Source: Silvanigrella paludirubra | GTDB taxonomy: Bacteria; Bdellovibrionota_B; Oligoflexia; Silvanigrellales; Silvanigrellaceae | Length of the DNA stretch: 35,205 nucleotides | Assembly: GCF_009208775.1 (NCBI RefSeq) | Contig: NZ_WFLM01000008.1 | Span: 1 to 35,205, forward strand | Direction of reading: 5' to 3' | In this document: one piece after another, positions 1 to 35,205 of the stretch | Layout: each line of letters opens with the position of its first letter | How positions within the stretch are numbered: the first letter of the stretch is position 1 | Made by a program: the position numbers and the translations under genes | Notes under the pieces: model-generated | The model's database searches: none | Seen by the model: only the letters and a program-made list of their open reading frames with translations | What the model was told of the DNA's origin: nothing

Positions 1-63
1 TTTTTAAAATTAATTATTTATATATAAAAAATTATTTTTTTAATTTTAAAAAAAACATTAAAA

Positions 64-157
<94 letters not shown>

Positions 158-181
158 ACTAAATAATATTATTTTAATACA

Positions 182-208
182 TTGACTTGTTGTTTATTTA
201 AAGATAAT
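182..208 (+). promoter_or_regulatory. Candidate sigma70-like promoter for the small secreted protein
   Basis: TTGACT at 182-187 matches five of six -35 consensus bases. GATAAT at 203-208 is a good -10, but the spacer is only 15 bp. Transcription would start near 215, at or after the first in-frame ATG (214). That supports the downstream ATG at 241 as the true start. The A-rich tract just upstream could strengthen the promoter. Confidence 0.35.
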
Positions 209-240
209 AAAATATGATCTTCTCAAGAAAGAAAAAACAA

Positions 241-450
241 ATGAAAGTCATTTCTGTTTCTTTATTATGTTTATCATTTATACAATTTTCAAATGCGAAT
301 ACAAATAATAACTCTGAAAATTTTGCTAATAAAAAGCTAACATGTGTAAGTATTGAATCTCGTACTCAACCACAAATATTTAAGTTTGGTCTCGTTATTC
401 AGACAACATCAGACAGAACACATCCTCTCGTCAAATATACTTGCCTATAA
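241..450 (+). CDS. Small secreted protein, 69 aa, function unknown
   Basis: The first 19 or so residues form a clean Sec signal peptide (MKVISVSLLC..., hydrophobic core to about residue 15, likely cleavage after SNA). A roughly 50-residue mature protein follows, with an Asn-rich start and two cysteines (C35 and C68) that could form one disulfide. An upstream in-frame ATG at 214 would add a lysine-rich nonapeptide. The ATG at 241 is preferred because the signal peptide begins there and the candidate promoter places the transcript start near 215. The SD is weak (AAGAAAG). No family is recognised. The gene is convergent with the lipoprotein gene downstream. A spurious ORF is possible, but the signal peptide argues for a real gene. 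Confidence 0.5.
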   Translation: MKVISVSLLCLSFIQFSNANTNNNSENFANKKLTCVSIESRTQPQIFKFGLVIQTTSDRTHPLVKYTCL

Positions 451-526
451 GCAAAATAAACTCATCCTAGTTTAAAGACACATCTAAAGTTAGATTGAAT
501 CAGAAATTATAAAAAAGAATTTAAAA

Positions 527-1078
527 TTACTTTTTTTCTAAATAAATATTACCCTTAGGATAATAAGCATATTGATTTTCTGCAGCATCGGGAATCATAA
601 ATGTTAAAATAAAGTTGTCTGATACTTTAAAAGGTGGTTTCCAGTCAATGTTGGTCGATGAATCAATAATTACTTTATTTAAAGAACCATTTGTGGCGAA
701 GTTATTGGCAACATTTGTAGCTACAAATGTTGGTTTAGCTAAGTTTTCTGTTTGTATGGATAAAAACACTAATGAATCACCCAAACCTATTTTATTTATT
801 GTCGATTTTAAATTTAAACTTACTGCAAGATTGTTATTCGATGAAAAAAATTCTGAACAATTTTTTATTGGAGCCTTAACAGAATAATATATTTTATTTG
901 GCGGAAAAATACTTAAATTAGGCGAACTAGATTTAAACCAAGAATTATCATCAATATTTAAAGTGCATCCATTTGAATTTTTATTTAAATCGGCAAATTT
1001 AGCTCCACAAGAAACAAAGAGAAATCCTCCAATAGTCATTAATATTTTTAGAATATAATTAAAAAAAACTTGTTTCAT
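527..1078 (-). CDS. Predicted lipoprotein, 183 aa, function unknown
   Basis: The N-terminus (MKQVFFNYILKILMTIGGFL...) is a basic and then hydrophobic signal ending in FVSC. This is a slightly atypical lipobox with Cys24 as the acylation site. The mature part (about 160 residues) has two further cysteines, and its alternating hydrophobic stretches suggest a beta-rich domain with no recognised family. It ends in YPKGNIYLEKK. AAGGG lies 6-7 bases upstream of the ATG. The gene is divergent from the lactate dehydrogenase-like gene. An oppositely oriented ORF at 615-887 is an antisense shadow. A terminator-like hairpin sits in the leader, so expression may be attenuated. Lipoprotein localisation is fairly sure; the function is not. 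Confidence 0.7.
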   Translation of the reverse strand: MKQVFFNYILKILMTIGGFLFVSCGAKFADLNKNSNGCTLNIDDNSWFKSSSPNLSIFPPNKIYYSVKAPIKNCSEFFSSNNNLAVSLNLKSTINKIGLGDSLVFLSIQTENLAKPTFVATNVANNFATNGSLNKVIIDSSTNIDWKPPFKVSDNFILTFMIPDAAENQYAYYPKGNIYLEKK

Positions 1079-1099
1079 AAAGAGCCCTTAATTTAATTT

Positions 1100-1128
1100 A
1101 AAAAAAACCATACTTCATCTTCAGTATG
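1100..1128 (-). terminator. Terminator-like hairpin in the leader of the minus-strand lipoprotein gene
   Basis: Read on the minus strand, CATACT (1128-1123), an 8-nt loop and AGTATG (1114-1109) form a 6-bp stem. One G follows, then eight T (1107-1100). This is the layout of a rho-independent terminator, yet it lies only 21 bases upstream of the lipoprotein ATG at 1078 and no minus-strand gene precedes it. It may attenuate the lipoprotein gene or stop stray antisense transcription. The stem is short. Confidence 0.45.
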
Positions 1129-1239
1129 AGGGGCAATTATGCAGATTTCAAAGATTTTTTCAACACTATTTTTGAAAGCTTGTGATATTTATTTGAATGT
1201 GAGAGATTAAATTGGATAACTTTGAATAAGGAAAACATT

Positions 1240-2226
1240 ATGAATATTATAGTATTTAGTTGTCTTAATTACGAAAAAGATTATTTTAATGAAATTAATA
1301 AATCATTTCATAATAAAATTGAATTTGTAGAAAGTCATTTAAATCCACAAACTGCTGTTTTAGCAAAGGGTTACGAGTGTGTTTGTGCTTTTGTAAATGA
1401 TACATTAAATGAAAAAACTCTAAATATTTTAAAAGAAAATGGAGTAAAATTAATCGCTCTTCGAAGTGCTGGTTTTAATCATGTAGATTTATCTGCTGCA
1501 AGTAAGTTAAATATTCCAATCGTTCGTGTTCCGGCCTACTCCCCTCACGCCATTGCCGAACATGCAGTTGCTTTATTACTAACTCTAAATAGAAAAACAC
1601 ATAAAGCTTACAACCGATCTCGTGAGTTCAATTTTTCTTTAGAAGGACTAATTGGTTTTGATCTCTATAAAAAAACGGTTGGCATTGTAGGTACTGGAAA
1701 AATAGGTATAGAAATGGCGCGTATTATGCTTGGCTTTGGCTGTGAAGTATTAGCATATGATAAATTTCCTGATGCTTCTTTAAAAAATGTTAAATACGTA
1801 TCTTTAAAAGAAATTTATACAAATTCTGATATTATTTCACTTCATATCCCTCTCAATAAAGAAACTTTTCACATTATTAATAAAAACTCATTTGAACAAA
1901 TGAAAAAAAATGTAATTTTAATTAATACAAGTAGAGGTGCTATAATCGATACAAAATCTCTCATTTTTGCTTTAAAAAATAATCAAATAAAAGGCGCTGC
2001 TCTTGATGTTTATGAAGAAGAAGAAAATTATTTTTTCTCTGATTTTTCAGAGCATGGAATTAATGACGATATTTTAGCAAGGCTTCTATCTTTTCCAAAT
2101 GTTATAATCACTGGACATCAAGGCTTTTTAACAAATGAAGCAATTACGAATATTATAGAAACAACTTTACAAAATATTAAGGATTTTGAAACGAATAAAG
2201 AATTAAAAAACCTTGTAAAAAATTAA
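1240..2226 (+). CDS. ldhA: D-lactate dehydrogenase-like NAD-dependent D-2-hydroxyacid dehydrogenase
   Basis: A 328-residue cytoplasmic D-2-hydroxyacid dehydrogenase that most resembles fermentative D-lactate dehydrogenase (pyruvate + NADH to D-lactate). The Rossmann motif GIVGTGKIG lies at 148-156. The catalytic Arg is in NTSRGAIID (R232), the Glu in LDVYEEE (E261) and the His in TGHQGFLT (H293). These positions are offset by exactly three from the E. coli LdhA triad R235/E264/H296, and the loop after E261 (FFSDFSEHGINDD) is LdhA-like. The start is the ATG at 1240, with AAGGAAAA just upstream; a TTG at 1222 is in frame but has no SD. It stands alone, divergent from the lipoprotein gene, and ends in its own terminator. 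A related 2-ketoacid specificity is possible. Confidence 0.9.
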   Translation: MNIIVFSCLNYEKDYFNEINKSFHNKIEFVESHLNPQTAVLAKGYECVCAFVNDTLNEKTLNILKENGVKLIALRSAGFNHVDLSAASKLNIPIVRVPAYSPHAIAEHAVALLLTLNRKTHKAYNRSREFNFSLEGLIGFDLYKKTVGIVGTGKIGIEMARIMLGFGCEVLAYDKFPDASLKNVKYVSLKEIYTNSDIISLHIPLNKETFHIINKNSFEQMKKNVILINTSRGAIIDTKSLIFALKNNQIKGAALDVYEEEENYFFSDFSEHGINDDILARLLSFPNVIITGHQGFLTNEAITNIIETTLQNIKDFETNKELKNLVKN

Positions 2227-2235
2227 GGTTTTTTT
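2205..2235 (+). terminator. Rho-independent terminator of the lactate dehydrogenase gene
   Basis: AAAAAACCTT (2205-2214) pairs perfectly with AAGGTTTTTT (2225-2234) across a 10-nt loop and ends in a T run to 2235. The left arm and loop lie inside the last codons of the gene, and the stop codon overlaps the right arm. Confidence 0.7.
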
Positions 2236-2586
2236 AAATATATTTGAACACTTGACATCCTAAAATAAATTAAAATTATAAATATATCACAATAAAAAAT
2301 TATAGATCCAGAATAAATTCTGCTACAACAGATAAATTCAAAGCAATAAATTTTTAATCATTATTTAAAATAATTCATATTTTATAAAGAAATATATAAC
2401 ATTAATAAAAAGATAAATATTTAAAAATTAACGGATACCAAATCAATGTTTTTATTAGAAAAACTACAATTTAATCAATTAAGTCAAAATTTAATAAAAA
2501 AATTTAAATTAAATCAAAAAAAAGGTTAATTCTATTTAATTAGATTAACCCTTGTTTATTTATTATTGAACAAGAAATTATTGGAA
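2227..2586. other. 360-base convergent intergenic region
   Basis: This very A/T-rich gap separates the 3' ends of the dehydrogenase and the Ppx/GppA-like gene. It holds the tail of the dehydrogenase terminator and a hairpin terminator for the minus-strand gene (2516-2550). It also holds a 27-codon plus-strand ORF (2446-2529, starting MFLLEKLQFN) with a poor SD (GGA about 12 bases upstream), whose stop lies in the second terminator. The ORF is probably chance, although its Lys/Leu/Asn content resembles a small peptide. I see no RNA gene or repeat in the rest. Confidence 0.5.
2516..2550 (-). terminator. Rho-independent terminator of the Ppx/GppA-like lipoprotein gene
   Basis: On the minus strand GGTTAAT (2550-2544), a 13-nt loop and ATTAACC (2530-2524) are followed directly by eight T (2523-2516). 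The stem can extend with a small bulge. It lies about 40 bases past the stop codon of the minus-strand gene. Confidence 0.7.
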
Positions 2587-3849
2587 TTATTTTTTTTCAA
2601 TATTGTCATAATTCCAGTACTTAACATCTTCAAATTTAGGACTAATCATTAAAGTATCAGAACCATCAATCACAATTGGATAGATATTTTCAATTTTAAG
2701 ATTTTTATTTTCCATATATAATTTTGTCAATAATAAATTAGATGATGTAGCAATCATTCTGTCTAATGTATCTTTATCTTTAACATCTTCTGAACTATAA
2801 ATTTTCTTATCAACTAAAAATTTAGCTATTTTATTATCATCTAAATTTTTCACATCGTTAAAATAAGTATCAATATTTGTTAATGAAAGTGGTTTAATAA
2901 TTGATGCATTCTGAATCTGATCATAGTTAAACACTTTGAAATCAGGAGAGTACCCATCTCCCTTTGCAATAGCAGGAATTGCCCTGGATAAAATTCCACC
3001 AATAACATAATATTTTTTGCCATTTAAGAAGAAATCTTTAAATTTAAGTTCATCTTTTTTAATTTCAGCTTCTATAGCATCATTAACAATATTAGAAGCC
3101 TGAGTTTCGTGAGTTATAATTGGATTAAAAGTAGAATCAGAACCTTTTAAATCTTTTGAATATGATGAACCTATACTTGTTTTAATGCTGTAAGAACCCG
3201 TTGGAACAAAATCGTCACTCATTTTAAAATCTTTATCAAAAGCTGTAATTTGAGTAGAACCACCGCCCATATCCCAAATCACTGAATTTTGAGGTTCAAT
3301 CCCTTTGAGTTTAATTACAGGATAAAATCCATAAAGAGCTTCTTCATCTTGATCAAGTCTTTTAATTACAAGACCGTCTGATACTTTTGATAATTCTTTT
3401 TTAGCATCTCTCCAGTTTGTAGTAGCATCTCTAAAAGCAGCAGTCATAATTCCGCGCCAAGAAGTTACAGAACAAGAAGCACCACATTCTTTCGCTAATT
3501 TTGCTAAACCATCTTCCTTTAGTTTAGTCATTGCTTCTACACCTTTTTTAATTATCTCATCAGATAATTTAGTAGATTTTGAATCTTTTAAATCTTGTGC
3601 ATATTGAACATTTGCATTTTTTTTGAAATAAGATTTTTCAATTGTAATGTCACCATTTTTACAAACTTTAACAGAAGCTATTTGTAACTTTGTAGAACCA
3701 GAACCAATATCAAATCCACCACGAATTTCATTTTTACAGTCGCTAGCAACTTCATCTTTTTGATTTGATGCGTTATTGCTCGCTTTATTATTACATGAAA
3801 CTAAAATTACTGAAAAAATAGAACCTAATAATACACTTCTTAAAATCAT
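2587..3849 (-). CDS. Exported lipoprotein of the Ppx/GppA phosphatase family
   Basis: A 420-residue protein with a strong lipoprotein signal (MILRSVLLGSIFSVILVSC, Cys19) and an Asn/Ser-rich linker to about residue 40. A Ppx/GppA (ASKHA-fold) domain follows: phosphate-1 motif DIGSGSTK (47-54), the family signature TAAFRDATTNW near 136-146, the acidic DQDEEALYGF (167-175) equivalent to the catalytic-Glu segment EEARL, and phosphate-2 motif WDMGGGSTQI (192-201). Family members hydrolyse polyphosphate or pppGpp in the cytosol. A lipid-anchored exported form is unusual and would meet extracytoplasmic polyphosphate or another phosphoanhydride. Extra cysteines (C38, C63, C122, C126) could form disulfides. 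The start at 3849 is set by AAGGAAA and the signal peptide; an in-frame start at 3930 would bury the signal. The family call is firm; the substrate is unknown. Confidence 0.8.
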   Translation of the reverse strand: MILRSVLLGSIFSVILVSCNNKASNNASNQKDEVASDCKNEIRGGFDIGSGSTKLQIASVKVCKNGDITIEKSYFKKNANVQYAQDLKDSKSTKLSDEIIKKGVEAMTKLKEDGLAKLAKECGASCSVTSWRGIMTAAFRDATTNWRDAKKELSKVSDGLVIKRLDQDEEALYGFYPVIKLKGIEPQNSVIWDMGGGSTQITAFDKDFKMSDDFVPTGSYSIKTSIGSSYSKDLKGSDSTFNPIITHETQASNIVNDAIEAEIKKDELKFKDFFLNGKKYYVIGGILSRAIPAIAKGDGYSPDFKVFNYDQIQNASIIKPLSLTNIDTYFNDVKNLDDNKIAKFLVDKKIYSSEDVKDKDTLDRMIATSSNLLLTKLYMENKNLKIENIYPIVIDGSDTLMISPKFEDVKYWNYDNIEKK

Positions 3850-4012
3850 ATAAAATTTCCTTATAATAATTATTAAATTAGCCAATAAAAATAAATTAAA
3901 TATATTAATTAAATAGAATACAGTCTCCATTTAAATAAGATTTGGTTGTTTATTTTATAAAAAATATTATGTCAACTTAAATTCAATTAAATATTTAATG
4001 AAAAATTCATAT

Positions 4013-4028
4013 AAAATACATGTATTTT
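4013..4028. promoter_or_regulatory. 16-bp perfect palindrome, candidate operator
   Basis: AAAATACATGTATTTT reads the same on both strands. Outer AATTC and GAATT continue the symmetry if four unpaired bases are allowed on the left. It sits about 164 bp upstream of the Ppx/GppA-like ATG on the minus strand, a place where a dimeric repressor could bind. No regulator gene is adjacent. Confidence 0.4.
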
Positions 4029-4100
4029 GAATTATTTAATTAATATTGATATTGTAAATATATTTTATTGTTTTAATAATAATATGAATTCAAAAAATAT

Positions 4101-4148
4101 AAATTTATAATATTATTATTAAATAAATTTATAATATTATTATTAAAT
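4101..4148. repeat. Two-copy 24-bp perfect tandem repeat
   Basis: Two identical 24-base units (4101-4124 and 4125-4148) begin AAATTTATAATATTATTA and contain only A and T. A partial third copy (AAATATATAA) follows. This probably arose by replication slippage. It could also form a bendable or easily melted stretch upstream of the pgi promoter. Confidence 0.8.
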
Positions 4149-4186
4149 AAATATATAAGAATTAGTAAATTAATCATTTTTTATGT

Positions 4187-4219
4187 AACATATTTTTTTA
4201 TAAAATATGTTGTTATAAT
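4187..4219 (+). promoter_or_regulatory. Extended -10 promoter preceded by an inverted repeat, upstream of pgi
   Basis: TGTTATAAT at 4211-4219 is a perfect extended -10 element (TG, one base, TATAAT), which can work without a good -35. Just upstream, AACATATTTT (4187-4196) and AAAATATGTT (4202-4211) form a perfect 10-bp inverted repeat with a 5-nt spacer. The right arm touches the TG. A protein bound there could occlude RNA polymerase, so the repeat may be an operator for the pgi operon. Confidence 0.5.
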
Positions 4220-4309
4220 CTTTTAAAAATAAGGTTTTTTAAGATTAAAAGAAAAAGCAATTGAAAATCATTATCTTTTAAACTTAAGAAACAGCTAGGT
4301 TAGTTATAC

Positions 4310-4411
4310 ATGAAGAAAGAAAATTCTTTTTTTAAATTATTTTCAAATAAATTCGTTGCGTTATTTATAAGTCGTATGATTGCAAATTCGAATTCTCTGT
4401 GTGAATTATAA
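4310..4411 (+). CDS. Possible 33-codon leader peptide upstream of pgi
   Basis: An ATG at 4310 opens a frame starting MKKENSFFKLFSNKF that ends at a TAA 46 bases before the pgi ATG. AGG lies about 10 bases upstream of the start. The stop overlaps a small inverted repeat (4407-4425). Position and size would suit a leader peptide or upstream ORF controlling pgi, but coding evidence is weak and it may be chance. Confidence 0.2.
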   Translation: MKKENSFFKLFSNKFVALFISRMIANSNSLCEL

Positions 4412-4457
4412 CTTGGCTAGTTATAGACTAAAAAATGGCCTCATAGGAGTTTTAAAA

Positions 4458-5888
4458 ATGTCACAAGAAAAAAGACTTATTTTAGATTGGACAAAAGCCC
4501 ACGATGTTTTTCCTATAGAAAAACATCTTTCCAATGAAACAAATAATTTAATTTCTGCAAAAAAATCATTACTTTCTGGAAAAGGCAAAAGCCCTGAATT
4601 CACAGGTTGGGTAAATTATGTAAAAGAAGAATGCCCTAACATCTTGTCATCTATCAAAAAAACAGTAGACACCATAAGCAACCACTCTGATGCCGTTGTT
4701 ATAGTTGGGATTGGTGGCAGCTTATTAGGTACAAAAGCGGTTTATGAAGCCCTTACTCACACCTACGCCTCTATTAACCAAGAATCCTTTCATCGCAAAC
4801 CGATTTTATTTTGGGCAGGACATCATATTGCTCTAGATGAATTATCAGAACTCCTCGATGCTCTTGATAACTATACCCCAAGTATTATTGTGGTATCGAA
4901 GTCGGGAGGCACAACAGAACCCGCATTGGCCTTCCGCATCTTAAAACAATATTTAGAAGATAGATTTGGATGTGACGAGGCGTCTCATCGCATATTTGCA
5001 ATAACGGACCCACAAGATGGTACTTTATTAAAGATTGCAAAAGAAAATAATTACCCCTATTTTCCAATTCCAAAAAATGTTGGTGGCCGTTATTCTGTTT
5101 TCACACCAGTGGGTTTATTACCTCTGGCGATTGCAGGAATTAACGTAACAGAATTTGTTGCTGGTGCCGTCCAAGCATTTGATGATTGTACTTCAGAAAA
5201 AAATCATTCCATTGAAACAAATCCCGCTCTTTGTTATGCAGGAATCCGAAACGTTTTATATGCAAATAAATATAAAATTGAATCCCTTTGCACTTGGACA
5301 CCTAAGGCAAGAGGAATTGCTGAATGGTGGAAACAGCTTTTTGGTGAAAGCGACGGCAAAGAAAACACGGGTATATTTCCAGCAAGCGCTAACTTCACAA
5401 CCGATCTTCATTCATTAGGACAATATTTCCAAGATGGAGAAAGACATTTATTTGCTACACATATCAAAATTCAAGATGAATATTCTTTATTAAAAGGTTC
5501 TATTAAAAGAAAAATAAAAATTCCTGAGTCTAATTTAAAAGATGGTTTTGAATTTTTAGCAGGTAAAGATCTTTCGTATGTTCAAAATGAAGCGCAACAA
5601 GGAACGTTTCTTGCTCATTCAGACGGCAAAGTACCAACATTAGTTTGGGAACTTCCTGAATTAAATGCTTGGTGGCTTGGATATTGGATGTACGTAAATA
5701 TGCTTGCTTGTGGAATTGGCGGATATGCGCGAGGAATTAATCCATTTGATCAACCTGGAGTTGAAGATTATAAAAACAACATGTTTGCGCTTATGGGCAA
5801 ACCTAGTTATGCTGACAAGGCTGCCCAGATTAAAAGCAGACTTAATACAGGAAATCGTTTACGCTCTTTAGGTTTAACAAGTAAGTAA
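4458..5888 (+). CDS. pgi: Glucose-6-phosphate isomerase
   Basis: Interconverts glucose-6-phosphate and fructose-6-phosphate in the cytoplasm. The 476-residue product is close to the short bacterial form (about 450) rather than the 549-residue E. coli type. Visible motifs include GIGGSLLGTKAVYEAL (84-99), the SIS-type sugar-phosphate loop VVSKSGGTTEPAL (145-157), GGRYSVFTPVG, the segment DLHSLGQYFQDGERH, and the C-terminal signature FDQPGVEDYKNNMFALMGKP. The start is the ATG at 4458 (MSQEKRLILD) with AGGAG about 8 bases upstream; the frame is open upstream to 4380 but lacks an SD. It heads a tightly spaced plus-strand run in which the AAA+ gene starts 30 bases after its stop, so the following genes may be transcribed with it. 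Confidence 0.96.
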   Translation: MSQEKRLILDWTKAHDVFPIEKHLSNETNNLISAKKSLLSGKGKSPEFTGWVNYVKEECPNILSSIKKTVDTISNHSDAVVIVGIGGSLLGTKAVYEALTHTYASINQESFHRKPILFWAGHHIALDELSELLDALDNYTPSIIVVSKSGGTTEPALAFRILKQYLEDRFGCDEASHRIFAITDPQDGTLLKIAKENNYPYFPIPKNVGGRYSVFTPVGLLPLAIAGINVTEFVAGAVQAFDDCTSEKNHSIETNPALCYAGIRNVLYANKYKIESLCTWTPKARGIAEWWKQLFGESDGKENTGIFPASANFTTDLHSLGQYFQDGERHLFATHIKIQDEYSLLKGSIKRKIKIPESNLKDGFEFLAGKDLSYVQNEAQQGTFLAHSDGKVPTLVWELPELNAWWLGYWMYVNMLACGIGGYARGINPFDQPGVEDYKNNMFALMGKPSYADKAAQIKSRLNTGNRLRSLGLTSK

Positions 5889-5918
5889 ATGTTTTTAGGC
5901 CTTTGAGAAGGGATAATA

Positions 5919-6830
5919 ATGAGCTCAAATATCATTGTTGATAAAGAAAAAGAATCTGCCCAAATTGGCAATATTAACGTAAAACTTGCAAAAGAATATG
6001 AAGTAAATGCAAATTGGATGGGAAATGATTTAGCTTCACATCAATTAAGAGCTGCATGGCTAAAATTATCCGAAGATGATCTTCCGATGAATCCTAGGTT
6101 AGTTGGAAAACCGGGGGTTGGTAAAACAACTCTTGCTGTTGCTGTTGCAAAAGAACTTCACTCTTCTGTTTACTTAATGCAGGGCACAAGCGATACAAGA
6201 CCAGATGACCTCATTATTACTCCCGTTATCACTGAAGGAAAACAAATTAGTTATGTAGCAAGCCCTATCGTAACAGCTATGCTTGTAGGAGGCGTTTGTA
6301 TTCTAGATGAAGGAAACAGAATGTCCGAAAAAAGCTGGGCTAGTTTGGCTTCCTTATTGGATCATCGCCGTTACGTTGACTCTGTTATTGCAGGCTTGCG
6401 CATTCATGCGCATAAAGAGTTTCGTTTTGTTACGACTATGAACGACGATTCCAGTGTCTATGATTTACCAGAATATATTCAAAGCCGCTTAAATCCACAA
6501 ATTTTTCTTGATTTTGCCGATATTGAAACCGAGGCTCGTATCATTCGCTACGCGGTACCTTATTTAGAAGAAAATCTTCTCACTTTACTAGTTAGTTTTT
6601 TAGCAATTTCACATAAATATGAAGAGAATTATTCTGTAAGAGATGGCATTCAAATTGCAAAGTATGCACAAAGACTTAAATCATTAAATAAAGATTTAAC
6701 TTTACCTAAAGCATTAAAAGCAAGTGTATTCTCTATTCTCGGAGAAGACGCATTAAAATATTTTCCACCTGATGAACAAATGCAAAACGATCCGCAATCT
6801 TCAACGAGACCAAATTTAAGGCCTGTTTAA
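5919..6830 (+). CDS. MoxR/AAA_5-type AAA+ ATPase
   Basis: A 303-residue AAA+ ATPase of the MoxR/dynein-related AAA_5 type. Walker A is GKPGVGKTT (63-71), Walker B is VCILDE (126-131) followed by GNRM, sensor-1 Asn is in TTMND (N175), and an arginine-finger candidate is in QSRLNP (R190). A helical lid domain follows. MoxR ATPases usually work as hexameric chaperones on a partner protein, most often a VWA protein encoded next door. Here the next gene, 17 bases downstream, encodes an unrecognised 719-residue protein without a convincing VWA MIDAS. That protein is the likely partner by position. AAGGG precedes the ATG at 5919. The C-terminal tail (about 20 residues) is polar and probably disordered. 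The family is clear; the cellular role is not. Confidence 0.88.
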   Translation: MSSNIIVDKEKESAQIGNINVKLAKEYEVNANWMGNDLASHQLRAAWLKLSEDDLPMNPRLVGKPGVGKTTLAVAVAKELHSSVYLMQGTSDTRPDDLIITPVITEGKQISYVASPIVTAMLVGGVCILDEGNRMSEKSWASLASLLDHRRYVDSVIAGLRIHAHKEFRFVTTMNDDSSVYDLPEYIQSRLNPQIFLDFADIETEARIIRYAVPYLEENLLTLLVSFLAISHKYEENYSVRDGIQIAKYAQRLKSLNKDLTLPKALKASVFSILGEDALKYFPPDEQMQNDPQSSTRPNLRPV

Positions 6831-6847
6831 GTAAAAAAGCGAAAAAA

Positions 6848-9007
6848 ATGACAAATAAAATTCGTATTAATAAAAATTCAATTAAACTTTCAAAAAATTT
6901 TTTATTTGAATTTGATGAATCACAAATAAATAATTTCAGTTTGAACGAAAATTTTTTGGGCTGGGAATATTCAGTTGGCAATATACGATCGGTTGTAATT
7001 CAAAAATATTTCCCAAATAGTAATATTATTTTTTATCCCATTACAAAAACATGTCTTCAAGAAAGTGCCATTGTAAAAAATATTGAGTTAGGATCAGACT
7101 ATTTTTCACATTTTAAAAATGCTCATATTTTAATTGATTTCCCTGAGGAAGTAACACCAATTCTTAGTAGTGTAATAAAAAGCTTTCCTCATTGTGTAAC
7201 ATTATCAACAAAGGAACATCTTGAAAATAAAATCTCATCAAATGAGAATGACACTTTATTAAATAAACTAATTGATGATCCTATTTTATTTATTGAACCA
7301 CTAGATACAAGAAGATATTTATTAAAATTATTACAAAAGACTTGCCTAAGTGTTCATTGCATTGGCGGAATAGAAAATATTTTACAATGGAGACTTCATA
7401 ACAATCATTATAATTTAGCAGAATCTCCCCAAACAGAACTCATGATATCTGGAGCGTTAACGACATGGATTCAAAATAATTTAGAAATAGATGAATCTAA
7501 TTTAATAAAACAAAATCCAAATATTAAAAGTGAATTCGAATTAGCATCAAAAAATATTATTCAATTTATTCAAAAACATCAAAACGAAAAAATCATAATT
7601 ATTTGTGGATATGAATTGCTGAAATTTTTAGGAAAAAAATTAGGAAAAATAAAAAACAAATCCGAATTTGAAACTATTTTTAATAATAACATATCCTCAT
7701 TTGTAGATGCAAAAGTAAAACACAATCATAAACAGTTTTTAATATCACAACCTTCCTATGAAACTTTTTCAGAATACATATCATTAACAGGATTTTTTGC
7801 TCGTGATATTATTAAAGAAGATCAATTTATTTTAAACTGGATAGATTTTGCTAGAAAAAGTTATTCATCTGCTTTTATCAGAACTTGTGAAAAATATGCG
7901 GATTGGACTAAACTAAAAATAAACGCTTCTCAAGAAAGAGATTATTTTCGATTTTCTTATCGTTTAGCATTAGACAGAAATATGCTTTTTCCAAGTATAT
8001 TTGATATTTTATTAGCAGCAACTTCAGTCATTGATTCAAACTTTGCTTATGAGCTTTTAAAAGAATGCAAAGATATTCCAAAAAATTTACTTTTTGAAAG
8101 TACTTTACATCAATTAGATTTACCATTAAATCTTTTTTTCAACCAAACATCCAAAATTAGTATTCAAAAATTTGAAACAATACAAAGTAACAAAAAATTT
8201 AATAAAGCTAAAATAAAATCGGTAGATAAATTGAATCAAAACAAATCGACCGATCCCGTTAGTGAAGAAAAATATGCTGATAATCATTGGGTGCATGAAG
8301 ATCATCCCTATTCTTGCTCGTTTCCAAGTGAAGATATTTTTATGGAAAAACTTGCTCTGAATATTAAAAAAAATATGAGTGATAAATTAAAATCTCAAGA
8401 GATTACTTTTCATGAATTACAAACAGATTTTTGTGAAGGTATTGATTTAAGAGAAACAATACGAAATTGGCATAAAGAAAAAATTATTATTAAAGATTTA
8501 CACAACACGGGAAAACCAGATATCGGAACGGTTGTCTTTAGTTTTGTTGATACATCTCAGGATAATAATTATTCATGGCGATCTTTTTGGCTTGCTGAAC
8601 AACATGATGATAGTAATTTAATGTTTTATGCAACTCCATTTAAAGATAATTTAATTGGACCTGGAATTGCTAAAAGTGAATTTGGTGGTTTTGCCGTAAT
8701 TCCGCTTCCAAGTGCTATTGAAAATCCATGGGGAAATCCATTTATTCAACATTATGCTAAAAACGCAACAGAGTATTTAATTCTTGCTGGAGCACTTTCA
8801 ACAAACCATAAAAGTATTTTATTTATTTCTAATCATCCTCCTTCACAACACATCTCAAAAATTTTAAAACAAAGTAGGAAAAATATCATCTACGCAAAGT
8901 TAGATGAATTTCCTCAAGAAGATATTAGAATGGTTCGCACATTTCATATTCTAGCAGAAGCTGGCGTAAGAAGTTATGCTCAAAAGTACATTAGAAAGGA
9001 CTCCTAA
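6848..9007 (+). CDS. Unrecognised 719-aa protein, likely partner of the MoxR-type ATPase
   Basis: I do not recognise a family. There is no signal peptide or membrane segment, so it should be cytoplasmic. Residues 1-430 form a mixed alpha/beta region with hydrophobic strands such as NAHILIDF (91-98) and KIIIICGYELLKFLG (248-262). Residues 430-475 are a Lys/Ser/Asn-rich linker. Residues 476-719 form a second domain with many aromatic residues: TVVFSFVDTSQD (561-572), SWRSFWLAEQHDD (576-588), EFGGFAVIPLPS (611-622), and a final region ending RMVRTFHILAEAGVRSYAQ. DTSQD looks superficially like a VWA MIDAS start but lacks DxSxS and the later MIDAS residues. The gene lies 17 bases after the AAA+ gene and 4 bases before the M16 peptidase gene, so all are probably cotranscribed. 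The ATG at 6848 has only a weak purine-rich SD. Confidence 0.8.
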   Translation: MTNKIRINKNSIKLSKNFLFEFDESQINNFSLNENFLGWEYSVGNIRSVVIQKYFPNSNIIFYPITKTCLQESAIVKNIELGSDYFSHFKNAHILIDFPEEVTPILSSVIKSFPHCVTLSTKEHLENKISSNENDTLLNKLIDDPILFIEPLDTRRYLLKLLQKTCLSVHCIGGIENILQWRLHNNHYNLAESPQTELMISGALTTWIQNNLEIDESNLIKQNPNIKSEFELASKNIIQFIQKHQNEKIIIICGYELLKFLGKKLGKIKNKSEFETIFNNNISSFVDAKVKHNHKQFLISQPSYETFSEYISLTGFFARDIIKEDQFILNWIDFARKSYSSAFIRTCEKYADWTKLKINASQERDYFRFSYRLALDRNMLFPSIFDILLAATSVIDSNFAYELLKECKDIPKNLLFESTLHQLDLPLNLFFNQTSKISIQKFETIQSNKKFNKAKIKSVDKLNQNKSTDPVSEEKYADNHWVHEDHPYSCSFPSEDIFMEKLALNIKKNMSDKLKSQEITFHELQTDFCEGIDLRETIRNWHKEKIIIKDLHNTGKPDIGTVVFSFVDTSQDNNYSWRSFWLAEQHDDSNLMFYATPFKDNLIGPGIAKSEFGGFAVIPLPSAIENPWGNPFIQHYAKNATEYLILAGALSTNHKSILFISNHPPSQHISKILKQSRKNIIYAKLDEFPQEDIRMVRTFHILAEAGVRSYAQKYIRKDS

Positions 9008-9011
9008 AAAT

Positions 9012-10493
9012 ATGTGTCTTCAGGATAAATATAAATTATTTAAGCATTATTATTATTTTTTTAAGATGTTTTGCTTTTCAACAATTTTAATAATAACCTC
9101 TTTATCTAAATATACCCTAGCTGCAGAAATTCCAAAATTAACTCAAACTGCAATAATAATACCAGGATCAAATATACAAGCTTATAAATACGATTTATCG
9201 AATGGCCTAAAACTTATTGTTGTTCCAGACAAAAGAAACCCAATTGCTACAATCCATTTTATATTAGATGCGGGAAGCAATCGTGAAAGTAAAGGAACAA
9301 CGGGTTTAGCTCATTTTTTTGAACATATGATGTTTCGAAAAACCATTGGTACACCTGAAGGAAATTACGATAAAGTATTAAATTCTGTTGGTGGAAGCGG
9401 AAATGCGGGGACAAATGATTCCTTTGTTACCTTTTATTCTAGTTTTCCAGGCCCTGCATTAGAAACTATGCTAAAATTAGAGGCTGCTCGTTTTCAAAAT
9501 TTAGATATTACAGAACCTTATTATTCCATTGAAAAAGGCGCTGTTATATCTGAAAGAAAGCTTAGAGTTGAAAATGATCCTATGACACGTAGTAATGAAC
9601 TCATAAGAGCAATTACAGAACGAGACACACCTATGGAATGGATGACCATCGGTTCAAAAAAAGATGTTGAAAACATGAGTATTGATGCTGCTAAAATATT
9701 TTATAAAAATTTTTATACTCCAGATAATACATTAATGATTGTTGGTGGGCCTTTTGATCCCAAAAATGTTGCTACTTTAGTTCAAAAATATTTTGGTGAT
9801 TGGAAAGGAAAACTAAATATTCAGCATAACAAACTTCCTAGTGATTATTTTACAAGAGATCTTGGTAAAAGATTTATTTGTAGTGCTCCTGTATTTACAA
9901 AAAAATATAAAATTGTTTATCCATCTAATACCTCTAATATAAAATCCATAATTTATTCTTTAATTTTTCAATCACTTTTAGATGATAATATAAATGGAAC
10001 TTTTGAAAGAAGATTATTAAAAGAAAAACTAACTACAGACTTTAATTTTTATAAAGTTTACTGGCAAAATCAAAACAATCCACTAATCGTAAATTTTTCA
10101 TTATCCAAAGATCAAAAATTAGATCCAGTTTTAAAATTTTGGGAAAAAGGAATTGAAGAAGTTTTAAATAAACCAATTAGTGATAAAATAAGAAGACAAA
10201 TTTTAAAACAATTAGCAGTGTCTAATGCAGAAACGGCAGAAAAAATGACTGGACTTGTAAATACAATTCTTGATAATACTTTTTTCTTAAATGACTTTAA
10301 CTCGGCAGGACAAGCTGAAAAAATTGTGAAATCAATTACAAATGAAGCTTTTAGACAATGGGTAAAAGAAAATTTAGGTTTAAATAAATTTTATATAACT
10401 GGAGTTGTAACACCGAATGAAGCTCCTTCTTGTAATGATTTTTATGCTGAATATCAAAAAAATAAGGAAGCAAAAAATGTTCCCGCTAAATAA
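9012..10493 (+). CDS. M16 family zinc metallopeptidase, catalytic subunit (exported)
   Basis: A 493-residue M16 (insulinase/pitrilysin-type) peptidase with an N-terminal export signal (hydrophobic 19-32, likely cleavage after TLAA near residue 38). It carries the inverted zinc motif HFFEH (H101, E104, H105) and the distal Glu ligand in VISERK (E181), 76 residues on. A second M16 lobe follows. The ATG at 9012 has AAGGA 11 bases upstream. An in-frame ATG at 8976 would overlap the previous gene, and one at 9066 lacks an SD. The next gene encodes an M16 protein without the zinc motif. Such pairs work as heterodimers, the inactive subunit helping to form the substrate chamber, here probably in the periplasm degrading peptides. 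Two OppA-type peptide-binding proteins are encoded nearby. Confidence 0.92.
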   Translation: MCLQDKYKLFKHYYYFFKMFCFSTILIITSLSKYTLAAEIPKLTQTAIIIPGSNIQAYKYDLSNGLKLIVVPDKRNPIATIHFILDAGSNRESKGTTGLAHFFEHMMFRKTIGTPEGNYDKVLNSVGGSGNAGTNDSFVTFYSSFPGPALETMLKLEAARFQNLDITEPYYSIEKGAVISERKLRVENDPMTRSNELIRAITERDTPMEWMTIGSKKDVENMSIDAAKIFYKNFYTPDNTLMIVGGPFDPKNVATLVQKYFGDWKGKLNIQHNKLPSDYFTRDLGKRFICSAPVFTKKYKIVYPSNTSNIKSIIYSLIFQSLLDDNINGTFERRLLKEKLTTDFNFYKVYWQNQNNPLIVNFSLSKDQKLDPVLKFWEKGIEEVLNKPISDKIRRQILKQLAVSNAETAEKMTGLVNTILDNTFFLNDFNSAGQAEKIVKSITNEAFRQWVKENLGLNKFYITGVVTPNEAPSCNDFYAEYQKNKEAKNVPAK

Positions 10494-12066
10494 AAAATAT
10501 TTTTTTAACACATTACTTATAAGCAAATTGTTTTTATTAACCTCAATTTTATTTAACAGTGCTTATGGTCAAGAAGCACTTCAATCAACAAGACCAATTG
10601 TTTTTTCTAAACCAACAGAATTAAATTGGAGATCCATTACTTGGCCTAGTATAAATTACTCAAGAATACCTGTTGATGGTGGCGCAGCTATTTACACACT
10701 GCCTAGTGAGTCCGCACTTAAATTTAAAATAAATATTATATTACCTGGCGGTGTTTATTCATTACCCAAAGAAGATCGTCCCTCTTATGGGGCAATGGTT
10801 GACCTACTTGCTTATGGAGGAATAGGTAATTTAAATTTTGACGAATTGCAAAATTATACAACAGAATATGGTATTAATTTAAAAACATCATTACTTGCAA
10901 ATGGCCAAATTATTATTTCTACAGATGCACTTACTCAAGACTTTTCTCGAGTTATTGATTTATTGACAGACATTATTTTAAAACCTCGTTTTGATAAAGC
11001 AGCACTCCCGCTTTGGAAACAGCAATCAAATGATGCTTTTAAAAATCTTCTTGACTCTAATACATCAGAAAAACAATTTCGTTTTATAGATCAACAAGCT
11101 AATTCAATGATATTTGGCAAGGATCATTATTTTGCAACAACAATTGATCGCTCCTCACCAAAATCAATTGATAAAATTAATTATGATAAAATAAAAGAAC
11201 TTTATAAAAAAACAATTAGTAGAAATGGTTTAAATGCTTTTATTTCTGGATCTTATTCTCAAAAAGATTTAGACAAATTAAAAAATTTAATTTCAAAAAT
11301 TCCTTATTTAGAACCTTCTATTAGAACTTGGTTACCATCAAGAAATATAGAAAATACAAATTTAAAATCAATTCGTACCGAAATTATTACTAAACCTGAT
11401 ATGAGCCAGTGCAATATTTCTTTAAGATATTATTTTCCTAAAATTGGAAAATTAAATTCTATCGAATCAATACAATTCGATATATTAGAAGATATATTTT
11501 CTTCTAGTGGAGGAATTGTTGGAAATGATAGATTTTCAAAAGCACTAAGAGCGGATTCCGGCATAAGTTATTCACCACATGCCTATTTCAACGAAACCGT
11601 TCTTTATCCAAATACAGATATTGGAATGTTTAGCATGACTTTTCAAAGCCCAAACGAAAGAATTGCAGAAGCAATCCAACTGGCAACAAAAACCTGGGAT
11701 GAATTTTTAAAAAATGGAATCACTCAAGAAGAACTTGATAATTCAAGAACCTCTCTAATAAATAGAATGCTTGCAAGCGAATTAACCGTATTTAATCGTT
11801 CCGATGAACTTATGGGACAAATATTAAGAGGTCTTTTGCCAAGTATTAATCCTATTGAATTTAATCTTGCAAAGCTAGATAAACAAAGAAACTTAGCAAA
11901 TATAAATGATACTTTAAAAAAGCTTTCAAAAGATTCCATTTACCCAGTTCTTGTTATTATGGGAAATCCTAACGCAGAACAAATTAGTCAAATTAAGAAA
12001 ATAAATAATATAGAAATTGTTAATTTAACTGATTTAACAACATTAACAAAACAATATTTAAATTAA
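10477..12066 (+). CDS. M16 family peptidase, zinc-site-lacking partner subunit (exported)
   Basis: A 529-residue M16-fold protein with a Sec signal (MFPLNKKYFF..., likely cleavage after AYG near residue 34). Where HxxEH should stand it has SYGAMVDLLAYGG, so it cannot bind catalytic zinc. The C-terminal lobe keeps the pattern SGGIVGNDRFSKALR followed by GISYSPHAYF, which matches the Arg/Tyr substrate-contact region that inactive M16 subunits supply. The start is the ATG at 10477, inside the end of the catalytic-subunit gene (17-base overlap), with AAGGAAG 6 bases upstream. The overlap suggests translational coupling, as expected for a one-to-one heterodimer. An upstream in-frame start at 10417 would spoil the signal peptide. 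Confidence 0.9.
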   Translation: MFPLNKKYFFNTLLISKLFLLTSILFNSAYGQEALQSTRPIVFSKPTELNWRSITWPSINYSRIPVDGGAAIYTLPSESALKFKINIILPGGVYSLPKEDRPSYGAMVDLLAYGGIGNLNFDELQNYTTEYGINLKTSLLANGQIIISTDALTQDFSRVIDLLTDIILKPRFDKAALPLWKQQSNDAFKNLLDSNTSEKQFRFIDQQANSMIFGKDHYFATTIDRSSPKSIDKINYDKIKELYKKTISRNGLNAFISGSYSQKDLDKLKNLISKIPYLEPSIRTWLPSRNIENTNLKSIRTEIITKPDMSQCNISLRYYFPKIGKLNSIESIQFDILEDIFSSSGGIVGNDRFSKALRADSGISYSPHAYFNETVLYPNTDIGMFSMTFQSPNERIAEAIQLATKTWDEFLKNGITQEELDNSRTSLINRMLASELTVFNRSDELMGQILRGLLPSINPIEFNLAKLDKQRNLANINDTLKKLSKDSIYPVLVIMGNPNAEQISQIKKINNIEIVNLTDLTTLTKQYLN

Positions 12067-12085
12067 TGAAAGTGGAGAAATAAGT

Positions 12086-12391
12086 ATGATTAAATCATTT
12101 TCTGTTTCATCTGGTTCTGCAAACGATTTCATTCAAAAAGTAACTGAATCTCTTTCTGGGAGAGAGCTTGGAAAAATTGCAAGTGTTACATTATCTGGTG
12201 AAAATGTAATTATTACATTTTCTAAATTAGGTAAAAGTGAAGTTATTTTTAATTTGAATAAAGAAACAAATGGTTTTAAATGCACCCATTTTTCTGAAAA
12301 AATATCATTCACCCATAAAGCCTTCCGATCAGATATTGAAGGAAAGCTATCAAAAGTATTAGAATCAAATGGCGCTAAAGTAGAAATATAA
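12086..12391 (+). CDS. Small unknown protein, 101 aa
   Basis: No family is recognised. It has no signal peptide or membrane segment and is predicted cytoplasmic, probably alpha/beta. It begins MIKSFSVSSGSANDF with two amphipathic strands near 30-60 (ASVTLSGENVIITF, SEVIFNL) and a C-terminal helix (IEGKLSKVLESNGAKVEI). The gene starts 20 bases after the inactive M16 gene, with GGAG about 10 bases upstream of the ATG. It looks like the last member of the pgi-AAA+-M16 run. No clear terminator follows. Confidence 0.7.
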   Translation: MIKSFSVSSGSANDFIQKVTESLSGRELGKIASVTLSGENVIITFSKLGKSEVIFNLNKETNGFKCTHFSEKISFTHKAFRSDIEGKLSKVLESNGAKVEI

Positions 12392-12592
12392 GTAAAAAAA
12401 AAGAGTGAACATCTTAGCTTTCCATTAGAATATCAAAAATTATCAAAATTAGAATAAATAAACAAAATTAATTTTAAATAAACATTAAAATACATAACCA
12501 TTAATAAATATTAGATAAAATTTGCAAAATGAAAAAATTTATTGTTAATATCCAATCGGATTTACTTTTTTATAGATAAAGGATTTTGTTTT

Positions 12593-13408
12593 ATGAAAAA
12601 AGTTTTTTTACCGATTGTCGTTTCGTTATCATTTTTAAGTTGTAAAAACGACTCAAGCGAAGAAAATTTAATAAAAGAGAATTATATTTCAAATAGAGCA
12701 ATTTTAAGATACTCAGCCGTAGGATCGATGAATGTTGATATTCTATGCCCTAAAGTATTAAAAGGCAATAAGGATTGGAGCAGCAAAAATGTTACTTTTA
12801 GACAAAATTCACCCATTTATTTAATATCAAATGTAAAATGCTCAATAACAATTAATACATATACAACTGCTAATGGCGTTACCTTGACACCTGATAACAC
12901 TCCCGCTGTCTTAAGTTTAAATTCATCTGGTTCAGGAAGTTTTGATCATGTTTATTATCATGATGGATCTGGAAATCATGAATACTTATCAGCAAGCGCA
13001 TTAAATTATGAAATTTATGTGTATGAAAACTCTAGTTTTCCAGTTAAGGAAATTGATGGATTATTTGTAGATGCAAATGCAAATTTGAAAGACATTTCTG
13101 TTCCACTTCATAGTTCATTCGTAATCCCATTTAAATTTTCTTCTTTTGCAAATTTAACAATAAATTCCTTAACAGTAAAAACAGATGGATTAAATACTAC
13201 AATTGGAGCAGGAGTAAATGACTGGACAGTTTCAAATATTAATAATTGTACAAACTTTACAAGCAATTGTTCACTTAGTTTAAAATATTCTCCAACAAAA
13301 GAAGTCAAAGAATTTGATGATGATAGTGAACTTAATATTGAATATAAAGTAGCTGGCACAGCAGACATTATATCTACTTCTGTTCCTATTCGTTTTAAAA
13401 CTAAATAA
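12593..13408 (+). CDS. Predicted lipoprotein, CPxxLxGNxDW family, 271 aa
   Basis: The lipoprotein signal is MKKVFLPIVVSLSFLSC (Cys17). A secreted, beta-rich domain with few charged residues follows. It shares with the next gene product the pattern ...CPKVLKGNKDWSSKNVTF...CSITINTYT, so the two are paralogues. A cysteine after the GNxDW segment is conserved in both and could pair with the CP cysteine. The C-terminal half has two more cysteines (NNCTNFTSNCSL) and an acidic stretch near FDDDSE. The ATG at 12593 has AAAGGA 9 bases upstream, and the upstream frame extension is dismissed because it would displace the lipobox. Function is unknown; an outer-membrane or surface adhesin-like role is only a guess. 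Confidence 0.75.
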   Translation: MKKVFLPIVVSLSFLSCKNDSSEENLIKENYISNRAILRYSAVGSMNVDILCPKVLKGNKDWSSKNVTFRQNSPIYLISNVKCSITINTYTTANGVTLTPDNTPAVLSLNSSGSGSFDHVYYHDGSGNHEYLSASALNYEIYVYENSSFPVKEIDGLFVDANANLKDISVPLHSSFVIPFKFSSFANLTINSLTVKTDGLNTTIGAGVNDWTVSNINNCTNFTSNCSLSLKYSPTKEVKEFDDDSELNIEYKVAGTADIISTSVPIRFKTK

Positions 13409-13495
13409 AATATAAAATATCTGATTCTCTTGTCTGCCCCATTGATTGTTCGCTCAAAAACATAAGCATTAAATTTGCTAAAAGGAGACATTTGT

Positions 13496-14392
13496 ATGAA
13501 AAAACTCATTGCACTTGCATCTATTGTTGTTTTTATTTCTGGTTGTGGAAGAAAATATAGCAGAGATTCTTCATCTGCTTCTTCTGAATCGGGCTCTGGA
13601 GATTTAGATCCAAGCAAATTAACAACAGTAAACATTAAAAATTTTAATTCAAGCACTTCAGACTTTACTCAATTGATTTTGGATTTAAAGTGCCCTAATG
13701 CCCTTCCTGGAAACAATGATTGGAAAGAAAACGGCGTTACCGTTACAAATGCAAATCCTTCATTTAACCTTGTAAAGGGAGTTGCTTGTACAATAACACT
13801 TCAAAATTATACGGATTCGACTCAATCATTTACCCCAAAAGCGGCTCCGCTCATTTTAAATATTTCAGAGGTTGGCATAGGAACTTTAACAGATCCTGCT
13901 GTGGAATATTCAAAAAATCCCTCTGATAGTAAAACATGGTACTTTGCTGCAAATACAACAACTGCCTATGCTGTGGTTTTAAATTTTGGAAAAGATCCAG
14001 ACAATGTGATATCAGAAATTGTAAATAAAGAAATGAAACCTATTTCAGTGACTGCGGGACATGGAGAGATGCCTCCTACTGTAACTGGACTTCAATTAAC
14101 TAAAACCCTAAAAAGCAACGGTATAGATCCAGAATATTCTTTATTTGGTAATGCAACAAACTATGATTCTTGTAAAGTATTTAAGTTATCAGACTTAACA
14201 AATTATGATTATAAATCTATAAATACGGTATTTAACGGATCAGCAGGAAAAAATTGTCCTGGAAATCTTCTAGATGGGACTCAAGGAAATTGGAGTCTAA
14301 CCGCTAGCAATGAAGGAGGTATCATTATTTGGGCTAAAACGGGATCACAATTTATTGGTTACACCTATGTAAAAATCAATGCAAATCTATAA
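13496..14392 (+). CDS. Predicted lipoprotein, CPxxLxGNxDW family, 298 aa
   Basis: The signal MKKLIALASIVVFISGC gives a good lipobox (ISGC, Cys17). It is followed by a Ser/Gly-rich linker (SSASSESGSGD) that would tether a folded domain to the membrane. The segment LKCPNALPGNNDWKENGVTV, then a second cysteine in ACTITLQNYT, matches the preceding gene product. The C-terminal half (FGNATNYDSCKVFKLSD, GNWSLTASNEGGIIIWAKTG) is not shared and looks beta-rich. AAGGAGA precedes the ATG at 13496. The gap from the upstream paralogue is 87 bases, so the pair may be cotranscribed after a local duplication. A minus-strand ORF over 13108-13656 is a shadow. Function is unknown. Confidence 0.75.
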   Translation: MKKLIALASIVVFISGCGRKYSRDSSSASSESGSGDLDPSKLTTVNIKNFNSSTSDFTQLILDLKCPNALPGNNDWKENGVTVTNANPSFNLVKGVACTITLQNYTDSTQSFTPKAAPLILNISEVGIGTLTDPAVEYSKNPSDSKTWYFAANTTTAYAVVLNFGKDPDNVISEIVNKEMKPISVTAGHGEMPPTVTGLQLTKTLKSNGIDPEYSLFGNATNYDSCKVFKLSDLTNYDYKSINTVFNGSAGKNCPGNLLDGTQGNWSLTASNEGGIIIWAKTGSQFIGYTYVKINANL

Positions 14393-14409
14393 ATAAATAG
14401 TTAAAATGT

Positions 14410-16008
14410 TTAGTTATTCTTTAATTTAATTTCAGAAACTAAAAAGCTTTCAATTCTATTTACCTTAAAGTCATATACATAAGGCTTCACTAGATAATGA
14501 TTTACAAGACTGAATATTGGAATAATAGGTAAATCTTCCATTAAAATTAGTGAAGCCTGGTGATTTAGTTCTTTTCTTTTAACAGGATCAATTTCATTCA
14601 TAATTTCACTTACAACATAATCATATTTTGGATTTTCATAATTAGAAATATTTAATTTATTTGAACTAGTGTGATTATTAAAAAAATCGTAGATATCATT
14701 TATATTTGCAACTGTCTCAATCTTAATCACTTGAAAATTTTCTGTCTTAGGGTTTTCTATAATCTTAAACCAATTTTTAAATTCAAATTCAGTTTGTACT
14801 CCTAAAATATTCCGCCAACAATTTGAAATATAATTTGCAACATTTCTATCTAATTCTGATTTATAATAACTTACTTTTATTTTTAAGGGAGTTTCTTTAG
14901 AAAATCCAGCTTCAAGATAAAGTTTTTTCGCCTCTTCAATTTGTTTTTCTCTAGTCCAATGATACCAATATGGATATGCTGGAAAGTCATTTTTTAATCC
15001 ATTAGGTAAAAAATGATAGAGAGGAATTTGTAAATTTTTATAAACAGTTCTATTTAATTCCTCTCTATCTATAGCAATACTTAAAGCCTGTCTCAATTTT
15101 TTATTATTAAAAGGTGCTAAAGAAGTATTAATATAATAAAAATAGCCTCCTAATATAGGAACTTTAATAATTTCGGATGAATGAATATTTATGACTTCTT
15201 TAAATCCTTCTATTTTTGCATCACTAATGATATCTATTTTTCCATTTATATATAATTTATATAGCTTATGAAAATCTGAAAAATAATAAAAATTTACTTT
15301 ATTTATAATATTTTTACTTTCATTCCAATAATATTTATTCTTAATTAAAGTTATTTTTTTTCCGTTTTTAAATTTTTTTAAGACATAACTTCCATTACTA
15401 ACAATATTTTGAGGTAAAATAAATTTTTCTCCATATTTTTCTACATTTTTTTTCTGAACAGGAAAGGTTACGGGTTCAGATAAACTTTCAAGTAAAATAG
15501 GAGTAGGTTTGGTTAAATATATTTCTAGTATGTTATTATTTATTGCTTTAACTCCGAGAGAAGAAGCTGGTTTTTTTCCCAATAATATTTCTTTTCCATT
15601 TTCAATAAATTCTGATAAATACGTATTTCTATGAAAAACATTTGCACTAAATATTCTTTGAATAGAATATACAAAATCATGTGCTGTTAGGTCAGAACCG
15701 TCTGACCATTTCATATTTTTTCTCAAATAAAAAGTGTAAGTTTTTCCATCTGAACTTAAATTCCACTTTTCAGCTGCTCCAGGAACTATTTTACCGGCAC
15801 CATTTAAAGTAACAAGACCTTCAAATATTTGTCTATTAATTAAAGAACATATTATTATTTGACATTTTTGAGGGTCTCCTATTTTTAAACTATAAAAAAA
15901 ACCAATATTTAATTCAGATTTATTGTTATTTAAATTATTTGAATTTATTATTGCATATGATGACATGTGAATAAGAAAAAATAAAAATAAGATAATTTTA
16001 AATTTCAT
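14410..16008 (-). CDS. oppA: Oligopeptide ABC transporter substrate-binding protein, OppA-like (copy 1)
   Basis: A 532-residue SBP_bac_5 protein with a Sec signal (MKFKIILFLFFLIHMSSYA). It has the family's N-terminal pattern IFEGLVTLNGAGKIVPGAAE and KMKWSDGSDLTAHDFVYSIQR-like segments (read in parts: WSDGSDLTAHDFVYS), then KLRQALSIAIDREEL in the second domain. It delivers short peptides to an Opp-type transporter, but no oppBCDF genes lie in the window. It is clearly paralogous to the product of 18893-20503, with which it shares LGVKAIN, the NNKKLRQALSIAIDRE run and the C-terminal NHxA/PIxPI region. The SD AGGAG lies 12 bases from the ATG, rather far. It could act as a chemotaxis or signalling receptor instead of a transport component. 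Confidence 0.9.
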   Translation of the reverse strand: MKFKIILFLFFLIHMSSYAIINSNNLNNNKSELNIGFFYSLKIGDPQKCQIIICSLINRQIFEGLVTLNGAGKIVPGAAEKWNLSSDGKTYTFYLRKNMKWSDGSDLTAHDFVYSIQRIFSANVFHRNTYLSEFIENGKEILLGKKPASSLGVKAINNNILEIYLTKPTPILLESLSEPVTFPVQKKNVEKYGEKFILPQNIVSNGSYVLKKFKNGKKITLIKNKYYWNESKNIINKVNFYYFSDFHKLYKLYINGKIDIISDAKIEGFKEVINIHSSEIIKVPILGGYFYYINTSLAPFNNKKLRQALSIAIDREELNRTVYKNLQIPLYHFLPNGLKNDFPAYPYWYHWTREKQIEEAKKLYLEAGFSKETPLKIKVSYYKSELDRNVANYISNCWRNILGVQTEFEFKNWFKIIENPKTENFQVIKIETVANINDIYDFFNNHTSSNKLNISNYENPKYDYVVSEIMNEIDPVKRKELNHQASLILMEDLPIIPIFSLVNHYLVKPYVYDFKVNRIESFLVSEIKLKNN

Positions 16009-16091
16009 AAATGCAATTCACTCCTGAATAAATATACTTTCATTTGATAATTCTTTTTTTTCTAAAATCTCCATAAGGTTAAATTTTAAAC

Positions 16092-16120
16092 TTGAGTCTC
16101 TTACTTCCTTGAGTTATGAG
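16092..16120 (+). promoter_or_regulatory. Candidate promoter for the 83-aa gene
   Basis: TTGAGT (16092-16097) and TATGAG (16115-16120) are separated by exactly 17 bp, each matching four of six consensus bases. Transcription would start about 37 bases before the ATG at 16164. The same stretch lies upstream of oppA copy 1 on the other strand. Confidence 0.3.
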
Positions 16121-16163
16121 GAATTCTTGATTTCTTGTTTTGCCCACTTAAGGAGAAAAACCA

Positions 16164-16415
16164 ATGGTATTCGCATCTTCTGCAATTACAATCGAATGGA
16201 ACCGCAATAACCTCATCTTACGCAGAGGCGCTAGTCAAATATTAATAAACGCTGAAAATGTTCAAAGCTTACGCACTCAAGAGTCTGAAAATTCATTTTA
16301 TGAGTTTTTCCGTTCTAAAGCCCTTGAAAATAGAGAAGCTCGTCGCGTATTTACATCTTGGGAACGTAAAGACACAGAACTTTTAAATAAAATTTATAAA
16401 GAAATGATGTCCTAA
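16164..16415 (+). CDS. Small unknown protein, 83 aa
   Basis: No family is recognised. It is cytoplasmic by sequence. Residues 1-38 form short strands (SAITIEWNRNNLILRRGASQ), and residues 39-83 a charged helix-rich segment with many Arg/Glu (SKALENREARRVFTSWERKD). That combination could suit a nucleic-acid or ribosome-associated protein, but this is only a guess. AAGGAGA lies 8-9 bases upstream of the ATG, a strong start. It is divergent from oppA copy 1 and 74 bases upstream of trhO, with which it may be cotranscribed. Confidence 0.7.
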   Translation: MVFASSAITIEWNRNNLILRRGASQILINAENVQSLRTQESENSFYEFFRSKALENREARRVFTSWERKDTELLNKIYKEMMS

Positions 16416-16489
16416 CTAAAAATCATTGTTATTTTATAAAATCAAAATATTCTATATAAATAATTTCAATACTTTACAAGGTGAAATTG

Positions 16490-17470
16490 ATGACTCTAGA
16501 AACACCACAAACCACTAATGAATATGTAAACATAGCCTATTATAAATTCGTTGCAATAGATGATCCAAACCAACTTCGCAATGAGCTACTAACATGCTGT
16601 AATAATTTAAATATTAAAGGAACAATCTTACTTGCAAAAGAAGGAATAAACTCTTGTTTAGTAGGATCTGCCGAATCCATAGACTCTTTTATACAATTTA
16701 TGCATAACAAGCCCTTTTTTGCTGATATTGAATTCAAAAAAAGCTTCAGTTCCCATATACCATTCCGTAGAATGCTCGTAAAAGTAAAAAACGAAATCAT
16801 TCCTATGGGTATGGACTCCATCCAACCAGCACATTTTACAGGAAAATATGTAGAAGCACTCGAGTTAAAAAAATGGCTTGATGATGGTGAAGATGTTGTT
16901 ATCCTTGATACAAGAAACGATTATGAAGTAGAATTAGGTACATTTAAAAATGCTATCGATCCTAAATTAACTAAATTTCGTGACTTTCCTAAGTGGATTG
17001 AAGATAATTTTAACAATTATAAAAATAAAAAAGTTGTCACATTTTGTACCGGCGGTATTCGTTGTGAAAAAGCAACCGCATTTATGCGCCAAGAAGGCTT
17101 TGAAGAAGTTTATCAGCTACAAGGTGGTATCCTAAAGTATTTTGAAGAAACTCATAAAAAAGCGCCTCATGAAGACAATCACTATAATGGAGATTGTTTT
17201 GTATTTGACTATAGAGTTGCAGTAGATAAAGCATTAAATGAAACAAAATATGAAATTTGCTATTCTTGTTGGACTCCTTTAAATGAAAATGATTTAAAAA
17301 GCCCATTGTATAAAAAAGATATTTATTGCCCTCGTTGCTATGAAAGGCACAATCAAAAAGAGGCTCAACGCCAAAATTTAATTCGTGAAAACAATATGAA
17401 AGCTTTACAAGTTAGACAAGAAAGAGCCAAAAAAGTCAAAGAACAATGGGAAAAAGGTTTATTAAAATAA
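16490..17470 (+). CDS. trhO: tRNA uridine(34) hydroxylase TrhO (YceA rhodanese family)
   Basis: TrhO uses oxygen to hydroxylate uridine 34 in tRNA anticodons, the first step of the 5-methoxyuridine/5-carboxymethoxyuridine modification in Gram-negative bacteria. The 326-residue product has the N-terminal ferredoxin-like domain (KGTILLAKEGIN, 43-54; PFRRMLVKVK) and a rhodanese domain with VVILDTRNDYEVELG and the loop TFCTGGIRCEKA, whose first Cys (C186) is the catalytic one. A C-terminal Cys-containing extension (CYSCW...YCPRCYERH) looks like a small zinc ribbon. The start is the ATG at 16490, with AAGGTGAA as SD; a GTG at 16481 overlaps that SD. Confidence 0.93.
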   Translation: MTLETPQTTNEYVNIAYYKFVAIDDPNQLRNELLTCCNNLNIKGTILLAKEGINSCLVGSAESIDSFIQFMHNKPFFADIEFKKSFSSHIPFRRMLVKVKNEIIPMGMDSIQPAHFTGKYVEALELKKWLDDGEDVVILDTRNDYEVELGTFKNAIDPKLTKFRDFPKWIEDNFNNYKNKKVVTFCTGGIRCEKATAFMRQEGFEEVYQLQGGILKYFEETHKKAPHEDNHYNGDCFVFDYRVAVDKALNETKYEICYSCWTPLNENDLKSPLYKKDIYCPRCYERHNQKEAQRQNLIRENNMKALQVRQERAKKVKEQWEKGLLK

Positions 17471-17481
17471 CTTTTTTTAAT

Positions 17482-17512
17482 AATATTTTGCACTTATAAA
17501 ATATTGTTTTTC
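17482..17512 (+). terminator. AT-only hairpin after trhO
   Basis: AATATTTT (17482-17489) and AAAATATT (17498-17505) pair across an 8-nt loop, followed by G and a T run. The stem has no G-C pairs, so it would be a weak terminator. A 14-base direct repeat, TTTAATAATATTTT, occurs at 17476-17489 and again at 17522-17535. Confidence 0.35.
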
Positions 17513-17629
17513 TTACAATACTTTAATAATATTTTCATGATTTTTTCATCCCTTTTTAGCTATTTTACAACTGAAGTTTAATTATTATTTTGATTATTTT
17601 TAGTTAAATTAGCTTAAAAGGGTATTTCG

Positions 17630-18784
17630 TTGATAACAACCTATCATTACAGAATTAAAGATTCAGGAAAATCGGGAAGGGCTTTAAAAAAAATGTCCTC
17701 TTCTGTTAATTTTGTATGGAATTATTGCAAAAATACTCAAAAAGAAGCTTTAAAAAATAGAACAGTAAAAAAAATAATAGATCCTTTAAGTGGGAAAACA
17801 ATTTTTGTTCCTTATTTTTTCACAAAGTTTGAAATGAACTCTCTTGTTTCTGGAAGCTCCAAAGAACTTGGAATTCATTCTCAGACAATTCAGGCAATAT
17901 CAGAAGAATATACTACAAGAAGAAAACAATTTAAAAATATTCTTCGCTGGCGTGGAAAAAATTCTTTAGGTTGGATTCCATTTAAAGCAACAGCGATAAA
18001 AATAAATCAGGATAAAGTATCATACCATAAAAACACATTTCGATTTTGGAATACAAGAGAAATTCCAGATGATGCAATTATAAAATCTGGTTCTTTTGCG
18101 CAAGATAGCAGAGGAAGATGGTATTTAAATATCACTTTTGAAACTAAAACTAGTCAATACTCTAATGAAAATTTAATTGAAAATGGTGTTTTCATAGATT
18201 CAAATCATTTAGCAAAATGTTCTAATGGAATTAAATTTGATAGGCCTAAAATATCAATTAAGTATGTTAGAAAAATTAAAATTTCTAACAAAATAAAAAA
18301 GAATATTTTAATGAAAAAGTCAAAATTGAAACTAATAAAAAGAAAAGCTCCAAAAATTAAGCAAGAAAAAAATTTAAGAGCCAAATTAGAAAATATTAAG
18401 TTAGATCATTTTCATAAACAATCTACTAAAATAATCAATTTCTCTTCTGCTATTATAACGAATCAGATTACAGCAAAAAGAAAAAAAAGTTATAAAAATA
18501 ATCATTTTATATCATTTGGAGCTATTTCTAAACCTTTTCAAAACATGCTTTGCTACAAAGCCATAAGAGCTGGCAGAACATTTAAAGTAATTCCTGAAAA
18601 AGATCTTATTTGGGCGTTTTCAAAGTGTTGTTCATCACAACCACGGACCAATTTAAGGATAAGAGTGTGGAAATGCAGGGAATGTGGAAAAATAAATCAT
18701 TTTTCCACAAAGGCAGATAAAAATTTATTATCTGTTTACAAAAACCCACTCCGTATCGGGCATGATACGCCAAGAAGCATTTAA
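17630..18784 (+). CDS. TnpB homologue lacking all RuvC catalytic residues (TldR-like candidate)
   Basis: A 384-residue TnpB (IS200/IS605 OrfB) homologue with an intact frame from a TTG start (AAGGG about 9 bases upstream). The N-terminal wedge/REC region (KKMSSSVNFVWNYC, 20-33) and the segment SLGWIPFKA...FRFW...SGSFAQDSRGRWY (112-165) match the family well. Every catalytic position is changed. At RuvC-I the usual GIDLGLKDLA is GVFIDSNHLA, so the Asp becomes F188. At RuvC-II there is no Asp or Glu at all between residues 260 and 322. At RuvC-III the usual CGxxHDRDxNAA is CGKINHFSTKAD, so the Asp becomes S359. The zinc ribbon keeps C349/C352 but its first knuckle is CCSS instead of CxxC. No tnpA is present. 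It lies beside oppA. Either it is exapted as an RNA-guided DNA-binding protein (TldR-like) or it is an uninterrupted decaying transposon gene. Confidence 0.82.
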   Translation: MITTYHYRIKDSGKSGRALKKMSSSVNFVWNYCKNTQKEALKNRTVKKIIDPLSGKTIFVPYFFTKFEMNSLVSGSSKELGIHSQTIQAISEEYTTRRKQFKNILRWRGKNSLGWIPFKATAIKINQDKVSYHKNTFRFWNTREIPDDAIIKSGSFAQDSRGRWYLNITFETKTSQYSNENLIENGVFIDSNHLAKCSNGIKFDRPKISIKYVRKIKISNKIKKNILMKKSKLKLIKRKAPKIKQEKNLRAKLENIKLDHFHKQSTKIINFSSAIITNQITAKRKKSYKNNHFISFGAISKPFQNMLCYKAIRAGRTFKVIPEKDLIWAFSKCCSSQPRTNLRIRVWKCRECGKINHFSTKADKNLLSVYKNPLRIGHDTPRSI

Positions 18785-18856
18785 GTTACCTTAAATGAGA
18801 TGGAAACCATTTTATTTATATATTTTTAATATTTAAATAAAAAAGGGGATGTCAAG
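18752..18856 (+). ncRNA. Possible omega/guide-RNA scaffold at the 3' end of the TnpB-like gene
   Basis: CGTATC (18752-18757) and GATACG (18764-18769) form a 6-bp hairpin inside the last codons, G/C-rich for this genome. A second hairpin follows the stop: TAAAT + ATGG (18792-18803) pairs with CCAT + ATTTA (18807-18818) around an AAA loop. TnpB guide RNAs normally overlap the 3' end of the gene and run into the element's right end. TCAAG at 18852-18856 resembles an IS608-type right-end cleavage site, so a guide might begin at 18857. The boundaries are inferred. Confidence 0.3.
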
Positions 18857-18889
18857 TAACATAAAGAAAGTTAAATTGAAGTAACATAA
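18854..18889. repeat. 11-bp direct repeat between the TnpB-like gene and oppA
   Basis: AAGTAACATAA occurs at 18854-18864 and again at 18879-18889, a 25-bp period. A near-inverted copy, TTAAGTTAC, lies at 18781-18789. The repeats fill the 108-base gap between the TnpB-like stop and the 3' end of oppA copy 2. They could be transposon-end remnants or binding sites. Confidence 0.6.
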
Positions 18890-18892
18890 TTT

Positions 18893-20503
18893 TTAATTTA
18901 TTTTTCTCTCTTCTAAGTAAACACCTTTGAGTGAATATTTATCCATTGAATTTTTTTGAAACCCCACTACATATGGTTTTTTTAAAAAAGCAGAGGTATA
19001 ACTATAAATAGGTGCAATCGGAGCATCTTCAGTTATTATTTTGGAAGCATTTTCTAATAATTCTTTCCTTTTTTGAGGATTCATTTCTTGGAGAGCTTGG
19101 TTTACTATATTATCGTATTCAGGATTTTTATATTTGGGATCATTTGACGGATCAAACGAACGATAAGGAGCTAAAAAATCTGTAGCATCATTAATATTTG
19201 CTATATTTCCAAGACGTAAAACTTCAAAATCTCCGTTCGTTCTTTTATCTAACATTGTTTTCCACTCTTCATTTACCGTAACAACATTAACTCCTAAATT
19301 ATTTTTCCACATGGATGCAATAGAAGAAGCAATTTTTTTGTGAGCTTCATTTGTATTATATAATATATGAATGGTTAAGATATTTGAAGGAGAATACCCA
19401 GCTTCCCTATATAATTTTTTTGCTTCTTCAATTTGTTTTGCTCTAGGCCAATCTTGCCAATATAATTTATTTTGGGAATAATTTTTTAAACCGTAAGGAA
19501 TGAGATCATAAAGAGCTCTTTGTCCTTGGCCCATAACAGAGTTTGCAATGATTTCTCTATCTATTGCTATGCTTAATGCTTGACGCAATTTTTTATTATT
19601 TAAGGGTGCTTTTTGAGTATTAAAAATATAAACATAACTTGCTAAATAGGGATGATTGCTTAATTCTGAACCATATTTCGCTTTAATTTGCTTAAATTTA
19701 TTTATAGGTATTGTGCCAGTTATATCAAGTTGGCCTGTTTCATACATTGAAAATTCAGAGTTTTGATCGGTTATTGAATGAAAATTTACTTTATCAATTA
19801 ATATTTCTTTATTATTCCAATAAAGTGGATTTTTTTCTACTGTTACTTTATCTCCAAATTTTCGATAAATTAATTTATAGGGTCCATTTGAAACCAAATT
19901 ATTTACTTGAGTAAATGAATCTTTATATTTCTCTAAATTTGATATTTGAACAGGAGAAGTATTAGGAACTGTTAAATTTTCTAAAAAAGATGGAATTGGT
20001 TTAATTAATTCAATTTCTAAAGTAACATCATTAATAGCTTTCACACCAAGTGTTTGAGGTGTTTTTTTTCCTTCTGTAATTTCTTTTCCATTTATAACAA
20101 ACTCTAAAAGTGATGCTTGATCCGATGCGATTTTGGGATCCACTAACCTTTGAAAAGCAAAAACAAAATCTTTTGCCGTTAATTTTGTGCCATCAGACCA
20201 CTTCAAATCTTTTTTTAAAGTAAAAACATATTTTTTTCCATCCGCACTAATTTTCCAGCTTTCAGCTGCGGCAGGAATAATGTTTTCTTTTAAATCTGTC
20301 GTTACTAAGCCTTCAAAAAGCTGTCTAACAATAGCAGAACAAGTGGATTCATTACATTTTTGGGGGTCTAGAGTTTTCGGATCATCCAAATTTCCAATAT
20401 TTAGAACTTGGTTTTTGGCTAATTTTATATCTTTTGATGCCGCAAAAATTGAATTTGCCAAAAAGACGCTTGCCATAGATATAGCTATATTTCGAAGTAT
20501 CAT
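18893..20503 (-). CDS. oppA: Oligopeptide ABC transporter substrate-binding protein, OppA-like (copy 2)
   Basis: A 536-residue SBP_bac_5 protein with a Sec signal (MILRNIAISMASVFLANSIFA, cleavage before ASKD). Its length is close to E. coli OppA (543). Motifs include DPKTLDPQKC, VRQLFEGLVTTDLKENIIPA, WSDGTKLTAKDFVFAFQR, KLRQALSIAIDRE and EDAPIAPIYSY. It is more regular than copy 1, with better-conserved residues and a strong SD (AAGGAGG, 4 bases from ATG), so it is probably the main peptide receptor. No Opp permease or ATPase genes are nearby. It ends next to the TnpB-like gene, tail to tail. Any RNA-guided repression of it would have to act near 20504-20600. Confidence 0.94.
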   Translation of the reverse strand: MILRNIAISMASVFLANSIFAASKDIKLAKNQVLNIGNLDDPKTLDPQKCNESTCSAIVRQLFEGLVTTDLKENIIPAAAESWKISADGKKYVFTLKKDLKWSDGTKLTAKDFVFAFQRLVDPKIASDQASLLEFVINGKEITEGKKTPQTLGVKAINDVTLEIELIKPIPSFLENLTVPNTSPVQISNLEKYKDSFTQVNNLVSNGPYKLIYRKFGDKVTVEKNPLYWNNKEILIDKVNFHSITDQNSEFSMYETGQLDITGTIPINKFKQIKAKYGSELSNHPYLASYVYIFNTQKAPLNNKKLRQALSIAIDREIIANSVMGQGQRALYDLIPYGLKNYSQNKLYWQDWPRAKQIEEAKKLYREAGYSPSNILTIHILYNTNEAHKKIASSIASMWKNNLGVNVVTVNEEWKTMLDKRTNGDFEVLRLGNIANINDATDFLAPYRSFDPSNDPKYKNPEYDNIVNQALQEMNPQKRKELLENASKIITEDAPIAPIYSYTSAFLKKPYVVGFQKNSMDKYSLKGVYLEERKIN

Positions 20504-20852
20504 AGATCCTCCTTAGGTAAAATCATTCATCTGTAAACCTGGATAAAAATTATATCAAAAGGAGTAATTACTATCTAGTTCATTTAAATATTTTATGTAT
20601 ATTATTGTATCCTATTTTTGATAATTTTCTTATCAATAAATATAAAAATTAACAACAAACAATTTTTCTATTTTAATTTTAGCATGATCCTCGAAATTTA
20701 GGGTATGAAATTTAAGAATTCAAATTTATAGTTTAATATTTTTGTTGCAAAAGAAAATAGACAAATCATTGAATAGATATTAACATTGAATTCAGCCAGA
20801 CTCAGAGTTTTATCATAAATTACAATTAAAAATTGATGGATTAATAATAAAT
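20504..20852. other. 349-base divergent intergenic region between oppA copy 2 and the ABC-2 operon
   Basis: A/T-rich, and it must contain the promoters of both oppA copy 2 (minus) and the exporter operon (plus). The clearest structure is TTGATAA (20618-20624) and TTATCAA (20630-20636), a 7-bp inverted repeat with a 5-nt spacer about 115 bp upstream of the oppA ATG, a possible operator. I could not place convincing -35/-10 pairs on either strand. No small gene or RNA is recognised. Confidence 0.5.
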
Positions 20853-21623
20853 ATGATTGATTTTATTTGCATAAAAAATTTAGAAGTTGTATACCAAGTC
20901 AGAAAAATAACAAATCACACTAATTTTAAACAAAAATTAATTCATATTTTTAAATCAGAATATGAATACAGAACAATTTTAAATAATGTTAATTTAAATT
21001 TAAATAAGCCAGGAATTACTTCAATAGTTGGAAAAAATGGATCAGGTAAAACAACTCTAATAAAGTCAATAGTTGGAATTATTTCTGCAAAAAATGGAGT
21101 CATTTCTATTTTTGGAGAAAACATTTCAAAAAAACACTTTTTAAATAACATTGGAGTTATATTTAGTCAAAAAAGTTCATTATTTATGGAAAACTCGTTA
21201 ATTGAAAATTTACAAATGACTCTTTCTATATATAGAAAGAGTCATTCTATAAATAAAGAAATAAATGATTATATAAGTATCTTTGATTTAAATAAAATTA
21301 AAGATAAAGCTATAAAAACTTATTCTTTAGGCGAAAGAATGAAAGCTGAAATTGTAAATTTATTTTCATATAAACCTAAGCTTTTATTTTTAGATGAACC
21401 AACAATTGGATTAGATCTTCAATCTCAAAAATATGTAAGGGATATGCTAAAAAAATATATCAATGAAAATCAAGCTCATGTTCTTTTAACTTCTCATAAC
21501 TTAAAAGACATTCTAGAATTATCTGATGAAATATATTTATTAAATGATGGATTATTATCTAAAACCTCAATAATGAATTATAATAATGAAAATTTGGAAT
21601 ATTTAGAGAGAATTTTATGCTAA
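20853..21623 (+). CDS. ABC-2 type transporter ATP-binding protein
   Basis: A 256-residue cytoplasmic ABC ATPase. Walker A is GKNGSGKT (60-67), the Q-loop region is IFSQKSS (Q106), the signature is YSLGERMKAE (157-166, a divergent form of LSGGQ), Walker B is LLFLDEP (177-183), and a switch His is in LLTSHNLKD. The insertion before the first beta-strand pair (KLIHIFKSEYEYRTIL, 28-43) is typical of ATPases paired with PF06182/DUF990 permeases. The stop overlaps the first permease start (ATGCTAA), so the three genes are translationally coupled. The SD is weak (GATGGA, far from the ATG at 20853). A perfect 32-bp palindrome covers codons 121-132. It likely powers export of an unknown compound. Confidence 0.9.
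   Translation: MIDFICIKNLEVVYQVRKITNHTNFKQKLIHIFKSEYEYRTILNNVNLNLNKPGITSIVGKNGSGKTTLIKSIVGIISAKNGVISIFGENISKKHFLNNIGVIFSQKSSLFMENSLIENLQMTLSIYRKSHSINKEINDYISIFDLNKIKDKAIKTYSLGERMKAEIVNLFSYKPKLLFLDEPTIGLDLQSQKYVRDMLKKYINENQAHVLLTSHNLKDILELSDEIYLLNDGLLSKTSIMNYNNENLEYLERILC
21215..21246. repeat. 32-bp perfect palindrome inside the ABC ATPase gene
   Basis: The arm AATGACTCTTTCTATA (21215-21230) is followed immediately by its exact reverse complement (21231-21246). In RNA it gives a 14-bp stem with a UAUA loop. It encodes residues 121-132 of the ATPase, between the Q-loop and the signature motif, and the frame stays open. No T run follows on either strand, so it is not an ordinary terminator. Confidence 0.95.
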
Positions 21624-22393
21624 GTTACATCTTTTTTATAAAAAATTCTTTTATTAATTTTTATCGTAATAAATGGTCTTTTTTAGGTATAATTACATTC
21701 TTAGTAATTATGTATTCCATTGAAGGATTTTTTTGGTATGGATTTTATAATAACAGCATAAACAAATTATATTCTAAAAATAGCATTATATTATATATTA
21801 TGATTGCCTTAACCATGCACCAAATTGTTTCTTGTGTGGGTAAGCCCGATCAACTTTCCGAAGATATAGAAACAGGATCAATTGATTATTTTATTCTAAA
21901 ACCATTAAATTATATAAATATATTAGTTTCTATTCATATAGGTTATGTAATAGCTAGATTTTTAGCATTATCTCCAATCATCTTATTTATTTTATGTTTA
22001 AATTCAATTACTCATATATTCATAAAAGTAACTCTACTTTTTATATTTTCAGTATTATGCGGCATTTTAAATTGCGTTATAAATATATTTTTATCTTCAT
22101 TCACCTTTTTTTATAAGGATAGTTATGGTTTTGTCGCTTTAAAAGAAACATTATTTTGGATTTTATCAGGCTCATTAATTCCGCTCGATATTCTTCCTTC
22201 ATATATCCAGAATATAAATAAATATTTGCCTTTTGGATATATTATATTTTACCCTATTCAATATATTTTGAATAATAATGAAAACATATCATTCTTATTA
22301 TCTATGATACTTATTTGGATCCTATTTTTTCATTTTTTAATTAGCAAAATTTGGAGAATAGGTATAAAAAAATATCTTGCTTATGGTGGTTAA
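21617..22393 (+). CDS. ABC-2 family permease (PF06182/DUF990-like), subunit 1
   Basis: A 258-residue integral membrane protein with about six hydrophobic spans. Family markers are the cytoplasmic segment ETGSIDYFILKPLNYI (about 88-103) and the late motif LSGSLIPLDILPSYIQNI...LPFGYIIFYPIQ. Homologues form heterodimeric permeases with a second DUF990 protein and one ATPase, exporting poorly known substrates in ABC-2 systems. Its ATG lies inside the ATPase stop (7-base overlap), with GAGAG just upstream. The substrate is unknown. Confidence 0.85.
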   Translation: MLSYIFFIKNSFINFYRNKWSFLGIITFLVIMYSIEGFFWYGFYNNSINKLYSKNSIILYIMIALTMHQIVSCVGKPDQLSEDIETGSIDYFILKPLNYINILVSIHIGYVIARFLALSPIILFILCLNSITHIFIKVTLLFIFSVLCGILNCVINIFLSSFTFFYKDSYGFVALKETLFWILSGSLIPLDILPSYIQNINKYLPFGYIIFYPIQYILNNNENISFLLSMILIWILFFHFLISKIWRIGIKKYLAYGG

Positions 22394-22397
22394 GAAA

Positions 22398-23177
22398 ATG
22401 GGAAATATTTTTCATATATTTTTAAATTCATTAAAATTGAATATTTCATTTTTAATGAAAAGTAAAAGCAACTTCTATTTTATGTTTTTTTTGCAAATTT
22501 TTTATTATGTTGTTCAAGTTATATTTTGGTCAGGAATTTTTAATATAAGCAATTCCGATTTTATTAAAGAGCCTATTAAAATATACGGATTTTTAGTAAC
22601 TCTAGCATTCATTGATAATTTTTATCTTACTTTTTTTGGTTCTGGAAGTTTAAATATGCAAAATGAAATATTTAAACTTTCTTTAGATAATTATCTTATA
22701 AAGCCGATACATCCATTAATTTATTTTATTTTTTTCAAACCAAATTTAGGATATTTTCCAGGTTTTATTTTAAGTATCATATTTTTAATTTCATATTACT
22801 ATTACTTTAATATCAATTTATTTCAAATTTTTATTCATATTTTAAGTATGTTGACTGGGGTTTTTATATTAAATGCAATTTCATTTATTTATAGAATTTC
22901 ATGTTTTTGGACAAATTGTTTAGTGATGATCAAAAATAGCAATCCCAGTTTTAAAATTATGGTAAGACCTCTTGAATCTTTTGAAGGAAAATTAAGGTTA
23001 TTTTTATTATTTGTCTTTCCTGCACTATTTATAACTGGAGTTCCATCCTCTATTTTATACAATGATATTATGAAGTATTGGCTATTAATTGGATTCATAA
23101 TGAATATTTGGATTTGGATTTTGGTATATTTTTTATGGAAAAAAGGTGTAAAAAGGTATCTAATTATCTCTGTATAA
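22398..23177 (+). CDS. ABC-2 family permease (PF06182/DUF990-like), subunit 2
   Basis: A 259-residue membrane protein with about six spans. It has the paired-permease segment FKLSLDNYLIKPIHPLIYF near 92-110, equivalent to the IDYFILKPLN segment of subunit 1, but a more divergent C-terminal half (AGKTN-type loops are absent). The start is taken as the ATG at 22398, 4 bases after the previous stop, with GGTGG 8 bases upstream. In-frame starts at 22383 (ATG) and 22377 (TTG) lack an SD and would overlap subunit 1. It completes the exporter operon; no accessory or regulator gene follows, and it is convergent with the flavoprotein gene. Confidence 0.82.
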   Translation: MGNIFHIFLNSLKLNISFLMKSKSNFYFMFFLQIFYYVVQVIFWSGIFNISNSDFIKEPIKIYGFLVTLAFIDNFYLTFFGSGSLNMQNEIFKLSLDNYLIKPIHPLIYFIFFKPNLGYFPGFILSIIFLISYYYYFNINLFQIFIHILSMLTGVFILNAISFIYRISCFWTNCLVMIKNSNPSFKIMVRPLESFEGKLRLFLLFVFPALFITGVPSSILYNDIMKYWLLIGFIMNIWIWILVYFLWKKGVKRYLIISV

Positions 23178-23212
23178 ATAGATTATATTATGAAAAAAAG
23201 TTTGAAAATTAA

Positions 23213-24700
23213 TTAACTTAACTGCATAGCAACATCATAAACACTATTTACAACCATTTTCCAAGGTTCTTCTGCAAATCCAGGAAAACTATCTCCACAA
23301 CAATAGAGACCATCTATTCCCATTTTTGTTTCTTTTACTTCAATATTAGATGGCATATCTGAAGGGATAGTATATGCAACAGGCAAAAGAACTATTCTTT
23401 CACTAATTTTATTTTGAGGAATTCGTGCACCCTTTTTTAATTCTTCTGCATATTCCGATTTTAAGACACGAGCAGCTGCTCGTCTCAAACGAGATACTGC
23501 TTCACGAACAGCAGGAGCCTGCAAGGACTCCTCATAATCCAGTTTTGTTGAAAATAACATGCGACCATCTTGAGTAAGGAAACATTGAGCTCTTTCAACA
23601 GGAAATAAAAATTGATCTCCAGAACTCACATTTTCAGGCCAATTTTCAGACTTTATGGAATGAAAATGTGAAATTTCAGAAACAACTAATGAAACAGGTC
23701 TTACTTTTGAAACAAAACGAGATTGACTAGGAGTGAAGTGTTCTTTTGCTATTAATCCTAAACATTTTGTAAGAGGTATTGCAAAAATTAATTTTTTACA
23801 ATGGATAGAATTATTTAAAGGCATAACTTCATCTGATAATATAAGCTGAAAAAGGGATTCTTTTGTATGGTTAACTCGAATCACTTCACATAATGTCCTA
23901 ATAACCACGCCACGTTTTTTTAGTATTTTTGCAATACCAAATTCAAGACACATGCCTCGATAAAAATAACCTGGAATTTCCTTTTTTTGTAAATGAAAAA
24001 AGGACCACAAAGATTTACATACATTTAAAAATAAGGATTTTTCCCAATTTGGTCCTACTATAGCAGTAAAAATAGGAGATAATGTTTCTTTTGTTGCTTT
24101 TGAAAGTTCTGTCCATTGTTGAGATTTTTCAAATATAATATTTTCATTTAATACAGAATTATTATTTTCTTTATTATTTTTTTCTTGATAAAAATCTTCT
24201 ACAAAGGAGCGAAAAATTTCAGATTCTTTTTTTGTTAAAATTTCGGAAGAACCTGAAAAAAGTTCTCTATCAGAAACAAACTCTTTTTTAATAAAATAAC
24301 TTTTATGTGTGTTTGTATTTGAATTTTCATTCTCATTTTTAAAAAACTCTTCAAACTCGTTTTTTTCTTCTTCGCTTAAATGGGATTCAAAATGACGAAA
24401 GAGCGCTTCTAAAGTAACAGATGGCATAGATTCAAAACCGGGGCCACTTAAATTTATTTTTTTGGATGAGTTTTCAAATAATTCATTTGTAATTTCTTCA
24501 TAATTTTTACCAGAAAAATTTGCGGATGATGAGAAAAAAAAACGTCCACCTAATTGTGGTTGTTTTTCAATAAGAACAATACCATTTGCTAGTTTTTTAG
24601 GGTCTTTGGAAATTTTTAACGCTAAAAGCAATCCTGATATGCCACCACCAACAATAACAATTTCTGGTTTTGTTACTTCAAAGTTTAAGTGGTTATCCAT
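23213..24700 (-). CDS. FAD-dependent amine oxidase/protoporphyrinogen oxidase-like protein
   Basis: A 495-residue flavoprotein of the amine-oxidase superfamily. The FAD dinucleotide-binding motif is VIVGGGISGLLLALKIS (15-31), with the ribose-binding Glu in IVLIEKQPQLGGRF (41-54). The C-terminal FAD motif is GLYCCGDSFPGFAEEPWKM. The middle part (about 110-200) carries a long acidic, Asn-rich insertion (ENENSNTNTHKS, QEKNNKENNNS). The overall shape resembles HemY-type protoporphyrinogen oxidases or phytoene desaturase-like enzymes, but the substrate cannot be fixed. AAGGAT precedes the ATG. It is 14 bases downstream of rsgA and cotranscribed with it, with no evident functional link. Confidence 0.82.
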   Translation of the reverse strand: MDNHLNFEVTKPEIVIVGGGISGLLLALKISKDPKKLANGIVLIEKQPQLGGRFFFSSSANFSGKNYEEITNELFENSSKKINLSGPGFESMPSVTLEALFRHFESHLSEEEKNEFEEFFKNENENSNTNTHKSYFIKKEFVSDRELFSGSSEILTKKESEIFRSFVEDFYQEKNNKENNNSVLNENIIFEKSQQWTELSKATKETLSPIFTAIVGPNWEKSLFLNVCKSLWSFFHLQKKEIPGYFYRGMCLEFGIAKILKKRGVVIRTLCEVIRVNHTKESLFQLILSDEVMPLNNSIHCKKLIFAIPLTKCLGLIAKEHFTPSQSRFVSKVRPVSLVVSEISHFHSIKSENWPENVSSGDQFLFPVERAQCFLTQDGRMLFSTKLDYEESLQAPAVREAVSRLRRAAARVLKSEYAEELKKGARIPQNKISERIVLLPVAYTIPSDMPSNIEVKETKMGIDGLYCCGDSFPGFAEEPWKMVVNSVYDVAMQLS

Positions 24701-24714
24701 TTTTAAATCCTTTT

Positions 24715-26019
24715 TTACTTTATTTCATTATTTAAAAACTCTTCTTTTGCTAAATCTTCATCACGCTTTTGCTCACGAGCCTTCAGATCGGCAATCATAG
24801 TCGCATCGGTGGAATCTCCCTCACCTTCTCTAAAACTCACTCCTTTTAATATTCCCATATAACTGCGATAACGTTCCTTTGAAATTTTACCATCAGCAAC
24901 AGCTTGTTTGATTCCACATTGTGGTTCGTGGTCATGCGCACATTCTCTGTATTTACACTTAAATGGGCGGAACTCTGGAAAGCAATAACTTAACGTAATG
25001 GGATCATAATTGTTAATATCAAAAGAACGAATTCCTGGAGTATCTATTGCGTAGGCACCAATATCTAATTGCAGCAAACTATTGTAGGTAGTTGTATGGC
25101 GTCCTTTATAAAAAATATCAGGATTTTCATCTACAATTTGTTCAAATTCAGGTTTCATTAAATTTAAAAGGCTGCTTTTCCCAACTCCCGAATGCCCTGC
25201 AAATCCAATTAATTTCCCTTTAAATAGTTTCCGTAAATATTTTACGTTATCCATATTTTTTTTAGGTTTTAAAGCACATATTTCAACAATTTCATACCCA
25301 ATGCTTTTATATATTGCAATTCGTTTTTTATACGTTTCAAGAAAATCTTTACTAGCAAGTTTTTCATTTTCCAATAAATCTACTTTATTTAAGATAATAA
25401 CAGCTGGTATTTTTTCAATTTCAGCTTGTACTAAAAAACGATCAATTAGTCCCCAACGAACTTCTGGATTTAATACAGATGCGACAATGGCAACAAGATC
25501 AATATTAGCAAGCATCACATGTTCCCATTCAGGATGCATAGGATCTTTTCTGGATATTTTACTTGTCCTTAAAAAAGAATGTTGAACAACGCCATGAGGA
25601 AGATCGGTATCAATTGGCTGCCCATCAGAATCAAATTGCAATTCTGCATTTGGTTCAAACAATATTCGATCGCCAACAACAACAAAGTTACGTTCTTTAT
25701 GTGCTCTTTGAAAATGTCTCTTTGCTACCGAACATAGCCATAAATTTTCAGTTTCAGGGAGTCCTTTTTCATTTTCTTCTGCAATAAAAACATTTCTTTT
25801 TTGAACTTCTATTACACGGCCACGGCGTAAACCTTTTTTATAAAGTTCATCAAGTTTTTCTTGCATTTCTTTTTTAGTAAGATCTGAATTAGGGGAATCA
25901 ATAATCCAATCGTCAATTATTCGTCCACGAACAGATCTTTTTTCTTTTTTTATTTTTTCAATTTTTTTAAAATTGTTACGTCGTTCATCTTGATCGACAA
26001 AGTTTTTTAGGCGAGCCAA
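24715..26019 (-). CDS. rsgA: Ribosome small subunit-dependent GTPase RsgA
   Basis: RsgA (YjeQ) is a circularly permuted GTPase that checks and releases late 30S assembly factors. The order G4-G1-G3 is clear: NKVD (211-214), GHSGVGKSS (275-283), GRHTTT (306-311, G2) and DTPG (326-329). The C-terminal zinc site C355-x4-C360-x-H362-x5-C368 matches the E. coli spacing exactly. The product has 434 residues against about 350 in E. coli. The extra length is mostly a charged N-terminal extension (residues 1-65, Lys/Arg-rich) before the OB-fold. The start is TTG at 26019, with GGAG 7 bases upstream. It is divergent from mutS2, 90 bases away. Confidence 0.95.
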   Translation of the reverse strand: MARLKNFVDQDERRNNFKKIEKIKKEKRSVRGRIIDDWIIDSPNSDLTKKEMQEKLDELYKKGLRRGRVIEVQKRNVFIAEENEKGLPETENLWLCSVAKRHFQRAHKERNFVVVGDRILFEPNAELQFDSDGQPIDTDLPHGVVQHSFLRTSKISRKDPMHPEWEHVMLANIDLVAIVASVLNPEVRWGLIDRFLVQAEIEKIPAVIILNKVDLLENEKLASKDFLETYKKRIAIYKSIGYEIVEICALKPKKNMDNVKYLRKLFKGKLIGFAGHSGVGKSSLLNLMKPEFEQIVDENPDIFYKGRHTTTYNSLLQLDIGAYAIDTPGIRSFDINNYDPITLSYCFPEFRPFKCKYRECAHDHEPQCGIKQAVADGKISKERYRSYMGILKGVSFREGEGDSTDATMIADLKAREQKRDEDLAKEEFLNNEIK

Positions 26020-26032
26020 GTCTTTACTCCTA

Positions 26033-26061
26033 TTGATGTTTGCCTACAATACGTTTATACA
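26033..26061 (+). promoter_or_regulatory. Candidate promoter of mutS2
   Basis: TTGATG (26033-26038) and TATACA (26056-26061) are spaced by exactly 17 bp, four of six matches each. Transcription would start near 26068, giving a leader of about 42 bases to the ATG at 26110. The -35 lies just beyond the SD of the divergent rsgA gene. Confidence 0.45.
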
Positions 26062-26109
26062 TCATTCCGCAAAGCTTGGAAACCAACCTTAAACCGGTGT
26101 GTAATTCTT

Positions 26110-28962
26110 ATGGAACATGAAAACAACATTGACAACAGTCCCAAAACATTTCTTCGTAATGACGCTCTCATGCGTCTTGAATGGAATAAAATAACGAGCT
26201 ATTTAGCTGGTTTTTCAATATTTCCTCATTCAAAAAAGCTATTATCCAATTTAGAACCTTGGTTAGATTTTGAAGAAAGAGATTTTTATTTTACTTCAAC
26301 CTCTGAAATGCTTGATTTAAATACCTTAGGGAATGGAATTTCACTAGAGACTTTTGATTTCAGTCTTTTTGAAAATCTTCTTCGCAGAGGAGCAATTTTA
26401 TCCCCACAAGCTTTATTCCAAATTTTAATTACACTCAAGCTTTGTCATTCTATTCAAAATTATTTTAAAAATGAAAAAGCCAGAACAATAAAATACCCTA
26501 CTTTATTTCAGCTTGCTTGTGAGCTCAAACCTCAAATGGATTTACTCGCAAAATTGAATAAGAGCGTTGATATAAATGGTGCTATTTTATCTTCCGCTTC
26601 TCCTGAACTTTACTCTGCTCGTAGCCGCTTAGAAAATGCCAAACGTAAGATAGTGGAACATTTAGAAGAAATATTAAAAAAACAAGATGTTCGGAATTCA
26701 CTTCAAGACAATGTCTGGATGTTAAGAGAGGGTCGGTATGTTCTTCCCGTGCGATCGGATCGCAAAACAGGGATAGATGGAATACCAAGAGGAGTGAGTC
26801 AATCTGGTTCTACCGTTTTTATTGAGCCCCATGCTCTTGCCATGCAGCATTCCAATTTAGAAAAAGCGCAATCCGATGTCGAAATAGAAGAGAATCGAAT
26901 TTTACGAGAGCTTTCTAAAGAATGTTACCTTGTCCATGAAGATATTTTAAATTCATCTGAAGTTTTAACTAAGTTTGATATTATTTCTGCTAGAACCAAA
27001 TTTGCGGGTGCTATTGAAGGCATACGACCTCGTTTCTTAGAACCAAAAGAACATAATGCTCGTTTTTCCTTAATTAATGCAAAACATCCTCTTTTTCTCC
27101 TCGAAAAAAAGTCTTGTGTTGCAAATGATCTTCAACTTATGCCTCAAAGACATGATGAAAGATCACCTAAAATATGGGTATTAAGCGGTCCAAATGCAGG
27201 TGGTAAAACAGTTGCTATGAAAACAGTAGGGGTTACTGCGCTTATGGCAAAAGCGGGATTATTTGTTTCCTGTGAAAAAGCAGAAATATTAGACTATGAA
27301 AATATTTTTGTTGAACTGGGAGATAGACAAAACAGAGAAGAAGATCTCTCTACGTTTTCAGGACATTTATCTCAATTAAAAAAAATCGCTGAAGAAGCAA
27401 ATGAATTAACTCTTATATTGCTTGATGAAGGGTTTGTTGGAACCGATCCCGCGATTGGTGTTGCTATGGCACGAGCTACTTTAGAATATTTTTCTAATAA
27501 AAAAGCAACAGTAATTATAACAACTCACTTCTCTAATTTAAAAACTTTAGCAGATGGTGATCATCGCTTTTTTAATGGAAGTATGGAATTTGAACCTCAT
27601 AAATTATTGCCAACTTATAAATTATTAAATGGAATTCCCGGGCAAAGTTACGCAATAGAACTCGCAGAGCGTATGGGATTAAATAATGAAATCATACAAA
27701 AAGCGAGAGGTTATTATGGTAATGAATCTCAAAGAATGGAGAATATTCTAAAAGACCTTCAATTAAAAAGGATTGAAGTAACAGAGGAATTAAAGCAGCA
27801 AAGTAACTTAACAAAAAAACTTGAGCACGAATTAAAATCCTTGCATCATGAAAAAGAAAAATTATCTGAACTGAGAAACTCTCTTGTTGAAAATTATAGA
27901 AATAAATTACAAAAGAGATTAAATGCTTTTGAAAATCGTTTAGAAATTAGAGAACGTCAATTTGAAAAACAAAAAGAAAGCATTTTACGTGATTTAAACG
28001 ATCAATCAATTACAAATCAAATCACAAGTAATCTTGAAATATCAACGCTTGAAAATCAAAATAAAGAAACAGATAAAAAAATTGAAAAAATAGATATTTC
28101 AAATTCTAAAAATCAGCTAAAACCTAAAAAACTTTTAGGTTTAGATGCTCTCTCCGAATTAAAGCTTCCTAAAAAACAATACTCCGAATCTACTATTGAC
28201 TACGACTCTTTAGATGAAAAAGCAGCTAAATTCAGAGCTCCTAAACATATGTCAAGTAGAGCTTTATTAGACGAAGCGCGCATGAGCTTAAACGCTATGA
28301 AAAATTCATTTGATGATATTGAAGAGAATCTTCATGATGATCTTGACACGCTTCAAGAGCTTGAAAAATCTACAAAAGAAAAAGCAAAATCAGCAAAACA
28401 AACAGCAATTGAAACAATTGCTCAAGGAAGGCCACCTGAATATTGGAAACCAGGTATGATAGTAAAATCGGCAAAATTTAGAGAAAAAGGAAATGTGTTA
28501 AAAAGCGCCGATTCAAAAGGAAACATTGAGTGCCAATTTGGAATTATGAAGGTTAAAATATCTTATCATGAATTAATACCAGTGAATGAAAATCAAAATT
28601 CTCTAAAAAATGAATCCTTTTCAAAAACAAAATTATTTTCAAAACAAAAACAAAATTCTAAAACAAAAAAAATCCAAAATCTTCAAGATAGCGAAATTCC
28701 ACCTACTCTTCAGCATTCTGGGAATACTATAAATTTACGTGGAAATACGGTGGATGAATCTCTTGATAAACTTGATATTGAGTTAGATAAAATGAATCGT
28801 ATGCATGTAGATAGGGTTGTTATCATCCATGGCCATGGAATGGGAAAAATTAAAGAATCTGTTCGCAAACATTTAGAAGAATCATCTTATAAATTAAGAT
28901 TTCGAAGTGGCCGCCAAGGTGAAGGCGGAGATGGAGTAACAATTGTAGCATTTGACGATTAA
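26110..28962 (+). CDS. mutS2: Endonuclease MutS2 (ATPase with C-terminal Smr domain)
   Basis: MutS2 suppresses homologous recombination and, in some bacteria, acts on collided ribosomes. The MutS-type core and clamp regions (WNKITSYLAGF..., VLPVRSDRKTGIDGIPRGVSQSGSTVFIEP read in parts near 211-240) precede Walker A GPNAGGKT (360-367) and Walker B LILLDE (435-440). A long coiled coil covers about 545-690. A charged linker and a KOW/beta-barrel-like segment (PEYWKPGMIVKSAKF) lead to a C-terminal Smr domain (873-950) with INLRGNTVDE and VIIHGHGMGKIKE. At 950 residues it is about 165 longer than the B. subtilis protein (785), mainly in the coiled-coil/linker region. The LDLHG-type Smr motif is NLRG here. 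The SD is weak (GGTG). Confidence 0.95.
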   Translation: MEHENNIDNSPKTFLRNDALMRLEWNKITSYLAGFSIFPHSKKLLSNLEPWLDFEERDFYFTSTSEMLDLNTLGNGISLETFDFSLFENLLRRGAILSPQALFQILITLKLCHSIQNYFKNEKARTIKYPTLFQLACELKPQMDLLAKLNKSVDINGAILSSASPELYSARSRLENAKRKIVEHLEEILKKQDVRNSLQDNVWMLREGRYVLPVRSDRKTGIDGIPRGVSQSGSTVFIEPHALAMQHSNLEKAQSDVEIEENRILRELSKECYLVHEDILNSSEVLTKFDIISARTKFAGAIEGIRPRFLEPKEHNARFSLINAKHPLFLLEKKSCVANDLQLMPQRHDERSPKIWVLSGPNAGGKTVAMKTVGVTALMAKAGLFVSCEKAEILDYENIFVELGDRQNREEDLSTFSGHLSQLKKIAEEANELTLILLDEGFVGTDPAIGVAMARATLEYFSNKKATVIITTHFSNLKTLADGDHRFFNGSMEFEPHKLLPTYKLLNGIPGQSYAIELAERMGLNNEIIQKARGYYGNESQRMENILKDLQLKRIEVTEELKQQSNLTKKLEHELKSLHHEKEKLSELRNSLVENYRNKLQKRLNAFENRLEIRERQFEKQKESILRDLNDQSITNQITSNLEISTLENQNKETDKKIEKIDISNSKNQLKPKKLLGLDALSELKLPKKQYSESTIDYDSLDEKAAKFRAPKHMSSRALLDEARMSLNAMKNSFDDIEENLHDDLDTLQELEKSTKEKAKSAKQTAIETIAQGRPPEYWKPGMIVKSAKFREKGNVLKSADSKGNIECQFGIMKVKISYHELIPVNENQNSLKNESFSKTKLFSKQKQNSKTKKIQNLQDSEIPPTLQHSGNTINLRGNTVDESLDKLDIELDKMNRMHVDRVVIIHGHGMGKIKESVRKHLEESSYKLRFRSGRQGEGGDGVTIVAFDD

Positions 28963-29060
28963 CAAATAGATTATTTTTTTTAAAAAGGCTTGATTTTATC
29001 TTTCCTAATATGAAATACTATTTAATGTAGCAACTTAAAATTAAATAGGAGGCTTCTTTT

Positions 29061-29297
29061 ATGAGCCGATCAGACCTTTTAAATGTTGAAGGTATTGTTA
29101 CGAATGTTTTTGCAGGCGGAAAATATTCAGTAAGCCTAAATACAGGACAAATTATTTCAGCAAAAATATCGGGAAGAATGCGTAAATATCAAATTAGTGT
29201 AATTATAGGTGATAAAGTGACAGTAGGTTTGTCACCTTATGACGTAAGCCACGGACTCATTATCTCACGAGAAAAACTCAATTCAAAAGGAAAATAA
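29061..29297 (+). CDS. infA: Translation initiation factor IF-1 homologue
   Basis: A 78-residue S1/OB-fold protein. The signature stretch KISGRMRKYQISVIIGDKVT followed by VGLSPYD aligns closely to IF-1 ([26 protein letters not shown]). IF-1 occupies the 30S A-site during initiation. AGGAGG, a perfect SD, lies 11 bases upstream of the ATG. The tail GLIISREKLNSKGK is longer than the usual GRIVYRYK end. The N-terminus is standard (SRSDLLNVEG). It stands apart from ribosomal protein genes, after mutS2, so it may be the sole infA or a second copy. Its stop is one base from the convergent gene's stop codon. Confidence 0.9.
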   Translation: MSRSDLLNVEGIVTNVFAGGKYSVSLNTGQIISAKISGRMRKYQISVIIGDKVTVGLSPYDVSHGLIISREKLNSKGK

Positions 29298-29298
29298 T

Positions 29299-29799
29299 TT
29301 ATTCTAATTTTATATTTAAGCTATTTTGATAAGTTTTACTATTTTGCCACCATCCATTATTGTAAATTTTTAAATATGTTTTTTTATCATCACCTTGATA
29401 GTATTCTAAAATAGCCCGAGCCTTTGTATCAATAATAAATTTTTTATTAATACAAATTGTTCCTACTTCTCTTTCATTTAAGATCACTGTTAATGCCCAA
29501 CCATGCTCATAATTTACACCATATAAATTCACCCAAGAACAGAGGATATTTGTGTCTTCAAATTTAATGGTATAACTAAAATGTATAATAAAATATTCAT
29601 TCTTATTTAATTGAACTTTATCACCTTTATTAACTAAAAAAACCTCACTTACAGGAACATCTCTATTCGAATAAACTTTTTGAATAAAAAGCTGAGAATT
29701 TTCATAATTATTGTAAAATTCTATATTAAAAGAGCCATAACAATTTAATGAGAAAAATAAAATATTAGTGTAAATCATATATAAGATATGTTTTTTCAT
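29299..29799 (-). CDS. Secreted protein, 166 aa, function unknown
   Basis: The Sec signal MKKHILYMIYTNILFFSLNCYG has likely cleavage after YG (residue 22). The roughly 144-residue mature domain is beta-rich (FNIEFYNNYENSQLFIQKVY, YFIIHFSYTIKFEDTN) and ends with a basic, aromatic tail. It recalls small secreted beta-sandwich proteins, but no family is recognised. The start at 29799 is favoured by TAGGTG shortly upstream and by the signal; an in-frame start at 29841 only adds a Lys-rich extension. It is tail to tail with infA and divergent from the DUF1028 gene, which also encodes an exported protein. Confidence 0.65.
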   Translation of the reverse strand: MKKHILYMIYTNILFFSLNCYGSFNIEFYNNYENSQLFIQKVYSNRDVPVSEVFLVNKGDKVQLNKNEYFIIHFSYTIKFEDTNILCSWVNLYGVNYEHGWALTVILNEREVGTICINKKFIIDTKARAILEYYQGDDKKTYLKIYNNGWWQNSKTYQNSLNIKLE

Positions 29800-29930
29800 A
29801 AAACACCTAAATTTATTAAGTTTTTTTAAAATTGTCATCATGATTGAAGATATTACTTAATAGTATAATAAATTTAAATAATATGCAACGTACGGTTTTA
29901 ATTTTAAAGAATCATATTTTAATTTTTTTT

Positions 29931-29962
29931 TAAAAATAAATAATATACAAATTTTATTTTTA
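29931..29962 (+). promoter_or_regulatory. AT-only leader hairpin abutting the SD of the DUF1028 gene
   Basis: TAAAAATAAA (29931-29940) and TTTATTTTTA (29953-29962) are perfect 10-bp arms with a 12-nt loop, ending directly before the SD GGAAGGA. In RNA it would sit against the ribosome-binding site. A weak thermosensitive or protective role is conceivable; it may also be chance in such A/T-rich DNA. Confidence 0.3.
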
Positions 29963-29975
29963 GGAAGGACTTAAA

Positions 29976-30734
29976 ATGAAACTCACTTTATTTATTTTAA
30001 TTTTATTTATAAATATAAATGCATACGCAACATTTTCCATCATTGCCATGGATAAGGAAACAAATGAATCGGGAGCTGTAATGGGAACCTGCCTTCCTAC
30101 ATTAAGGATTGGAAAAATTGCCGACGATCTCGTTAACTATACAGATGGATTTGGAATTATGATTTTTCAAGCTAAAGTTAATGATTTTTCTGACACTTGG
30201 TTTAATACAGCTGTTGGATTTATGGATCAAGACGAGCCTTATTATACTGCTACAGTAATAAATAATCACCTTAGTAATAAAATATTTGATCCCCTCTATC
30301 AAACAAGACAAATTTTGACTGTAAAAAAAGATAAATATTCAAACATAACTTCAAATGTTTACACAGGTGATGATGTTGGCAAGGAGTCCTTTGGAGTTAC
30401 TGGGACATCAAATAATGGTAGATTTACTTATGCCATAGCTGGAAATTTATTAACCCATAAAAACACATTATTAATTATGAAAAATACATTTAAAAATTCG
30501 AAGGGATCATTATCTGATAAACTAGTTTTAGCATTAAGTAAAATTGGAAAAATTAAAAATTATGGTGATATAAGATGTAAAGAAAATTTGATATCATCCA
30601 ATCATGCTTTTTTAAGAACATTTAAAGGATCAGAGTTGGAATATGATATTCAAGTTTCAACATTTTTAAATCAAAAAGAAGATGCTGCTGAACTATTGGA
30701 AGAAGAATATGAATTAAATAAGATACGCCACTAA
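29976..30734 (+). CDS. DUF1028 family protein, exported
   Basis: A 252-residue protein with a short signal peptide (MKLTLFILILFININAYA). The mature protein begins TFSIIAMDKETNESGAVMGT, which is the typical start of DUF1028 proteins, a family with an NTN-hydrolase-like fold and no fixed function. The later segment FTYAIAGNLLTHKNTLLIM matches the family's conserved GN-L region. The family's usual run of Ala/Gly after the start is replaced here by CLPTLRIGKIADDLV. Members are normally about 220-300 residues. A strong SD (GGAAGGA) precedes the ATG. Exported forms may act on peptides or amides, but no catalytic assignment can be made from sequence alone. Confidence 0.8.
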   Translation: MKLTLFILILFININAYATFSIIAMDKETNESGAVMGTCLPTLRIGKIADDLVNYTDGFGIMIFQAKVNDFSDTWFNTAVGFMDQDEPYYTATVINNHLSNKIFDPLYQTRQILTVKKDKYSNITSNVYTGDDVGKESFGVTGTSNNGRFTYAIAGNLLTHKNTLLIMKNTFKNSKGSLSDKLVLALSKIGKIKNYGDIRCKENLISSNHAFLRTFKGSELEYDIQVSTFLNQKEDAAELLEEEYELNKIRH

Positions 30735-30738
30735 AAGA

Positions 30739-31356
30739 TTATTTAATTAATTTTTTATCGTTATTAATCATATAATATTTGCATATTGTTGTCGCCACTA
30801 CCCAACCCAGAAAACCACCAGCAACAACATCGCTTAAAAAGTGATAATGTTTTAAAACTTGGCCTATACCCAAAAGAAACATGGGAATATAAAAGTAGTT
30901 TTTAAATTTAGGATAGAAATATACAAAAACACAAAAAAATGCAAATGTAACTGTTGTATGACCAGACGGAAAAGAGGAATATTCAGAACCTTTTTGAAAA
31001 AAATGAAATCCATATGCGTTATGCACAATTAATGATGGATTTCCGTTAATCCAAGTATCAGGCCAATATCTACCAAAAACATATTTTAAAAGATCTTTTA
31101 CTTGCACACTAATTGCAACAGAAATCATAGCAAGAAAAAAAATATTAAAACATTTATACTTCTGCCATTTTCTGTATAGAAAAATAAATAAAACAAAATA
31201 AATAACAAGTATACCTATAATTAAATCAGGTATATGGGTAAATATCTCTAAAACAAAATTCTTATTTATACCATTTTTATTTAAAAATAATACAAGAGGA
31301 GAATCTATAAAAAAATAGGATATAAACAAAAAAGGAATGACTAAATATTTAAGCAA
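30739..31356 (-). CDS. PAP2 family phosphatase, integral membrane
   Basis: A PAP2-superfamily membrane phosphatase of about 205 residues with five to six spans. The motifs are KYVFGRYWPDTW (the KX6RP region, with Trp where the second Arg usually lies), SSFPSGHTTVTF (PSGH) and HYHFLSDVVAGGFLG (SRxxxxxHxxxD-type, with HFLSD). Such enzymes dephosphorylate lipid phosphates or lipid A/undecaprenyl pyrophosphate at the outer face of the inner membrane. The preferred start is TTG at 31356, with GAGG 6 bases upstream; a TTG at 31410 would add 18 hydrophobic residues but lacks an SD. The stop lies 4 bases from that of the convergent DUF1028 gene. The substrate is unknown. Confidence 0.85.
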   Translation of the reverse strand: MLKYLVIPFLFISYFFIDSPLVLFLNKNGINKNFVLEIFTHIPDLIIGILVIYFVLFIFLYRKWQKYKCFNIFFLAMISVAISVQVKDLLKYVFGRYWPDTWINGNPSLIVHNAYGFHFFQKGSEYSSFPSGHTTVTFAFFCVFVYFYPKFKNYFYIPMFLLGIGQVLKHYHFLSDVVAGGFLGWVVATTICKYYMINNDKKLIK

Positions 31357-31480
31357 AATAAACCTCAACAGAATTGAATGGAAAAAAAGAAAATAAAGAA
31401 ACGCTAGCAACTATATAGCTTTTATCGCATTCCTAATTTTTTTCTTTTCTCTTCATTTCAATCCTTAGTCAAGTAACTTT

Positions 31481-31556
31481 TGTCCTGCTTTATTCTAATT
31501 TTTATTCTCCGATAAAGGACACGATGTTTTTGAATGATTATAAAATGAAAGGATAA
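31481..31556 (+). other. Leader hairpin and mini-ORF upstream of the binding-protein gene
   Basis: TGTCC + TTTAT (31481-31493, with a TGC bulge) pairs with ATAAA + GGACA (31512-31521). An overlapping AAAGGA (31514-31519) precedes a 10-codon ORF (31524-31556, MFLNDYKMKG). The hairpin would hide that SD. The binding-protein gene at 31604 has no SD of its own, so some coupling is possible. This is weak evidence. Confidence 0.2.
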
Positions 31557-31603
31557 AAATAATTTCTTTTTATATATATGAAATTATTATATTAATTTAA
31601 ATA

Positions 31604-32374
31604 ATGTATTTTAAAATATACAAATTACTTATTTTACAACTATTCCTTTTTACTTTTCCTCCTATTTTTGCTCAAAATGAGAGAAAAGTTATTAAGATAG
31701 GGTATTTTATAGCTCCTCCTTTTACATTTGAATCAAGCGATCACATAAGCGGGGGTGCTATTATTGATTTTTATAAAAATCATATTATGCTCAATACTCC
31801 CTATGAGTTTCATTTTGAAGCTTTTCCCTTAACAAGGCTTTATATTGATTTAAAAAAGGGCGATATAGACATGATTGCCATGTCCTCAAAAAATAAAACC
31901 GACTTTGGAATTATAATTGGTGCGAATGCCTTATATAGTTCAAAAAGCTTTTTAATTACTAAAAAAAATTTTAAATACGAAAAAATAACCTCAGCAAGTC
32001 AATTAAAAGATGTCATCATTGGGTCTAATAAAGATGGCGCAAGAAATTCTTTCTTAATTCAAAATAAAAATGCCTTAAAATTTGAAGAATCTTCTAGCCA
32101 AGATTCAGTTCATTTTTTATTAAAAAAGCTTTTAGCCGGAAGAGTTGATGCCGTTTATGGTTATTTATATTATGCTTATATTTATTTAGCAAAAAAAGAG
32201 AACGTTTATGATAAAATTAAAATTGTAGAAATACCTGGTGATCCTGTTTTAGTTTATGCTGGCTATAGTCCAAAATTAGACCCAAAAATTCGTGAAAAAA
32301 TTGAAAAGCAAATTTCAATACAGATAAATGAGAAAAATATTAGTTTAGATCAAATGGTTAAAAATATTAAATAA
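31604..32374 (+). CDS. Periplasmic substrate-binding protein, SBP_bac_3-like
   Basis: A 256-residue protein with a Sec signal (MYFKIYKLLILQLFLFTFPPIFA, cleavage before QNERK). The opening pattern IKIGYFIAPPFTFESSDHIS, then GGAIIDFYKNH, LKKGDIDMIAMSS and LLAGRVDAVYGY follow type-3 (amino-acid-type) solute-binding proteins, which usually feed ABC transporters. No permease genes are nearby, so it may be a sensor component or serve a distant transporter. The ATG at 31604 has no SD; only A/T precedes it, but the signal peptide fixes the start. It faces two divergent SBP genes, all three sharing a similar fold and an N-terminal aromatic-Pro-Pro segment. Confidence 0.82.
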   Translation: MYFKIYKLLILQLFLFTFPPIFAQNERKVIKIGYFIAPPFTFESSDHISGGAIIDFYKNHIMLNTPYEFHFEAFPLTRLYIDLKKGDIDMIAMSSKNKTDFGIIIGANALYSSKSFLITKKNFKYEKITSASQLKDVIIGSNKDGARNSFLIQNKNALKFEESSSQDSVHFLLKKLLAGRVDAVYGYLYYAYIYLAKKENVYDKIKIVEIPGDPVLVYAGYSPKLDPKIREKIEKQISIQINEKNISLDQMVKNIK

Positions 32375-32375
32375 G

Positions 32376-32392
32376 AAAAATTAAAAATTTTT
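32376..32392. terminator. AT-only hairpin between convergent binding-protein genes
   Basis: AAAAATT (32376-32382) and AATTTTT (32386-32392) with a 3-nt loop fill the 16-base gap between two convergent stop codons. With an A run on one side and a T run on the other it could act in both directions. The stem is weak. Confidence 0.35.
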
Positions 32393-33173
32393 ATTTTATA
32401 ATTTTATCAATTGCATTATTTATTTTATCTATTGTTTCTTTTCCGACTATTTTTGAACACATAATATATCTTTTTTCACCTTCTGGTATATCATTTAAAT
32501 CTTTAATTTCAAGGTTATTTTTAAATAATGAATTTTCATTTAAAAGATATTCAGCTTCATTTCTTCCCATAAACATATAATCCGCATTTCCAGTCATAAT
32601 ATCTTGAAGCATCATATTATTATCATTCGAAGTAAAAATAACATTTTTAGACTGTTGTGGATTTTTTTCTGCTAAAACAATTTTTTTGTAAAAAAGAACT
32701 TTTTCATCAATATATTTTCCATAACTAAATCCTATTTTTACTAACATTTTTAAACTATCATTAGCCAATACATCTTGAGAATTTTTTAATTTTTTTATTT
32801 CTTTATTCCGACTTGATAAAATTATAACTGTTTTTTTGTCTTGAAAAATGGATTTTGAAAAAATAGCGTTTTCTTCTCTTTCTTTTGTTTTAAAAGATGA
32901 AGGAGAACATACTTTTTTCTTATTTTCTTTAATAGAGTCATATGTCCTGATTACAGGAACATTTTTAAACTCAAAAGGAATATTGGCTTCATTAAAAATT
33001 TTTAAAATTAATTTATAAATCACTCCATCAATCACTTTTGAATCATCTTTAGAAGAAATAAAATAAGGCGGCCTTGTAATATATTCAATAGAAATTTTTT
33101 CAATATCTTGCGCAAAAGACTTAATTGAAATAAAACAAAAAATTAATAAAATGTAAATAAACGTTTTTTTCAT
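32391..33173 (-). CDS. Periplasmic substrate-binding protein, SBP_bac_3-like (tandem copy A)
   Basis: A 260-residue protein with a Sec signal (MKKTFIYILLIFCFISIKSFA, cleavage before QDIEK). It starts the domain with ISIEYITRPPYFISS and then DGVIYKLILKIFNEANI. The later segments VCSPSSFKTKEREENAIFSK, MTGNADYMFMGRNEAEYLL and DIPEGEKRYIMCSK are nearly matched in the neighbour at 33189-33968, so the two arose by tandem duplication. Two conserved cysteines (VC, MC) could form a disulfide. AAGGAT precedes the ATG. It is 15 bases downstream of the upstream copy and must share its promoter. No transporter genes are near; the ligand is unknown. Confidence 0.8.
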   Translation of the reverse strand: MKKTFIYILLIFCFISIKSFAQDIEKISIEYITRPPYFISSKDDSKVIDGVIYKLILKIFNEANIPFEFKNVPVIRTYDSIKENKKKVCSPSSFKTKEREENAIFSKSIFQDKKTVIILSSRNKEIKKLKNSQDVLANDSLKMLVKIGFSYGKYIDEKVLFYKKIVLAEKNPQQSKNVIFTSNDNNMMLQDIMTGNADYMFMGRNEAEYLLNENSLFKNNLEIKDLNDIPEGEKRYIMCSKIVGKETIDKINNAIDKIIK

Positions 33174-33188
33174 AAAATATCCTTAATA

Positions 33189-33968
33189 TTATTTATATAT
33201 TTTCATAATTTCACTATCTATTTTTTTTATTAATTCTGCACCTACTTTTTTAGAACACATTAAATACCTTTTTTCCCCATCGGGTAAATCTTTTAATTCT
33301 TTCATCTCTAAATAATTTTTTAATACAGGATCTTTTTCAAAAAAATATTCCGCTTCATTTTTTCCTAAAATCATATAGTCTGCAATATTATCTTTAATTT
33401 CAAATAGCATTTTTTCATGGTCTTTAGTTGATAAAACAATTCCTTGTGGTAAGTGATTTTCTATTAATGAATTATTATATTTTTTAATTAAAAATATTTG
33501 TTTTTTAATAAAATCTCCATAACTATATCCAAGCTTTAATAATAAGATAATATTGTTATCTTTTAAAATCTCAACAAAGTTTTTGTACTCTTTAAATTTC
33601 TGATTATTTTTTTTTATAATAATAATTGATTTTTTATCTTTATAAAATGGTTTTGTAAAATAAGAAATATCTTCTCTTTCCTTATTTTTTAAAGCATTTG
33701 GATAACATATTTTAAATTTATTTTCTTTTATGGCTGGAATTACTCGTACTAAGGGTATTTTATTATATTCATATAATATATTTGCAGATTTAAAAATATT
33801 GTTTACAATTTTATAAGTAATTCCATCTATCGGCATTTCATTATTTTTATCAAAGATAAAATAAGGTGGTCGTTCCTGAACATAAAGATATATTTTTTCA
33901 TCTTCTAGTGAAAAAGATTTATGAATAAGTATAATTTGTAAAAATATAAGCAATATTACTTTTGACAT
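33189..33968 (-). CDS. Periplasmic substrate-binding protein, SBP_bac_3-like (tandem copy B)
   Basis: A 259-residue protein with a Sec signal (MSKVILLIFLQIILIHKSFS, cleavage before LEDEK). The domain opens IYLYVQERPPYFIFDKNNEM and shares with copy A DGITYKIVNNIFKSANI, KICYPNALKNKEREDISYF, MILGKNEAEYFFEKDP and DLPDGEKRYLMCSKKVGAE. The conserved RPPYF and NEAEY motifs suggest a common ligand class. It is the first gene of a two-gene minus-strand unit, with a 29-bp palindrome 33-61 bases upstream of its ATG. The SD AAGAGA is only fair. These may be sensors or scavengers without a dedicated permease. Confidence 0.8.
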   Translation of the reverse strand: MSKVILLIFLQIILIHKSFSLEDEKIYLYVQERPPYFIFDKNNEMPIDGITYKIVNNIFKSANILYEYNKIPLVRVIPAIKENKFKICYPNALKNKEREDISYFTKPFYKDKKSIIIIKKNNQKFKEYKNFVEILKDNNIILLLKLGYSYGDFIKKQIFLIKKYNNSLIENHLPQGIVLSTKDHEKMLFEIKDNIADYMILGKNEAEYFFEKDPVLKNYLEMKELKDLPDGEKRYLMCSKKVGAELIKKIDSEIMKIYK

Positions 33969-34000
33969 AAAATTTATTATCTCTTAACCATAAGACACCA

Positions 34001-34029
34001 ATACTAATTAATATTATATTAATTAGTAT
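34001..34029. promoter_or_regulatory. 29-bp palindrome, candidate operator of the binding-protein pair
   Basis: ATACTAATTAATAT (34001-34014) and its exact reverse complement (34016-34029) flank a single T. The 14-bp arms with a 1-nt centre are typical of a homodimeric repressor site rather than a terminator. It lies 33-61 bases upstream of the ATG of the minus-strand binding-protein gene, where bound protein would block RNA polymerase. Confidence 0.6.
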
Positions 34030-34038
34030 AAAAAAAAA

Positions 34039-34090
34039 TGACATTAAGTTGACATTTTATAAATTTATTTAATTTTTATTTAAATAAATT
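34039..34090 (+). promoter_or_regulatory. Promoter-like region with direct and inverted repeats, upstream of the fatty acid hydroxylase gene
   Basis: TTGACA at 34049-34054 is a perfect -35 box, but no good -10 follows at 16-18 bp; the best choice is T/A-rich. TGACATT occurs twice (34039-34045 and 34050-34056), 11 bp apart, so on the same helix face. AATTTATTTAA (34062-34072) and TTAAATAAATT (34080-34090) are 11-bp inverted arms with a 7-nt spacer. Together they suggest a regulated divergent promoter region. Confidence 0.4.
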
Positions 34091-34176
34091 ACCTAAAATT
34101 TAGCCTCTAACTTATTTGATTTTCTAGGACAAACAAGTTATATCCTTCTTTAAGCATTGTCTGAAATAGGTGAGTT

Positions 34177-35088
34177 ATGCAATACATTTTAATTTTTACT
34201 GTTCCTATTTATTTAATAGCTATTTTACTAGAAATTTTAAGATTTAAGCCTAAATTAAGTCAAACTTACAAACTAAAAGACACCTTAGCTAGTTTGTCTA
34301 TGGGATTAGGCTATTTGTTTGTTTCTTCTATTTGTGGTTTATATATATATTATATTTTCTCTTTTTTATATAAACATCGGTTATTTGAAATTCCTAACGT
34401 TTGGCTAGCTTTATTTAATGGTGATAAAATTTATATTTGGGCTTTTATTATACTCTTGTTTTTAGAAGATTTTTGTTATTATTGGTTTCATAGAATTAGC
34501 CATATTTGCCGATTTTTATGGTGTGCTCACGAAACTCATCATTCATCTGAATTTTATAATTTTGGAACTGCATTAAGACAATCATGGATTGGCGCTCCTT
34601 TTACCTGGATATTTTGGGCTCCACTCGCTTTTATTGGATTCAAACCAGAAGATATTATTTTTCAATCATCTTTAAATTTATTTTATCAATTTTGGGTGCA
34701 CACAAAATTAACAAAATCTTTTGGAGTATTTGATAATATACTTAATACACCGAGTCATCATAGAGTTCATCATGGCACAAATATTCCCTATTTAGATAAA
34801 AATTATGCTGGTATTTTTATCATTTGGGATAAATTATTTAAAACATTTATTCCTGAAACATTAGAACCAAAATATGGTGTACTTCATCCGGTTAATTCAT
34901 TTAATCCATTCAAAATTGCTTTTCATATGCTTGAAGAACTTTATCAAGATATAAAAAATACAAAAAAAATGAAAGACAAAATTTGTTACTTTATTTACCC
35001 TCCGGGCTGGAAACCAAATCAAGAAGGATTTACTTCAAAACAAATGCAAGAAGAATATAATAAAAATAAATCACTCGGAAAAACCTGA
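34177..35088 (+). CDS. Fatty acid hydroxylase/sterol desaturase family protein
   Basis: A 303-residue di-iron membrane oxygenase of the FA_hydroxylase family (PF04116). The histidine clusters are HRISH (105-109), HETHH (118-122) and HRVHH (195-199), with an isolated H175 between them, as the family requires. About four membrane spans surround them, plus an N-terminal anchor (YILIFTVPIYLIAILLEI). Family members hydroxylate or desaturate fatty acids, sterols or carotenoids at the membrane. The conserved tail DKNYAGIFIIWDKLF follows the last cluster. AGGTGAG lies 6 bases upstream of the ATG. The substrate is not evident. The last 18 bases overlap the end of a convergent reading frame. Confidence 0.88.
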   Translation: MQYILIFTVPIYLIAILLEILRFKPKLSQTYKLKDTLASLSMGLGYLFVSSICGLYIYYIFSFLYKHRLFEIPNVWLALFNGDKIYIWAFIILLFLEDFCYYWFHRISHICRFLWCAHETHHSSEFYNFGTALRQSWIGAPFTWIFWAPLAFIGFKPEDIIFQSSLNLFYQFWVHTKLTKSFGVFDNILNTPSHHRVHHGTNIPYLDKNYAGIFIIWDKLFKTFIPETLEPKYGVLHPVNSFNPFKIAFHMLEELYQDIKNTKKMKDKICYFIYPPGWKPNQEGFTSKQMQEEYNKNKSLGKT

Positions 35089-35205
35089 TATTCTAGCCGA
35101 TCTTATTTTGTCTATTAATTTTTTAGATTTCAATTCTAAGCTGTACTTTTTTTTAATTAATCCAATCCATTTTTCTGTAATTATCTTTGCTTCTTGTTCA
35201 ATTTT
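35071..35205 (-). CDS. C-terminal fragment of a minus-strand gene running off the window
   Basis: On the minus strand the frame is open from the window edge (35205) for 44 codons and stops at TGA (35073-35071). It encodes a Lys/Glu/Ile-rich helix-like tail (KIEQEAKIITEKWIGLIKKK then YSLELKSKKLIDKI and SARISGFSE). The composition resembles a protein C-terminus, but no family is identifiable from this piece. It overlaps the end of the fatty acid hydroxylase gene by 18 bases, tail to tail. A chance open frame is possible. Confidence 0.5.
   Translation of the reverse strand, partial: KIEQEAKIITEKWIGLIKKKYSLELKSKKLIDKIRSARISGFSE

What the first reader, a model, noticed from the sequence alone, without database searches (positions are those of the whole stretch)
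17630..18784. Nuclease-dead TnpB homologue (TldR-like) beside oppA
Seen: an intact 384-residue TnpB-family frame whose three RuvC positions are all non-acidic by ungapped or near-ungapped alignment (Asp to F188; no Asp/Glu in the whole 260-322 RuvC-II region; Asp to S359 in NHFST for HDRD). The fold-defining segments are kept. Known: TldR proteins are nuclease-dead TnpB derivatives exapted as RNA-guided repressors, and one group is linked to oligopeptide ABC transporter genes. Here the gene lies between two oppA paralogues, tail to tail with one. Inference: it may be an independently evolved RNA-guided regulator of peptide uptake, outside the lineages where TldRs are described.
Basis: partly seen in the sequence, partly recalled or inferred. 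Interest (0 to 1): 0.88.

Follow-up and report, generated by a model that had tools for sequence, protein, structure and literature searches.

The report
Domesticated dead TnpB with fixed guide
A gene that came from a "jumping gene" RNA-guided DNA cutter has lost its cutting residues but has been kept, with its guide RNA and one fixed guide sequence, in three bacterial species, so it probably works as an RNA-guided gene switch; what it switches is still unclear and it is probably not the neighbouring peptide-uptake genes.

Summary
Window 17630-18784 is an intact TnpB-family frame that has lost both RuvC aspartates. Syntenic orthologues with the same losses exist in two other species of the genus (G004, G006; 52% identity, no internal indels, same place between two oppA paralogues). 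157 homologues from public collections and the genus's own active IS copies keep the active site; only these three have lost it. dN/dS between G004 and G006 is 0.12 (0.05 in the N-terminal half).

The guide RNA is kept too: stem 1 carries a compensatory C-G to G-C swap relative to active copies, the pseudoknot still pairs, and the scaffold end is followed in all three species by the same GTAACATAA, where active copies carry variable flanking DNA.

Corrections: the subfamily's RuvC glutamate is retained in the window (E323), lost only in G004/G006. No guide match exists in the opp promoters, so "regulator of peptide uptake" is unsupported. The only TTTAT+GTAACATAA sites in G004 and G006 lie 112 bp upstream of orthologous ankyrin/pentapeptide genes: suggestive (chance about 5%), but that gene is absent from the window's genome, whose target is unresolved.

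Verdict: an independently evolved TldR-like system.

The parts
17630..18784 (+). nuclease-dead TnpB homologue (TldR-like), 384 aa, TTG start
   Evidence: TnpB family; D->F188, D->G297, D->H357, D->S359; E323 kept; N-terminal half modelled confidently and matches TnpB structures
18752..18769 (+). guide-RNA stem 1, CGTATC-GGGCAT-GATACG, overlapping the end of the coding sequence; active copies have CCTATC...GATAGG (compensatory pair swap)
18759..18763 (+). loop GGCAT, 5' arm of the guide-RNA pseudoknot
   Evidence: the ISDra2 omegaRNA has the same arrangement (PMC10097598)
18849..18853 (+). ATGTC, 3' arm of the pseudoknot (ATGCC in G004/G006), inside scaffold end GGGGATGTCAA (18845-18855)
18856..18864 (+). 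conserved guide GTAACATAA, directly after the scaffold end, identical in G004 and G006
18881..18889 (+). second GTAACATAA, 25 bp after the first (window only; tandem duplication), a few bases from the oppA2 stop codon
18893..20503 (-). oppA paralogue 2 (SBP_bac_5), tail to tail with the dead tnpB; same arrangement in G004/G006
14410..16008 (-). oppA paralogue 1 (SBP_bac_5)
16481..17470 (+). trhO/UPF0176 rhodanese-domain gene directly upstream, conserved neighbour in G004/G006
4180..4193 (+). best intergenic TAM+guide-like site in the window (TTTAT+GTAACATAT), upstream of pgi; weak, not conserved in sisters

Best explanation
An IS200/IS605-type TnpB of this genus lost its nuclease and was kept as an immobile chromosomal gene together with its omega (guide) RNA, whose guide became fixed as 5'-GUAACAUAA. 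The protein most likely binds this RNA through its WED and RuvC surfaces, recognises a short T-rich TAM (probably TTTAT or TTTAC, as in the nearest active relatives) through its retained WED/REC half, opens a short R-loop at TAM+GTAACATAA sites and represses or blocks transcription there: a TldR-like RNA-guided DNA-binding regulator. Shown by sequence: loss of the RuvC Asp residues, orthology and synteny, purifying selection, retained and co-varying guide-RNA structure, fixed guide. Inferred: expression, binding, repression, the TAM and the target.
For: Orthologues at the same place in G004 and G006, no internal indels over 381 residues, monophyletic (0.999) and sister to active copies of the genus (1.000). 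dN/dS G004-G006: whole 0.12, residues 1-185 0.05, residues 186-381 0.23, against 0.08 for oppA2. Of residues >=90% conserved in active relatives, 25/26 are kept in residues 1-180 but only 23/42 after 181. All 157 homologues checked keep the Asp residues lost here, truncations aside. Guide RNA: 99.4% of stem and pseudoknot cells pair, covariation 0.81 against 0.20 shuffled (0/500) and below 0.14 when slid; the dead clade carries its own compensatory pair and, in G004/G006, a Watson-Crick improvement of the pseudoknot. Identical guide in three species although the rest of the intergenic region is diverged (12 nt or longer shared: p about 2e-4). Guides of 6 nt suffice for a studied TldR (PMC13418256).
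Against: No confirmed target. None of the 7 window-genome sites with at most one mismatch to TTTAYGTAACATAA has an orthologous counterpart among the G004/G006 sites examined (10 G004/G006 rows had no locus), and such sites are fewer than for the reversed control pattern (7 against 31). One zinc-finger Cys is lost. No expression data.
Confidence: 0.77

Rival explanations
1. Decaying insertion sequence: an immobilised IS200/IS605 relic whose frame happens still to be open.
For: Degenerate copies do exist in G003, G004 and G007. The RuvC half evolves faster than the N-terminal half.
Against: Three orthologues, no internal indels, dN/dS 0.12 at dS 0.8, conserved synteny, conserved guide RNA with compensatory change and fixed guide.
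Confidence: 0.05
2. Exapted RNA-guided binder whose job is not transcriptional repression of a gene: for example occupying IS target sites or foreign DNA, or protecting against related transposons.
For: No orthologous target gene found in all three species; the guide is AT-rich and short.
Against: A conserved single guide is expected for a fixed target, not for a general defence. The window genome holds no other copy of this IS family at the threshold used.
Confidence: 0.12
3. RNA-guided repressor of the neighbouring opp genes.
Against: No GTAAC seed with any flank in the oppA1 or oppA2 upstream regions of window, G004 or G006. oppA occurs near trhO without the gene in G003 and G007.
Confidence: 0.05
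4. The protein was kept for a role that no longer uses the guide RNA, such as plain DNA or RNA binding.
For: Protein selection is strongest in the N-terminal half.
Against: The guide-RNA stem, pseudoknot and guide are conserved beyond the coding sequence.
Confidence: 0.06

Closest known systems
TldR
   Same: RuvC-inactivated TnpB with retained N-terminal half and guide RNA, immobile, fixed neighbours, short seed-length guide
   Different: Derived from TnpBs of a Silvanigrella/Spirobacillus-group genus; no operon partner or paralogue of the target beside it; no opp-promoter match; target unproven; one RuvC Glu still present in the window copy
Active IS200/IS605 TnpB of the same genus (L004, L005, L008, L013, L017, L020)
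   Same: About 50% identical protein, same stem-1 loop, same TCAA scaffold end
   Different: Active copies keep the active site, are multicopy in G002, have tnpA and/or IS ends, and carry variable flanking DNA as guide
ISDra2 TnpB-omegaRNA (PDB 8exa, 8ex9, 8h1j; PMC10097598)
   Same: Fold of the N-terminal half (8ex9 TM 0.72 by target length) and pseudoknot geometry (-3C pairs with the stem-1 loop: -105 there, -97 here)
   Different: Nuclease active; canonical E278 position, which this subfamily does not use

Membership tests
TldR | TnpB homologue with loss of RuvC catalytic residues | tested here: met
   D->F188 and D->S359 in the window, further losses in G004/G006; 157 homologues keep them. 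Caveat: E323 kept in the window
TldR | Retained guide-RNA scaffold directly followed by a guide | tested here: met
   Stem 1, pseudoknot and scaffold end with covariation; fixed guide. Expression not tested
TldR | Immobile gene, conserved association with non-transposon genes, purifying selection | tested here: met
   Synteny in three species and dN/dS 0.12; no tnpA among ORFs of at least 100 aa around it
TldR | Guide matches a host promoter next to a TAM | tested here: inconclusive
   TTTAT+GTAACATAA 112 bp upstream of orthologous genes in G004 and G006; no equivalent found in the window genome
TldR | RNA-guided DNA binding and transcriptional repression | not testable with these tools
   needs ChIP-seq, RIP-seq and reporter assays
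oppF-associated TldR group | Guide matching the opp promoter | tested here: not met
   No GTAAC seed in the oppA upstream regions of the three species
oppF-associated TldR group | Sequence kinship with that clade | not tested
   No published TldR sequences were at hand; nearest relatives found are active TnpBs of its own genus
Active IS200/IS605 TnpB | Complete RuvC acidic residues and mobile multicopy element | tested here: not met

The most novel reading that the evidence does not exclude
An independently evolved, chromosomally fixed TldR lineage in a Daphnia-parasite/environmental genus (Silvanigrella/Spirobacillus group), whose single short guide has been frozen across most of the genus's depth while its regulon changed. 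In two species it controls a secreted ankyrin/pentapeptide-repeat protein gene in trans rather than its oppA neighbours.
Probability: 0.3. Interest if true: 0.82.

Novelty: new member of a known kind. Interest (0 to 1): 0.7.

Why it matters
It adds what looks like an independent exaptation of a transposon nuclease into an RNA-guided regulator, in a lineage far from those where TldRs were found. Because active sister copies live in the same genus, it gives a clean before-and-after comparison of what is lost (RuvC) and what is kept (WED/REC, guide-RNA stem and pseudoknot, guide). The fixed guide makes a direct, cheap test possible.

Tried and rejected
Pseudogene: rejected (orthologues, dN/dS, guide RNA). 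Active nuclease through the retained E323: rejected, since both invariant Asp are gone. Regulation of oppA through the guide: no seed match. TTACGTAACATAA site shared by G004/G006 about 17 kb away: inside a 97%-identical protease gene, explained by coding conservation. TTAAGTAACATAA shared by all three genomes at the 3' end of a branched-chain amino-acid permease (LivM-like) gene: coding sequence, and 2.7% of 13-mers in that gene are conserved anyway, so with 6 starting hits this is expected about one time in six. Window site 4180: not conserved upstream of pgi in sisters. Relics of the gene at the syntenic place in G001, G002, G003, G007: none found. Rfam: no relevant match. Phages, plasmids, viral contigs: only relatives below 40% identity.

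Full report
What is there. The frame at 17630-18784 encodes a 384-residue TnpB-family protein. It is the only copy in its genome at the search threshold. Homologues in the same genus fall into two groups: active-looking insertion-sequence copies (G002 has five, G007 one; G001 has partial ones at contig ends) and two single copies, in G006 and G004, that share the window's losses. A contig with the length and match of G001:C60 appears in the public collection as Spirobacillus cienkowskii QOVW01000009, so the genus is the Silvanigrella/Spirobacillus group (inferred).

Orthology. In G006 and G004 the gene lies at the same place as in the window: trhO, dead tnpB, then oppA2 tail to tail, with oppA1 on the other side of trhO and the fadox-like, rsgA and mutS2 genes beyond. 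Proteins are 52% identical to the window's and align over 381 residues without an internal gap. Between G004 and G006 dN/dS is 0.095/0.79 = 0.12 overall, 0.05 for residues 1-185 and 0.23 for 186-381; oppA2 gives 0.08. The dead proteins are monophyletic and sister to the active copies of the genus. G001, G002, G003 and G007 lack the gene and any detectable relic at that place. A concatenated tree puts G000 with G003/G007 rather than with G004/G006, so the gene is old within the genus and was probably lost in G003/G007; transfer is not excluded.

Active site. Among 157 homologues from genome and viral collections plus the aligned reference set, every sequence long enough to judge has the pattern D-D-E-x-D at the five acidic columns; only the three orthologues differ: F-G-E-H-S (window), F-R-N-P-I (G006), F-R-N-S-M (G004). 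That E323 is catalytic is inferred from its invariance. Without the two Asp, cleavage is not expected.

What is kept. Of positions at least 90% conserved in active relatives, 25 of 26 are kept in residues 1-180 and 23 of 42 afterwards. An AlphaFold model is confident over residues 1-170 and poor over RuvC; it matches ISFba1 and ISDra2 TnpB best, and ISDra2 8ex9 (RuvC unresolved) with TM 0.72 by target length.

Guide RNA. Active copies end in ...GATGTCAA followed by the target flank. Distant relatives share a stem whose loop pairs with the last bases before the scaffold end: GGCAT with ATGTC, GACGT with ACGTC, GGCTT with AAGTC. On 16 distinct sequences 99.4% of cells pair, with covariation 0.81 against 0.20 in shuffles (0/500) and under 0.14 in slid controls. 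The same kind of pseudoknot is seen in the ISDra2 omegaRNA, where -5U to -3C pair with -103A to -105G (PMC10097598); here the -3C pairs at -97. All three dead orthologues carry CGTATC/GATACG where the active copies have CCTATC/GATAGG, a compensatory swap, and G004/G006 turn the pseudoknot's G-U into G-C. Directly after the scaffold end all three have GTAACATAA; a shared run of 12 nt or more in this diverged intergenic region has p about 2e-4. In active copies this position is variable flank, so the fixed guide is the strongest sign of exaptation.

Target. Nearest active relatives sit behind TTTAT (tnpB-only copies) or TTTAC (tnpA+tnpB copies), so the TAM is inferred as TTTAY. G004 holds one exact TTTATGTAACATAA; G006 holds one, plus a TTTAC version inside a protease gene. 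The two TTTAT sites lie 112 bp upstream of orthologous genes (63-66% identity) for secreted ankyrin/pentapeptide-repeat proteins, in a 21-nt invariant block of an intergenic region that is otherwise 64% identical; 5.5% of 14-mers there are conserved by default. The guide match extends to 11 nt in G004 and 12 of 13 in G006 (read). This is suggestive only: the gene is missing from the window's genome, and the site is also a near-palindrome (TTATGT-A-ACATAA) that a protein could read. In the window's genome no convincing target was found. The opp promoters contain no seed.

Mechanism. Shown: loss of RuvC Asp residues, orthology, selection, guide-RNA structure, fixed guide. Inferred: the protein-RNA complex binds TAM+GTAACATAA and blocks transcription. 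For a studied TldR, guides of 6 nt suffice and natural mismatches are tolerated (PMC13418256), so a 9-nt guide is adequate but many sites could be functional, which is why sequence alone does not settle the target.

Place among known things. It works like a TldR by every feature that sequence can test, and I file it as a new, separately derived member, with the binding and repression features untested. It is not shown to belong to the opp-linked TldR group: the guide does not match the opp promoters, and direct sequence comparison with that group could not be made.

Noticed in passing
L005 (G007:C3:577470-580334) end of match; L072 around 9782-9900: Both IS right ends are interrupted after GATGT by GTGCG... 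sequence that resembles the 5' end of a group II intron, in two unrelated bacteria; group II introns may use IS200/IS605 right ends as a home.
   Followed up: no
window 18854-18889: The sequence AAGTAACATAA occurs twice, 25 bp apart; only the first follows the scaffold. The second shares AAGTAACATAATT with the guides of G004/G006.
   Followed up: partly
L031 (G006:C1:138119-141130): A Cas9-like gene start beside repeated units whose frame reads AYQSVYSRQVPA, probably a CRISPR array; one TTATGTAACATA site lies upstream of the Cas9-like gene.
   Followed up: no
window 20853-23177: An ABC-2 type transporter cassette (ATPase and two permeases) sits between oppA2 and the fadox-like gene in the window and is absent there in G004/G006.
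   Followed up: no
L040, L038, L059 (TTAAGTAACATAA at 1501): The guide sequence with TTAA in front is identical in all three genomes at the 3' end of a LivM-like permease gene; probably coding conservation.
   Followed up: yes
L181-L210: In the window genome TTTAYGTAACATAA-like sites (7) are rarer than for the reversed control pattern (31); cause unknown, may be composition or avoidance.
   Followed up: no

Follow-up and report, generated by a model that had tools for sequence, protein, structure and literature searches.

Why does an ATPase gene of Silvanigrella paludirubra carry a long perfect palindrome inside its reading frame, and does this palindrome act in regulation or does it record a mutation? 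The question arises from the window analyzed here, a stretch of 35,205 nucleotides at the start of contig NZ_WFLM01000008.1 (GCF_009208775.1), for which an original prediction, made from the letters alone, had proposed ribosome slowing, control of distal operon expression, binding of a dimeric protein, or an inverted duplication as possible sources of the palindrome. Here we compare the gene with its relatives, the palindrome with other coding hairpins of the genus, and both with what chance would produce.

Results

The palindrome, AATGACTCTTTCTATATATAGAAAGAGTCATT, was confirmed exactly as first described, with two perfectly matching arms, 16 base pairs and a spacer of 0. The features of the gene are as follows.

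20853-21623, forward strand: ABC exporter ATPase of 256 aa, motifs intact, GC 21% (PF00005, E 1.3e-26)
21215-21246, forward strand: 32-bp palindrome with 16-base arms and no spacer, present as a single copy in the genome
21215-21230, forward strand: left arm, codons ATG ACT CTT TCT ATA (MTLSI), the putative ancestral template arm, judged from a gapless family alignment in which the I and the next Y are family-conserved
21228-21233, forward strand: self-complementary ATATAT core encoding the conserved I-Y, the putative fold-back point, judged from the sequence and family conservation
21234-21246, forward strand: right arm past the core, AGA AAG AGT CAT plus T (RKSH), the putative derived copy replacing about five codons, judged from a one-residue deletion relative to 24 of 24 relatives and a hydrophobic position lost here

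The Pfam match and the intact open reading frame bear out the earlier placement of the palindrome inside an ABC ATPase gene with its frame preserved. The Q-loop (SQK) lies on one side of it and the signature (SLGER) on the other, and its center coincides with the boundary between the codons ATA (21228-21230) and TAT (21231-21233). The predicted RNA fold (-18.1 kcal/mol, z -5.3) consists of a stem of 14 bp, a loop of 4 nt and a short outer helix, in agreement with the 14-bp mRNA hairpin that had been proposed between the Q-loop and signature codons.

The right arm is where the protein departs from its family. We compared it with 24 distinct ATPases of the same type, recognized in the retrieved loci by Walker A and signature motifs, with the spacing between Q-loop and signature left free. 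The distance from Q-loop to signature is 53 residues in all 24 relatives and 52 in the query. In an alignment to a profile made without the query protein, the left arm is gapless and the I-Y is kept, and a single gap falls directly after the R (IYR-KSHS), within the right arm; aligned from the right, the RKSH of the query stands opposite five residues of the relatives. The second residue past the conserved Y, which is I, L or V in 24 of 24 relatives, is lost. At the protein level, and against distant relatives, the right arm therefore holds both the missing residue and the site where a conserved hydrophobic residue was lost. This suggests that the altered tract coincides with the right arm, with a boundary that may shift by one codon since identity to the relatives is only about 24-38%. 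No close orthologue of the ATPase was found in the genus, the class, or the GTDB representative genomes or plasmids, and the nearest ATPases that turned up share 34-38% identity with it. As a separate observation, the homologous ATPase of two genomes, G004 and G007 (loci L005 and L006), has a different hairpin between Q-loop and signature, with 12-base arms and an 8-base loop, located away from the I-Y codons.

The palindrome shows in the amino acids and in the codons alike. All five codon pairs across the two arms are fully complementary (ATG/CAT, ACT/AGT, CTT/AAG, TCT/AGA and ATA/TAT), for which the probability is 4e-5 given the amino acids and the codon usage of the genome. The low value is driven by Lys AAG and Ser AGT in the right arm, with AAG accounting for 10% of Lys codons in the genome sample. 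Copying of a tract explains the pairing better than a series of single substitutions would.

Hairpins of this kind are in excess in the genus. Across four species, 1.37 Mb of coding sequence contained 27 coding hairpins with arms of at least 12 and a spacer of up to 8, vs. 6.7 after synonymous redraw and 4.7 after shuffling of codons, an over-representation of about four times; the open reading frames were called mechanically in sampled sequence, so that coding counts are approximate and palindrome counts sample-based. Between the two congeners G002 and G003 (400 kb compared, 86% identical), 3 of 26 coding hairpins are still fully paired, some differ by clustered changes that bring one arm into agreement with the other, and one shows a paired exchange on both sides. 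The fraction of pairs kept between these sister species is 0.79, compared with 0.69 predicted from the divergence of the flanks. Because of the paired exchange and the retention slightly above expectation, some coding hairpins may be under weak selection or undergo repeated correction of their arms. Two other hairpin genes considered as model cases were set aside, one being unique to this genome within the genus and the other having relatives too diverged for use (36-47%).

It had also been argued that long perfect palindromes are usually unstable in bacteria, which would make the retention of this one notable. The argument does not hold at 32 bp. Inviability from palindromes in E. coli concerns far longer ones, and the length seen here thus needs no special explanation for its retention; hairpins at least as long are found elsewhere in this genome and in the genus. 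Loss of a hairpin nuclease as a reason for persistence was rejected since the genome encodes SbcD. One longer palindrome of the genome is intergenic (L044, 1633-1677) and spans 45 bp with 22-base arms and a 1-base spacer. The window itself contains a second perfect palindrome of 24 bp, CAACATTTGTAGCTACAAATGTTG, at 709-732 within an ORF at 527-1078 on the reverse strand. This ORF is without an NCBIfam name and without a relative in seven other congeneric genomes. The window also contains an intergenic palindrome of 29 bp at 34001-34029 (14-base arms, 1-base spacer). Long A/T runs, together with imperfect inverted repeats whose arms are about 41 nt long, occur at 45-177 and 4045-4174.

A selected mRNA hairpin, whose stem would slow ribosomes or affect mRNA stability or distal operon expression, is the best-surviving alternative, though an improbable one. 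The fold is stable, the site maps to the helical region that separates the Q-loop from the signature of the ATPase, and the coding hairpins of sister species retain slightly more pairs than expected. The relatives nevertheless give no hint of a conserved pausing or folding signal, none having more than 7 pairs in DNA centered near the I-Y codons (spacers up to 8). The right arm also changes amino acids, an outcome that would tend to be disfavored if selection acted on the RNA only, and the forward strand is without a U-tract. The earlier suggestion of distal operon control likewise finds no support, as there is no U-tract and no intrinsic terminator on the operon strand. An intrinsic terminator or attenuator was rejected specifically on the absence of a U-tract after the stem on the forward strand, with only a weak match in antisense. 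An Rfam scan of the gene gave a sole match, which was sub-threshold and elsewhere in the gene rather than at the palindrome. In sum, regulatory roles of the palindrome received no positive support.

Base composition makes an accidental palindrome in AT-rich DNA worth weighing, because a GC content of 28% lifts the pairing probability to 0.30 (0.299) per position and the ATATAT core is self-complementary through its codons. Even so, a spacerless palindrome of 16 pairs is expected only about 1.5e-4 times per 35,205-nt window and, by arithmetic from the same pairing probability, about 0.017 times per 3.93-Mb genome. Four Markov simulations of 3 Mb, of different orders, never went beyond 13 pairs, and no hairpin with arms of 16 or more appeared in 12 synonymous redraws of the 1.37 Mb. 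The palindrome is more than chance, and the earlier statement that chance rarely gives 16 complementary pairs stands; we consider an accidental origin slightly less probable than a selected mRNA hairpin.

The palindrome also stands alone. No further copy of the palindrome exists in its own genome. With up to 3 mismatches, it is absent from the 53 other genomes of the class that were searched, and an exact 30-mer of it had no match in IMG/VR viral contigs. A perfect 32-bp dyad symmetry is what a site for a dimeric DNA-binding protein inside the gene could look like, but there is no second copy within 3 mismatches in any of these genomes, and half-site matches are weak and lie scattered over the window: 6 were found vs. 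a shuffle mean of 2.97, with 5 of 100 shuffles reaching 6, and these include both arms and an overlapping site, with none upstream of the operon. Protein binding, as once proposed, is therefore highly improbable. A dispersed or mobile palindromic element (REP, MITE or Rickettsia palindromic element) was rejected for want of dispersed copies, and insertion of a mobile element was rejected because the interval between Q-loop and signature is one codon shorter than in homologues, not longer.

The ATPase gene is the first of a three-gene operon, the remaining features of which are listed here.

21617-22393, forward strand: ABC-2 permease 1 (PF06182)
22377-23177, forward strand: ABC-2 permease 2 (PF06182)
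20504-23212, forward strand: approximate stretch with the operon insertion, by comparison with G002 and G003

With an ATPase (Walker A, Q-loop, signature and Walker B) and two PF06182 permeases, whose genes overlap, in one operon, the locus has the composition of an ABC-2 exporter. Exporter operons of matching gene order (L113-L115) were found on plasmids of a Clostridiaceae bacterium, Nicoliella and Streptobacillus. In G002 and G003, of the same genus, the oxidoreductase and peptide-binding protein genes are adjacent, about 150 bp apart; here the operon stands between the FAD-dependent oxidoreductase gene and the peptide-binding protein gene, on the opposite strand, and its GC content is 21-23% vs. 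about 30% in the neighbors. The bounds of the insertion are approximate, as the AT-rich intergenic DNA at the junctions yields chance matches only. Since the flanking genes are adjacent in G002 and G003 and the operon is lower in GC than its neighbors, the exporter operon would most simply be a gain in this lineage, and the gain was possibly horizontal. Near the peptide-binding protein gene, there is a TnpB-family gene at 17630-18784 (NF040570, just over the cut-off), preceded by a gene for a TrhO-like sulfurtransferase, not TnpA. Near the corresponding oxidoreductase locus of G005 (C6:652-8812) and G006 (C19:549905-556436), there are four or five tandem paralogues of the peptide-binding protein.

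Discussion

The palindrome is likely the scar of a single replication template-switch mutation of the quasipalindrome type. It is an adjacent inverted repeat with full complementarity over the tract, as such a mutation would leave. During replication, the nascent strand would have folded back at the self-complementary ATATAT of the conserved I-Y codons, the already copied left arm would have served as the template for extension, and the nascent strand would then have returned to its normal template. About five codons past the I-Y would in this way have been swapped for four (AGA AAG AGT CAT), with a net change of -3 bp and the frame kept. The replaced stretch is probably a tolerant linker between Q-loop and signature, and the change could have persisted because of this tolerance and because the ATPase motifs were unharmed. 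That there was one event, in this direction and of neutral effect, is what we infer from the comparison with the relatives. Among the options first put forward, the scar of an inverted duplication comes closest; the inverted copying is retained from it, now in the narrower form of a template-directed exchange of about five codons for four.

An assembly or sequencing artefact of the fold-back chimera kind is conceivable in a draft genome of 30 contigs but very improbable here, as such chimeras usually terminate with the flank copied in inverted orientation, whereas in this gene the frame is kept, roughly four codons take the place of five, and the protein is colinear with its family on both sides.

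The proposed template switch has several precedents. The quasipalindrome mechanism is documented in E. coli (PMC7202029), where, at the thyA hotspot and in lacZ reporters, an inverted repeat is likewise perfected by copying one arm from the other with a few bases removed or added; there the event was caught in the act, whereas here it is deduced from distant protein relatives. In yeast coding genes, template switching alters several adjacent codons (PMC8604942), and the homogenization of arms in coding sequence, with up to five neighboring amino-acid replacements in one gene, resembles our case; the yeast events separate strains and many of them involve short arms, whereas the arm here is 16 bases long and no strain pair is at hand. 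A template switch is able to create perfect stems in one event (PMC8794818). Inverted repeats are in excess in prokaryotic coding DNA, and this excess has been attributed to template switching (Ladoukakis and Eyre-Walker 2008, as summarized in PMC4060949). In that summary the excess in coding regions is explained as we would explain ours, but the repeats are short, at 6-9 bp, and the palindrome here belongs to the long tail. Perfect inverted repeats within translated genes are also known from the mitochondria of Nematomorpha (PMC6649704), but those are many, reach 284 bp and encode conserved regions in both arms, unlike the one short palindrome with one non-conserved arm found here.

Taken together, the palindrome is real and non-random, and it most likely marks where a known mutational process acted on an exporter gene that this lineage gained. 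A variant of the template-switch origin, in which the hairpin was made in this way and later recruited, so that folding or expression of the acquired exporter is now tuned by the shorter linker or by the mRNA stem, seems to us about as improbable as a chance palindrome. The locus is a good candidate, in a bacterium, for one copy-back event that changed four or five adjacent codons and left a protein one residue shorter with its motifs unbroken. It adds to the evidence that mutation is often the source of long coding hairpins in AT-rich genomes, for which a regulatory role should not be the default reading.
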